Source: Desulfovibrio sp.
GTDB lineage: Bacteria > Desulfobacterota > Desulfovibrionia > Desulfovibrionales > Desulfovibrionaceae
Assembly (NCBI GenBank): GCA_031276785.1
Contig: JAISMK010000069.1
Location: 1-44,333 of the forward strand
Direction of reading: 5' to 3'
Length of the DNA stretch: 44,333 nt
Shown: positions 1 through 44,333 of the stretch, piece after piece
How the letters are laid out: every line of letters begins with the position of its first letter
Numbering within the stretch: position 1 is the first letter of the stretch
The notes under the pieces: model-generated
Seen by the model: only the letters and a program-made list of their open reading frames with translations
The model's database searches: none
Told to the model about the DNA's origin: nothing
Position numbers and translations under genes: made by a program

Positions 1-9
1 GGAACAGAC

Positions 10-489
10 ATGACCCAGGCCCAGCCGGAAGAAAAAAGCCTGTCCCAGCTAGACATCCGCGCCATCATGGCCCTTTTGCCCCACCGCTATCCCTTCCTGC
101 TGGTGGACAGGGTGCTTTCCATTCAGGACAATATGATTCACGCCTATAAGTGTGTCAGCGTCAACGAGCCTTTTTTCCAGGGGCACTTCACCGATCTGCC
201 GGTAATGCCCGGAGTGCTGATTCTGGAGGCCCTGGCCCAGGCCGGCGGACTGCTGGTCCTGTCCAGCATGGAAAAAACAGCCTGGCAAAAACTCATCTGC
301 CTGTTCACCAGCATGGAAGGCGTCCGCTTCCGCCGCCAGGTGGTGCCCGGCGACAGGCTGGACCTTACTTGCGAGCTTCTCCGCCATAAGCTCCGCTTGT
401 GGAAAATCCGCGGCGCCGCGCATGTGGAGGGAGTGTTGGCGGCCGAAGCGGAATTGACGGCAGCCCTTATTCCCCGGGAGGATGCGTAA
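10..489 (+). CDS. fabZ: 3-hydroxyacyl-ACP dehydratase FabZ
   Basis: This 159-residue cytosolic hot-dog-fold enzyme dehydrates (3R)-hydroxyacyl-ACP to trans-2-enoyl-ACP in fatty acid elongation. The family signature LLPHRYPFLLVDRV is at residues 22-35. The catalytic pair appears as H59 in QGHF and E73 in PVMPGVLILEA, as expected for FabZ. Length is normal for the family. The ATG at 10 is preceded only by GGAACA, so the ribosome site is partly outside the window. lpxA starts directly after the stop, the usual lipid A arrangement; an upstream lpxD is likely but cannot be seen. Confidence 0.96.
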   Translation: MTQAQPEEKSLSQLDIRAIMALLPHRYPFLLVDRVLSIQDNMIHAYKCVSVNEPFFQGHFTDLPVMPGVLILEALAQAGGLLVLSSMEKTAWQKLICLFTSMEGVRFRRQVVPGDRLDLTCELLRHKLRLWKIRGAAHVEGVLAAEAELTAALIPREDA

Positions 490-1305
490 TTGAGGCGTTC
501 CCTTCACCCCTCCGCCTTCGTTTCCCCCGGGGCCGTCCTGGGCGAGGGCGTAAGCATCGGCCCCTGCGTTGTTGTGGAGGAAGATGTAGTTATCGGCGAC
601 AACTGCCAGATCCATGCCTTTGCCTCCATCAAGCGCTACACCCGCATGGGAACGGGCAATATCGTCCATTCCTATGCCGCTGTGGGCGGTATCCCCCAGG
701 ATCTGAAGTTCGCCGGCGAGGTTTCCTTTCTGGAAATCGGCAACAACAACACCATCCGGGAATTCGCCACCATGCACCGGGGCACGGACGGCGGCGGCGG
801 GAGTACCCGCATAGGCGACAACAATCTGTTCATGGCCTATACCCATGTGGCCCATGACTGCCGCATCGGCAACGGCGTCATCATGTCCAACAACGCCACC
901 CTTGCCGGCCATGTGCTGCTCCAGGACGGCGCCATCCTCGGCGGCCTCAGCGCCGTGCATCAGTTCAGCCGTATCGGCCGCTACGCCTTTGTGGGGGGCA
1001 TGACCGGCGTGGCCCAGGATCTTCCTCCCTACATGCTGGCTGTGGGTGACAGGAGCGGCATTCACGGTCCCAACATAGTGGGTCTGCGCCGCCTGAATGT
1101 TCCCGTGACCACAGTTGCGGCCGTGCGCGCCGCCTTCCGCGTCATCTGGCTCTCCGGCGTCCCCCGCAAGGAGGCCCTGGCCCGGGTGGAAGAAGAATAC
1201 GGACACATCCCCCAGATTCAGGAACTGATCGCCTTTGTGCGCGAAAGCCCGCGCGGGGTTCTGGCCGCCGCCGCGCGCCACTCCGGCAACGGCGCGGCGG
1301 ATTGA
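490..1305 (+). CDS. lpxA: UDP-N-acetylglucosamine acyltransferase LpxA
   Basis: LpxA transfers a 3-hydroxyacyl chain from ACP to the 3-OH of UDP-GlcNAc, the first step of lipid A synthesis. The 271-residue protein is a left-handed beta-helix of hexapeptide repeats (for example VSIGPC, VVIGDN, TRIGDN) with a C-terminal helical part. H119 and H122 in AYTHVAHDC correspond to the conserved E. coli H122/H125 pair, the second being the catalytic base. The start is a TTG immediately after the fabZ TAA, so the two are probably translationally coupled. The stop overlaps the next gene by 4 bp. Confidence 0.95.
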   Translation: MRRSLHPSAFVSPGAVLGEGVSIGPCVVVEEDVVIGDNCQIHAFASIKRYTRMGTGNIVHSYAAVGGIPQDLKFAGEVSFLEIGNNNTIREFATMHRGTDGGGGSTRIGDNNLFMAYTHVAHDCRIGNGVIMSNNATLAGHVLLQDGAILGGLSAVHQFSRIGRYAFVGGMTGVAQDLPPYMLAVGDRSGIHGPNIVGLRRLNVPVTTVAAVRAAFRVIWLSGVPRKEALARVEEEYGHIPQIQELIAFVRESPRGVLAAAARHSGNGAAD

Positions 1306-2219
1306 GGCGGAAGCCCGGCATGGCCCCGCCTCTTCCTGCCTCTCCGCCGTTAAAGCAGCCATCTCCAGGCGAAACTGTTCTAGGCATACTGGCTGGTTCC
1401 GGACAGTTCCCCTTTCTTTTGGCCGGAGCCGCCCGGGAAAAGGGCTGGTCCGTGGTAATCTGCGGCTTCCGGGGCAATACCGATCCCGCCTTGGAGCAGA
1501 AGGCCGATGTCTTCACCCTCCTCCCCCTGGGACAGTTGAACAGCCTGATCGCCTTTTTCAAGAAGCACAAGGTCCGCCAGGCTTGTATGGCCGGGGCCAT
1601 CCTCAAGCCCAGGGATTTTTCCTTCAAGCCGGATTTAAGGGCCGTGCGCCTTCTCCTGCGCCTTGCCCTGAAGGGACTGGGCGATGACGCCATCCTGAGC
1701 GCAGTGGCGGCGGAACTGGAGAGTGAAGGCATCCGGGTGATCCGGCCTGACGACCTCGCCCCGGCCCTGCGCGGACCAGCGGGCATTCTGGGCGGGCGCG
1801 TCCCCACTCCGGAGGAGTGGCGGGACATCCGCTTCGGATGGAACACGGCCAAGGCTCTGGGAGCTTTGGATATCGGCCAGTGCGTGGCGGTTAAAAACGG
1901 CGTTGTCATCGCCGTGGAAGCTGTTGAGGGCACTGACGCCGCCCTGGCCCGCGCGGCCGAGCTGGCCGGCGGAGGCTGCACCCTGGTTAAGACGGCCAAG
2001 CCCGGCCAGGACGAGCGCCTGGATCTGCCTTCCCTCGGCGCGGCCACTCTGGCCCTTCTCGCCCGCCACGCCTATGCCTGTCTCGCCTACGAAGCCGGAA
2101 ACACTCTCTTCTTCGACCTGGATACCGCCCTGCGCACCGCTGACGCGGCTTCCATCGCCGTTCTGGGCATTCCTGCCGAAGCGGAGACCTTTTTCAGGGC
2201 CCATCTTCCCGGCGCGTAA
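1302..2219 (+). CDS. lpxI: UDP-2,3-diacylglucosamine pyrophosphatase LpxI
   Basis: LpxI hydrolyses UDP-2,3-diacylglucosamine to lipid X and UMP. It is the alternative to LpxH found in many bacteria that are not gamma- or betaproteobacteria. The protein (305 residues from TTG 1302, or 299 from ATG 1320) shows the family blocks GILAGSGQFPFLLAGAAREK near the N-terminus, the central RVPTPEEWRDIRFG and KALGALDIGQCVAVKNG, and the C-terminal EGTDAALAR and KTAKPGQDERLDLP. The TTG overlaps the lpxA stop; the downstream ATG is equally possible. It completes a fabZ-lpxA-lpxI run. A TAGAGC repeat element follows 20 bp after the stop. Confidence 0.93.
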   Translation: MRRKPGMAPPLPASPPLKQPSPGETVLGILAGSGQFPFLLAGAAREKGWSVVICGFRGNTDPALEQKADVFTLLPLGQLNSLIAFFKKHKVRQACMAGAILKPRDFSFKPDLRAVRLLLRLALKGLGDDAILSAVAAELESEGIRVIRPDDLAPALRGPAGILGGRVPTPEEWRDIRFGWNTAKALGALDIGQCVAVKNGVVIAVEAVEGTDAALARAAELAGGGCTLVKTAKPGQDERLDLPSLGAATLALLARHAYACLAYEAGNTLFFDLDTALRTADAASIAVLGIPAEAETFFRAHLPGA

Positions 2220-2239
2220 GCTCTTTTGCGCATTACCCT

Positions 2240-2365
2240 TAGAGCATTTTTCGCTTGAAATGCTTGCTTAACGGCGGGCAAAGCCCGCCTACAAGCATCT
2301 CGCGGCAAGGATTTACGAGCAAATCCTTGCAGAGCAGTCCAACTTTGAAAAGTTAAACTGCTCTA
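2240..2365 (+). repeat. Four-hairpin TAGAGC/GCTCTA element, copy 1
   Basis: This 126-bp intergenic element runs from TAGAGC to GCTCTA. It contains four consecutive inverted repeats: GCATTT/AAATGC, GGCGGGC/GCCCGCC, GCAAGGATTT/AAATCCTTGC and AGAGCAGT/ACTGCTCT, the last with an inner AACTT/AAGTT. The same element recurs at 4758-4884 (opposite orientation), 20792-20918 and 29060-29186. It lies between lpxI and the thiamin genes and contains no ORF. As RNA it would fold into a hairpin chain, so it may act as a transcript end or RNA-stability element; that is inference. Confidence 0.88.
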
Positions 2366-2487
2366 ATTCCCCCAGCGGGGAATGGCGGTGGTTCCCTTTT
2401 CAGAGAAAACGTGTCAAGCTGGTTGTGACAGATTTTCCCCGCTACGCAAAGCGGCGGCCGCAGTTTTGCCCCGCACAGGAGGAACCC

Positions 2488-2703
2488 ATGGAGCGTGAAC
2501 CAGAGGGCGGCCTGCTCCTCAACGGAGAAATCCATCCTTATGCCCCGGGCCTGACCATTGCCTCGCTTGTGGCCTTCCTTATGGAGAATTCAGCCGCTGT
2601 GGCGGTGGAACTCAACGGCGAAATTTGCGCCCGCGAGCAGTTTGATCAGCCCTTGCGGCCGGGGGATCGCCTGGAGGTGCTTCACTTTGTGGGAGGAGGG
2701 TGA
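2488..2703 (+). CDS. thiS: Sulfur carrier protein ThiS
   Basis: ThiS is a ubiquitin-fold sulfur carrier whose C-terminal Gly-Gly is adenylated and thiocarboxylated to donate sulfur to the thiazole ring. The 71-residue protein ends in FVGGG and contains [12 protein letters not shown] and the [17 protein letters not shown] tail typical of the family. I chose the ATG at 2488 because AGGAGG lies 7 bp upstream; a longer reading from 2425 has no such site. thiG begins 1 bp after the stop. No thiF-like adenylating enzyme is seen in the window, so it must be elsewhere. I see no TPP riboswitch in the 120-bp leader. Confidence 0.93.
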
Positions 2704-2704
2704 A

Positions 2705-3526
2705 ATGGAAGACAGCGCCGCCGCTCCGGACGATGTTCTGCGTCTGGGGGGAAGAGACTTGCGCAGCCGTCTGTTTATCGGCACTGGAAAATTCGGTTCC
2801 GATGCCCTTATTCCGGACGTGGCCCGGGCCTCCGGCGCCGGAGTGATCACCGTGGCCCTGCGCCGGGTGGATCGTTCCCTGCGCGGGGGGGATGTTCTGG
2901 CGCGCATTCCCGCCGACATGCAGCTCCTGCCCAATACTTCCGGCGCGCGCACCGCCGCCGAGGCCGTGCGCATAGCCCGTCTTGCCCGGGCCGCCGGTTG
3001 CGGCGACTGGATCAAGATCGAAGTCATCAGCGATACCCGCAACCTCCTTCCCGACGGCTATGAAACCGCCAGGGCCACGGAAATTCTCGCCAAGGAGGGC
3101 TTTGTCGTTCTCCCCTACATGAGCCCGGATCTCTATGTGGCCCGTAGCCTGGCCGGCGCCGGGGCCGCCGCCGTCATGCCCCTCGGCGCGCCCATAGGCT
3201 CTAACCGGGGCCTTGCCACCAAGGAACTGATCGCCATCCTCATCGCGGAGATCCCCCTGCCCGTAATTGTGGACGCGGGCATCGGCCGGCCCTCCCATGC
3301 CTGTGAAGCCATGGAAATGGGGGCGGCCGCCTGTCTGGTGAATACGGCCATTGCCACGGCCCGGCAGCCTGTGGCCATGGCTCGCGCCTTTGGCCTGGCC
3401 GTGGCCGCCGGCCGCCTCGCCTTTCTGGCCGGACCAGGCCGCGTGCTGCGGGACGGGGCGCGGGCATCCTCCCCGGAGGAAGATTCTCTGACGGGATTTT
3501 TACCCTTGGAGGAACGACAGGCATGA
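2705..3526 (+). CDS. thiG: Thiazole synthase ThiG
   Basis: ThiG is a TIM-barrel enzyme that builds thiazole phosphate from DXP, dehydroglycine and ThiS thiocarboxylate. The protein has 273 residues with RLFIGTGKF near the N-terminus, K104 in WIKIEVI (the Schiff-base lysine for DXP), [10 protein letters not shown], and [11 protein letters not shown] for phosphate binding. These match the family closely and length is normal. The ATG at 2705 follows thiS directly, and the stop overlaps the thiH start (ATGA), so thiS, thiG and thiH form one translation unit. Confidence 0.96.
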
Positions 3527-4737
3527 CCGCCCTTCAGGATGGATTTTTTCCCCGACTGGCCCGGAGCGAGGCCCTGCTCGGTCTGCTGGAGCAGGCCCAG
3601 GCTCTGGATGTGCGGCGCAGTCTGGCCGCGGACAGGCTGGATGAGCGGGATTTTCTGATTCTCCTGTCGCCCGCGGCGGAGCCTTTTCTGGAAGAGACGG
3701 CCCAGCGCGCCCGGGAGGAAACTATCCGCCATTTCGGCCGTACTGTGCAGCTCTTCACTCCCCTGTATCTGGCCAATGTCTGCACCAACCGTTGCGTCTA
3801 CTGCGGTTTCAACGCCCGGCGCGGCGTGGCCCGGCGGGTACTCACCCTGGAGCAGGTGGCGGAGGAGGCCGAGGCCATAGCGGCCACCGGGCTGCGCCGT
3901 ATTCTGGCCCTGACCGGCGACGCTCCGGCCAGGACAGGCGCGGACTATCTGGCCGCCTGCGTCGAGGTGCTGGCCCGGCGCTTTACCTCCGTTGGCATTG
4001 AGGTCCCCTCCATGACTGTGGAAGAGTACTCCCGCGTCAGGGAGGCCGGGGCAGACGGCATGACCATGTTTCAGGAAACCTACAACGAAACTCTCTACTC
4101 TTCCCTGCACCCCGCGGGTCCGAAGCGGAACTTCGCCTTCCGTCTGGACGCCCCCCAGCGGGCCATCCTGGGGGGAATGCGCAGCATCAATCTTGGCGCT
4201 CTCCTCGGCCTGGACGACTGGCGGCGGGACATCTTTTTCACCGGCCTGCATGCGGATTTCCTGCAGCGCCGGTATCCGGAGCAGGAAATCAGCGTGTCCC
4301 TGCCGCGCCTGCGCCCCTGCGGAGCGCTCTCCCGCAGCCCGGAGGAGCTGGCCTTTACACCCCGGCCGGTCCAGGACAGGCATTTTGTCCAGGCCCTTGT
4401 CGCCTTGCGCTGTTTCCTGCCCCAGGCCGGCATCACCCTTTCCACCCGGGAATCCGCCTCTTTGCGGGACAGGCTCATCCCGCTGGGGGTCACCCGGGTG
4501 TCCGCCGGGGTCAGCACCGCCGTGGGCGGACACGCGGCGGAGGAGAGTAAGGAAAACGGCGCCTCTCAGTTCGACATTTCAGACCCGCGGTCCGTAGATG
4601 AAATGGTCGCGGCCATTGAAGCCCTGGGCTATCAGCCGGTCTTCACGGACTGGCTGCTGCCGGGCAGGGACGATCTACCCCCCGGAATACGGGCCGCCCT
4701 TGGACAGGACAATTTTTATTATTCGGATTTCAGATAA
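3523..4737 (+). CDS. thiH: 2-iminoacetate synthase ThiH (radical SAM)
   Basis: ThiH cleaves tyrosine by radical SAM chemistry to give dehydroglycine (2-iminoacetate) for ThiG. It is the oxygen-sensitive alternative to glycine oxidase ThiO and fits an anaerobe. The 404-residue protein carries the CxxxCxxC iron-sulfur motif as C87, C91 and C94 in [12 protein letters not shown], and continues with family blocks such as [21 protein letters not shown] and GVSTAVGG. The start overlaps the thiG stop by 4 bp. Its TAA stop lies in the left arm of a perfect 9-bp hairpin that probably terminates transcription. Confidence 0.95.
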
Positions 4738-4758
4738 AAATTGCCTGCCGCAATTTTT
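4736..4758 (+). terminator. Probable terminator after thiH
   Basis: A perfect inverted repeat, AAAAATTGC / GCAATTTTT with a 5-nt CTGCC loop, begins within the thiH stop codon. The right arm ends in five T residues, so it could terminate on the plus strand. A related sequence occurs reversed near 18998-19033 and degenerate at 32805-32850, so the hairpin is part of a small repeated cassette. Confidence 0.6.
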
Positions 4759-4884
4759 AGAGCGGTTCAACTTTGAAAAAGTTGGACCGCCCGGCAAGGA
4801 TTTGCCTGCCAATACTTGCCGCGAGATGGTTGCAGGCGGGCTTTGCCCGCCGTCAAGCAGGCATTTCAAGCGTAAAATGTTCTA
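4758..4884 (-). repeat. Four-hairpin TAGAGC/GCTCTA element, copy 2 (inverted)
   Basis: This is the same element as at 2240-2365 in the opposite orientation. It begins TAGAGCGGTTCAACTTTG and ends with ATGTTCTA. The GGCGGGC/GCCCGCC hairpin is intact as GGCGGGCTTTGCCCGCC; the GCAAGGATTT hairpin has changes in one arm. It separates thiH from thiE and begins at the last base of the thiH terminator hairpin. Confidence 0.85.
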
Positions 4885-4906
4885 GCAGACGCGGGGGAGG
4901 CTCTCC

Positions 4907-5560
4907 ATGCGCTCCTTTCCCCTCACGGATCTCTACGCCATCACAGATGACGATCTCTCTCTGGGCCGTTCCGTGGAAAGAGTGGTCTCCGACCTGCTGA
5001 AAGCGGGGGTCCGGATCATCCAGTACCGGGAAAAACGGAAAAAAGCCGGAGAGAGACTGCGCGAATGCCGCCTCCTGCGCGCTTTGACCAGAGAAGCTGG
5101 GGCCTGTTTTATCGTCAACGATCATGTGGATATCGCCTTGCTGGCGGAGGCGGACGGCGTGCATCTTGGCCAGGAGGATCTGCCCGTGCCTGAGACCCGG
5201 CGCCTGGTGGGGGAGGGCATGCTCATCGGCCTTTCCACCCACAACCCCAGCCAGGCCGCCGGGGCCGTGGCAGACGGGGCGGATTATATCGGCGTCGGTC
5301 CTTTGTTCGCCACCCGGACCAAGAAGGACGTCTGCGCCCCGGTGGGCCTGGAGTACCTGGATCATGTGGCCGCCCGCGGAGACATTCCCTTTGTGGCCAT
5401 CGGCGGCATCAAGCGGGACAACATCGGTCAGGTCGTGGCCCGCGGCGCCTTATGCTGCTGCCTCGTTTCGGAACTGGTCAGCGCCCCGGACATACCCGCC
5501 CGGGTGGCGGAAGTGCGCAAGGCCATGGGCAGGCAAAGGGGTTTAGGCGGCGGCAGGTGA
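4907..5560 (+). CDS. thiE: Thiamine-phosphate synthase ThiE
   Basis: ThiE joins HMP pyrophosphate and thiazole phosphate to make thiamin monophosphate. The 217-residue TIM-barrel protein begins LYAITDDD and carries IIQYREK, FIVNDHVDIALLAEADGVHLGQ (pyrophosphate and Mg contacts), GPLFATRTK and AIGGI, all conserved in the family. The ATG at 4907 follows GGGGGAGGCTCTCC, a good ribosome site. It continues the thiamin pathway but is separated from thiH by a terminator and a repeat, so it may have its own promoter. Its stop lies close to the convergent rhomboid gene. Confidence 0.94.
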   Translation: MRSFPLTDLYAITDDDLSLGRSVERVVSDLLKAGVRIIQYREKRKKAGERLRECRLLRALTREAGACFIVNDHVDIALLAEADGVHLGQEDLPVPETRRLVGEGMLIGLSTHNPSQAAGAVADGADYIGVGPLFATRTKKDVCAPVGLEYLDHVAARGDIPFVAIGGIKRDNIGQVVARGALCCCLVSELVSAPDIPARVAEVRKAMGRQRGLGGGR

Positions 5561-5570
5561 AGTTTCTCTG

Positions 5571-6665
5571 TCAAAGGGCTAGGCACCAGGCCAGAGGGAA
5601 AAGTGCCAGGGCCAGGACGGCCAGAAGGGCTTGGACCGCCTTTTCCCGGCCGGGGGCAAGGCGCCGCAGCAGGGCGTCAAGGGGCAGGAGGGCGGCGGCC
5701 AGGATCAGGCCGGCGCAAAACCCGCCCACATGGGCGGCGTAATCCGTGCGCGCCTCGGCCCCTCCGCCCAGAAAGCCCAGCAGGGCCAGACCGGCGGCCA
5801 GGGGCGGCAGCAGCAGCCCGCCCTTCGGACCGAACAGGGAAAGACGTTCCCCGGCGGAGGCAAGGCGCAGGGCATCCGCCCCCATCAATCCGCACAGGCT
5901 CCCCAAGGATCCGAACAGGGCGGTGGAAAAGCCCAGGCTGATTCTGGGGGCATCGCGCAAGGCCACGTCGGCGGCATTGCCCAGGATGCCGGCCAGAAGG
6001 GCCAGAGCCAGCCCTAGCCCTGTTCCCGCCCGGCGGCAGAGGGCCGGAAGAAACAACAGTCCGAAGACAATGTTGCCTGCAAGGTGGACCCCGTCCGCGT
6101 GCAGGGTCAGGGCAGTGGCGCAACGCCACCACTGGCCGGAAAACCATACCCGGTAAATATCAAGGCCGAAACGTTCCGCCCAGTCCCCGGCCGGAGCCGG
6201 AAAGAGCGGGGCGGGCAGGTCGAAGGGAAACCAGTGGAAGCGCAGGCCGTGCCAGAAGGCCAGGAGCAGAAAGCAGGCCGGAATAAGGGGGGAAATCCCG
6301 CGCGCCGGGACCTCCTGGCGCAGGCCGGGCCGCTCCCGCTCAAAGGCCGTTATTTCATGCAAGGCCATGTTTTCATAGAGGGCCGGCACATAGAGACGTG
6401 AATCTCTCCCTCTGGGCAGAATGAGATGGGGGATTCTCTTGGCCGCGCACACCAGGAGCCAGCCGTTGATCCGCGCCTCCGTGGGCCGCCCTCCCAAGAC
6501 GGGAGATCCCAGGGCCGGGGCGATGTCTCTCCAGGCAAAGGGGACGGCCGCCTGGCGGCGCGTAGCGGCGGAGGGCCAGGGCCGACGAAGGACGCGGCTG
6601 CCAACGCGGGAGTGGGCCGCGATAACGCGCCTCGGCCTGGGGAAACGGAAGCGGGCGAGGGCCAA
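5571..6665 (-). CDS. Rhomboid-family intramembrane serine protease
   Basis: Rhomboids cleave transmembrane segments of other proteins inside the membrane. The protein reads 364 residues from a TTG at 6665. A cytoplasmic N-terminal part of roughly 150 residues precedes several hydrophobic helices. The catalytic serine fits GFSTALFG and the catalytic histidine fits AAHVGGFCAG in the last helices, and HLAGNIVFG fits the HxxxN oxyanion motif. A true start further inside is possible because the first 35 residues are Arg/Ala-rich and I see no clear ribosome site at the TTG. Substrate unknown. It lies just downstream of rpmB on the same strand. Confidence 0.85.
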   Translation of the reverse strand: MALARFRFPRPRRVIAAHSRVGSRVLRRPWPSAATRRQAAVPFAWRDIAPALGSPVLGGRPTEARINGWLLVCAAKRIPHLILPRGRDSRLYVPALYENMALHEITAFERERPGLRQEVPARGISPLIPACFLLLAFWHGLRFHWFPFDLPAPLFPAPAGDWAERFGLDIYRVWFSGQWWRCATALTLHADGVHLAGNIVFGLLFLPALCRRAGTGLGLALALLAGILGNAADVALRDAPRISLGFSTALFGSLGSLCGLMGADALRLASAGERLSLFGPKGGLLLPPLAAGLALLGFLGGGAEARTDYAAHVGGFCAGLILAAALLPLDALLRRLAPGREKAVQALLAVLALALFPLAWCLAL

Positions 6666-6693
6666 GGGAGACCGCGCCTTCCCAGCCCGCCGG

Positions 6694-6906
6694 TCAGGAT
6701 TGGACGGGACGCGGCGAGGGCTTGGTCACGAGGCCGGAACGTATGCAGCGGGTACACAAAGTCACAGTCCGCACGGAGCCGTCCGGATACTGGTGGCGCA
6801 CCTTCTGCAGGTTGGGCAGAAAACGGCGTTTGGTCTTGACGTTGGAATGGCTGACAAGATTCCCCGTGCAGGGCGTCTTCCCGCAGTGCTCGCATACTTT
6901 GGCCAT
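6694..6906 (-). CDS. rpmB: Ribosomal protein bL28
   Basis: bL28 is a small protein of the large ribosomal subunit. The 70-residue protein begins [10 protein letters not shown] and contains CEHC and CTRC, the two pairs of cysteines of the zinc-binding form, plus [13 protein letters not shown]. The ATG at 6906 is preceded on the minus strand by GGAGGACAGCTTC, a strong ribosome site; a longer reading adds 28 unlikely residues. A sigma-70-like promoter lies about 70 bp upstream. Confidence 0.95.
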
Positions 6907-6976
6907 GAAGCTGTCCTCCACAAGGCGGCGGGACGGACCCGCCGGCAATCGCGCCGGAATTCCGGAACGGAGGTTT

Positions 6977-7006
6977 TCTATACCCGTCACCCCCGGCTGA
7001 TGGCAA
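6977..7006 (-). promoter_or_regulatory. Candidate sigma-70 promoter of rpmB
   Basis: On the minus strand TTGCCA (7006-7001) and TATAGA (6982-6977) are separated by 18 bp and point at rpmB, giving a leader of about 65 nt. Both boxes are one or two bases from consensus. This is prediction only. Confidence 0.4.
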
Positions 7007-7016
7007 GGTTTTTTTC

Positions 7017-7128
7017 AGGGCAGTTTCACTTTGAAATTGCCCTGGCGGCGAAAGAGCTGAGCGCCGCCGCCCGCTGCGGAGGCGTAAGCGCAATTTATTT
7101 GCGCTGTTAAGCGCCTGAGCGGGCCCTG
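7017..7128 (+). repeat. Degenerate type-B repeat element
   Basis: The segment starts GGGCAGTTTCACTTTGAAAT and contains GCCGCCGCCCGCTGCGGAGG and GTAAGCGCAATTTATTTGCG. The same blocks occur, diverged, at 18671-18822 (inverted) and 25898-26018. It fills much of the 420-bp gap between rpmB and the next membrane protein. The rest of that gap, to 7326, shows no gene; it ends with AAAGTTAAAATGCTCTA, which resembles the right end of the TAGAGC elements. Confidence 0.6.
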
Positions 7129-7326
7129 GCCAGAGAAAGTAATCCCATTTTCAAGCTTGCCCAAGGATTAAAGGCGTAAAATTTGTCCTCTCGGCAAGCG
7201 TCTTCGGCAAGTTCTCCTCCCGTTGGCCAAAAGGGTGGTGGATTCTGGAATACCTTCCTTATGGACGTCCATACCTGCATAGAGTATCTTTCCCTTCGGC
7301 CTGTCCTCATAAAGTTAAAATGCTCT

Positions 7327-9048
7327 ATGATCCTGGAAACGTTTGATCGCTTTGATTTCCTGTTCCTGCACCGGGCGGAGCTGCCGGTTTTCGCCTATTT
7401 CATTACGCTGTTCGCACTTCTGGGGACGGAGCGGCTGATCCGGATTATGATCCCCTTGGCCGCGGGCGTGGGCCTCGCGCTCTGGGGGGCTGCCTTCGTG
7501 GCGCAGCGGGCGGGCCTTTCCGGACCGATCCCTCTGGCGATCTTCTCCGGCCTCTGGCTGGCCAGCCTCTGCGCAGCGGCCCGGCTGCCGGCGGGAAAAG
7601 ACCAGTCTGCCAGGATGTTGAAAAAATTCGTTCCGGATTTTTTCAAAGCGCCGTTCCGGCTCACGCAGCCTGTTTTTCAACAGGCCGCCAAAATACCCAC
7701 AAGCTATCTGGCCATGGGCTGCCTGATGCTGTCCCAGATAGTGGACATCATTCTGGTGGGGCATCTGGGGCTTTTTGAAGACATCGCCCTCTTCAGCGCC
7801 TTCTGGGAGATACAGAGCGCCACCCTGCCCGCGTACGGGCTGTTCATGATCTTTCTGCGCGAAGCCAGGCCCTCCGCGCACCCCACCTACATCTCCCTTT
7901 TTGCCCTGGTGTACTTCTGCCATGCCCTTATGATGGTTCACGGCCTGGACATGGATGGAACGGCGGCCTTTGCCTGGGCGGTCTGCGCCCTGACTCTGGG
8001 CTTGTATGCCCTGTGGGGATCGGCCCGGGCCGCCCTGGCCCTGCGCATCCTGGCCTGCTCCGTCTGCGCGGCGGGGCTGGCGGACGTGATCTTGCGCTCC
8101 CTGCTCCCTTTCACGGGTATCCGGCTGTACTCCCCGGACGCCGGCTTGATCTTCCCCCCGGTTCTGCTGCTTTTTCCCCTGGGGGCATGGTTCGCCCTAT
8201 CCCGGCGGGAACGGGGCGGACCCGCTGAGCCGGGCAAAAAGGCCGGCCCTGTCCGGCGTCTGGCCGCCGGGCTGGGGGCCTTTCTCTTTCTTGTCTTTTC
8301 CGCCTGGTACGCCCTGCCCTTGACCCTGGCGGATCTGGCGGCCCGGGAAGGCGGCATGAGCCGCCTGGCTTTTATTCTGGTCCGGCGGGGGCCCGCCCTG
8401 CTTAAGCCCGCCGCTGCTGGCAGGGATCTGCCGGGTCTGGCCGCGGCAGGCCGGTACCCGCCGGATCTGACCCCGGCGGAAAAGGATCATCTGGCCCTCT
8501 TAGACTTGCTGCTCCTGCTCCTGCGGAATTCCGGCCACGGCCGGGACTCCGCCCTGCGCTACTTCGCCGCCCACGAGGCCGTGGCCTGTCTTTCCCCCGC
8601 AACGCAGGGCGCCCCGCTCCTCTCCACCCAACTGGGTTGCGAGGCGTTAAACGCGGCCTTTGCCGCGGACGCCCTGCCCCAAGCCCTGCTGCTGGCCAAA
8701 GCCCTGACGGAAAAATCCGGTTGCGTCGGCGCCGTCGATCTGGCTCTGGGGGACTATCGGCACGGCCCTTCCCCGTATAATGCCGACCTTCTGGCCGCCC
8801 GGCTGCGCTTTTTCCGCACCTTGGGCTTTGCCTTCGACCCCGGGCGCCAGATTCTGGATCCCTCCGCCTTCAGCCCCGATGACCCCGCCTTTGCCGCCAT
8901 AGTCTCCCTGCTGCAAGAAGCCGGCGCTCCCCCGGAAAGCCTGCTGGACCCCCAAGGGCGGCCTCTGCCGCAATCCCCCCTCCTGTCCGAAGGGCAACGC
9001 GCTCTCCTGGCCCCCTCCTCCGGCGCGCCGGCCGCTGATGCCCGGTAG
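7327..9048 (+). CDS. Polytopic membrane protein of unknown function
   Basis: The protein (573 residues from ATG 7327) is not one I recognise. Roughly the first 380 residues hold about eight to ten hydrophobic segments, such as LPVFAYFITLFALLG, MIPLAAGVGLALWGAAF and YLAMGCLMLSQIVDIILVGH. The last ~190 residues are largely soluble and Ala/Leu-rich with a Leu run (LLDLLLLLL). Upstream in-frame starts exist to 7183 but fall in repeat-derived sequence, so I prefer 7327 although its ribosome site is weak. No enzymatic motif is visible. It stands alone between rpmB and an IS remnant. Confidence 0.7.
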   Translation: MILETFDRFDFLFLHRAELPVFAYFITLFALLGTERLIRIMIPLAAGVGLALWGAAFVAQRAGLSGPIPLAIFSGLWLASLCAAARLPAGKDQSARMLKKFVPDFFKAPFRLTQPVFQQAAKIPTSYLAMGCLMLSQIVDIILVGHLGLFEDIALFSAFWEIQSATLPAYGLFMIFLREARPSAHPTYISLFALVYFCHALMMVHGLDMDGTAAFAWAVCALTLGLYALWGSARAALALRILACSVCAAGLADVILRSLLPFTGIRLYSPDAGLIFPPVLLLFPLGAWFALSRRERGGPAEPGKKAGPVRRLAAGLGAFLFLVFSAWYALPLTLADLAAREGGMSRLAFILVRRGPALLKPAAAGRDLPGLAAAGRYPPDLTPAEKDHLALLDLLLLLLRNSGHGRDSALRYFAAHEAVACLSPATQGAPLLSTQLGCEALNAAFAADALPQALLLAKALTEKSGCVGAVDLALGDYRHGPSPYNADLLAARLRFFRTLGFAFDPGRQILDPSAFSPDDPAFAAIVSLLQEAGAPPESLLDPQGRPLPQSPLLSEGQRALLAPSSGAPAADAR

Positions 9049-9167
9049 TGCATTTTTCAGGATCGACTAACCCAAGTTTAACATTTGCCTCTCAGAAGGC
9101 AGGAAAAAGGAGGTATTTTTACCGGGGAAAAGAAAAAATAGCCAATAAAATCAAGGGGGAGGGTATT

Positions 9168-9765
9168 GTGGAAAAACTATTTGTAGTGCCTTATTTACCG
9201 CCCGAAGTATGGGGAAAACTTTGCTCCCGTATCCAAAGCATACTTGAGGGTACCGTGCCGCTTATTCCTTTCCCTGTGGAAATTGAAGGTCCTGCACAAG
9301 AATTTACAGCTCGCATCATTGCGGAGAGTTCTGCTGTTGTCTCTCAAAGCTCTGTTACAGAACAGAATGTCTATGAAGAAGTAGACATCCTTTCTTTGGC
9401 TTTGCTGCGATCTCGCTCTGTCGGTGTGGAGCATGTTGCGTTACATACTGCTCGTCAATTGAAACTTCCAGAGGTATTGCAGCAGATCGGATGTACAAAA
9501 AATCAGGCAAACATGGCCCTGGCGAATATTATCGGAAGGATGGTCATGCCGGGCAGTGAAAAGGCGACATGGCATTGGCTTACTGAGCGCAGTGCCTTGG
9601 GGGAACTGCTCGGAGTGGACTTCAGCACAGCATCCGCCATGAGTCTGTATCGTGCTGCCGATCTCCTGGTCGAACAGCATGAAGTACTGGAAAAAGAGCT
9701 TTTCCAGAATGCACTTTCGCTGTTTTCGTTACAAGAAACGGTTGCCTTGTTAAACTTGGGCAAGG
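9168..9765 (+). pseudogene. IS1634-like transposase, N-terminal remnant
   Basis: Translation from GTG 9168 gives about 195 residues that match the N-terminal half of IS1634/IS4-type transposases: RSVGVEHVALHTARQLKLPE, NIIGRMVMPGSE, WLTERSALGELLGVDF and SLYRAADLLVEQHEVLE. In intact members the next block reads ETVTLYDLTNTYFEG; here it becomes ETVALLNLG and the DDE catalytic part is missing. The sequence is less GC-rich than its neighbours. The reading frame runs on to 10010 but with no family similarity. It marks the left side of accessory cluster 1. Confidence 0.8.
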
Positions 9766-10195
9766 CATCGCCATACTCCGGGCCTCGCCGCTGCAAATTC
9801 ATCAAATCTTCCCGTACCGTGACGGGTTTCTGGGCAATATGCGGGTTAGAGGTTCCCTTATGCAAAAAGCATCGACTACTGTACGCTGGTACTGAGAATT
9901 CGCATGGCCCGGAGCGGTTCGGATCCCAGAGAAAAATTGTCTCCCCGATTTTTTTATTGACAAAACTCTTGCCCATAAATATTATAAAACCTATCGGAAT
10001 AATAATATAATGAAAAGGTTTGTCCCCCCAACTTCCCTGCCGGGGGAATTGAGGGGCAAAGCCTCCCAAACAGGAGGCAATGGCGTAGGCGTGATGGCTG
10101 TCGAGGACATGTAGGCGGTCAAGGACGCAACGGCTTGATAGTGATAAAAGTTTCTGTTTCATGATGGATTTCTGTAGTTTACAAGCAGAACACTG
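9766..10195 (+). other. Gene-free junction and leader upstream of cluster 1
   Basis: After the transposase similarity ends I recognise no gene here. One frame (9764-9895) gives a 43-residue tail ending TTVRWY that could be the end of another broken gene. A minus-strand ORF (9503-10162) looks like chance. Positions 9930-10015 are AT-rich and contain a strong promoter-like sequence; GCCTCC/GGAGGC near 10062-10079 can form a hairpin in the leader. Confidence 0.5.
9957..9985 (+). promoter_or_regulatory. Candidate strong sigma-70 promoter for cluster 1
   Basis: TTGACA (9957-9962) matches the -35 consensus exactly and is followed after 17 bp by TATTAT (9980-9985), one base from the -10 consensus. 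It faces the larA-like gene with a leader of about 250 nt. It might instead be a relic of the adjacent insertion sequence. Confidence 0.5.
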
Positions 10196-10207
10196 TATGT
10201 ATACATA
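10196..10207. promoter_or_regulatory. Candidate GntR-type operator palindrome
   Basis: TATGTATACATA is a perfect 12-bp palindrome centred on TGTATACA, 35 bp before the first gene of cluster 1. GntR/FadR-type regulators commonly bind TNGTNNNACNA-like palindromes, and a broken GntR gene sits inside this cluster. The link is inference. Confidence 0.45.
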
Positions 10208-10242
10208 TTTCGTTTCCGCCTCATGTTTATCGGGGATGTGCC

Positions 10243-11541
10243 ATGAAAACCTTTGTCTCCGCCTGCGGCCTTTCCTTTCCCGATATTCCCCTGCCGCTTA
10301 TGGCGCGCATAAGCCAACGTGTTACGTCCTCCGCTCTGGCAAATGTTTCCACCGTCTTGACCAGTGAACTGTGCCAACTGCCTATCCCGGCTGACCTCAA
10401 TGGCAGGAGCGTCGCTATCGGGGTGGGCAGCCGCGGAATCAGCTGCTTGAGCGATTTAGTGAGAGAAGTGGTTTCCTTCATCCATTCCCGTCGGGGCGAG
10501 GCAATTATCGTGCCCGCCATGGGCAGCCATGGCGGAGCGACGGCAGAGGGGCAGGCCGCGGTACTGGCCGAATACGGCATCACCCAAGAAAAGGTGGGAG
10601 CTCCTGTCCTCTCGAACATGGAAACCGTTTGCATAGGCGAGAGCGCCTGCGGGGTGCCTGTCTATTGCGACGTCAATGCCTGGCGGGCCGATTACATCGT
10701 ACCCCTCAACCGCGTGAAGCCCCATACGCAGTTCCGGGCGCCCACCGAAAGCGGTTTGCTCAAGATGCTCGTGATCGGCTTCGGCAAAGACAGGGGCGCG
10801 GCCACCATCCACGGTCACGGCGTGCAAGGCTTGGTCGAACTCATCCCCGCCTGCGCTGACGTTTTTCTCCGTTCCGGCAAGGTGCTGTTCGGCCTTGCCG
10901 TCGTGGAGGATGGCCGCCATCGGACGGCCCACGTCCGTGCTCTTGCCCCCGGGCGCATCCTGGAGGAAGAGGCCGCTTTACTACGTTTGGCCCGAGACCT
11001 GCTCCCGCGTTTGCCTGTCGATGAACTAGACCTGCTTATCCTTGACCGGATGGGCAAGGACATCAGCGGCCCCGGCATGGACAGCTCTGTCACCGGGCGG
11101 ATCATGGCCAACGGGGTTCCTGATCCCCCCACTCCCCGGACCTCCCTACTGGCCGTCCTTGACCTGACCCCGGCCTCGCACGGAAACGCAGTGGGGGTGG
11201 GCTTGGCGGAGTTCATCTCCCAACGTCTCGCAGCCAAAATCGACCTTCACGCCACCTATATGAACTCGATCATCGGCGGCTTTCCCGTTCAGGGCAAAAT
11301 CCCCATGACCATGCGTGACGACAGGCAGATACTGCGCGCGGCCGCCGTCATACTGGGTGCAACCGGGTTCGCGGACTGTCGCCTGATCCATGCCGCCAGT
11401 ACGCTGGAGTTGGAAACCTTTCTGGTTTCCGAAGCCATATTGCCATCTTTGCAGGGCCGGCCCGGCATAGAAATGCTGACTCCGCCCGCCCCCATGGCCT
11501 TTGACGACGAAGACAACCTCAAACCCGTGGAGCATCCATGA
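10243..11541 (+). CDS. LarA-family (DUF2088) racemase/epimerase-like protein
   Basis: LarA proteins use a nickel-pincer nucleotide cofactor to invert 2-hydroxy acids such as lactate; homologs act on malate and other 2-hydroxy acids. The 432-residue protein has the N-terminal signature GSHGGATAEGQ (94-104, H96), then NRVKPHTQF (H161) and ESGLLKMLVIGFGK (K174), then IHGHG (H190, H192). These fit the cofactor-lysine and His positions of the family. The ATG at 10243 is the first start after the palindrome. Its TGA overlaps the ATG of a broken GntR gene. The cofactor genes larB, larC and larE are not in the window. The substrate is unknown; the neighbours suggest a 2-hydroxy acid that is then phosphorylated. 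Confidence 0.8.
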   Translation: MKTFVSACGLSFPDIPLPLMARISQRVTSSALANVSTVLTSELCQLPIPADLNGRSVAIGVGSRGISCLSDLVREVVSFIHSRRGEAIIVPAMGSHGGATAEGQAAVLAEYGITQEKVGAPVLSNMETVCIGESACGVPVYCDVNAWRADYIVPLNRVKPHTQFRAPTESGLLKMLVIGFGKDRGAATIHGHGVQGLVELIPACADVFLRSGKVLFGLAVVEDGRHRTAHVRALAPGRILEEEAALLRLARDLLPRLPVDELDLLILDRMGKDISGPGMDSSVTGRIMANGVPDPPTPRTSLLAVLDLTPASHGNAVGVGLAEFISQRLAAKIDLHATYMNSIIGGFPVQGKIPMTMRDDRQILRAAAVILGATGFADCRLIHAASTLELETFLVSEAILPSLQGRPGIEMLTPPAPMAFDDEDNLKPVEHP

Positions 11542-11654
11542 TCTGCGACGCACAGGAAAAACAAAAAGCCGGCCCGGCCGACGTCTACGCTTTTTTGCGC
11601 GAGGCTATTCTTTCCAAAAAACTCGCCCCTGGCACATCTATGCTGGTCGTCTGA
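11538..11654 (+). pseudogene. Truncated GntR-family regulator
   Basis: An ATG overlapping the previous stop (ATGA) opens a 38-residue frame containing ADVYAFLREAILSKKLAPGT, the classic start of a GntR winged-helix domain (compare YEQLREAILSGRLPPGSRL). After APGT the frame reads MLVV and stops, before the recognition helix. The next 170 bp have no recognisable continuation in other frames, so the gene is truncated, not just frameshifted. A local FadR/GntR-type regulator has probably been lost. Confidence 0.7.
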
Positions 11655-11823
11655 CCGGACAGACGAATTCGGCCTGTTTGACTGCAGATTGCAGACAACG
11701 CCCGGACAGTGCCGCTACGGGATGCCGTTTATCCCTTGCAGGCGGATATTTCCCGCCACGCAAGGACAGACCGCCTTGCGGCGGCACAGTACCAAAGAGC
11801 ATAACGTGACCAGGGGGCTATTC

Positions 11824-12798
11824 ATGCAACGCAGACTGATCAAGATACTGAACGCCAAAATCGAATTGATGGCGTCGTTTCCCATCATTCACGCTTCCAA
11901 CTATTTTTCCACGACTGATGTGGAATCGCTGCTTTCCGACTACCGGAACGTGGAGGATCTTCCCGCCGACACCGCCTGCGACGGCGTCATCATCATCATC
12001 GACGCTCCCGGGGAGCCCTTTCTCTGCTTTTCGGGGAATGAGGTTGCGGCGCGCGGCCCTTTCGCGGCTCTTGAGCGGGAAATGAAAGATAAACGTTATA
12101 CCCTGCTTGGCAACCAGGGACTGCTATACCGTTTTCTGCTCTATATACTTGAGAAAGAACACGGCATTTTCAGCTTTCACGCCAATGCCCTGTACCACGA
12201 AGGCCGCAACGAGCTTTTTGTGGTCTTCGGCGGAGCCGCTTCGGGCAAAAGTCCTGCCTTGCTGGCCGGGCTGTGCAATGGCCTGAAGGTCGTCGGCACC
12301 GAACTTGTCCACTTCAGCATGGACAAAGGGGGGTGCAGTTTTTACCGCAGTTCCTGCCTGGACAACGTCAGACCATCCTGCATCAGCGAGGACTTCCCCG
12401 AGCTTCTGGAACGCCTCCGGGTACCCGGGACCAGGGGCTTTTCTTCGCCCAGTTCCAAGTTCCTGCTGGACATGCGCATGTTCGGCGAACCCAGAGAGCG
12501 CTTGGACAACCCCAAGCTCCGCCTGGTCGTGCCCAAAGTCGAGGCGGGCCGTTCCCCGGCAATCGCGGACAGGGTCGCTGACACGGGCTTAAAGCGCAAG
12601 ATGCTCTTTGACAACCTGTCTGAAAAGATAGGAGCTTCATTCACAATGTACAACTCCATGGCCTGCACCGGTTTCGACAACCCCATGCTGGCCGGGAGGC
12701 GCCTTCATGTCGCCGAAGCGCTGCTCGCCGCCGCCGGACAGCCGGACATCGAGATATATCTGGCTTCTCCCCGCTACTTTCTGGAGGTACTCAAATGA
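11824..12798 (+). CDS. HprK-like P-loop kinase
   Basis: The 324-residue protein has a Walker A motif of the HPr-kinase/PEP-carboxykinase type, VVFGGAASGKSPALLAGL (residues 133-150), preceded by FSFHANALYHEGRNELFVV and followed by VVGTELVHF. HprK-fold kinases phosphorylate hydroxyl groups of proteins, peptides or small molecules. No HPr gene or other PTS component is nearby, so a metabolic or peptide substrate is more likely than HPr. The ATG at 11824 follows AGGGGG at good spacing; longer readings from 11689 or GTG 11806 are less convincing. The stop overlaps the comA-like start (ATGA), tying the two products together. I infer phosphorylation of a hydroxy acid. Confidence 0.65.
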   Translation: MQRRLIKILNAKIELMASFPIIHASNYFSTTDVESLLSDYRNVEDLPADTACDGVIIIIDAPGEPFLCFSGNEVAARGPFAALEREMKDKRYTLLGNQGLLYRFLLYILEKEHGIFSFHANALYHEGRNELFVVFGGAASGKSPALLAGLCNGLKVVGTELVHFSMDKGGCSFYRSSCLDNVRPSCISEDFPELLERLRVPGTRGFSSPSSKFLLDMRMFGEPRERLDNPKLRLVVPKVEAGRSPAIADRVADTGLKRKMLFDNLSEKIGASFTMYNSMACTGFDNPMLAGRRLHVAEALLAAAGQPDIEIYLASPRYFLEVLK

Positions 12799-13664
12799 CC
12801 CCCGCTTCCGATACAGTCTGGGGCGAACTGCTCCACTGTCTTACGGCTACACGCGAGTCCAAGCCCAGAACCAGCGGACTGACCTGCGTTCTCGACAAGC
12901 ATTTGGGCCTGGAAGGCACGGCTGAGCTTATCGCAACGGCCGGACACCTTGTGGACGTCGTCAAACTGACTTCCCTTACGGCGGCCTTTTATCCGGAAGA
13001 CCTGCTGCGCCGAAAAATAGCCATGCTGCGTGATGCCCGCATCAGTGTCTGCCCCGGCGGCACCTGTTCCGAGGTCATGATCTGGCAAAAGGTTTACCCT
13101 GATTACCTGCAACGCGCCCGCGACCTCGGGTTCAACGGCATTGAGATCTCGGACGGCACCATCAACATGCCGGACGCGCTCCGGCGCGAGGTCATCGGAC
13201 GTGCCGCTGACATGGGCTTTTTCGTGTACAGCGAGGTCGGCCGCAAAGAGTGGTCGGAACAAACTGGTCTCAGTGATCTGGTGGCCGATCTTGAGCGCGA
13301 TCTCGCCTGCGGCGCCGAAAAGGTGATCGTGGAAGCCATGGAAGTCGGCCGGAGCGTAGGCATCATGGACGCGCAGGGCCGTCCGGACGAAGAAGGGTTG
13401 AAAGCGCTTGTGAAGGCTGCGGGCGGCCTTGCGCGAATCATTTTTGAAGCGCCCCTGCGCAACCAGCAGGAGCTGTTTATCGACCGTCTGGGTAGCGAGG
13501 TCAACCTGGGCAACATTCCGCCGCACGAAGTGCTGGTGGTTGAGGCCACTCGCATGGGAACGACGGGCATCCCGTTCATGACCGCTTACGCGGCCAGTCC
13601 CGACGGTCCGGACGGCCACGCGGGCAACAGTGCGACCAAGGGGAGGACCGGTCCATGGACATGA
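12795..13664 (+). CDS. ComA-like phosphosulfolactate synthase-family enzyme
   Basis: ComA adds sulfite to phosphoenolpyruvate to form (2R)-phospho-3-sulfolactate in coenzyme M synthesis. The 289-residue TIM-barrel protein follows ComA along its length: GLTCVLDK (28-35), VCPGGTCSE (85-93), GIEISDGTI (115-123), EVGRK (147-151), IFEAPLRNQQE and VNLGNIPPHEV. Compared with the archaeal enzyme as I recall it, the FGWGT block reads KLTSLT (57-62), GGTLFE reads GGTCSE and EGRESG reads EAMEVG, so substrate preference may have shifted. It overlaps the kinase gene by 4 bp and livH by 10 bp. With no other coenzyme M genes here, a catabolic (reverse) role is attractive but unproven. Confidence 0.8.
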   Translation: MTPASDTVWGELLHCLTATRESKPRTSGLTCVLDKHLGLEGTAELIATAGHLVDVVKLTSLTAAFYPEDLLRRKIAMLRDARISVCPGGTCSEVMIWQKVYPDYLQRARDLGFNGIEISDGTINMPDALRREVIGRAADMGFFVYSEVGRKEWSEQTGLSDLVADLERDLACGAEKVIVEAMEVGRSVGIMDAQGRPDEEGLKALVKAAGGLARIIFEAPLRNQQELFIDRLGSEVNLGNIPPHEVLVVEATRMGTTGIPFMTAYAASPDGPDGHAGNSATKGRTGPWT

Positions 13665-14536
13665 CGATCAATGTACAACTGTTGTTCAGCGGCTTGGCAA
13701 TGGGCTCCATTTACGCCCTGATAGCCTTGGGTATCGTGATCATCTACCGGGCCGCCGATGTGGTCAACTTCGCCCAGGGCGAGCTGGTCATGCTCCCGGC
13801 CTTTATCGCGGTTTTTCTGCTGGACACCATGGGATTGCCCGCCGTTGCCGTTTATCCCTTGGTCATCATCTGCATGGGACTGGTGGGCTTCATCTTTGAA
13901 AAAGTGGCCTACTACCCTCTGCGCAACAGGAGCTTCCTGCCGGTGATCATCAGTACCATCGGCGTTTCCATCTTTCTCAAAAACGGCGCGCAATACGTGT
14001 TCGGCGCGCTGCCGCAAGTCATGCCCCGCCCCACGGACGTCGAGGTGCTGGTTCTTGGCGGGGTGATCATCGACCCGCAGTATATTATCATCATCGTCTC
14101 GACCTCGCTGCTGCTCGTGGCACAGCATTTCTTTTTTGAGCGCACCATGCTGGGCAAAATGATGCAGGCCACGGCCCAGGATAAAGATGCCGCCCGGCTG
14201 ATGGGCATCCCCATCGCCAGGATGATCGCCATAACGTTCATTTTCAGCACGATTCTGGCCAGCGTCGCGGGCCTGCTCGTGGGGCCGCTTTTTTACGTCA
14301 CCAAGGAGATGGGCGGCATGGCGGGTCTCAAGGGTTTTTGCGGCGCGATCATCGGCGGATTCGGCAGCGTCACCGGCGCCATTCTCGGTTCCGTCTTTCT
14401 GGGCGTTATTGAGGTCTATCTTGCCTTTTACGTTTCCAGCGCCTACCGCGACGCTTTCGCCTTCATCATCATGATACTGGTTCTTCTCTTCCGTCCCCAA
14501 GGCATCCTGGGGGAACGGATAGCCCAGAAAGCATAG
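13655..14536 (+). CDS. livH: LIV-type ABC permease LivH (cluster 1)
   Basis: This 293-residue inner-membrane permease belongs to the branched-chain-amino-acid (HAAT) transporter family. It begins LLFSGLAMGSIYALIALGIVIIYRA and contains VVNFAQGELVML, and EKVAYYPLRNRS before the middle. The segment ARLMGIPIARMIAITFIFSTILASVAGLL and the ending FRPQGILGERIAQ are family hallmarks. It overlaps the comA-like gene by 10 bp; GGGGAGG lies upstream of the start. HAAT systems import amino acids, amides, urea and other small acids, so the family name does not fix the substrate. Confidence 0.92.
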   Translation: MDMTINVQLLFSGLAMGSIYALIALGIVIIYRAADVVNFAQGELVMLPAFIAVFLLDTMGLPAVAVYPLVIICMGLVGFIFEKVAYYPLRNRSFLPVIISTIGVSIFLKNGAQYVFGALPQVMPRPTDVEVLVLGGVIIDPQYIIIIVSTSLLLVAQHFFFERTMLGKMMQATAQDKDAARLMGIPIARMIAITFIFSTILASVAGLLVGPLFYVTKEMGGMAGLKGFCGAIIGGFGSVTGAILGSVFLGVIEVYLAFYVSSAYRDAFAFIIMILVLLFRPQGILGERIAQKA

Positions 14537-14543
14537 GTGGGCC

Positions 14544-16346
14544 ATGAACAAGCATATCCGACAATGGCCCTATGCGCTTGCCGCCCTGTGCGTCGTGTTC
14601 GCCGCGCCAAGGTTCGTCGAAACGAACTACTGGCTCAACCTGCTCAACATGTGCTGCGTCATGGGCATCGCCTGCCTCGGGCTGAACATCCTGCTCGGCT
14701 ATACGGGACAGATCAACCTGGCTCAGGCTGCCTTTGTGGGCATCGGCGCCTATACTTCGGCGCTGCTGACCATCAATTTCGGCCTGCCGGTCTGGCTGGG
14801 CATGATCTGCGGCGCCCTTACGGGCGGGATCTTCGGCATCCTGCTGGGCATCCCCAGCCTCAAGCTTTCGGGTCATTACCTGGCAGTGACCACCATCGGC
14901 TTCGGCTTTATCGTACAACTTGTACTCATCAACTGGATCGACCTGACCAGGGGCTCCGACGGAATCACCCAGATTCCCGTTTTCAGCCTCTTCGGCATCA
15001 GCTTTGATACCGAGGAGCGGTTTTTCTATTTTTCCGGTACACTGGTCGTCCTGATGGCCTGGGGCATCATACGGCTCAGGGACTCACGCATGGGGCGTGC
15101 TATGCTGGCGGTGAGACAGGACGAAATGGCGGCGAGTACCAACGGCATCGACGTCACCCGCTATAAAATCATCGCGTTCACGCTCTCCTCGGCCTGCGCT
15201 AGTCTGGCCGGAGCCTTGTTCGCCCACGGCGGCGCCCGTTACATCAGCCCGGACACCTTTTCTTTTGAGCAGTCCGTGCTGCTCCTGGCCATGACGGTGC
15301 TGGGCGGAGATGGCTCGGCTCTGGGCGCGGTACTAGGCGCCTCCCTGCTGACCATCCTGCCAGAATCCCTACGCTTCCTGCGTGAATCCTACATGCTCAT
15401 CTTTGCGGCTGCCATCGTGCTGATCATGATCTACATGCCCGGAGGCATCGCCAACCTCGTTACCCACCTGCCGCCCGTGGCCCAGTGGCGCGAGCGCAGA
15501 CGCAAGGCCGCCGGCATGGAACTGGAGCGGGAAGAGGAAAGCCTGCCCCCGCTGGAGCTTGCGCCCTCTCGCGACTGCCGGGACGGCGACATGCTACGGC
15601 TTGTCGGTCTGGCCATGTATTTCGGCGGCCTGAAGGCGGTGGGCGGGGTGGACATGCTCATACGGCGCGGGGAGATCCACGCCCTTATCGGTCCCAACGG
15701 CTCGGGTAAGACCACCATCATCAACGTGCTGAGTGGGTTGTACCGACCGACGTACGGCAGCATACAGCTCTATGGCCGGGAACTGGCCGGTAGCCCTCCC
15801 CACGACATAGCCCGCCTCGGAATCGCCCGCACATATCAGAACATACGCCTCTTTTCCGGCATGAGCGTGCTGGAAAACGTACTCGTCGGCCAGCACACGC
15901 AAAGCCGGACGGGTATTATCGGCGGTGTGCTGCATGATCCCGCGCAACGGAAGGAAGAACTGTCCATGCGGCGAAAAGCCCTGCAGATGCTGCATTTTGC
16001 TGGTCTCCAGCATCTGGAGAATGAAGCGGCTGGCAGCCTGCCTTACGGCAGGCAGCGTCTGCTGGAGATAGCGCGTGCGCTCATCTCGGCTCCAGAACTG
16101 CTGCTTCTTGACGAGCCGGCCGCAGGCCTTAATCCGGCCGAGACCGGGGAATTGCGGGATCTGCTAAATAAAATCCAGGCCATGGGCGTGACCATTTTGC
16201 TTGTGGAACACGATATGGAACTGGTCATGACCGTCTCGGACACCATTACGGTACTCAACTTCGGCCGCAAAATAGCCGAGGGCAACGAGCGTCAGGTACG
16301 CGCGCATCCAGAAGTTATCTCGGCCTATCTGGGGCAGGAGGAGTGA
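14544..16346 (+). CDS. Fused LivM permease - LivG ATPase
   Basis: The 600-residue protein joins two transporter subunits in one chain. Residues ~1-320 are a LivM permease (LLNMCCVMGIACLGLNILLGYTGQINLAQAAFVGIGAYTSA; SGHYLAVTTIGFG). A charged linker (~320-350, REEESLPPLELAPS) leads to a LivG ATPase with Walker A GPNGSGKTTI, signature LPYGRQRLLEIARA, Walker B LLLLDEPAAGLNP and H-loop VEHDMELV. I see no stop or frame change between the two parts, so the fusion is real in this sequence. The second transporter in the window keeps livM and livG separate. It lies between livH (7 bp gap) and livF (1 bp gap). Confidence 0.93.
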   Translation: MNKHIRQWPYALAALCVVFAAPRFVETNYWLNLLNMCCVMGIACLGLNILLGYTGQINLAQAAFVGIGAYTSALLTINFGLPVWLGMICGALTGGIFGILLGIPSLKLSGHYLAVTTIGFGFIVQLVLINWIDLTRGSDGITQIPVFSLFGISFDTEERFFYFSGTLVVLMAWGIIRLRDSRMGRAMLAVRQDEMAASTNGIDVTRYKIIAFTLSSACASLAGALFAHGGARYISPDTFSFEQSVLLLAMTVLGGDGSALGAVLGASLLTILPESLRFLRESYMLIFAAAIVLIMIYMPGGIANLVTHLPPVAQWRERRRKAAGMELEREEESLPPLELAPSRDCRDGDMLRLVGLAMYFGGLKAVGGVDMLIRRGEIHALIGPNGSGKTTIINVLSGLYRPTYGSIQLYGRELAGSPPHDIARLGIARTYQNIRLFSGMSVLENVLVGQHTQSRTGIIGGVLHDPAQRKEELSMRRKALQMLHFAGLQHLENEAAGSLPYGRQRLLEIARALISAPELLLLDEPAAGLNPAETGELRDLLNKIQAMGVTILLVEHDMELVMTVSDTITVLNFGRKIAEGNERQVRAHPEVISAYLGQEE

Positions 16347-16347
16347 C

Positions 16348-17076
16348 ATGCTGCGGATTGAATCGTTGAGTACATTCTACGGCGCGGTCCAGGCCCTCAA
16401 GGGCGTGTCGCTTGAAGTACGTCAGGGCGCGGTCGTGTCCCTGCTCGGGTCCAACGGGGCGGGCAAATCGACCCTAATCCGTTCCATCACGGGTCTCGTG
16501 GCTCCGCGCGCGGGCAGCATAGTCTTCAAGAGCGAGAATATAACCGGAAAGAGTACCGAAAGCATCTCCAGGCGTGGCATCGCCTGTGTGCCCGAAGGCC
16601 GGCACATCTTCCCCGGCCTCAATGTGGAAGACAACCTTCTCATGGGCACGGTATCACGGGGCAAGTTGCCGCAAAGCGAAGTGGCGGAGAATCTCAAAGA
16701 GATCTACCGTATTTTTCCCATTCTTCAGGAGTTCAAAAAAAAGCCAGGCTGGCAGCTTTCCGGCGGACAGCAGCAAATGCTGGCTATTGGTCGGGGGCTT
16801 ATGGCCCGGCCACAACTGCTCCTGCTGGACGAGCCCTCGCTCGGCCTCGCCCCGGTGCTGGTGCAGGAGGTTTTTCGGGTCATCAGGAGCATCAACGAAC
16901 AAAGCGGCACAACCATCCTGCTCGTGGAGCAGAACGCCCGCATGGCGCTTTCCGTGGCATCCCGGGCCTATGTTTTGGCTACCGGCCAAGTCGTGATGGA
17001 AAACAGCGCTGAAAAACTTCTGGCGGACAAGGAAATGCACCGGCATTACCTCGGCGGCGGAAAAAAGGAGGGCTGA
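16348..17076 (+). CDS. livF: LIV-type ABC ATPase LivF (cluster 1)
   Basis: The 242-residue cytoplasmic ATPase has Walker A GSNGAGKSTLIRS, signature LSGGQQQMLAIGRGLMARP, Walker B LLLLDEPSLGLAP and switch LLVEQNA. VPEGRHIFPGLNVEDNLLMG is characteristic of LivF over LivG. It begins 1 bp after the fused LivM-LivG stop and powers the same importer together with the fused ATPase domain. Confidence 0.94.
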   Translation: MLRIESLSTFYGAVQALKGVSLEVRQGAVVSLLGSNGAGKSTLIRSITGLVAPRAGSIVFKSENITGKSTESISRRGIACVPEGRHIFPGLNVEDNLLMGTVSRGKLPQSEVAENLKEIYRIFPILQEFKKKPGWQLSGGQQQMLAIGRGLMARPQLLLLDEPSLGLAPVLVQEVFRVIRSINEQSGTTILLVEQNARMALSVASRAYVLATGQVVMENSAEKLLADKEMHRHYLGGGKKEG

Positions 17077-17195
17077 GCAACCCGGAATCAGAGCATGTGT
17101 GTCAGCGTCCAGGCAGCGGGAAATTTGCCGATGTCGCAAAACAGTATTCAGCTATCCATCCGGCCTGCCCGCAGGCCGCGGACAAAGGAGTTTCT

Positions 17196-18314
17196 ATGTT
17201 CAAGTCGGTTTTCCAAATTTTCGTTATGGCGGCGGCATTATGCCTGCCGTTGTCGGCCACAGCCGCCAATCCAGTGCTTGTCGGCATGAATACCCCCGTC
17301 ACCGGAGCTTCCGCGGGGGAGGCGGTCTACTTCACAAAAGCGGCGAAACTGGCTGAAAAACACGCCAACGACGCAGGTGTCAATATCAAGCTCATCATAC
17401 AGGACAATCAGTCTACCAATCCCGGCGCCCTGCAGGCGCTCAACAAAAGTATTGAGCAGGACAAGGTCTTCGCCGTACTCGGCCCGATAAAGAGTACCCA
17501 AGTTCTTGCCATTTCCGACCGGGTAAAACAGGCGGAAATTCCCACCCTCATCGGCGGGACCAACGTGAACCTGACCCACCAGGGCAACCCCTGGTTCTTC
17601 CGGTGCAGACCCGACGATTCCATCGTGGTTCACGTCATGCTCAAGTACATCAGGGAAGACATGAAGCTGAACAAGATCGGCGTACTGCACGACGCGGACG
17701 CCTTCGGCACCGGCGGTGCCGACCTTGTCGCCCGATTGGCCCCGCAATACGGCCTCACGCTGGTCAAACGCGAAAAGTACACGACCAAGGACAAGGACTA
17801 CACTGCTCAGCTTCTTTCCCTGAAAGCGGCCGGGACAGAAGTCATGATCCACTACGGCACCAACGTTGAGGACGTAGCCGTATGCCAGCGCCAGTTCCGC
17901 CAACTCGGCTTGCCATACAAGTATCTCGGTTCGCCTTCCAGCGCGGTCAACGACACACTGTCCCTTGCCGGCAAGGCAGCCGAAGGCGTGCTGGCTGTAG
18001 CTGACGCCATACCGGATGGCACCCGGGAATACAGGGATTACGCCCAAGCATACATGAAAGAGTATGGCGAAGAAATGGACGCTTGGGCCGCCTGGAATTA
18101 CGACGCGCTCATGATTCTGGCCAAGGCGATCAAGGAAGTGGGCCCGGACAGGGCGAAGGTCCGCAAGGCCATCCTCGGCCTGCGGGACTACCAGGGGGTT
18201 CTCGGTACCTACAGCTTTACAGATAACGGCGACGGACGCCACTCCGCCTGCATCGTGGAAGTGAAAAACGGACACCCCGTCCTCAAGAAGGTTGTTACCG
18301 TGTCGGCGGAATAA
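17196..18314 (+). CDS. LIV-type substrate-binding protein (cluster 1)
   Basis: The 372-residue periplasmic protein begins with a signal peptide (MFKSVFQIFVMAAALCLPLSATAA, cleavage likely after ATA-A). It then shows the LivJ/K fold: VLVGMNTPVTGASAG, AVLGPIKSTQVLAISD, AEIPTLIGGTN and KIGVLHDADAFGTGG. The ATG at 17196 has AAAGGAG 5 bp upstream; a longer reading from 17097 would hide the signal peptide. A GC-rich hairpin (CGGCCTG/CAGGCCG, 17161-17178) lies just before the ribosome site and could limit expression relative to livF. The binding-site residues cannot be tied to a ligand by eye. Confidence 0.92.
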   Translation: MFKSVFQIFVMAAALCLPLSATAANPVLVGMNTPVTGASAGEAVYFTKAAKLAEKHANDAGVNIKLIIQDNQSTNPGALQALNKSIEQDKVFAVLGPIKSTQVLAISDRVKQAEIPTLIGGTNVNLTHQGNPWFFRCRPDDSIVVHVMLKYIREDMKLNKIGVLHDADAFGTGGADLVARLAPQYGLTLVKREKYTTKDKDYTAQLLSLKAAGTEVMIHYGTNVEDVAVCQRQFRQLGLPYKYLGSPSSAVNDTLSLAGKAAEGVLAVADAIPDGTREYRDYAQAYMKEYGEEMDAWAAWNYDALMILAKAIKEVGPDRAKVRKAILGLRDYQGVLGTYSFTDNGDGRHSACIVEVKNGHPVLKKVVTVSAE

Positions 18315-18483
18315 TTCATACGAATAACCGGTAAACGCCGCTCCCGGCGGGCCGTACTCTCAAGCTCGCCCGGCGGCGGGACCGACAGTGGCAATACAGG
18401 CGTGACCATTGATTCCAAGGCTTTTCGCATTGCGCCGGTCCCTCGGAAGCGACGACCATGCCGGACTGCGCAAAGCTATAGCC

Positions 18484-18662
18484 GAGAGGTCTTCATAGCC
18501 AAGAGCCAGAGCATAAATCCTTTGCCGGAGCATTGCCTCAATATTGTGGCTGCAACTGGCTCTACGGCGGAAATCGGTAAAGCACCGTGCTGCTTTTTGC
18601 GTCAGCCAGAGCAGCTTGTCGGCTGCCCGGAGCAGCATCCCGCCGCCATCGGAGGTTATCGT
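18484..18662 (-). pseudogene. IS1380-like transposase, N-terminal remnant
   Basis: On the minus strand the frame reads ITSDGGGMLLRAADKLLWLT, then CFTDFRRR, then IEAMLRQRIYALALGYEDL. This matches the N-terminal part of IS1380-family transposases (LLLREVD..LGLT..., CFTDHRD, MLRQRVYGLALGYEDLNDH). Similarity ends after GYEDL, and the DDE part is absent. The remnant abuts a type-B repeat at 18671. It marks the right side of accessory cluster 1. Confidence 0.7.
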
Positions 18663-18670
18663 TTGTCCGT

Positions 18671-18822
18671 TAGAGCGTTTCTACTTTGATATTGCGCATC
18701 ACAGTTTCTCCTGATCCGCGTCCGCTCCGGCGCTTAACAGCGCAAGTAAATTGCGCTTACGCCTTCGCGGCGGGCGTCCGCACACGCGGCCGCCAGAGCA
18801 AATTCATCCTGAAATTGCTCTA
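18671..18822 (-). repeat. Type-B element bounded by TAGAGC/GCTCTA
   Basis: The 152-bp segment starts TAGAGCGTTTC and ends TGAAATTGCTCTA. It contains GCGCTTAACAGCGC and AAATTGCGCTTACGCC, the inverse of the blocks at 7017-7128, followed by a GC-rich stretch (GCGGCGGGCGTCCG). It differs from the four-hairpin form inside but has the same ends. The next 230 bp to the TPR gene contain no recognised gene; 18998-19033 is an inverted relative of the thiH terminator cassette. Confidence 0.6.
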
Positions 18823-19053
18823 AAAATGGCCTCAACTTTACGGCCCTTACCCCTGGAAATCTGATTGGATTGGATGTACACATTGTCATGGTGGTCCAGT
18901 TTTTGGATTCTAGAATAAGCAGCTAAAATCTAACAAAAAACAACAGAAACCGCCATTCTTTTTATGCAATATCCGGGCTAGTTTTGAACCTTGAGCGGAT
19001 AAAATTTGCGGGAGGCAATTTTTATCTGGAATCCTAAAACACGGAACGCGCCA

Positions 19054-19668
19054 ATGCACCCTCTCTTTCCCCTCCGCCTCGCCCCGCTGATTTTATGTTT
19101 ATTGTCCGTTCCGGCGGGCTGCGGCGGGCGGGAGCCGCAGCCCGCGGCGCCCAACCCCATGGGACTGTCCGGCGCCTTTCTCCCCGCAGCGGAAACCGCC
19201 TATTCCCAGGCCAGGGTTCTGTGGCGCTCCCAGCAGACAACCGCAGCCACGGCGGCAGAAGTCTGCTCCGATCCTCTCCGGGCCATCGCCCTGCTGAACA
19301 AAGCTCTCGCTCTGGAGCCCGAATACGCGGAGGCATATATCCGGCGAGGCCTGGCCAAAAGCGAACTGGGACAATTCGAGGCCGCCTTCGACGATGCCTC
19401 CGCCGCCCTGCGACTGCGGCCCGAGCCAGCGTATTACGCCCAACGCGCCCTGATTTCCATGAGAGCAGGGCAATACGATGCCGCGCGCCTGGATTTGGAA
19501 TACTCCATACAAAGGGACGACTCCCTGAGCCTGTCCTGGGCCTTGCGGGGGATGTTGAACCTTATGGAAAACCGCGCCGCCGAGGCTTGCCGGGATTTCT
19601 CCCGGGCTTGTTCCAATGGGGACTGCTCGCGGCTGGATGCGGCCCGCCAGGAACAGATCTGCCCCTGA
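19054..19668 (+). CDS. TPR-repeat lipoprotein
   Basis: The 204-residue protein begins with a hydrophobic signal (LRLAPLILCLLSVPAGC) ending in a probable lipidated cysteine, although Pro at -3 is unusual for a lipobox. It then shows at least two TPR-like helical pairs: AIALLNKALALEPEYAEAYI, ELGQFEAAFDDASAALRLRP and AGQYDAARLDLEYSI. TPR lipoproteins act as scaffolds in envelope complexes; no specific partner is evident. I chose ATG 19054 because it places the signal peptide at the N-terminus; a TTG at 19006 lies inside repeat-derived sequence. The HlyD-type gene follows 25 bp later. Confidence 0.75.
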   Translation: MHPLFPLRLAPLILCLLSVPAGCGGREPQPAAPNPMGLSGAFLPAAETAYSQARVLWRSQQTTAATAAEVCSDPLRAIALLNKALALEPEYAEAYIRRGLAKSELGQFEAAFDDASAALRLRPEPAYYAQRALISMRAGQYDAARLDLEYSIQRDDSLSLSWALRGMLNLMENRAAEACRDFSRACSNGDCSRLDAARQEQICP

Positions 19669-19693
19669 ACACTCTTGCCCTGCGAGCAACTCC

Positions 19694-20794
19694 ATGAAGC
19701 CATCCCTGCCGAAACCGCCCCCTTCCCTTCCTTATCCGGGTAAAATTCTTGCGGCCGCCGGCATCCTCCTTCTGGCCGGGGCCGTTCTGTACTGGCTGCA
19801 TGCCGACCAGATCAGCCTTACGGGCCAGGTCTCCGGCGCGGCTATCGCCCTGGGGCCGGCTATCGCGGGGGTTGTGGACCAAATACCCGCGGAAGCGGGC
19901 CAAGCCGTGCGCGCGGGGGAACCTATGCTACATCTTAAAGATGACGCGCTACGGGAAACCCTGGCCTGGGAACGGCAAACTCTGGACCGGCTGGAAGCGG
20001 ACCTGCCGCCGGCCTTGCGCTCTTCCCTTGCCAGGGCCACGCCAGGCCTGGAACAGAGACTCGCCCATGGCCGGCAGGCTGAGGAAAAAGCTCTGAGCCT
20101 TGTGGGAGAAGCCTCCGCGGCGGCGGCAGGCGCGGCCGTGGCTGCGCGCCGGGCCTCCATCCTGCGGGCGGAGGGCAAAATCACGGAACAGGCCTGCCTG
20201 GAGGCGCAACTCGCCCACGCCCGAGCCCAAAAAACCCTGGAAGAAATCCGGGCGGAATACGAAAACCTGAGTCTGGCCAGGGCGGCAGTTTCCGCGGAAC
20301 TGCGCGAGCTGCGGGATATGACCAGGAATTACGGCCTGAATCTGCAAAATTATGAAGAACAGCGGGACAGAACGCGGGCTGCGGAAGAAACCGCGGAGGC
20401 GGCCCTACTGCGGGCTCCGGAGGACGGCATTGTGGCGGCGGTCACGGCCCGGACGGGGGACTCCCTGCAAGCTGGACAAACGGCCCTTTATTTCCTGCCT
20501 CTTACCGCCTCTCCGGCGGTAATCGCCACCGTACCCTCGGAGATCGCAGCCCATCTCGCCCCGGGCCAGGAATGCCGCCTGAGCATAGCCTCCCTGCCCT
20601 CTGCCCTGAAAGGCGCCATAGACTCCCTTGACCCGCTTCCCCCCGCTGAAGAAACACAGACGGAAGCGCTGCCGGCGCAAAACGTCCGGGTCAGCATCCG
20701 CATCCACCCGGAAGAAGGACCAGAAGGGACGGACGTCCGCCTGCCGCCCTTGATGAACGGCGCGACGGCGGTTATTACTATTTATCTGCGCTAG
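19694..20794 (+). CDS. HlyD/EmrA-type membrane fusion protein
   Basis: The 366-residue protein has one N-terminal membrane anchor (ILAAAGILLLAGAVLYWLHA). A biotinyl-lipoyl-like half domain follows (GPAIAGVVDQIPAEAGQAVRAGEPMLHL), then a long Ala/Glu-rich coiled-coil hairpin (~90-250) and the second half (LLRAPEDGIVAAVTARTGDSLQAGQTALYFL). Such adaptors bridge inner-membrane exporters to an outer-membrane channel, but no exporter or TolC-type gene is adjacent. The ATG at 19694 was chosen because it leaves a short polar N-terminus before the anchor. The TAG stop is the first three bases of a TAGAGC repeat element. Confidence 0.85.
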   Translation: MKPSLPKPPPSLPYPGKILAAAGILLLAGAVLYWLHADQISLTGQVSGAAIALGPAIAGVVDQIPAEAGQAVRAGEPMLHLKDDALRETLAWERQTLDRLEADLPPALRSSLARATPGLEQRLAHGRQAEEKALSLVGEASAAAAGAAVAARRASILRAEGKITEQACLEAQLAHARAQKTLEEIRAEYENLSLARAAVSAELRELRDMTRNYGLNLQNYEEQRDRTRAAEETAEAALLRAPEDGIVAAVTARTGDSLQAGQTALYFLPLTASPAVIATVPSEIAAHLAPGQECRLSIASLPSALKGAIDSLDPLPPAEETQTEALPAQNVRVSIRIHPEEGPEGTDVRLPPLMNGATAVITIYLR

Positions 20795-20918
20795 AGCAGT
20801 TTAACTTTGAAAAAATTGGACTGCTCTGCAAGGATTTGCCTGCGAATCCTTGCCGTGAGATGGTTGCAGGCGAGCTTTGCTCGCCGTTAAGCAACTATCT
20901 CAAAGAGGAATTGATCTA
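20792..20918 (+). repeat. Four-hairpin TAGAGC/GCTCTA element, copy 3
   Basis: The element starts at the stop codon of the HlyD-type gene (TAG, 20792-20794) and ends GATCTA. Hairpins AGAGCAGT/ACTGCTCT and the GCAAGGATTT family are present; GGCGGGC/GCCCGCC has become GGCGAGC/GCTCGCC with the pairing preserved by matched changes in both arms, which suggests the hairpin is maintained as structure. The last arm is degenerate. Confidence 0.82.
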
Positions 20919-20931
20919 AAAAGGAGAGGGC

Positions 20932-21216
20932 ATGAACGACACCATTGAGGATCTGACCATAGCCTATGAGGAAGACGGTGTTGAAACCATCCGGGAACTG
21001 GATAAGGCCGTCCTGAGCAAAGGCACCTGGGCAACCCTGGTCTTTCGCTACCAGCAATGGGAAGCAAGCAAAAACTCATACAGCGGGGACAAGTATTCCA
21101 TCCGCCGCTACCGAAAAATGGGCGGAGAATACCGCCAGCAGTCCAAATTCAATATTTCGAGCCAGGAACAGGCCAGAAAACTCATAGACATCCTGAATGA
21201 ATGGTTGCGGGATTAA
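20932..21216 (+). CDS. Conserved-looking 94-residue protein of unknown function
   Basis: I do not recognise a family. The small soluble protein is acidic at the N-terminus (MNDTIEDLTIAYEEDG) and basic and aromatic in the middle (FRYQQWEASKNSYSGDKYSIRRYRKM), and ends with a probable helix (QEQARKLIDILNEWL). AAGGAGAGGGC precedes the ATG at good spacing, which supports translation. The stop overlaps that of convergent priA by 3 bp. A repeat lies between it and the HlyD-type gene, so co-transcription is uncertain. Confidence 0.75.
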   Translation: MNDTIEDLTIAYEEDGVETIRELDKAVLSKGTWATLVFRYQQWEASKNSYSGDKYSIRRYRKMGGEYRQQSKFNISSQEQARKLIDILNEWLRD

Positions 21217-23606
21217 AGCATATTCACCGGATCCAGATCCAGGGCGACGCGCAGGCGGGTATGCCGGGAGGCCTGCAAAGCGGCTGCGTACAAACGGCGC
21301 AAGGAGTCCCAATCCCGGCCCTTGAGCAGGCAGTGGAAGCGCCGGCGTCCCTTGAGCATCGACAGTGGCGCCGGGGCGGGGCCAAGGAGGGTGACGCCCA
21401 GAGTCCGGGCCAGGGGACGCAGGGCGGCGCCCAAGACGGCGATGTTTTCCGCCTCTTCGGGCCGATTCTGGGGAAAGCTGAAGCGGAGAAGCGCCAGACG
21501 GACAAAGGGAGGATATCCCCGGCGTTCCCGCAGCGCCAGCTCATGGCGGAAAAAGCCTTCATAGTCGGACTCCTGGACAAATTTCCAGCAATAATAAGCG
21601 GGGTCGCGGGTCTGGATGAGAACCTTCCCCGGCCGCTCCCCTCTGCCGGCCCGCCCGGCGCTCTGGAGCAAAAGCTGGAATGTTCGTTCCGCGGCGCGAT
21701 AGTCCGGCAGATTCAGGCCGAGATCGGCATCGGCGACAATGACCAGAGTGACATCGGGAAAGTGATGCCCTTTGGACAGCATCTGGGTGCCCACCAGCAC
21801 AGAGGCTTCCTTGCGGGCAAAGGCGGACAGGATTTCTTCCATCCGGCCGGGGCGGCCGGCGCTGTCCTTGTCCAGGCGCAGAATGCCGGATCCGGGAGGC
21901 AGCGCCTGGGCCAGGTCTTCCTCCAGCCTTTCCGTGCCCTGGCCCAGGGGAAGATAGCGGACTCCCCCGCAAGCGGAGCAGGCGGAAGGAAAGGGCACGC
22001 TGTGCCCGCAATAGTGGCAGATCAGGCGCTCCCGGCCTTTATGGTAGGCCAGGGCGATGTCACAGTGGGGGCACCTGGCCGTGGTCCCGCAGGAAAGGCA
22101 GTACATAACCGGGGCATAGCCGCGCCTGTTGAGCAGAATAACGGCCTGTTCCCCTTTGCCGGCCGCCAGGGAAAGGGCGGCGGCGCTTTCCGGAACCAGA
22201 AGGCCGCGCCGGGCGGCATCCCTGGGCATTGCGACAAAGCTCACCTGGGGCAGGGCGGCGCCTCCCGCCCGCTCCTCCAGGCAGTGCAGGGGTATTTTGC
22301 CTGTGCGGGCGGCGTAAAAACTCTTGATGTCCGGCGTGGCGGACCCCAGCAGCAGCAGAGCCTCCGCCCGCAGGGCGCGATACCAGGCCACCTCCTTGGC
22401 TTGGTAGGCCAGACCCTCATCCTGTTTGAAGGAGGCGTCGTGTTCTTCATCCAGAACAATGAGCCCGATATTGTCCACAGGCAAAAAGAGGGCCGAACGG
22501 GCGCCCACCACCAGCACAGGCCCCGCGGCCCCGGCCAGGGAACGGAAGATGCTCTCTTTGGCGGCCGGACCCAAATAGCCGTGAAAAAGATAGCGGGCGG
22601 CTTCGGGCAAAGTGGCCGCGGCGTCATTCCACAGCTTAAGAGCCAGGGCGACCTCAGGGGCCAGCAGCAGGACGGAACGCCCCCGGGACAGGGCTTCGCG
22701 GGCCAACTCCAGGTAAACGGCCGTCTTGCCGCTGCCGGTAACGCCGAACAGAAGCCTTGTTTCCGCGCGGCCGGCGAGCAGGGCCTCGCGCAGGGGAAGA
22801 AAGACCTCGCGCTGGCGGGGGGTCAGGACAAAGACGCTGCCCTGCTGAATGGAGACAAAGGCTTCCCCCTTTTCCGGCAAGGACTGTCCGGACGCGCAAC
22901 GGATTTCCACCAGGCCGCGATCCGCCAGAGTATTCAGAGCGGCCGCCGCCCCGCCGCCCAGGTCTTTCAAAATCCGCCCCCGGGTGGAGGAGCCGCGGGC
23001 TGCGAGGTATTCCAAAAGGGCGATCTGGGTTTTGGCGGCCGGGCGTGTCCTCCAGGGGGGATCCGCCTTGAGGACGCATAAATCCGCATCCCGGGAAGCG
23101 CGCGCTGTCCGGCAGAATCCGGCCTGGCCGGCGCGCCAGAGTTCCCCTAAGGCCGCCAGTTCCTCCGGCGGAAGGGAGAGCAGGGAACGGAGGGACACCA
23201 AACGCGGCCTGCCCCGGCCGAAAACGCGGATGCCGCCGTCCGGGGAGCGCAAGCCGGCCGGCAGCAGGCCAGCCAGGATCCGGCCGGGGTCCACCCCCTG
23301 CCTGCGCGCCATCTGGACGGCCAGGTCCAGGTAGGCGGGGGAAAGCAGCGGCTCACGCTCCAGCGGCCAGAGCAGATCCTTCAGGGTGAAAGGCTCCGGC
23401 CTGGCGGCCGGGGCGGAGTCCCCGGCGCGGCCGGCGTCATCCGGAAGAGCATGGTCCAGATCCAGCAGGACTCCCACTCGGAGACTTCCGCCCAGAGGCG
23501 CCGCCGCCCTCTGTCCGGAATGCCATGTTCCCTCCGGCAGGTGGAGGGGCAACCGGTAGGTCAGGGAGGAAAAGGGAGGAGAGAGCAAGGCGACGCGGGC
23601 TATCAA
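21213..23606 (-). CDS. priA: Primosomal protein N' (PriA helicase)
   Basis: PriA is the 3'-5' helicase that recognises collapsed forks and reloads the replisome. The 797-residue protein has an N-terminal fork-binding domain (ARVALLSPPFSSLTYRLP), Walker A GVTGSGKTAVYLELA and the DEEH box IVLDEEHDASFKQDEG. The zinc region has paired cysteines (CLSCGTTARCPHC, CHYCG, CSACGG), and C-terminal helicase motifs include VGTQMLSKGHHFPDVTLV and QSAGRAGRG. Length is slightly above the E. coli protein. The start is a TTG at 23606 without a strong ribosome site; the N-terminal similarity begins right there. Its stop overlaps the convergent small gene. Confidence 0.95.
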   Translation of the reverse strand: MIARVALLSPPFSSLTYRLPLHLPEGTWHSGQRAAAPLGGSLRVGVLLDLDHALPDDAGRAGDSAPAARPEPFTLKDLLWPLEREPLLSPAYLDLAVQMARRQGVDPGRILAGLLPAGLRSPDGGIRVFGRGRPRLVSLRSLLSLPPEELAALGELWRAGQAGFCRTARASRDADLCVLKADPPWRTRPAAKTQIALLEYLAARGSSTRGRILKDLGGGAAAALNTLADRGLVEIRCASGQSLPEKGEAFVSIQQGSVFVLTPRQREVFLPLREALLAGRAETRLLFGVTGSGKTAVYLELAREALSRGRSVLLLAPEVALALKLWNDAAATLPEAARYLFHGYLGPAAKESIFRSLAGAAGPVLVVGARSALFLPVDNIGLIVLDEEHDASFKQDEGLAYQAKEVAWYRALRAEALLLLGSATPDIKSFYAARTGKIPLHCLEERAGGAALPQVSFVAMPRDAARRGLLVPESAAALSLAAGKGEQAVILLNRRGYAPVMYCLSCGTTARCPHCDIALAYHKGRERLICHYCGHSVPFPSACSACGGVRYLPLGQGTERLEEDLAQALPPGSGILRLDKDSAGRPGRMEEILSAFARKEASVLVGTQMLSKGHHFPDVTLVIVADADLGLNLPDYRAAERTFQLLLQSAGRAGRGERPGKVLIQTRDPAYYCWKFVQESDYEGFFRHELALRERRGYPPFVRLALLRFSFPQNRPEEAENIAVLGAALRPLARTLGVTLLGPAPAPLSMLKGRRRFHCLLKGRDWDSLRRLYAAALQASRHTRLRVALDLDPVNML

Positions 23607-23693
23607 CAGGGGCGCCCGCTGTCACTTCCCTGTCCGGCGGAAGGGGCCTTAGCGCATCCGCCGCCTGGTTTCTCGCCCGGGGAAAAATCCGAA

Positions 23694-24116
23694 TTATTCA
23701 GCCTGACCATCGCCGGAGTATCGCGCCCCATCTTCCGACTTGGGGTTATATTTCCGCACCCGGATGCGTTTGCCTTCCGAATTTCTTGCCACATCAAAGC
23801 CAAGTTTGCCGACAAGTTTGTGAATTGTCACCAGAGAACATTGTTTATGAAAATGCTCTTTGATGTCCGCCAAGGTTATCCCGGCATTATTTTGTAACAA
23901 TTCAACAAGTTGATCTACTTCCTCCTGGGAAAAAACAGAGGATCTGTGGCCCCGGGGGCGCGGAGAAAGACGATTTTCCCGCTCATAGGCCCGGATCCAG
24001 TTGCTGACGCTGGCAAGGGTATAGCCGGATATTTCAGAAAGTTTTTTTCTGCCGGCCGTGCCTGAAAGGTATGCCTTGACAACAAGACTGCGTATTTCTT
24101 CGCTGGCGATTTTCAT
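23694..24116 (-). CDS. IS630-type transposase HTH protein (OrfA-like)
   Basis: The 140-residue protein from ATG 24116 begins MKIASEEIRSLVVKAYLSGT and contains two helix-turn-helix units typical of IS630 OrfA (LSEISGYTLASVSNWIRAYE; GITLADIKEHFHKQCSLVTIHKLVGKLGF). The catalytic OrfB with its DDE triad is absent: after the stop at 23694 comes priA. The frame is intact, so it is either a recent IS fragment or a stand-alone DNA-binding protein. An upstream extension to 24266 is unlikely. Confidence 0.7.
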   Translation of the reverse strand: MKIASEEIRSLVVKAYLSGTAGRKKLSEISGYTLASVSNWIRAYERENRLSPRPRGHRSSVFSQEEVDQLVELLQNNAGITLADIKEHFHKQCSLVTIHKLVGKLGFDVARNSEGKRIRVRKYNPKSEDGARYSGDGQAE

Positions 24117-24266
24117 ACTCTCAAGTTTAAGCGGAATTTCAAAAAATGTCAATCGTAAAATTTCCGGCCCTGAAAAATCGCAAAAACTGCCGCCGCCGCG
24201 CAACTCCTTTGAGGTCTCCGTCAAGCGGCGCCGCCAGCAAAGAGAGGAAAATGATTGAAAGTTCAA

Positions 24267-24521
24267 CGAATGGAATATAGAAACAGACCGCCTTACCGCC
24301 CCGAAGCGGCGCGCAGCTTAGAGCGGTTCAACTTTTTCAATGTGATATAAATTTTCGCGCTGACGAAGAAAAAAATTCAAAAATTTAAGTGGTTGCAGTC
24401 GAAAAAACTGTGGCCGCTTTATTTTTTGCGACCATATTGCGACTTGGCGTCGCAAAAAAATTCTTCAGTCCTCTCTCGTCTTCATAGACAGACAGTTTCC
24501 TCACCAGCCCGTCTCAGGCAT
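24267..24521. other. AT-rich gene-free stretch
   Basis: I see no gene here. A partial TAGAGC end (TAGAGCGGTTCAACTTTTTC, from 24318) is followed by AT-rich sequence with A-runs and a GCGACTTGGCGTCGC-like palindrome near 24437-24452. An ORF at 24393-24665 has no recognisable similarity. Confidence 0.4.
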
Positions 24522-24629
24522 TCAAATGTTTTCGCTTGCCGCATGGCCGAGCGATTCCGCTTCCCGCTTGCCCGTCCTCCCATCAACCGAAAGGTTATGG
24601 TGTGCCCATTGCTCATTGGTGATGTCCAT
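24522..24629 (-). pseudogene. IS5-like transposase N-terminal remnant
   Basis: A minus-strand ATG opens a 35-residue frame beginning MDITNEQWAHHNLSVDGRTG, resembling the start of IS5-family transposases (MDITDEQWA...GRP/GRT). It stops after 35 codons and nothing further is recognisable. The match is short, so this is tentative. Confidence 0.35.
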
Positions 24630-24738
24630 TCCCCATTCGTGCGGGAAACAGCCTCAAAAGTCTAGATATTTTCTAAATTCCAATCTTTTTGATTATGAGA
24701 TGGCTTCTATCTAAGGCATTTTTAACCTGGAATTGGAA

Positions 24739-25854
24739 TCAGGCCTTAAGCTCCGCCTGGAGACTGTCCGCCGTATCAAGATCTCCCTGGGCGCGATAAT
24801 AGCGGACAAGGCAAAGGTAAAATTCGTCTCTGAATTTGCAGGCAGGATCATATAACCCTTTGGCAATAAAAACAAAACAATCCAGCAGGGAATCCGTAAG
24901 CAGGCAAAATCGCGCGGCTATAAGCCAGGCTTCAGGAATATCGTAATATCTCAGGCATCTTTTTATAAGATCCTTTGCGGGATCGATTTCTTGATGGCCT
25001 ATACAAGCGCTTATTGCATCGGCAAAGCCAGAAAATTTTCTGTTTTTATCGCTGTGAAATTTTTCAAGATCACTTAGTCTATGGTTTATCTTGCCCTGAA
25101 GCGTAAGGATTGAATTATCATAACAGCCACCGGAAATTTCCTGTTGAGCAAAATCTATCAATGCTTCCGGTCCTCTTCGTCTATTCCCATTATTATTACA
25201 TGCCCTGCCGCGTTCTATTTTTATTTTGAATTCTTCAAATGATTTATAGTAATAATGATTAATTTGAATTGTTTTTGAGGTATGATATGAATGATGCGAC
25301 ATAACTGGAATCATATCTTCATTGACACAGTAATACCCATCTTTATATATAAAGCTATGTGGATTGGAAACTCCGGCAATATATACAGTCTGTACAATTG
25401 ATTTTATATGCGTATTATAATTTACTACAGTTGTATAATTGTTTATAATATTTCCTTTTGGTCTTTTCCTGTACCCGTTGGAGCCGAATATTTTCCAATG
25501 CACCGCAAGTCCGCCAAATTTCCGATAATTATCCAGAATATCACGTATATCGTCATAGATTTTAGGTACAAAAAATTCATCTATATCGATAAATGCCATC
25601 CATTTCGTTGTATGCCCAAATTGTTTTATACAATCTATATATGCCAATCTCTGCTGATCTACTTTTAACTGGAAATCAATAATTGTAATAAAGCCATTGT
25701 CTATATACTTTGCAAGAGTTTTTCGCAATGATATGCGACTATTATTGTCATATACATATATATGCTCAAATCCTAAGCATAAATGATATTCAACCCATTC
25801 TGTAATATATAGGTTTTCATCTTTGGCAATAGCGCATATGGAGGTATATATCAT
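24739..25854 (-). CDS. GT92-like (DUF23) glycosyltransferase
   Basis: The 371-residue protein begins SICAIAKDENLYITEWVEYHLCLG and continues with FEHIYVYDNNS and KWMAFIDIDEFFVP. This is the pattern of GT92/GT2-like transferases in which DxD (here DID) binds the nucleotide-sugar metal. The C-terminal ~90 residues look helical and TPR-like (AWLIAARFCLLTDSLLDCF). The gene is strikingly AT-rich beside its GC-rich neighbours, prefers AT-ending codons, and sits beside IS remnants, so it was probably acquired horizontally. The ATG at 25854 has a weak ribosome site. Acceptor and sugar are unknown; no other polysaccharide genes are adjacent. Confidence 0.8.
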   Translation of the reverse strand: MIYTSICAIAKDENLYITEWVEYHLCLGFEHIYVYDNNSRISLRKTLAKYIDNGFITIIDFQLKVDQQRLAYIDCIKQFGHTTKWMAFIDIDEFFVPKIYDDIRDILDNYRKFGGLAVHWKIFGSNGYRKRPKGNIINNYTTVVNYNTHIKSIVQTVYIAGVSNPHSFIYKDGYYCVNEDMIPVMSHHSYHTSKTIQINHYYYKSFEEFKIKIERGRACNNNGNRRRGPEALIDFAQQEISGGCYDNSILTLQGKINHRLSDLEKFHSDKNRKFSGFADAISACIGHQEIDPAKDLIKRCLRYYDIPEAWLIAARFCLLTDSLLDCFVFIAKGLYDPACKFRDEFYLCLVRYYRAQGDLDTADSLQAELKA

Positions 25855-25897
25855 ATTATGGCCGACCTTGGAGCATTTTCAAGGTGAAGTCGCCTCA

Positions 25898-26018
25898 GGG
25901 CAATTTTATTTTAAAATTGCTCTGGCTGTCGCACGGGCGGCCGCCCGCCGCGAAGGGGTAAGCGCAATTTATTCGCGCTGTTAGAGTATTCCAACTTTTT
26001 CAAAGTCAAACTGCTCTA
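25898..26018 (+). repeat. Composite type-B plus short TAGAG/GCTCTA element
   Basis: The left part (GGGCAATTTTATTTTAAAAT, then GTAAGCGCAATTTATTCGCG) is a type-B copy. The right part, 25982-26018, is a short hairpin element (TAGAGTATTCCAAC ... CTGCTCTA). The last three bases, read on the minus strand, are the TAG stop of the DapF-like gene. Confidence 0.65.
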
Positions 26019-26954
26019 AGGGATATGGGCCAGGCCCTCGGCCACCAGGCCGACCCGGCCGGAAACCCAGGCCTGGGAGGGAAAGATCGCCGCTCCCCTG
26101 GTCCGGGCGTCCGCCGCAGGTTCAGAGAAAAGAGTCACCTTCAGAGTTTCTCCGCTGGGCTGCACAATGGCCAGCGGGGAACCGGGGTCCGCCTGGGTGG
26201 CCGCGTGCAGCAGGGCCATGGCCAGGGAGGCGGAGCCGCAGGCAGTTTCCAGGTGTTCCGAGGCGGTAGCCTTGACCTCCACAGCGGGGGTGATGTGGTA
26301 GGCGCCGTCCCGGCATTCATACCAGACAACGCCGGAGGCCGGGGCGTTGGCAATGCCGGCCTGCTGCCGCAGATCAGCGCTGCCGGCCCTCCAGTTCCGG
26401 GGTAGGGGGCGGATGGCGGCGTCCACCAGCAGGTGGCAGATGCCGGGCATATGGACAAGGTGGACCCCCGGCTCCACGGGAAGAATCCGGGTACTCCCGG
26501 CGCCGCAGGCCATGCGGGCCGCGCAGAAAAGCCTGGGGTCCGGCAGGGGGGGAAGGAGGGCGTCCGGGGGGCTGTTTTCAGGACTGAGGGACAGGGCCTC
26601 CAGCAGGGCGTCCTCCCGGGCGCAAGCCAGGATGTCCAGCGGCGCAAGGGCGCCGGAAACGGTTATCCGCCCGCCGCCACATCCCTTTGTCCCCACGGGG
26701 CGCAACAGTCCCGCTCGGGCCAGGAGCAGGGCGGCGGAGCGGACGGCATTGACGCAGCATTCCCCGCCCATCATCTGGAGGTGGGGAACTGGCCTGCGCA
26801 TGAACAGTTCCCCCACCTGCTCGGCCCCCAGATGCAGCGGCGACATCAGGACGGCCGAGGCGCGGGCCAGTTCCTCCTGCCCCAGCCCGCAGGCCAGCAG
26901 AATGATGGTGGTGTTTCCTCCGGGATGGAGCTTGGCGAAGCTAAGGGTGGGCAT
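26016..26954 (-). CDS. DapF-fold epimerase/racemase-like protein
   Basis: The 312-residue protein resembles the diaminopimelate-epimerase fold. LSFAKLHPGGNTTIILLA matches the N-terminal FxKMxGxGN block, GGECCVNAVRSAA carries one catalytic cysteine, and ETACGSASLAMALL carries the second. It diverges too far from DapF (GNGARC, ACGTG) to be the lysine-pathway enzyme with confidence. CntK-type histidine racemases of opine metallophore synthesis are similarly divergent, but no nicotianamine-synthase-like or opine dehydrogenase gene is adjacent. GGGAG precedes ATG 26954. The TAG stop is contributed by a repeat end. Substrate unknown. Confidence 0.7.
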   Translation of the reverse strand: MPTLSFAKLHPGGNTTIILLACGLGQEELARASAVLMSPLHLGAEQVGELFMRRPVPHLQMMGGECCVNAVRSAALLLARAGLLRPVGTKGCGGGRITVSGALAPLDILACAREDALLEALSLSPENSPPDALLPPLPDPRLFCAARMACGAGSTRILPVEPGVHLVHMPGICHLLVDAAIRPLPRNWRAGSADLRQQAGIANAPASGVVWYECRDGAYHITPAVEVKATASEHLETACGSASLAMALLHAATQADPGSPLAIVQPSGETLKVTLFSEPAADARTRGAAIFPSQAWVSGRVGLVAEGLAHIP

Positions 26955-27000
26955 GGAGGCTCCCGGGGTTCCGGCTGGCCTTATTCCAATTCCAGGTTAA

Positions 27001-27126
27001 GGAAACGCTGATTTATTCCGTTTGGACTGCGTTGCTCGTTCTTTTTGCGGAGGGGCAGGACGGAAGAGTCCAGCCCCTCCGCAAAAAGAACTCGCGTCTT
27101 GCCCAACGAAAAAACTCAGCGTTTCC
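27001..27126. repeat. Large near-perfect palindrome
   Basis: Terminal arms GGAAACGCTG and CAGCGTTTCC are exact inverted repeats. Inside them GTTCTTTTTGCGGAGGGGC (27038-27056) is perfectly inverted at 27073-27091, and GGAC/GTCC extends the stem to a 6-nt GGAAGA loop with one mismatch. The sequences between arms are also imperfectly inverted. It lies between rny and the DapF-like gene, both minus strand, and contains no gene. It could be a strong hairpin terminator or a miniature transposable element. Confidence 0.85.
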
Positions 27127-27182
27127 AAAATCCATTTAATCAATACTTCCCTAAGAATGCGTTTTTGATGCGGAAATGGAAA

Positions 27183-28742
27183 TTATTTGGCGAAACCCAC
27201 CGCCCGGCGTTCCCGGATGACGGTGACGCGGATCTGGCCGGGGTAGGTGAGATCCCGTTCAATCTTTTCCGTGATGTCCTTGCACAGGAGGTAGGTGGAA
27301 TCGTCATTCACGTCGTCACAGTTGACCATGACCCGTAGTTCCCGGCCCGCCTGGACGGCATAGGCTTTGGATATGCCGTTGAAGGAGGTGGCGATGTTTT
27401 CCAGATCCTCCAGGCGTTTGACGTAATTTTCCAGCAACTCCTTGCGGGCGCCGGGGCGGGCGCCGGAAAGGCTGTCGGCCGCCTGGACAAGGACGGCCAG
27501 GGCGCTTTTGGGGGGGATATCCTCGTGGTGAGCGGCAATGGCGTGGATGATTTCCTTGTTTTCTCCGTATTTTTTGGCGATATCCGCGCCGATGGTGGCA
27601 TGGGACCCTTCCACCTCATGATCCAAAGATTTGCCCAGATCGTGGAGCAGACCCGCGCGCTTGGCCTTTTTGATGTCCAGATTCAGTTCCGCCGCCATGA
27701 TGCCGCAGAGAGAGGCGACTTCCAGAGAGTGCTGCAGGACATTCTGGGAAAAGCTGGTGCGGAATTTGAGATGCCCGAGGAGGCGGACGATGTCCGGATG
27801 AATGCCGTGGACCCCGGCGTCGAAAGTGGCCTGCTCTCCTGTTTCGCGGATATGGACCTCCAGTTCCTGTTCCACCTTTTTGACAATGTCCTCAATACGG
27901 GCGGGATGGATGCGTCCATCCTGAATCAGGCGTTCCAGAGACATTTTGGCTACCTGGCGGCGCAGGGGGCTGTATGCGGACAAAATGACGGTTTCCGGGG
28001 TGTCGTCAATGATCAGGTCAACGCCCGTGGCGGCCTCCAGGGCGCGGATGTTGCGTCCTTCCCTGCCGATGATCCGGCCTTTCATCTCCTCGCTGGGCAG
28101 AGCGACCGCGGTTACGGTCTGTTCGGCCACATAGTCTCCGGCATAACGTTGGATGGCCAGAGCCAGAATTTCCTTGGCCTTGCGGTCGGCGGTCTCCTTT
28201 GCCTCGGTTTCAATAAGGCGCATCATGCGCCCGGCCTCATGCCGGGTACGGGCCTCTATTTCTTCAAAAAGGCGGGCCCTGGCCTCTTCGGCCGTCAGGC
28301 CGGAAACTTCCTGGAGCCTGGCTTCTTCTTCGTTTATGCGCCTGAGCAGGTCTTCCTCAAGATCCTTCAGTTCCTTTTCCTTGCGCGAGAAGTTTTTTTC
28401 CACAGCCAGGAATTCCTGCTCTTTCTGGAGAGCGTTTTCCAGTTTCTCCTCCAGTCTTTCGTTCTGCTCCTGGATTTTTCTCTCTTTGGCTTTCAGATCG
28501 CGTTGCTGTTCCTTCAGATCCTGTTCCATGTTCCGCTTGGCCTCCAGGATTTCGTCCTTGCCCTGAATAAGGATTTCCTTTTTCTGGGCCAGAGCTTCCT
28601 TGCGGGTTTCCTCAATGATGCGCTTGGCCAGGGTTTTGGCGTCCTTCAGGCGTTTGCCGCCGATGAATCTGGGGACAAGGAAGCCAAGGGCGGCGCCCAG
28701 AAAGAGGGCGGCCGCGCAGATAACGACGATGGTAGGTTGCAT
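27183..28742 (-). CDS. rny: Ribonuclease Y
   Basis: RNase Y is a membrane-anchored endoribonuclease that starts mRNA decay. The 519-residue protein has an N-terminal membrane helix ([19 protein letters not shown]) and a long charged coiled coil (~30-200). A KH domain ([21 protein letters not shown]) follows, then an HD domain with the metal-binding [12 protein letters not shown] and a conserved C-terminus ending FAK. Length matches B. subtilis RNase Y closely. I chose ATG 28742 because the anchor then starts at the N-terminus; a 50-residue upstream extension is not family-like. It lies downstream of zapA and the probable 6S RNA. Confidence 0.96.
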
Positions 28743-28856
28743 GTGAACCTCATGTATGATGTTCCGGTAACCACCGGTAAGGCCGGGGAACAAGCGCCCC
28801 GTCGGTGCGGATAGGGTTGTGGACCGGGAGGCTCTCCTTTTTCGGATTTCAGGCCG

Positions 28857-28985
28857 GAGCGATTTTACTTTTAAACGTCCCTGGCGGCGCAACGGCCTTG
28901 CGGCTCCAGCTCACTGATTTCCGCGGAAACCGTCAGGACATTTCTGCTTTGATATTACGCCTCAGGCTTTCTTTGGAGCAGATCC
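28857..28985. repeat. Degenerate type-B repeat remnant
   Basis: The segment contains GGAGCGATTTTACTTTTAAA and CCTGGCGGCGCAACGGCC, resembling type-B copies, and a second part (TTTCTGCTTTGATATTACGC) that resembles the left part of 18671-18822. The ends are eroded. It lies in the 714-bp interval between rny and zapA. Confidence 0.4.
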
Positions 28986-29059
28986 GCTTCGAGCTGGTTG
29001 TTTGACGGCGGGGGGTTGCGCCCGGGCGCGTCGCGGGACGCAAAAAAGCCTTTTGTCCA

Positions 29060-29186
29060 TAGAGCATTTTACGCTTGAAATGCTTGCTTAACGGCGGGCA
29101 AAGCCCGCCTGCAACCATCTCGCGGCAAGGATTCGCAGGCAAATCCTTGCAGAGCAGTTTAACTTTTTCAAAGTTAAACTGCTCTA
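29060..29186 (+). repeat. Four-hairpin TAGAGC/GCTCTA element, copy 4
   Basis: The 127-bp element is nearly identical to 2240-2365 and in the same orientation. It has intact TAGAGC and GCTCTA ends, GCATTTT/AAATGC, GGCGGGC/GCCCGCC and AGAGCAGTTTAACTT/AAGTTAAACTGCTCT hairpins. The third hairpin differs at a few loop positions. It lies between rny and the probable 6S RNA. Confidence 0.88.
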
Positions 29187-29222
29187 AGGCGGCGGCTCGT
29201 CCGGGACAAAAAGCAGAGGAAT

Positions 29223-29244
29223 GAAAACGGAAGGACCCGTTTTC
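29223..29244 (-). terminator. Candidate terminator downstream of 6S RNA
   Basis: GAAAACGG and CCGTTTTC form an 8-bp stem with a 6-nt loop. On the minus strand it lies about 20 bp beyond the predicted 3' end of the 6S-like RNA, and a short T-run (CTTTTT) follows about 10 bp later, so it is an imperfect intrinsic terminator. Confidence 0.4.
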
Positions 29245-29261
29245 ACAGAGAAAAAGCGTTG

Positions 29262-29445
29262 ATACCCCCGGGTGTGCCGTGCGGCTGCCCTCCCGCAGGA
29301 CCTATTACGCCTACGGTGGGAACATGTTAACGAACTTCAGGCTTCTTGAACAAGGCAAGCATGCACACCGTGTCGTTGGCAGTTCCCGTATGTTATGCTT
29401 GTGAGGCCAGCGACGACAGCCGTCACGCGCGCCCCAGGGATTTTA
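29262..29445 (-). ncRNA. ssrS: Probable 6S RNA
   Basis: 6S RNA mimics an open promoter and binds sigma-70 RNA polymerase. The minus strand from about 29445 starts ATCCCTGGGGCG. Its 5' side (GCGTGACGGCTG) can pair with CAGCCGCACGG on the 3' side, closing a long hairpin of about 183 nt with an unpaired middle, the 6S size and shape. It lies directly downstream of zapA, the classic ssrS position. I cannot run a covariance model, so the exact ends and the call are tentative. Confidence 0.55.
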
Positions 29446-29456
29446 CATGAACAGCC

Positions 29457-29738
29457 TCAGGCTGTCACTTTTTCCATGATCGTCAGGATCTTTTCCATTC
29501 TGCTTTTTGTCGCATCCCGCTCGTCCTGGGCCTGGAGAATGTCGTCGGCCAGGGCCAGGGCAAGAAAAGTCAGTAATTTCTCTTTGCTCAGATGTCCGCC
29601 ATGTTGCGCCAGTGGTTTATATCGCCCTTCCAGAAAGGCTTTTGCCCGTTCAATACGTTTTGGATCCGCCTCGGCCTTGAAGGAAACCTCAAGCCCCAGC
29701 ACCTTGAGGGTATGGCTGCGCATGTGCGTATTCATCAT
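29457..29738 (-). CDS. zapA: Cell division protein ZapA
   Basis: ZapA binds and bundles FtsZ filaments at the division ring. The 93-residue protein has the usual order: a beta-rich N-terminal domain (LKVLGLEVSFKAEADPKRIERAKAFLEGRY) followed by a helical coiled coil (KEKLLTFLALALADDILQAQDERD). Length is normal. A ZapB-like coiled-coil gene lies 120 bp upstream and a probable 6S RNA is just downstream. The start could be either of the adjacent ATGs at 29738 or 29735. Confidence 0.88.
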   Translation of the reverse strand: MMNTHMRSHTLKVLGLEVSFKAEADPKRIERAKAFLEGRYKPLAQHGGHLSKEKLLTFLALALADDILQAQDERDATKSRMEKILTIMEKVTA

Positions 29739-29858
29739 TCGCCCGCGTTATGAAGGCAATCAGCCCTGTTTCCCGGGTGCGGCAACCGAGGACGTACGCC
29801 GGAGGACCGGAAGCATACCGACCGGGGGCAAGGGTCGCCGGGGAGCGGGAGGATTCTT

Positions 29859-30137
29859 CTACTCCGGCAAATCGTTCAAACGGCGGATGATATCATCCAC
29901 GCGGGCCAGAGCCACCCGGTTTTTCTGCCGTTCCCGATCCCGCTCGTCGCGCAGGGAGCGATTTTCCTTTTCCACAGCGTCAGATGCCGCCACCTGCTTC
30001 TTGAGTTCCTCATTTTCTTTTTGCAAAGAGAGGAAGGCTGCCTCCTGTTCCTTAAGATTGGCGTTCTCCTTGGCTAGGGCTTCCAATCTTGCCAGCAGCG
30101 CGGAAACGCGTTCCTCCAGTTGTTCAAGAATTTCCAT
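29859..30137 (-). CDS. ZapB-like coiled-coil division protein
   Basis: The 92-residue protein is almost entirely heptad-repeat coiled coil (EILEQLEERVSALLARLEAL; KENANLKEQEAAFLSLQKEN). This is the architecture of ZapB, which joins ZapA to form a Z-ring scaffold. It lies between glmU and zapA on the same strand. Coiled coils align poorly, so the name rests mainly on size and on the neighbouring zapA. GGAGACAG lies just upstream of the ATG. Confidence 0.7.
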   Translation of the reverse strand: MEILEQLEERVSALLARLEALAKENANLKEQEAAFLSLQKENEELKKQVAASDAVEKENRSLRDERDRERQKNRVALARVDDIIRRLNDLPE

Positions 30138-30182
30138 AACTGTCTCCTATCCTGAAAAAGGTCTGCTGACAAGAGGCAATCC

Positions 30183-31592
30183 TCAGCGGCGGCCGGACGG
30201 CCCGCCGATCTTGCCGTTCCGGGGGATATTGCGTTGTCGGCCTCGGGCTATGGCCAGAGATGCGTCGGGAACTTCCTTGATGATAACGGAGCCGGCGCCC
30301 ACGGCGCTTCCTTCCCCGATGGACACCGGGGCGACCAGGGAGGAGTTGGAGCCGATGAAAGCCCCGGGGCCTATGACAGTGCGGTATTTGTGCCTCCCGT
30401 CATAGTTGCAGGTGATGGCGCCGGCGCCGATGTTGGCCCCATCGCCGATGTCGCTGTCGCCCAGGTAGGCCAGGTGGTTGGCCTTGACGCCTTTTCCCAG
30501 GCGGGAGTTCTTCACCTCCACAAAGTTACCCACATGGGCCTTTTCCTCCAGAACAGCCCCCGGCCGCAGCCGGGCATAGGGCCCTACGACGCAGGATGGA
30601 CCCACTTCAGCCTCCTGAAGGAAGGAAAAAGAGTGTACCGCAGCGCCTTCGCCCACAACGGAGTCTGTAAGGCGGCAATGGGAGGCGATGTGCGCTCCCC
30701 GGCGGATGATGGCGCGGCCGTAAATTTCCGTCGGTCCACAGATGGACGCTCCCGCTTCCACAAGGACGTCCGGACCGATGCGCACCGCTCCGGGGCTGCG
30801 GATCAGCGCTCCGGCGTCCAGGTGTCTGTTGATGATGGATTCGCGCAGCATCTCCTCCGAACGGAGGAGTTCCCTGGGGGTATTGATGCCGAGCAGTTCA
30901 GGGACATTGCCCAGGTTGTGTCCCAGAACGTTGAGCCGGGCGAAAACGGCTAGGTGAACCAGATCCGTCAGGTAGAATTCCCGGCCGCTGTTGCCGTCGG
31001 TCAGGCTGGAAAGAAGAGGGCCGACGGCGGCGAGACGCAGATAGTAGATGCCGGCATTGATCTCTCCGGGCATCGGGCCGTGCAGGGTTTCATCGTAGTC
31101 CCCGGCCTCCACAATGGCCGCCACCATGCTCTCGCTGCGCACAACCCGGCCATAGGCCGCGGGATCGTCCGGAGTCAGGGAAATGAAGGCCAGGTCCGCG
31201 TCTTCCGCCAGACAGACGTCAAGAAAGGCGCGCAGGATTTTGGGACGGATCAGGGGAGTATCTCCGTTGACAACGAGAATATGGCTCAATCCTGCCTGAA
31301 GGAGGAAGGGCATGGCCGTCCGCAGGGCATGGCCGGTACCCCGCTGCGGCTCCTGCAGTATGAACCGCTCTTCCAGCGGGAAGGACTTCCGGATGCAATC
31401 CGCCGCGTGTCCGATAATCGTCCAGGTGGTCTGCGGGCACAGGGAGATCGCGGCGTTCCGGACATAGCGCAGCATCGGTTCTTCCAGAAGAGTCTGGAGA
31501 ACCTTGGGCTTGTCCGAATACATTCTGGTTCCTTTGCCGGCGGCCAGAATCAGGGCGCCGAGGGAAAGGTCCGGAGGAGCGGCGGAAGGCAT
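30183..31592 (-). CDS. glmU: Bifunctional GlmU (GlcN-1-P acetyltransferase / UDP-GlcNAc pyrophosphorylase)
   Basis: GlmU acetylates glucosamine-1-phosphate and then uridylylates it to UDP-GlcNAc, feeding peptidoglycan and lipid A. The 469-residue protein has the N-terminal uridylyltransferase signature LILAAGKGTRMYSDKPKVLQ and QRGTGHA. A C-terminal left-handed beta-helix follows, with PYARLRPGAVLEEKAHVGNFVEVK and GAITCNYDG. Length is normal. ATG 31592 has AGAGG 6 bp upstream; a TTG two codons earlier is possible. It is transcribed toward the zap genes. Confidence 0.95.
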   Translation of the reverse strand: MPSAAPPDLSLGALILAAGKGTRMYSDKPKVLQTLLEEPMLRYVRNAAISLCPQTTWTIIGHAADCIRKSFPLEERFILQEPQRGTGHALRTAMPFLLQAGLSHILVVNGDTPLIRPKILRAFLDVCLAEDADLAFISLTPDDPAAYGRVVRSESMVAAIVEAGDYDETLHGPMPGEINAGIYYLRLAAVGPLLSSLTDGNSGREFYLTDLVHLAVFARLNVLGHNLGNVPELLGINTPRELLRSEEMLRESIINRHLDAGALIRSPGAVRIGPDVLVEAGASICGPTEIYGRAIIRRGAHIASHCRLTDSVVGEGAAVHSFSFLQEAEVGPSCVVGPYARLRPGAVLEEKAHVGNFVEVKNSRLGKGVKANHLAYLGDSDIGDGANIGAGAITCNYDGRHKYRTVIGPGAFIGSNSSLVAPVSIGEGSAVGAGSVIIKEVPDASLAIARGRQRNIPRNGKIGGPSGRR

Positions 31593-31645
31593 GTTCAACC
31601 TCTACAGGAGCAGAGAGAAGGGAAAAACAGGAACAAACCTTAGCG

Positions 31646-31675
31646 CTTGTACTACCGGGAGAAGGGGAATGTAAA
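31646..31675 (-). promoter_or_regulatory. Candidate glmU promoter
   Basis: On the minus strand TTTACA (31675-31670) and TACAAG (31651-31646) are 18 bp apart, about 55 bp before the glmU start in the divergent intergenic region. The match is moderate. Confidence 0.3.
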
Positions 31676-31723
31676 GAGGCCGCCGGAGTTGTTCTTTCGG
31701 CGGGGAGGCGCTACGCTCAGGCC

Positions 31724-32707
31724 GTGCGAGAGAAAAATTCCCCCGGCGCCAATCCGGGCGCTTCTTATTTAAGGATGGTTGTTCCCCCGGAGCGGGAGAG
31801 CGCCCGGCTGGACGCCGTCCTGCTCGATCTGCTGCCGGGCAGCGGCCTGCGCGCCCGGCGCAGGCTCTGGCGCCGGCACCTGGTGCGGGTAAACGGCAGG
31901 CCCGCCAATCCTGGCCGGAAAGTGCGTCCCGGAGACGAGATCCGCCTGGATTTCCCGCCGGAATGCGCCCGGGCCAGCTTCGCGCCGCCCGTTGTCGCGG
32001 CCTGGGGGGACAGGTACCTGGCCCTGAGCAAGGAGGCCGGCCTGCATACCGCCCGCGTGGCAGGAGGGGAGCAGGAGAGTCTGGAAGAGACGCTTTTTTC
32101 CCACTGGACGGCTATGTGGGCGGCCCGTAGTCCGCAAGTGCCCCCTCCACCTCCCCCCCGGCTGCTGACCCGTCTGGACCGGGAAACCTCCGGGCTGGTG
32201 CTGGCCCTTTGGGGCGCGGGCCCTGAGGAAGAGGATTTTTTTCGCTCCCTGGAAAGGGCAGGCCGGGTGGACAAAACTTATCTGGGCCTGGTCCACGGGG
32301 CAATGGCCGGATCTATCCTTGTCCGGGCCGGCCTCAGGACGCGCAATCGCCGGGCCGTCGAGATCCTTTCCTCGCCGGATCCGGATGCGGCGCGGCACAC
32401 CCGGATCACCCCTCTGCGCCTGCTGGAGGAAAGCTTTTTGCGGGAAAAGGGGTTTCTGGGGGGAGATGCGGCGGAGCCGGCCCGCGTCCTCTCTCTGGTC
32501 CGGGTGAGTATTCAGCGCGGGGCGCGGCACCAGATTCGCGCCCATCTGGCCCATGCCGGATTCCCTCTGGCGGGAGACGGGCTTTACGGGGAAAAGCGGG
32601 ACGCGGCCCGGCGGCTCTTTTTACACCACGCGGCTGTCCGCCTGCCGGGTTTTTCCGCCTTGGATCCGCCGGGATGGGGGCTGGGAGAGGATGAATACCC
32701 TCTGTGA
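31724..32707 (+). CDS. RluA-family 23S rRNA/tRNA pseudouridine synthase
   Basis: The protein (327 residues from GTG 31724, or 310 from ATG 31775) converts specific uridines in RNA to pseudouridine. An S4-like RNA-binding domain is near the N-terminus (RLDAVLLDLLPGSGLRARR...VRVNGRPANPGRKVRPGDEI). The catalytic loop LLTRLDRETSGLV has the invariant Asp (D152 in the long form), and GARHQIRAHLAHAGFPLAGD matches the RluA/C/D motif. A proline run (PPPPPPR) separates domains. The ATG at 31775 has AAGG immediately upstream, so the start is uncertain. Target position cannot be told. It is divergent from glmU. Confidence 0.88.
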   Translation: MREKNSPGANPGASYLRMVVPPERESARLDAVLLDLLPGSGLRARRRLWRRHLVRVNGRPANPGRKVRPGDEIRLDFPPECARASFAPPVVAAWGDRYLALSKEAGLHTARVAGGEQESLEETLFSHWTAMWAARSPQVPPPPPPRLLTRLDRETSGLVLALWGAGPEEEDFFRSLERAGRVDKTYLGLVHGAMAGSILVRAGLRTRNRRAVEILSSPDPDAARHTRITPLRLLEESFLREKGFLGGDAAEPARVLSLVRVSIQRGARHQIRAHLAHAGFPLAGDGLYGEKRDAARRLFLHHAAVRLPGFSALDPPGWGLGEDEYPL

Positions 32708-32804
32708 GCCCTCCTCCGTTTCGCTGGGCGCGCCGGGCCTCTGTCCGGCGGATTCCCTGAAGCGCAAAAAGATGTGAAATTCCTCCCTGATTCGGATTCC
32801 GGAT

Positions 32805-32850
32805 AAAAATTACCTCTAAGGGCGGCGTATCCGCCATTGCGGGAATTTTT
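32805..32850 (+). terminator. Hairpin cassette, possible terminator
   Basis: AAAAATT and AATTTTT arms enclose GGCGG/CCGCC. It is a diverged copy of the cassette at thiH (both preceded by ATTCGGATTYC). It lies about 100 bp after the pseudouridine synthase and before the promoter of the next gene, and ends in five T residues. Confidence 0.45.
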
Positions 32851-32873
32851 GGGCGGGGAGCGCAAGATTTTTA

Positions 32874-32902
32874 TTGACAGGGGAAACTGTTTTAAATATT
32901 AC
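32874..32902 (+). promoter_or_regulatory. Candidate sigma-70 promoter of the DUF2325 gene
   Basis: TTGACA (32874-32879) matches consensus and TATTAC (32897-32902) follows after 17 bp, in an AT-rich patch. The start codon lies about 55 bp further on. Confidence 0.5.
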
Positions 32903-32961
32903 CAAAACGACCTGTTTAATATTTTTAAAAGCATTTAGCCGCGGAATACCCGGGAGTGGTC

Positions 32962-33264
32962 ATGGATATAGCGCTGGTGGGCGGATTGGACAGGCTGCAT
33001 AAGGAATATGCGAGCGTGGCCAGGAAATGCGGAGTGCGGCTGCGGATGTTCACCGGAAAGGAAGCTTTTTTGAAGCGCAAGCTGGGGCACCCGGATGCCG
33101 CTATCCTGATGACGGACATGGTTTCGCACAATGCCAGGGATATTGTACTCCAAAGCAGCCGCAGCATGGACATTCCCGTGATGTTCCTGCGCTCCAGCGG
33201 CATCAGCGCCTTGTCCAGAAGTCTGAAGAAAATGGGCGCTGCCGGCGTCCCATCGCCGGAATAA
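32962..33264 (+). CDS. DUF2325-family small protein
   Basis: The 100-residue protein begins MDIALVGGLDRLHKEYASVARKCG and continues with a Rossmann-like alternation ending in ARDIVLQSSRSMDIPVMFLRSSGISAL. This matches DUF2325, whose role is not established. GGGAG lies 5 bp before the ATG at 32962, so I prefer it to GTG 32956. It has its own promoter and is followed by a short repeat, so it is probably a single-gene unit. Confidence 0.78.
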   Translation: MDIALVGGLDRLHKEYASVARKCGVRLRMFTGKEAFLKRKLGHPDAAILMTDMVSHNARDIVLQSSRSMDIPVMFLRSSGISALSRSLKKMGAAGVPSPE

Positions 33265-33271
33265 CGGCGTC

Positions 33272-33305
33272 TAGAGCAGTTTAACTTTGAAAAAGTTGGA
33301 CTGCT
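33272..33305 (+). repeat. Short TAGAGC hairpin element, right end lost
   Basis: TAGAGCAGTTTAACTTTG pairs with AAAGTTGGACTGCT. The terminal CTA of the right end is missing. It separates the DUF2325 gene from cluster 2. Confidence 0.7.
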
Positions 33306-33326
33306 GCGGCGCGGAGAGGAGAGATC

Positions 33327-34064
33327 ATGGCGGACGGTTTACGCTTTCATACTTCCCGGGGACTTATTCCTGCCCTGGATCTTGAGGATGTTCAAGAAGC
33401 GCTCCGTATTGTGGCCGCCACGACCAAAATACCCGGCATCGCCGGCTACAAGATCGGTCTTGCGCTGTCGCTTCGCCTCGGCCTTGCCGGGGCGGTGCGG
33501 GTCATCCGGCAGGAGACGGATCTGCCTTTGCTCTATGATCACCAGAAGGCCGGGCCGGATATTCCGGATACCGCCGGCCTGCTGGCGGAGATTGCCGCCC
33601 AGGCCGGAGTGGACGCCTTAATCCTCTTTCCGCTGTCCGGCTTGCGGGCAGTGGATAGATACGCGGCGGAGTCGGCCCGCAGGGGGGTCACGCCCATCGT
33701 GGGAGGGGAGCTGCCCATGAAGGAATGCAGGCAGCGCTACGGAGGATTCATTGTCAATGACGCGCTGAAAAGAATTACCGCCGCGGCGCTGTCGGCCGGA
33801 GTCCGCCATTTCGTCCTGCCTGCCGGCGATCCCCGCAGACTGGCCGGGCATCTGGCCCATCTGCGCTCCCTGACGGACCGGGTGAGCCTGTTTTTGCCGG
33901 GAATAGGCGCTATGGGCGGGACGATAGGAAAGAGTTTCGTTCTGGTCGGGGATTGGCCGGCTTACGCCATTGTCGGACGCGCCGTGGTCAGGGCCGCCGA
34001 TCCGGCCGAAGCCGCCCGCAGATTGGCCGCGGAAGCCTTGGAGGCGTATGGGATACGTCACTGA
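33327..34064 (+). CDS. Orotidine-5'-phosphate-decarboxylase-fold enzyme
   Basis: The 245-residue TIM-barrel protein resembles PyrF: IPALDLED, a conserved K in YKIGLALSLR, LLYDHQKAGPDIPDT, and a phosphate site LPGIGAMGG...IVGRAVVRAADPAEAARRLAAE. Standard PyrF has DxKxxDIxxT; here the spacing is DxxKxxxDIPDT, a variant known to me from archaeal-type members. It may be a true UMP-forming enzyme or a specialised decarboxylase. Its place at the head of a tightly packed catabolic-looking cluster favours the latter. It overlaps the aldehyde dehydrogenase gene by 17 bp. Confidence 0.7.
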   Translation: MADGLRFHTSRGLIPALDLEDVQEALRIVAATTKIPGIAGYKIGLALSLRLGLAGAVRVIRQETDLPLLYDHQKAGPDIPDTAGLLAEIAAQAGVDALILFPLSGLRAVDRYAAESARRGVTPIVGGELPMKECRQRYGGFIVNDALKRITAAALSAGVRHFVLPAGDPRRLAGHLAHLRSLTDRVSLFLPGIGAMGGTIGKSFVLVGDWPAYAIVGRAVVRAADPAEAARRLAAEALEAYGIRH

Positions 34065-35493
34065 ACCGCTCATCGGAGGACGCCGGATGCCCTCTTCCAG
34101 GCGGATTCCCGTTCTGGATCCGGCTTCAGAGGAAGAGATCGCCCGGGTGGGTATTGTTGGAGCCGCCGAGGCGGATCTGGCGGTGGCAGCCGCCAGGCGG
34201 GCCTTTGACCGGGGTCCGTGGCCCGGCCTGGAGCCGCATGAGCGGGGCAGGGTACTGGCCCGTGCGGCAGAGGGCATTCATAGGAATTTCAAGGAAATTC
34301 TGGAAATGGAGGTCCGGAATACGGGGAAACCGGTTACAGCCGCTAAAAGCGAGATCCTCGGAGCGGCCAAGGTGTTTGAATATTATTCCGGCGCGGCCAG
34401 CCGGCACTTTGGCGAAACCATTCCCCTGGGCCGGGGCTTTCTTGATTTCACCCTGCGCCAGCCCGTGGGAGTGGTCGCGCAGATAACACCTTGGAATTTT
34501 CCTCTGCTGGCCGCTTCCTGGAAACTCGCTCCCGCTTTGGCGGCAGGTTGCGCATGTATTCTCAAACCGGCCTCGTATACCCCTCTTTCCGCTTTGTTTT
34601 TAGGGGAGCTGCTCTATGCCGCCGGCTTGCCCGAAGGGGTTCTTTCCATTCTCCCCGGCCGGGGAGAGGAAGTGGGCGCGGCCCTGGTGCGCCACCCGGG
34701 CGTGGACAAGGTGGCCTTTACCGGAGAAACAGCCACCGGGGCCGCCATAAGCGCCGCGGCGGCGGAATCTGTGAAGCGCGTTTCCCTGGAACTCGGCGGC
34801 AAGAGTCCGAACATTGTCTTTGCCGACGCGGATGTGCCCAAGGCCGCCAGAGAAGCCGTCAAAGCCGTTTTCGGCAATGCCGGCCAATCCTGCTCGGCGC
34901 GCAGCCGGATTTTTGTGGAAAGGGCCGCTCTGGACGAATTCATGTCTGTTTTTGTTCCTCTGGCCCGATCCCTGCGCTGGGGTGATCCGCTTGATCCGGA
35001 TACTCAGCTTGGACCGCTTATTTCAGCGCGGGAGTTGGAAAGAGTGGCCCTCCGCGTAGGCGAGGCTCTGGATGCCGGGGCCAGGCTGGTCAGCGGCGGC
35101 GCCCGTCCGGAAGCGGCGGCGAAAGGATATTTCTTTCTCCCCACGATTCTGGACGCTGTCAGCAATGGCGACCGCATCTGCCAGGAGGAAATTTTCGGCC
35201 CTGTGGCCTGTGTGCTGCCGTTTTCCTCTGAAGAGGAGGCTCTGGCCCTGGCCAATGATACAGCCTACGGTCTCAATGCCTCTGTTTGGACAAAGGATGT
35301 CGGCCGCGCCCTGCGCCTTGCTTCAGGACTCAGCAGCGGCATGGTTTCCGTCAATACGCACGGCAGCGCCAGCTCGCTCGCCCTGTTCGCCCCCTTCGGC
35401 GGTATGAAGAGATCCGGCCTTGGCCGCGAGCTTGGCATGTATGCCCTGGATCTCTACACCGAGGTCAAAAACGTCATCATCTGCATGGAATAG
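34048..35493 (+). CDS. NAD(P)-dependent aldehyde dehydrogenase
   Basis: The 481-residue enzyme oxidises an aldehyde to its acid. All class signatures are present: ITPWNFP (N150), KPASYTPLSA, FTGETATG, LELGGKSPNIVF (E248), GNAGQSCSARSR (catalytic C282), EEIFGPV and FGGMKRSGLGRELG. I place the start at ATG 34048 because EPLIGGRRMPSSRRIPVLDPASEEEIARV then forms the usual N-terminus and GGAGG precedes it; this overlaps the upstream gene by 17 bp. The substrate is not deducible. Within the cluster it probably oxidises an aldehyde released by the other enzymes. Confidence 0.92.
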   Translation: MGYVTEPLIGGRRMPSSRRIPVLDPASEEEIARVGIVGAAEADLAVAAARRAFDRGPWPGLEPHERGRVLARAAEGIHRNFKEILEMEVRNTGKPVTAAKSEILGAAKVFEYYSGAASRHFGETIPLGRGFLDFTLRQPVGVVAQITPWNFPLLAASWKLAPALAAGCACILKPASYTPLSALFLGELLYAAGLPEGVLSILPGRGEEVGAALVRHPGVDKVAFTGETATGAAISAAAAESVKRVSLELGGKSPNIVFADADVPKAAREAVKAVFGNAGQSCSARSRIFVERAALDEFMSVFVPLARSLRWGDPLDPDTQLGPLISARELERVALRVGEALDAGARLVSGGARPEAAAKGYFFLPTILDAVSNGDRICQEEIFGPVACVLPFSSEEEALALANDTAYGLNASVWTKDVGRALRLASGLSSGMVSVNTHGSASSLALFAPFGGMKRSGLGRELGMYALDLYTEVKNVIICME

Positions 35494-35515
35494 TTATTTT
35501 TTTAGGGGGACAGGC

Positions 35516-36046
35516 ATGTTCTCTCCAAGTATTCTTGAAGCCGCCCGGCAGGTGGTGCAGAGCGCCAAAGGCGCTTCTCTGCGCCTGGGCACGGTGGAAA
35601 CCGTTACCGCGGGCCTGGTCGCGGCGGCGGTCGCCAGCGTCCCCGGCGCGTCCGATGTTCTGGAGCGGGGGTTCATTTTGTACGGATATGGAGCGAAATC
35701 CGCCGGTCTGGGCATACCCGCGGATCTGGCCGGCCGGTATGGGGCTGTCAGCGCGGAAATCACAAGCGCTCTGGCCGCCGCTTTTTTCACCAGGGGCGAG
35801 GCGGATCTCAGCCTTGCCGTAACCGGCTACGCGGGGCCTGGAGGAGGCGCTCCGGACAAGCCGGTGGGGACCGTTTTCATAGCCGCCTGCCGGCGGTGCG
35901 GCACGCCGGTTGTGGAGAGACATCTGTTCGGGGGAGATCGGGACGATGTTCGCGCTCAGGCTGTGGAAAGCTCTCTGCATCTTGTGCTGTCCTTGCTGCG
36001 CAAGGCAAAATTTTCGCATGGCGGAGTGGAGACGGTAAATGGCTGA
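35516..36046 (+). CDS. CinA/PncC C-terminal domain amidohydrolase-like protein
   Basis: PncC/CinA proteins hydrolyse the amide of nicotinamide mononucleotide. The 176-residue stand-alone domain has VASVPGASDVLERGFILYGYGAKSAGLGI, LAVTGYAGPGGGAPDKPVGTVFIA and GDRDDVRAQAV, all typical. The catalytic motif ESCTGG is replaced by ETVTAG (28-33), so the expected catalytic serine is T29; Y56 and K61 are retained. This suggests altered activity or substrate. AGGGGGA precedes ATG 35516. The stop overlaps the amidohydrolase start. Confidence 0.82.
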   Translation: MFSPSILEAARQVVQSAKGASLRLGTVETVTAGLVAAAVASVPGASDVLERGFILYGYGAKSAGLGIPADLAGRYGAVSAEITSALAAAFFTRGEADLSLAVTGYAGPGGGAPDKPVGTVFIAACRRCGTPVVERHLFGGDRDDVRAQAVESSLHLVLSLLRKAKFSHGGVETVNG

Positions 36047-37367
36047 TCTTTTCATAGCCTCGCAGCTTATCCGGGGTGTCGGAGACGAGCCGCTTGGCGG
36101 TTCCGTGGGCATAAGGGTGGAGCAAGGGCGCATAGCATTCGCCGGGCCGCTGACAAGCATGAGGCGGGAACCGCGGGTCAAGGTTGTGGAAATGGAAGGA
36201 TACACCCTTTTGCCCGGCATCATAGACGCGCACCTCCACGCAACGTGGCGCGCCCGCGACGTGCGGCGCCAACTTCAGACGACATCATCGTACAGTATAA
36301 TAAAATCATTGAGCATTCTCAAGGAGACCCTCTTTGCGGGCGTGACCTCGGCGCGCGACATGGGCGGAGCGGACGCCGGCTTCCGCTTGGCGCTGCAAGA
36401 GGGGATCATTCCTGGTCCGCGCCTTTTTGTTTCCATTCTGATGATCTCTCCGACCGGAGGCCATGGCGACCATTTTTTCCCCTCCGGCGTCCGGCTGGCG
36501 AAGCGTCCCTGGCTTCCCTCCAACATCGCGGACGGGGTGGACGGCGTCCGCAGGCTGGTGCGGGAAACGCTGTCTCTTGGTGCGGATTTCATCAAACTCT
36601 GCGCCAGCGGGGGTATAACTTCCGCCGGCGATGATTTTGAGGACGAGCAGTTCAGCGTTGAAGAAATGGCCGTCGCCGTGCGGGAGGCGGCCGGACGCAA
36701 AAAACATGTGGCCGCCCACGCGGAAAATGCCGCGTCCGTCCGCAACGCCCTGGCCGCCGGAGTCCATTCCATAGAACACGGCTGGTTCATGGATGAGGAA
36801 AGCGTGGACAGCATGGTCCGCCGGAAGACCTGGTGGGTACCCACTTTGGCTCTTGTGGACCAGAGCCTGAAGTTCCGGGCCAAGAACGCGCAATGGTCGC
36901 AGGCTCAGCTTGCCGACGAGGCGAAGGCGGAGGTCCGCATCCTGGCGCGCCAGAAAGAGAGCATCCCATTATGGCGCGAGGCCATCCGCCGGGGGGTGCG
37001 CATAGCCTTTGGCACCGACCAGTCGCACCGCCTGCTGACGGGCCGGAATTTGGTCGAGTTGGAATATATGGTTGACTGGCTGGGGATGTCGCCTTTGCAG
37101 GCCGTCAACTCCGCTACGGGTGAGGCGGCCCGGTGCATAGGAGTAAGCGACATCGGAGTGCTGGAGGAGGGCAGACGCGCGGATTTTATAGCGGTGCAAG
37201 GGGATCCGTTGCGGGATATCCGCATCCTTGGAGATCCGGAGAATGTCAGACTCGTGGTTAAGGACGGCGTGGTGGTGAAAAACACCCTCGCCGCCGCGCA
37301 GCGCCAAAGCGCAGGGCCGGGATTTGAAGACGAATCCTTGCCGGGAAGTTCAATTTTTCCAAGTTGA
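36039..37367 (+). CDS. Metal-dependent amidohydrolase (imidazolonepropionase/prolidase-like)
   Basis: The 442-residue protein has the amidohydrolase-superfamily ligand set. DAHLHATW gives H65 and H67, ADFIKLCASGG gives K186 (possible carboxylated lysine), HVAAHAEN gives H227, SIEHG gives H247 and AFGTDQSH gives the catalytic D327. The C-terminal composite domain (GVLEEGRRADFIAVQGDPLRDI) is also typical. Relatives hydrolyse cyclic amides, Xaa-Pro dipeptides or N-acyl groups. It overlaps the CinA-like gene by 8 bp. The last residues (SSIFPS) are encoded by a repeat-like inverted sequence (GTTCAA/TTGAAC, 37347-37368). Confidence 0.88.
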   Translation: MADLFIASQLIRGVGDEPLGGSVGIRVEQGRIAFAGPLTSMRREPRVKVVEMEGYTLLPGIIDAHLHATWRARDVRRQLQTTSSYSIIKSLSILKETLFAGVTSARDMGGADAGFRLALQEGIIPGPRLFVSILMISPTGGHGDHFFPSGVRLAKRPWLPSNIADGVDGVRRLVRETLSLGADFIKLCASGGITSAGDDFEDEQFSVEEMAVAVREAAGRKKHVAAHAENAASVRNALAAGVHSIEHGWFMDEESVDSMVRRKTWWVPTLALVDQSLKFRAKNAQWSQAQLADEAKAEVRILARQKESIPLWREAIRRGVRIAFGTDQSHRLLTGRNLVELEYMVDWLGMSPLQAVNSATGEAARCIGVSDIGVLEEGRRADFIAVQGDPLRDIRILGDPENVRLVVKDGVVVKNTLAAAQRQSAGPGFEDESLPGSSIFPS

Positions 37368-37407
37368 ACGGCCCTGAAATTTGAATTGTCTTTGGAGGAT
37401 ACCCATA

Positions 37408-38298
37408 ATGGACTTGCATCCTTTTCTGGTCAGGCCGCTTGTGGAACAGGCGATCCGCGAGGAACTGGGTCCGGGAGACACCACCGGGGGTTTTCTTGTG
37501 GATCAGCGGCAAAGGGCCGATGCCCAGATCTATGCCAAACAAGATGGTGTTATCGCCGGGCTGCTGCTGGCGGAAGAATCCATCCGCGCCGTTGATCCGG
37601 AGGCCGTGATTAGGCGCGCGGTGCGGGATGGGGATATGGTCAGGGCGGGAGACACTCTGCTCCAGGTGGAAGCCAGGGCCTTTGCCCTGTTCATCGCGGA
37701 GCGGGTGGCCCTTGACTGGCTTCAGTATCTTTCGGGCATCGCCACCCGTACGCGCCGCTATGTGGAACTGGTCAGGCCGTATGGAACGCGCCTTACCGAC
37801 ACAAGAAAGGGCGTGCCCGGCTTGCGCGTGCTGCAAAAATACGCCGTGCGCGTTGGCGGGGCGCACAACCATCTGTTCGGCCTCCATAATGCCGTTCTGG
37901 TGAAAGACAACCACATCAAGGCTGCCGGAGGCATTGCCGAGGCTGTGCGTCTTCTGCGCTCCAGAGTACAGCATACCTTTAAAATAGAACTGGAATGCGA
38001 GACCCTTGAGCAGGTGGAGGAAGCCCTCAAGGCCGGGGTGGAAATTATCATGTTTGATAATATGACGCTGGAAAATATACGTTCGGGAGTAAAACTGGTA
38101 GGGGGAAAAGCTGAAATTGAAGCGTCAGGGGGCATTAACGAGACAACCATCGTGCCCATCGCTGAAACAGGCGTTGATATTATTTCCGTTGGAGAAATAA
38201 CGCACAGTGTCAGGGCCTTGGACATCAGCCTTGATATAGCGGGGATAAAGCCAAGCGCCTTACGCCAAATTGCGGAGAACAAGGCAGGTTTAACTTGA
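37408..38298 (+). CDS. NadC-like phosphoribosyltransferase
   Basis: NadC converts quinolinate and PRPP to nicotinate mononucleotide and CO2; ModD is a related paralog of unknown role. The 296-residue protein shows ERVALDWLQYLSGIATRTRRYVE, DTRKGVPGLRVLQKYAVRVGG, NHLFGLHNAVLVKDNHI and EASGGINETTI. Two substrate-site positions depart from NadC: DTRKT is DTRKG (G135) and NHR is NHL (L156, replacing an arginine that contacts a quinolinate carboxylate). This suggests a substrate other than quinolinate. GGAGG lies upstream of ATG 37408. No nadA or nadB is near. The last codons are in repeat-derived sequence. Confidence 0.85.
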   Translation: MDLHPFLVRPLVEQAIREELGPGDTTGGFLVDQRQRADAQIYAKQDGVIAGLLLAEESIRAVDPEAVIRRAVRDGDMVRAGDTLLQVEARAFALFIAERVALDWLQYLSGIATRTRRYVELVRPYGTRLTDTRKGVPGLRVLQKYAVRVGGAHNHLFGLHNAVLVKDNHIKAAGGIAEAVRLLRSRVQHTFKIELECETLEQVEEALKAGVEIIMFDNMTLENIRSGVKLVGGKAEIEASGGINETTIVPIAETGVDIISVGEITHSVRALDISLDIAGIKPSALRQIAENKAGLT

Positions 38299-38306
38299 AA
38301 TTGCTC

Positions 38307-38342
38307 TAGAGTGGTTCAACTTTTAAAAGTTAAACTGCTCTA
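38307..38342 (+). repeat. Short TAGAG/GCTCTA hairpin element
   Basis: TAGAGTGGTTCAACTTTTAA and AAAGTTAAACTGCTCTA pair as a hairpin. The left T is shared with another GCTCTA end (TGAAATTGCTCTA) belonging to a remnant that carries the nadC-like stop. It separates the enzyme genes from the transporter genes. Confidence 0.7.
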
Positions 38343-38400
38343 TAGCATTTTTAACATGGAATTGGAATATTAACAATAACAAATAAAGGGTGGTTGAATA

Positions 38401-39537
38401 ATGAATCGTACAAGATTTTATGTAATAGCAATATTTTTTGTGTTTTTTGCAGGATATGCATTGCCAAGTTTTGCGGAAGAACAAATTCTAAAGATCGGTA
38501 TTGTACATTCAGTTACCGGAGGTTCTGCCGCTTTGTACGGCATTGAACAGAAAAACGCCATTGAAATGGCTATTGACGAGATCAACGAATCCCGGATGCT
38601 GGGAGATATACGGGTGGTGGGCATCCACATGGATGACGGCGCGGACAAGGCCCAGACCGTGAATATTTTTCAGAGGCTGATCAATCAGGACAAGGTACAG
38701 GTCATCCTCGGCGCATCTCTGGCCACCCTTTCCTTCGCTGCGGATCCCATAGCGCAGGCGGCCGGAGTGCCCGTCATAGCCAGCTCCAACACAGCGGCGG
38801 GCATTACGGATATAGGCAATTACATTTTTCGTACCAGCCCTCCTGAAAATATTCTCTTTCCCGGAGTTCTGGCTTACGCTGAGCGCAAATACAACATCAA
38901 GAAGGCAGCTCAGCTTTACGGGATAGACGATCAACTGATGAAGTCGGCCTATCTCATCCACAAAGAAGCCCTGGCCGGAGCGGGTATTGAAGTTCTCCTC
39001 AGCGAAACCTTCAACCGCGGGGATGTGGATTTTTCAGCGCAGCTCACCAAGATTAAGGCCGCCGGCCCGGATGTCGTGGTTCTGGGAGCCCTGGCGGAGG
39101 AATCGGCCAATATCCTCTACCAGGCGCGCCAGCTCGGCATAGGAGATAATGTTGTATTCCTTGGCGCCAACGCGGCCATTTCCACCAAGCTGTTTGAACT
39201 GGCCGGTCCGGCGGCCAACGGCTTTCTCGTGGGGGCGTCCTGGTATGCCGAATACCCCAGTCCGAAAAATCAGGCATTTGTAGCCGCATATGTGAAGCGG
39301 TACGGGCACAAGCCGGATGTGTTCGGAGCCCAGGCCTATGACGCCGCCTATATAGTGGCGGAAGCCGTCCGACGGGTGGGCCGGACGGACGACCGCAAAG
39401 CCATTCGGGACGCCATTGCCGCCACTCGGGATTTTACGGGCGTTATCGGTAAGCTTTCCTTCAGCGCAACGCGCGAACCCATTGTTACCCCCAAGGTTCT
39501 GGAAGCGCGGGGAGGTTCCTTTGTGCCGGCGGAATAA
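38401..39537 (+). CDS. LIV-type substrate-binding protein (cluster 2)
   Basis: The 378-residue periplasmic protein has a signal peptide (FYVIAIFFVFFAGYALPSFAEE). It then shows the LivJ/K pattern: ILKIGIVHSVTGGSAALYG, ILGASLATLSFAADPIAQAAGVPVIASSN and RTSPPENILFPGVLAYAER. It differs clearly from the cluster 1 binding protein, so the two transporters probably take different ligands. The gene starts at ATG 38401 after an AT-rich leader; AAAGGGTGG precedes it. Confidence 0.93.
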   Translation: MNRTRFYVIAIFFVFFAGYALPSFAEEQILKIGIVHSVTGGSAALYGIEQKNAIEMAIDEINESRMLGDIRVVGIHMDDGADKAQTVNIFQRLINQDKVQVILGASLATLSFAADPIAQAAGVPVIASSNTAAGITDIGNYIFRTSPPENILFPGVLAYAERKYNIKKAAQLYGIDDQLMKSAYLIHKEALAGAGIEVLLSETFNRGDVDFSAQLTKIKAAGPDVVVLGALAEESANILYQARQLGIGDNVVFLGANAAISTKLFELAGPAANGFLVGASWYAEYPSPKNQAFVAAYVKRYGHKPDVFGAQAYDAAYIVAEAVRRVGRTDDRKAIRDAIAATRDFTGVIGKLSFSATREPIVTPKVLEARGGSFVPAE

Positions 39538-39563
39538 GACATGGAGGCCGAGCTGCAATCAAT

Positions 39564-39577
39564 CTGGTTGCAACCAG
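39564..39577. promoter_or_regulatory. 14-bp perfect palindrome before livH (cluster 2)
   Basis: CTGGTTGCAACCAG is a perfect palindrome in the 96-bp gap between the binding-protein and livH genes. It could be an operator with a LacI-like half-site spacing or a small mRNA hairpin that lowers permease expression. No regulator is adjacent. Confidence 0.35.
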
Positions 39578-39633
39578 GCCTCAACGCGGCAGGATGCAGC
39601 CCGGCAGGAGAACTTTGAAGGAGAAACAGCGCT

Positions 39634-40521
39634 ATGACTGTCCTGTTCCAGCAGCTTGTCAACGGGTTTTCTCTGGGGGCCACCTATGCGGTGTTCGCCA
39701 TAGGTTTCACCATGATTTTCGGTGTGCTTAACCTTCTTAATATGGCGCACGGAGCGGTCTTTATGTGGGGAGCCTACATCGGGCTGGCCTGCGTGGCGGA
39801 CCTGGGCCTGCCTCTGGCCCTGGCTGTTCCCGCTGCCTTCGTTTTTTCCGGTCTGCTGTCCGTTTCCTATGAGATCGTCATTTTCGGACCATTGAGGAAA
39901 AAAGAGGCCCACCGCTGGATAGGGCTTATCGCCAGCCTGGCTATGGCCCGGGGCCTGGTGGCTCTGGCGCAGATGATTTTCGGCACCCACGTTGTCCGCT
40001 ATCCCACAGTGGGATTGCTGTCCGGGTATATGGAAATGGGCGGCGTCCGGGTGCATACGCTGCAGATTGTGATCTTCGGCATCGCGGTACTCCTGATGGG
40101 CGCTCTTGCTTTTATGCTGCAACGCACCAGAATGGGGCGGGCCATCCGGACAGTGGCCTTCAGCCCGCGAGTGGCCGAACTTGCCGGCATTTCCGTCAGG
40201 AATACGGCCTTCGCCACTTTTTTCCTTGCCGGGGCGCTGGCCGGGGTGGCGGGCGTCCTCCTGGGCCTCCTGTTTAACGCGGTATCCCCCTTCATGGGGG
40301 AAACCATCCTGCTCAAGGGGCTTACTGTGGTTATTCTGGGAGGGCTGGGCAGCGTTCCCGGGGCCATGCTCGGAGGCCTTCTGCTTGGCGTGATTGAGGT
40401 TTTCAGCGTCGGCTATGTAAGCTCCGCCTTCCGCGACGCCATAGGCTTCGGGCTTGTGTTCGTCATTTTGCTGATCAAGCCGTCCGGCCTCTTCGGGCAA
40501 ACGGAGGCCGCGCGGGCATGA
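39634..40521 (+). CDS. livH: LIV-type ABC permease LivH (cluster 2)
   Basis: The 295-residue inner-membrane permease begins LFQQLVNGFSLGATYAVFAIGFTMIFGVLNLLNMAHGAVFMWGAY. It contains VAELAGISVRNTAFATFFLAGALAGVAGVL and ends LLIKPSGLFGQTEAARA, all LivH hallmarks. TGAAGGAGAAA precedes the ATG. The stop overlaps livM by 4 bp. Confidence 0.94.
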   Translation: MTVLFQQLVNGFSLGATYAVFAIGFTMIFGVLNLLNMAHGAVFMWGAYIGLACVADLGLPLALAVPAAFVFSGLLSVSYEIVIFGPLRKKEAHRWIGLIASLAMARGLVALAQMIFGTHVVRYPTVGLLSGYMEMGGVRVHTLQIVIFGIAVLLMGALAFMLQRTRMGRAIRTVAFSPRVAELAGISVRNTAFATFFLAGALAGVAGVLLGLLFNAVSPFMGETILLKGLTVVILGGLGSVPGAMLGGLLLGVIEVFSVGYVSSAFRDAIGFGLVFVILLIKPSGLFGQTEAARA

Positions 40522-41393
40522 ACGACCTTTTGGCCGCATACGGCAACCTGATCGACATGATTTTCCTGAACAGCATCATCGCCTATTCCGTATGGCTTAC
40601 CCTTTCGGCCAACATGTTCTCCATGGCCACAGGCGGTTTTCTCTCCTTGGGCGCCTATACCTGCGTTTACCTTACCATGCAGCACGGCCTGCCTTTTTTT
40701 GCCGGGGCGGCGGCCGCCGCTCTCGCGGCAACGGCGGTAGCGCTTATTCTGGGCCTTCCTTTGCTGCGCCTTCGGGGTGATTATTTCGCCCTGGCCACTC
40801 TGGCCTTCACCGAGGTTGTCCGAGTTGTGGCGCTCAACTGGGAAAGCGTTACCGGAGGAGCCCTCGGGATCTTCAATATCCCGAAATACACCGACACGGC
40901 GGTTCTGCTGATCGTCTTCGTCCTGGCGGTCTACTTCTGCTGGGCGCTGGAGCATTCCCCGGAAGGCCGCGCGCGGCGGTCCATGCGCAGGGATGAAACG
41001 CCCGCGGCCGCCATGGGGGTCAATATTTTCACCCACAAGCTCGCCCTTTTTGCCGCCAGCGGTTTTTTGGCCGGTCTCGCGGGAGCTCTTGCCGGGCATC
41101 TGAATTACTTTATCGGCCCCAATGACTTCGGCTTGATGCGGACCATTGACGCTCTGGCCTACCCGATCCTGGGCGGAGTGAATTCCCTTGCCGGTCCGGC
41201 CCTGGGCGCGGCCGTGTTTACGATTTTTCCTGAATTTTTGCGTTTTTCCAACCAGATGCGCGAAATTATCCTGGGAGCGGTTTTCGTACTCGCGGTCCTC
41301 CTTCTTCCCAACGGACTGACGTCCTTCCGCGGGTTTCGGGGCAGCCGGCGGCGGGAGCGCCGGATGGGCGTCAGGGAAAAGGGGGGCGGATGA
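40518..41393 (+). CDS. livM: LIV-type ABC permease LivM (cluster 2)
   Basis: The 291-residue permease has ATGGFLSLGAYTCVYLT, RLRGDYFALATLAFTEVVRVVALNWESVTGG and LAGLAGALAGHLNYFIGPNDFGLMRTI, typical of LivM. It is a separate protein, unlike the fused version in cluster 1. It overlaps livH and livG by 4 bp each, so the permeases and ATPase are translationally coupled. Confidence 0.94.
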   Translation: MNDLLAAYGNLIDMIFLNSIIAYSVWLTLSANMFSMATGGFLSLGAYTCVYLTMQHGLPFFAGAAAAALAATAVALILGLPLLRLRGDYFALATLAFTEVVRVVALNWESVTGGALGIFNIPKYTDTAVLLIVFVLAVYFCWALEHSPEGRARRSMRRDETPAAAMGVNIFTHKLALFAASGFLAGLAGALAGHLNYFIGPNDFGLMRTIDALAYPILGGVNSLAGPALGAAVFTIFPEFLRFSNQMREIILGAVFVLAVLLLPNGLTSFRGFRGSRRRERRMGVREKGGG

Positions 41394-42154
41394 ACGCTCT
41401 TTTGTCCGGGGAGGGGATCACCAAGCATTTTGCCGGGGTAACGGCCTTGTCCGGATTTTCCTTTGAGGTCCCGTCCGGGGCGATAACCGGGGTGATCGGT
41501 CCCAACGGCTCCGGCAAGACGACCCTGATGAATATCATTACCGGGCTGTACCGGGCGGATCGGGGAGATCTGTTTTTCGACGGCCGGAATATCACCGGGC
41601 TTCCCCCGCACCGTATTGCTGCCCTGGGCATTGCCCGTTCCTTTCAAAACATCCGCCTGTTTTCCGACCAGACGATTCTGGAAAATGTGCTGCTCGGCAC
41701 CCATCTCCACCGGCAGGCCGGTATTGCCGACATTCTGCTGCGCCTGCCCCGGCTGCGCAGGGAGGAACGGGCGGCGGAATCCTTTTGCCGGGAGCTTTTG
41801 GAGCGTTTTGAGCTCAAGCATCTGGCGGAACATCCGGTGGGGCGGCTTTCCTACGGCGACAGGCGGCGCGTGGAGATTGTCCGCGCCCTGGCCCTGCGTC
41901 CCCGCCTGCTCCTGCTGGACGAGCCCGCCGCCGGGATGAACGCCACGGAAAAACTGCGCCTTGCCGGGCTGATCCGCCGGATACGCGATGAGCGCATCAG
42001 TATTTTGCTGATTGATCACGACATGGAGATGGTAATGCGTTTATGCGACAGCGTGACAGTATTGAATTTCGGGAAAAAACTGGCCTCCGGGCTGCCCTGC
42101 GAGATACAGGGCAACCCGGCTGTGCGCGAAGCGTATCTCGGCCTGGAGAGCTGA
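41390..42154 (+). CDS. livG: LIV-type ABC ATPase LivG (cluster 2)
   Basis: The 254-residue ATPase has Walker A GPNGSGKTTLMNIITG, Q-loop ARSFQNIRLF, signature LSYGDRRRVEIVRALALRP, Walker B LLLLDEPAAGMN and H-loop IDHDMEMV. FQNIRLF and the extended C-terminus identify LivG over LivF. The start overlaps livM, and livF begins 1 bp after the stop. Confidence 0.94.
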   Translation: MNALLSGEGITKHFAGVTALSGFSFEVPSGAITGVIGPNGSGKTTLMNIITGLYRADRGDLFFDGRNITGLPPHRIAALGIARSFQNIRLFSDQTILENVLLGTHLHRQAGIADILLRLPRLRREERAAESFCRELLERFELKHLAEHPVGRLSYGDRRRVEIVRALALRPRLLLLDEPAAGMNATEKLRLAGLIRRIRDERISILLIDHDMEMVMRLCDSVTVLNFGKKLASGLPCEIQGNPAVREAYLGLES

Positions 42155-42155
42155 C

Positions 42156-42872
42156 ATGCTTGAAGTGCGCGAAGTCCATGCCGGCTATGGAAAGACGGAG
42201 GTTTTGCGCGGTGTTTCCCTGAGTGTAAAAGAAGGGAGCATCGTGGCCCTTGTCGGCGCTAACGGCGCCGGCAAAACCACCATTATGGCGGCCATTACCG
42301 GGCATGTTCCCGTCAGTTCGGGGCAAATCCGTTTTCAGGGCGAAAATATCGCGGGGATCCCCGCCCATCAGGTGGTGGTCAGGGGAATCAGCCTTGTGCC
42401 GGAAGGACGGCAGGTGGTGTCGCCCTTGAGTGTTGAGGAAAACCTGTTTTTGGGCGCGCATACCCGGGGCAAAAAGGAGGCCGCGGAGAGCCTTGACAGG
42501 GTTTTTTCCTGGTTTCCCCGTCTCCGTGAGCGGCGCGCGCAGAAATCCGGCTCCCTGTCCGGAGGGGAACAGCAAATGCTGGCCATAGGCCGCGCCATGA
42601 TGGCGAAGCCGAAACTTCTGTTGCTGGATGAGCCTTCCATGGGGTTGGCGCCCCTGGTGGTATCAGAGGTTTTCCGCTTTATCCGGAAGCTGAACGAGGA
42701 AGGAACAACGGTCTTTCTCGGGGAGCAAAACGCAAGAAAAGCGCTGGGCATGGCGGAATACGCCTATGTGCTGGAAGACGGGGAGCTGATTATGGAAGGT
42801 CCGGCCCGGCGGTTGCTCTCGTCTGAGCAGGTTGTGGAAGCCTACCTCGGCGGCGCCGGCGACGGGATTTAG
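42156..42872 (+). CDS. livF: LIV-type ABC ATPase LivF (cluster 2)
   Basis: The 238-residue ATPase has Walker A GANGAGKTTIMAAITG, VPEGRQVVSPLSVEENLFLG, signature LSGGEQQMLAIGRAMMAKP and Walker B LLLLDEPSMGLAP. The usual LLVEQNA switch reads VFLGEQNA, with Gly for the common Val. It is the last gene of cluster 2. Its TAG stop is the left end of a 29-bp TAGAGC element. Confidence 0.94.
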   Translation: MLEVREVHAGYGKTEVLRGVSLSVKEGSIVALVGANGAGKTTIMAAITGHVPVSSGQIRFQGENIAGIPAHQVVVRGISLVPEGRQVVSPLSVEENLFLGAHTRGKKEAAESLDRVFSWFPRLRERRAQKSGSLSGGEQQMLAIGRAMMAKPKLLLLDEPSMGLAPLVVSEVFRFIRKLNEEGTTVFLGEQNARKALGMAEYAYVLEDGELIMEGPARRLLSSEQVVEAYLGGAGDGI

Positions 42873-42898
42873 AGCAATTTCAAAGTGAAATTGTTCTA
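42870..42898. repeat. Minimal TAGAGC hairpin supplying both stops of a convergent pair
   Basis: The 29-bp palindrome begins TAGAGCAATTTCA and ends TGAAATTGTTCTA, with a 3-nt loop. Its left TAG is the stop of livF; its right CTA, read on the minus strand as TAG, is the stop of the NAD-binding epimerase-like gene. It could work as a bidirectional transcript end, though it lacks a T-run. Confidence 0.85.
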
Positions 42899-43831
42899 AT
42901 AGGCGCGGTTTCTGTCCAGGCGGCGGGCCATTTCGTTGGCGTAGCGGATGCCCAGGCGGTCGGCGTTTTCCCGGGCCCAGTCGGTGAGGTGGGTGGTTCC
43001 GGCGGGAAGGGCGCCGGGCACATGCAAGAGGCCGGCCATGAGGCCTCGGATTTCATCGCGGGTTACGAAAACGTCGCCCATCAGCTTGCCCACAAGCATG
43101 GAGGCCGGGTAGCCGAGCCAGAAAGGCAGGGGGAGAAAGAGGCGTTTGCGGCCGATAATCGCGCTCAGCCTCCGTAGCCATTCCCTGTAGGTGAAGTCCT
43201 CCGGCCCCAGAGCGGTTAGTGTGGCGTCCGCGCGCGAGCCGCCCTGTTCGCACAGCAGAGCGGCCAGATCGTCCACATAGATGGGCTGCATCCGGTAGGA
43301 GCCGTCGCCGAAGACGCCGATCACCGGCATGCGGCGCAATGTCCAGACAATGTTGTTGATGAGGACATCCTCCAGGCCGAAGATCACGGCCGGGCGGAGG
43401 ATGGCATGGGACATGCCGGATTCCCTTAAGGCCCGCTCCAGGCGCCCTTTGCCGCTGTAGTAGGGCAAAGGGGATCTCTCGTCGGCGTTGGCGACGCTGA
43501 CGTGAACCACGCGTTCCACTCCGGCGTCCTTGGCCGCCCGGAAGAGGGCCAGGGTATTGTCCTCGGCGTTGGCGTGAGTGAAGAGGTGGTGGGGGAAGCG
43601 CACCCAGTAGGTATTGTACAAAACTTGCACGTCCTGCAGGGCCTCGGCCAGGACGCCGGGCCTGTCGAAAGCCAGAGGGCGGACTTCCACGGCGTTGCTG
43701 AAGGGATGGGGGCGGCCGGGGGAATTGGTGAGAGTTACGACCTGCCGTCCGGCCTTGAGCAGGCGGGCGGCAAGGTACTTCCCGCTGAAGCCGAAGGCCC
43801 CGGTGACGGCGTGTCTGGCGCGCGCGCTCAT
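42896..43831 (-). CDS. NAD(P)-binding atypical SDR / NmrA-like protein
   Basis: The 311-residue protein begins AVTGAFGFSGKYLAARLLKAG, the TGxxGxxG nucleotide-binding motif of extended or atypical short-chain dehydrogenases. It has VVHVSVANADERSPLPYYSGKGRLERAL (YxxxK, with Y and K as YYSGK), SHAILRPAVIFGLEDVLINNI and MQPIYVDDLAALL. Members include nucleoside-diphosphate-sugar epimerases and complex I NDUFA9-like proteins; the substrate is not clear. It converges on livF and shares a repeat element for its stop. Confidence 0.85.
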   Translation of the reverse strand: MSARARHAVTGAFGFSGKYLAARLLKAGRQVVTLTNSPGRPHPFSNAVEVRPLAFDRPGVLAEALQDVQVLYNTYWVRFPHHLFTHANAEDNTLALFRAAKDAGVERVVHVSVANADERSPLPYYSGKGRLERALRESGMSHAILRPAVIFGLEDVLINNIVWTLRRMPVIGVFGDGSYRMQPIYVDDLAALLCEQGGSRADATLTALGPEDFTYREWLRRLSAIIGRKRLFLPLPFWLGYPASMLVGKLMGDVFVTRDEIRGLMAGLLHVPGALPAGTTHLTDWARENADRLGIRYANEMARRLDRNRAY

Positions 43832-44163
43832 GCGGAGGGATGCCCCTGTTCCTGCCTGGCGCGGCGTTCCCCCAGAGGCGGCTGATCCGCAGCCCGGGCC
43901 GCGGATGGACCTGTCTGCCGCCGTGCTGGCGGTTTCCTCAAGATTCGCGGCATAGTCCGAGCCTCCCGGAGGAGTCTTCGGCCTGTTTCCGGCCTGTAGG
44001 GGCGGAGCTGGTCTTTTGTTTCGCCATTATTTCTGCCCGGCTGCGGGGTTTCGATGACTAAGCCCGAGAATATAGGACTTTCAAAGGCGTGTAAAGAATG
44101 GTATAGCGGACCTCGCGTTCCTAGGAGATTTGCGGTGTCGTCACTTTTTGACTGAGGAGCGGC
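43832..44163. other. Gene-free divergent intergenic region
   Basis: No gene is supported between the two divergent genes. A minus-strand ORF (43828-44307) overlaps the next real gene and looks like a shadow. GCCCGGGCCGCGGATGG-type GC-rich sequence near 43890 and a more AT-rich patch near 44060-44110 may hold promoters, but I see no convincing pair of boxes. Confidence 0.4.
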
Positions 44164-44333
44164 ATGAAAGAGACAGTCAACCCCTTGCGTCTCCGACTGG
44201 AAAAAGCCTTTTTGCGGCTGGGTTTCGGCATGAGGGCGAAACTCATCGGCCTTTTTGTAATCATCAAGGTGCTGCCGCTGATCCTTCTGGCTTTTCTGGC
44301 TTGGCATCAGTCGCGGGAACTGGGGGACGGACT
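44164..44333 (+). CDS. N-terminus of a membrane sensor-like protein (partial)
   Basis: The window ends inside this gene. The visible 56 residues have a charged N-terminus (MKETVNPLRLRLEKAFLRLG) followed by MRAKLIGLFVIIKVLPLILLAFLAWHQ, a signal-anchor helix like those of HAMP-containing sensor kinases, chemoreceptors or diguanylate cyclases. TGAGGAG precedes the ATG at 44164. Everything beyond the first helix is outside the window, so the class is a guess. Confidence 0.55.
   Translation, partial: MKETVNPLRLRLEKAFLRLGFGMRAKLIGLFVIIKVLPLILLAFLAWHQSRELGDG

Follow-up and report, generated by a model that had tools for sequence, protein, structure and literature searches.

The window, by which we mean the whole 44,333-nucleotide stretch of DNA analysed here, is contig C106 of a Desulfovibrio-type MAG (2.02 Mb, 183 contigs, 87% complete). 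It carries dispersed copies of a hairpin-rich element together with shorter relatives, a transposase remnant and an empty target site:

2240..2365, + strand: full-length element copy 1, TAGAGC...GCTCTA (alignment); absent from the orthologous gap of genome G009
4758..4884, - strand: full-length element copy 2 (alignment); absent from the orthologous gap of G009
20792..20918, - strand: full-length element copy 3; ORF 19616..20794 takes its stop codon from the outer TAG (20792-20794, + strand)
23694..24266, - strand: remnant of the OrfA (helix-turn-helix) half of an IS630-type transposase; tblastn 47% identity, E 1e-33, to the parent OrfA described below
24602..24705, - strand: paralogous empty target site of a full element that is filled at G000:C70:33684-33809
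25983..26018, unstranded: mini element, a palindrome of 36-37 bp made from two IS-type ends; it supplies ORF 26016..26954 (-) with its TAG stop codon
29060..29186, + strand: full-length element copy 4 (alignment)
33272..33305, - strand: mini element with one end truncated
37315..37375, + strand: decayed remnant of H3-H4 that overlaps ORF 36039..37367 at its 3′ end
38307..38342, + strand: mini element, with one TA common with the palindrome on either side
42870..42898, unstranded: 29-bp mini element whose ends are the TAG stops of convergent genes 42156..42872 (+) and 42896..43831 (-)

The four ~127-bp copies lie where the first-pass annotation had placed them. Their mean column identity is 86%, with the palindromes in the same order, and the core of hairpin H3 has 173 matches in this genome (at most 3 mismatches) against 0 for a reversed-pattern control. 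The copy at 20792 had been listed without inversion and is in fact inverted, like that at 4758. RNA folds of the element fall 3.9 to 8.8 sd below shuffles, and stable hairpins form on both strands. The shorter relatives had been said to keep only the last hairpin. This does not apply to 42870, which is a distinct palindrome of 29 bp bounded by the same ends; the relatives at 25983-26018, 38307-38342 and 42870-42898 are TA-ended palindromes of 29-37 bp, and that at 33272-33305 is truncated. The description of the family as only intergenic is close to correct, since 62 of 63 full copies lie outside predicted genes in 658 kb of this genome (a sample that is 88% coding, with genes from our own gene caller), save that positions 20792-20794 are themselves a gene's stop codon.

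Several other features accompany the element. A 6S RNA (RF00013, 62.8 bits) lies at 29261-29443 (-), ~75 bp from the copy at 29060-29186. A second palindromic repeat family of ~110-150 bp, found in the window at 7020-7133, 18671-18822 and 25897-25983, has similar AGAGCAATTTCA-type ends and a AAGCGCAATTTATTTGCGCTGTTA core, and probably represents a further MITE form of the IS family described below. TA-flanked palindromes with ends GTACGCTGTAAC/GTTACAGCGTAC (L005, L061, L076 and L195, from this and sister genomes) are sometimes joined to the present element via one shared TA. In a sister genome, a tandem array (L046:6827-7020, G014:C7) repeats a ~51-bp H1-H2 unit that stems from the element.

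The element is abundant and is found well beyond this genome. Contigs C1-C18 (232 kb), an unbiased set, contain 22 full copies, which extrapolates to ~190 per genome. It is present in all 15 genomes of the genus, in 32 of 149 sampled genomes and in 13 of 44 genera of the family. Where genomes sharing this core carry names, they are Desulfovibrio/Desulfovibrionales MAGs, and several of these are, as we take it from their isolate names, from termite guts. Full copies in G075, a member of another genus of the family, share 94% identity with those of this genome, which equals the similarity within this genome and suggests recent spread between genera. G075 yielded 288 first-look candidates for the element. 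No match was found in Rfam at the gathering threshold, in a collection of E. coli genomes (blastn) or in a plasmid collection.

The first-pass annotation also proposed four conserved hairpins under selection for structure. We aligned 82 copies from seven genomes and found both sides changed in 30 of the 45 pairs of the named structure, where shuffles gave 16.8 and slid controls never more than 20; the covariation score reached 0.178, and that of slid controls did not exceed 0.064. Paired changes uphold a conserved structure for H2, H3 and H4. They do not extend to H1 (GCATTT/AAATGC), which shows no covariation beyond shuffles in the copy alignment. The supported structure begins with the left end TAGAGCATTTTACGCTTGA. 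H2 is longer than first described, with an outer stem (AAATGCTTGC/GCAAGCATTT) that encloses GGCGGGC/GCCCGCC, the arms of H3 are GCAAGGATTTGC/GCAAATCCTTGC, and H4 is itself a palindrome composed of IS-type ends. The matched change reported in both arms of copy 3 is real (GGCGAGC/GCTCGCC). RNAalifold returned almost no consensus structure for the 82-row alignment, so that support for the structure comes from the counts of changed pairs and from single-sequence folds.

Such paired changes may reflect either selection on RNA or palindrome-maintaining DNA processes. We regard it as quite conceivable, though not the reading we favour, that template switching, hairpin-directed repair or subfamily recombination produced them in place of structural selection. 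The copies at 29060 and 4758 are mosaics in which a AAATGCTTGC-type left arm is combined with a GCAACCATCTC right arm, so that two versions of the H2 stem are mixed, and this argues for mismatch tolerance and recombination among copies. However, the H2 outer stem occurs across species in at least four different versions, each matched within itself (AAATGC/GCATTT, GAGATTG/CAATC, AAACAG/CTGTTT and GAGATAG/CTATCTC), which speaks against that reading.

To identify a parent element, IS630-type transposases were sought across the genus, followed by terminal repeats around each. A 998-bp IS in a sister species (G014:C41:1-998) has TAGAGCATTTTAACTTTGAA ends that are identical over 18-20 bp and surround orfA and orfB, with IS630 and DDE_3 matches. 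Other genera of the family carry this IS too, bounded by the same ends; the two ends agree at 19/20 (G022) and 20/20 (G039) positions, and related copies are found in G098, G109, G065 and G131. Compared with the parent IS end, those of the window's full copies are identical at 14-19 of 20 positions; the 127-bp element departs from it in its left end, at positions 13-15. A conserved A-run (TTTAAAAAAAACTCTG) at the overlap of orfA and orfB in several forms of the parent IS (L125, L143, L144 and L249) looks like a signal for programmed frameshifting. G098 contains 39 matches to the parent transposase, many of them at contig ends, and may represent an IS630 burst that is still active.

In the genome studied here we saw remnants and no intact parent IS, the MAG being 87% complete. 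These remnants include one on contig C169, whose left end (TAGAGTATTTTAACTTTCAAA) is sited at a predicted stop codon, and the window's 23694..24266 (-), which has HTH_32/HTH_28 matches and a partial transpos_IS630 match. Mobilisation in this genome may therefore lie in the past. Two IS630 fragments of this genome that were found first (L090 and L091) were rejected as parent, their ends being seemingly different (AGGGAATAAT).

Empty sites were sought by joining the flanks of candidate elements with one TA kept and comparing the product with the DNA of the sampled genomes. This yielded a single clean pair, which is exact: the filled site G000:C70:33684-33809 has TA on both sides of the element, whereas the empty site in the window (24602-24705, -) has one. 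The empty site reads GGAATT-TA-GAAAATATC, and the filled site TA-element-TA; more fully, ...GATTGGAATT-TA-GAAAATATCTA... becomes ...GATTGGAATT-TA[element]TA-GAAAATATCTA..., with the left flank identical at 30/30 positions. Most copies have TA at both ends. The base before the left-end TA is C or T in 82% of copies and that after the right-end TA is A or G in 87%, which is a preference for YTAR. This is consistent with IS630, cited in PMC2170065 (from Tenzen & Ohtsubo 1991) as preferring CTAG; the same source gives TA as the duplication made by ISY100. Two of the window's copies (2240 and 4758) are missing from orthologous gaps of G009, and in the closest genome cluster such gaps are too diverged between species for a duplication to be read. 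Counting the spacers of GCTC-n-GAGC junctions across the genome gave no usable excess of TA, and therefore the cases of neighbouring elements that share one TA are given as examples only.

The element and its relatives thus have terminal inverted repeats common with an autonomous IS (ends in G014, G022 and G039), a TA target-site duplication (one exact pair) and a short length without a transposase gene (29-37 and 127 bp). With high confidence we regard the repeats as non-autonomous transposons (MITEs) of the IS630/Tc1-mariner family, and this is the best explanation of the whole. The suggestion of a MITE mobilised in trans is supported, at the level of sequence, by the IS630 ends, the TA duplication and the transposase-bearing parent in a sister species. 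The same annotation had offered REP/BIME elements as an alternative, with a RAYT (REP-associated tyrosine transposase) to mobilise or maintain them. High copy number, palindromes and extragenic location would fit, as would one Y1_Tnp domain fragment in the genome. However, the search for a RAYT in the incomplete (87%) MAG found none beyond this fragment, which is the last part of the domain only, sits at a contig edge and is followed by a CACCGGCTTCAGCCGGTGG hairpin, like the end of an IS200/IS605 element; our element does not flank it. Moreover, the 127-bp unit has TAGAGC/GCTCTA ends in place of the GTAG/GTGG head of the REPs in PMC2817692, and both the TA duplication, which REPs do not make, and the IS630-type ends point elsewhere. 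We therefore consider the REP/BIME reading very improbable. Kinship with the ERIC/RU-1-type enterobacterial repeats, which are also 127 bp long and have a TA-type target, is scarcely credible, since a blastn comparison of the element with the E. coli genome collection gave no match.

The IS630-type MITE has a further property that the first-pass annotation missed. Both ends are TA|GAGC, so that TAG is read inward from either side. We examined 658 kb of this genome with 534 stops, using our own gene caller and no curated annotation; the contigs were partly picked for having copies, and absolute numbers thus lean upward. In this sample 25 of 63 full copies (40%) start exactly at a gene's stop codon, after three of the 28 flagged by script were dropped because their sequence was not an element end. 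The TAs of stop codons make up ~10% of non-coding TA sites, which gives P ~3e-10 for this count, and P is 4e-6 when YTAR sites only are considered. Seen from the genes, AGC follows the stop in 51 of 159 TAG codons against 11 of 375 TAA/TGA codons (P 7e-20). A looser signature recognises 77 of the 159 TAG stops as element ends, but arises after TAG at a chance rate of ~9% by our own estimate, and for this reason the strict count (TAG+AGC, 51/159) is also given. Among the unbiased contigs 58 of 191 stops are TAG, of which 18 are strict and 25 loose element ends. Roughly a third to half of the sampled TAG stops are thus made of element ends.

Four genes of the window, with ends at 20794 (+), 42872 (+), 26016 (-) and 42896 (-), use an element TAG as their stop, and the 29-bp element at 42870-42898 supplies two convergent genes at once. 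Of 27 comparisons between orthologues, 18 have C-termini no more than 3 residues apart, and in 12 these coincide exactly; most insertions therefore did not truncate proteins. Where an element sits at a stop codon, its far TA is mostly followed by A or G, but the share does not exceed that among all copies and was left out of the evidence.

Three readings of these sites may be entertained: the transposase prefers stops, only survivors are seen, or the host benefits. For the last, the elements would be retained as portable 3′-end cassettes, bringing a stop codon along with RNA hairpins that act on the upstream transcript as stabilisers or terminators. Such a role would fit the share of full copies exactly at stop codons, the lower number of copies in divergent gaps (P 0.017), the stable hairpins on both strands and the covariation. 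However, there is no T-tract terminator, the strand bias is only weak (51 to 32, P 0.048), one 29-bp mini serves two convergent genes equally, and survival alone would pile a TA-targeting transposon up at stop codons. We hence think a host function unlikely, and take survival bias together with target preference as the probable cause of the stop-codon positions.

For the IS630-type MITE we propose the following route. A DDE transposase from an IS with TAGAGCATTTTAACTTTGAA ends would recognise the ends of the 127-bp and 29-37-bp elements in trans, cut the element out and paste it into a TA, favouring a YTAR context; the duplication of TA would follow from this targeting. An element entering a TAA or TAG stop at its TA would rebuild an in-frame TAG at the same codon and leave the protein unchanged, so that such insertions would be tolerated because the ends read TAG, and the absence of elements from genes would be due to survival. 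In a GC-rich genome TAA and TAG stop codons form a sizeable share of the harmless TA sites. H2, H3 and H4 would probably fold within the 3′ UTR of the gene upstream, or in extruded DNA. As a tentative possibility only, and one that we think somewhat doubtful, the TAG-reading ends may be an adaptation of the transposon, for which stops serve as self-restoring safe harbours; gene ends would then be colonised genome-wide, stop usage reshaped and a hairpin 3′ end placed on about a seventh of genes, with possible regulatory use by the host.

The mechanism of mobility is ordinary, and the colonisation of stop codons is the surprising part; we found no earlier account of it in the limited open-access literature. 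These data tie a dispersed bacterial hairpin repeat to a transposase family through an end match, an empty site and a parent IS, which many such repeats lack. They also offer a concrete harmless route into gene ends, the transposon carrying the stop codon along. If this is general, TA-targeting elements with TAG ends would explain an excess of TAG stops and of post-gene hairpins elsewhere.

Among the closest known systems is RUP of Streptococcus pneumoniae, a 107-bp element for which IS630-Spn1 is the proposed mobiliser in the descriptions drawn on here (PMC2229807, PMC3049150). Like ours, it is a short MITE with the ends of an IS630-type IS, a TA target and about a hundred copies or more. In contrast, RUP is placed in or near IS elements with no reported functional motif, and occupation of stop codons does not appear in these same descriptions. 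ISY100 and other IS630/Tc1-mariner elements share a DDE transposase of the same family, the TA duplication and flanking TAs; the present system differs in being a Desulfovibrionaceae clade with TAGAGCATTTTAACTTT ends, in an orfA/orfB that appears to be frameshifted and in having several forms of MITE. Correia/NEMIS and ERIC/RU repeats are likewise hairpin-rich, TA-ended and MITE-like and often adjoin genes, but for the present element a parent transposase is identified; the E. coli collection separates it from ERIC/RU, and the comparison with Correia is by description. REP/BIME elements with RAYT are similarly abundant extragenic palindromes, yet belong to another transposase class with another end signature, whereas ours has a target duplication. 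The kind of element is known already, an IS630 MITE like RUP; the scale of its stop-codon use did not appear in the limited set of open-access papers searched.
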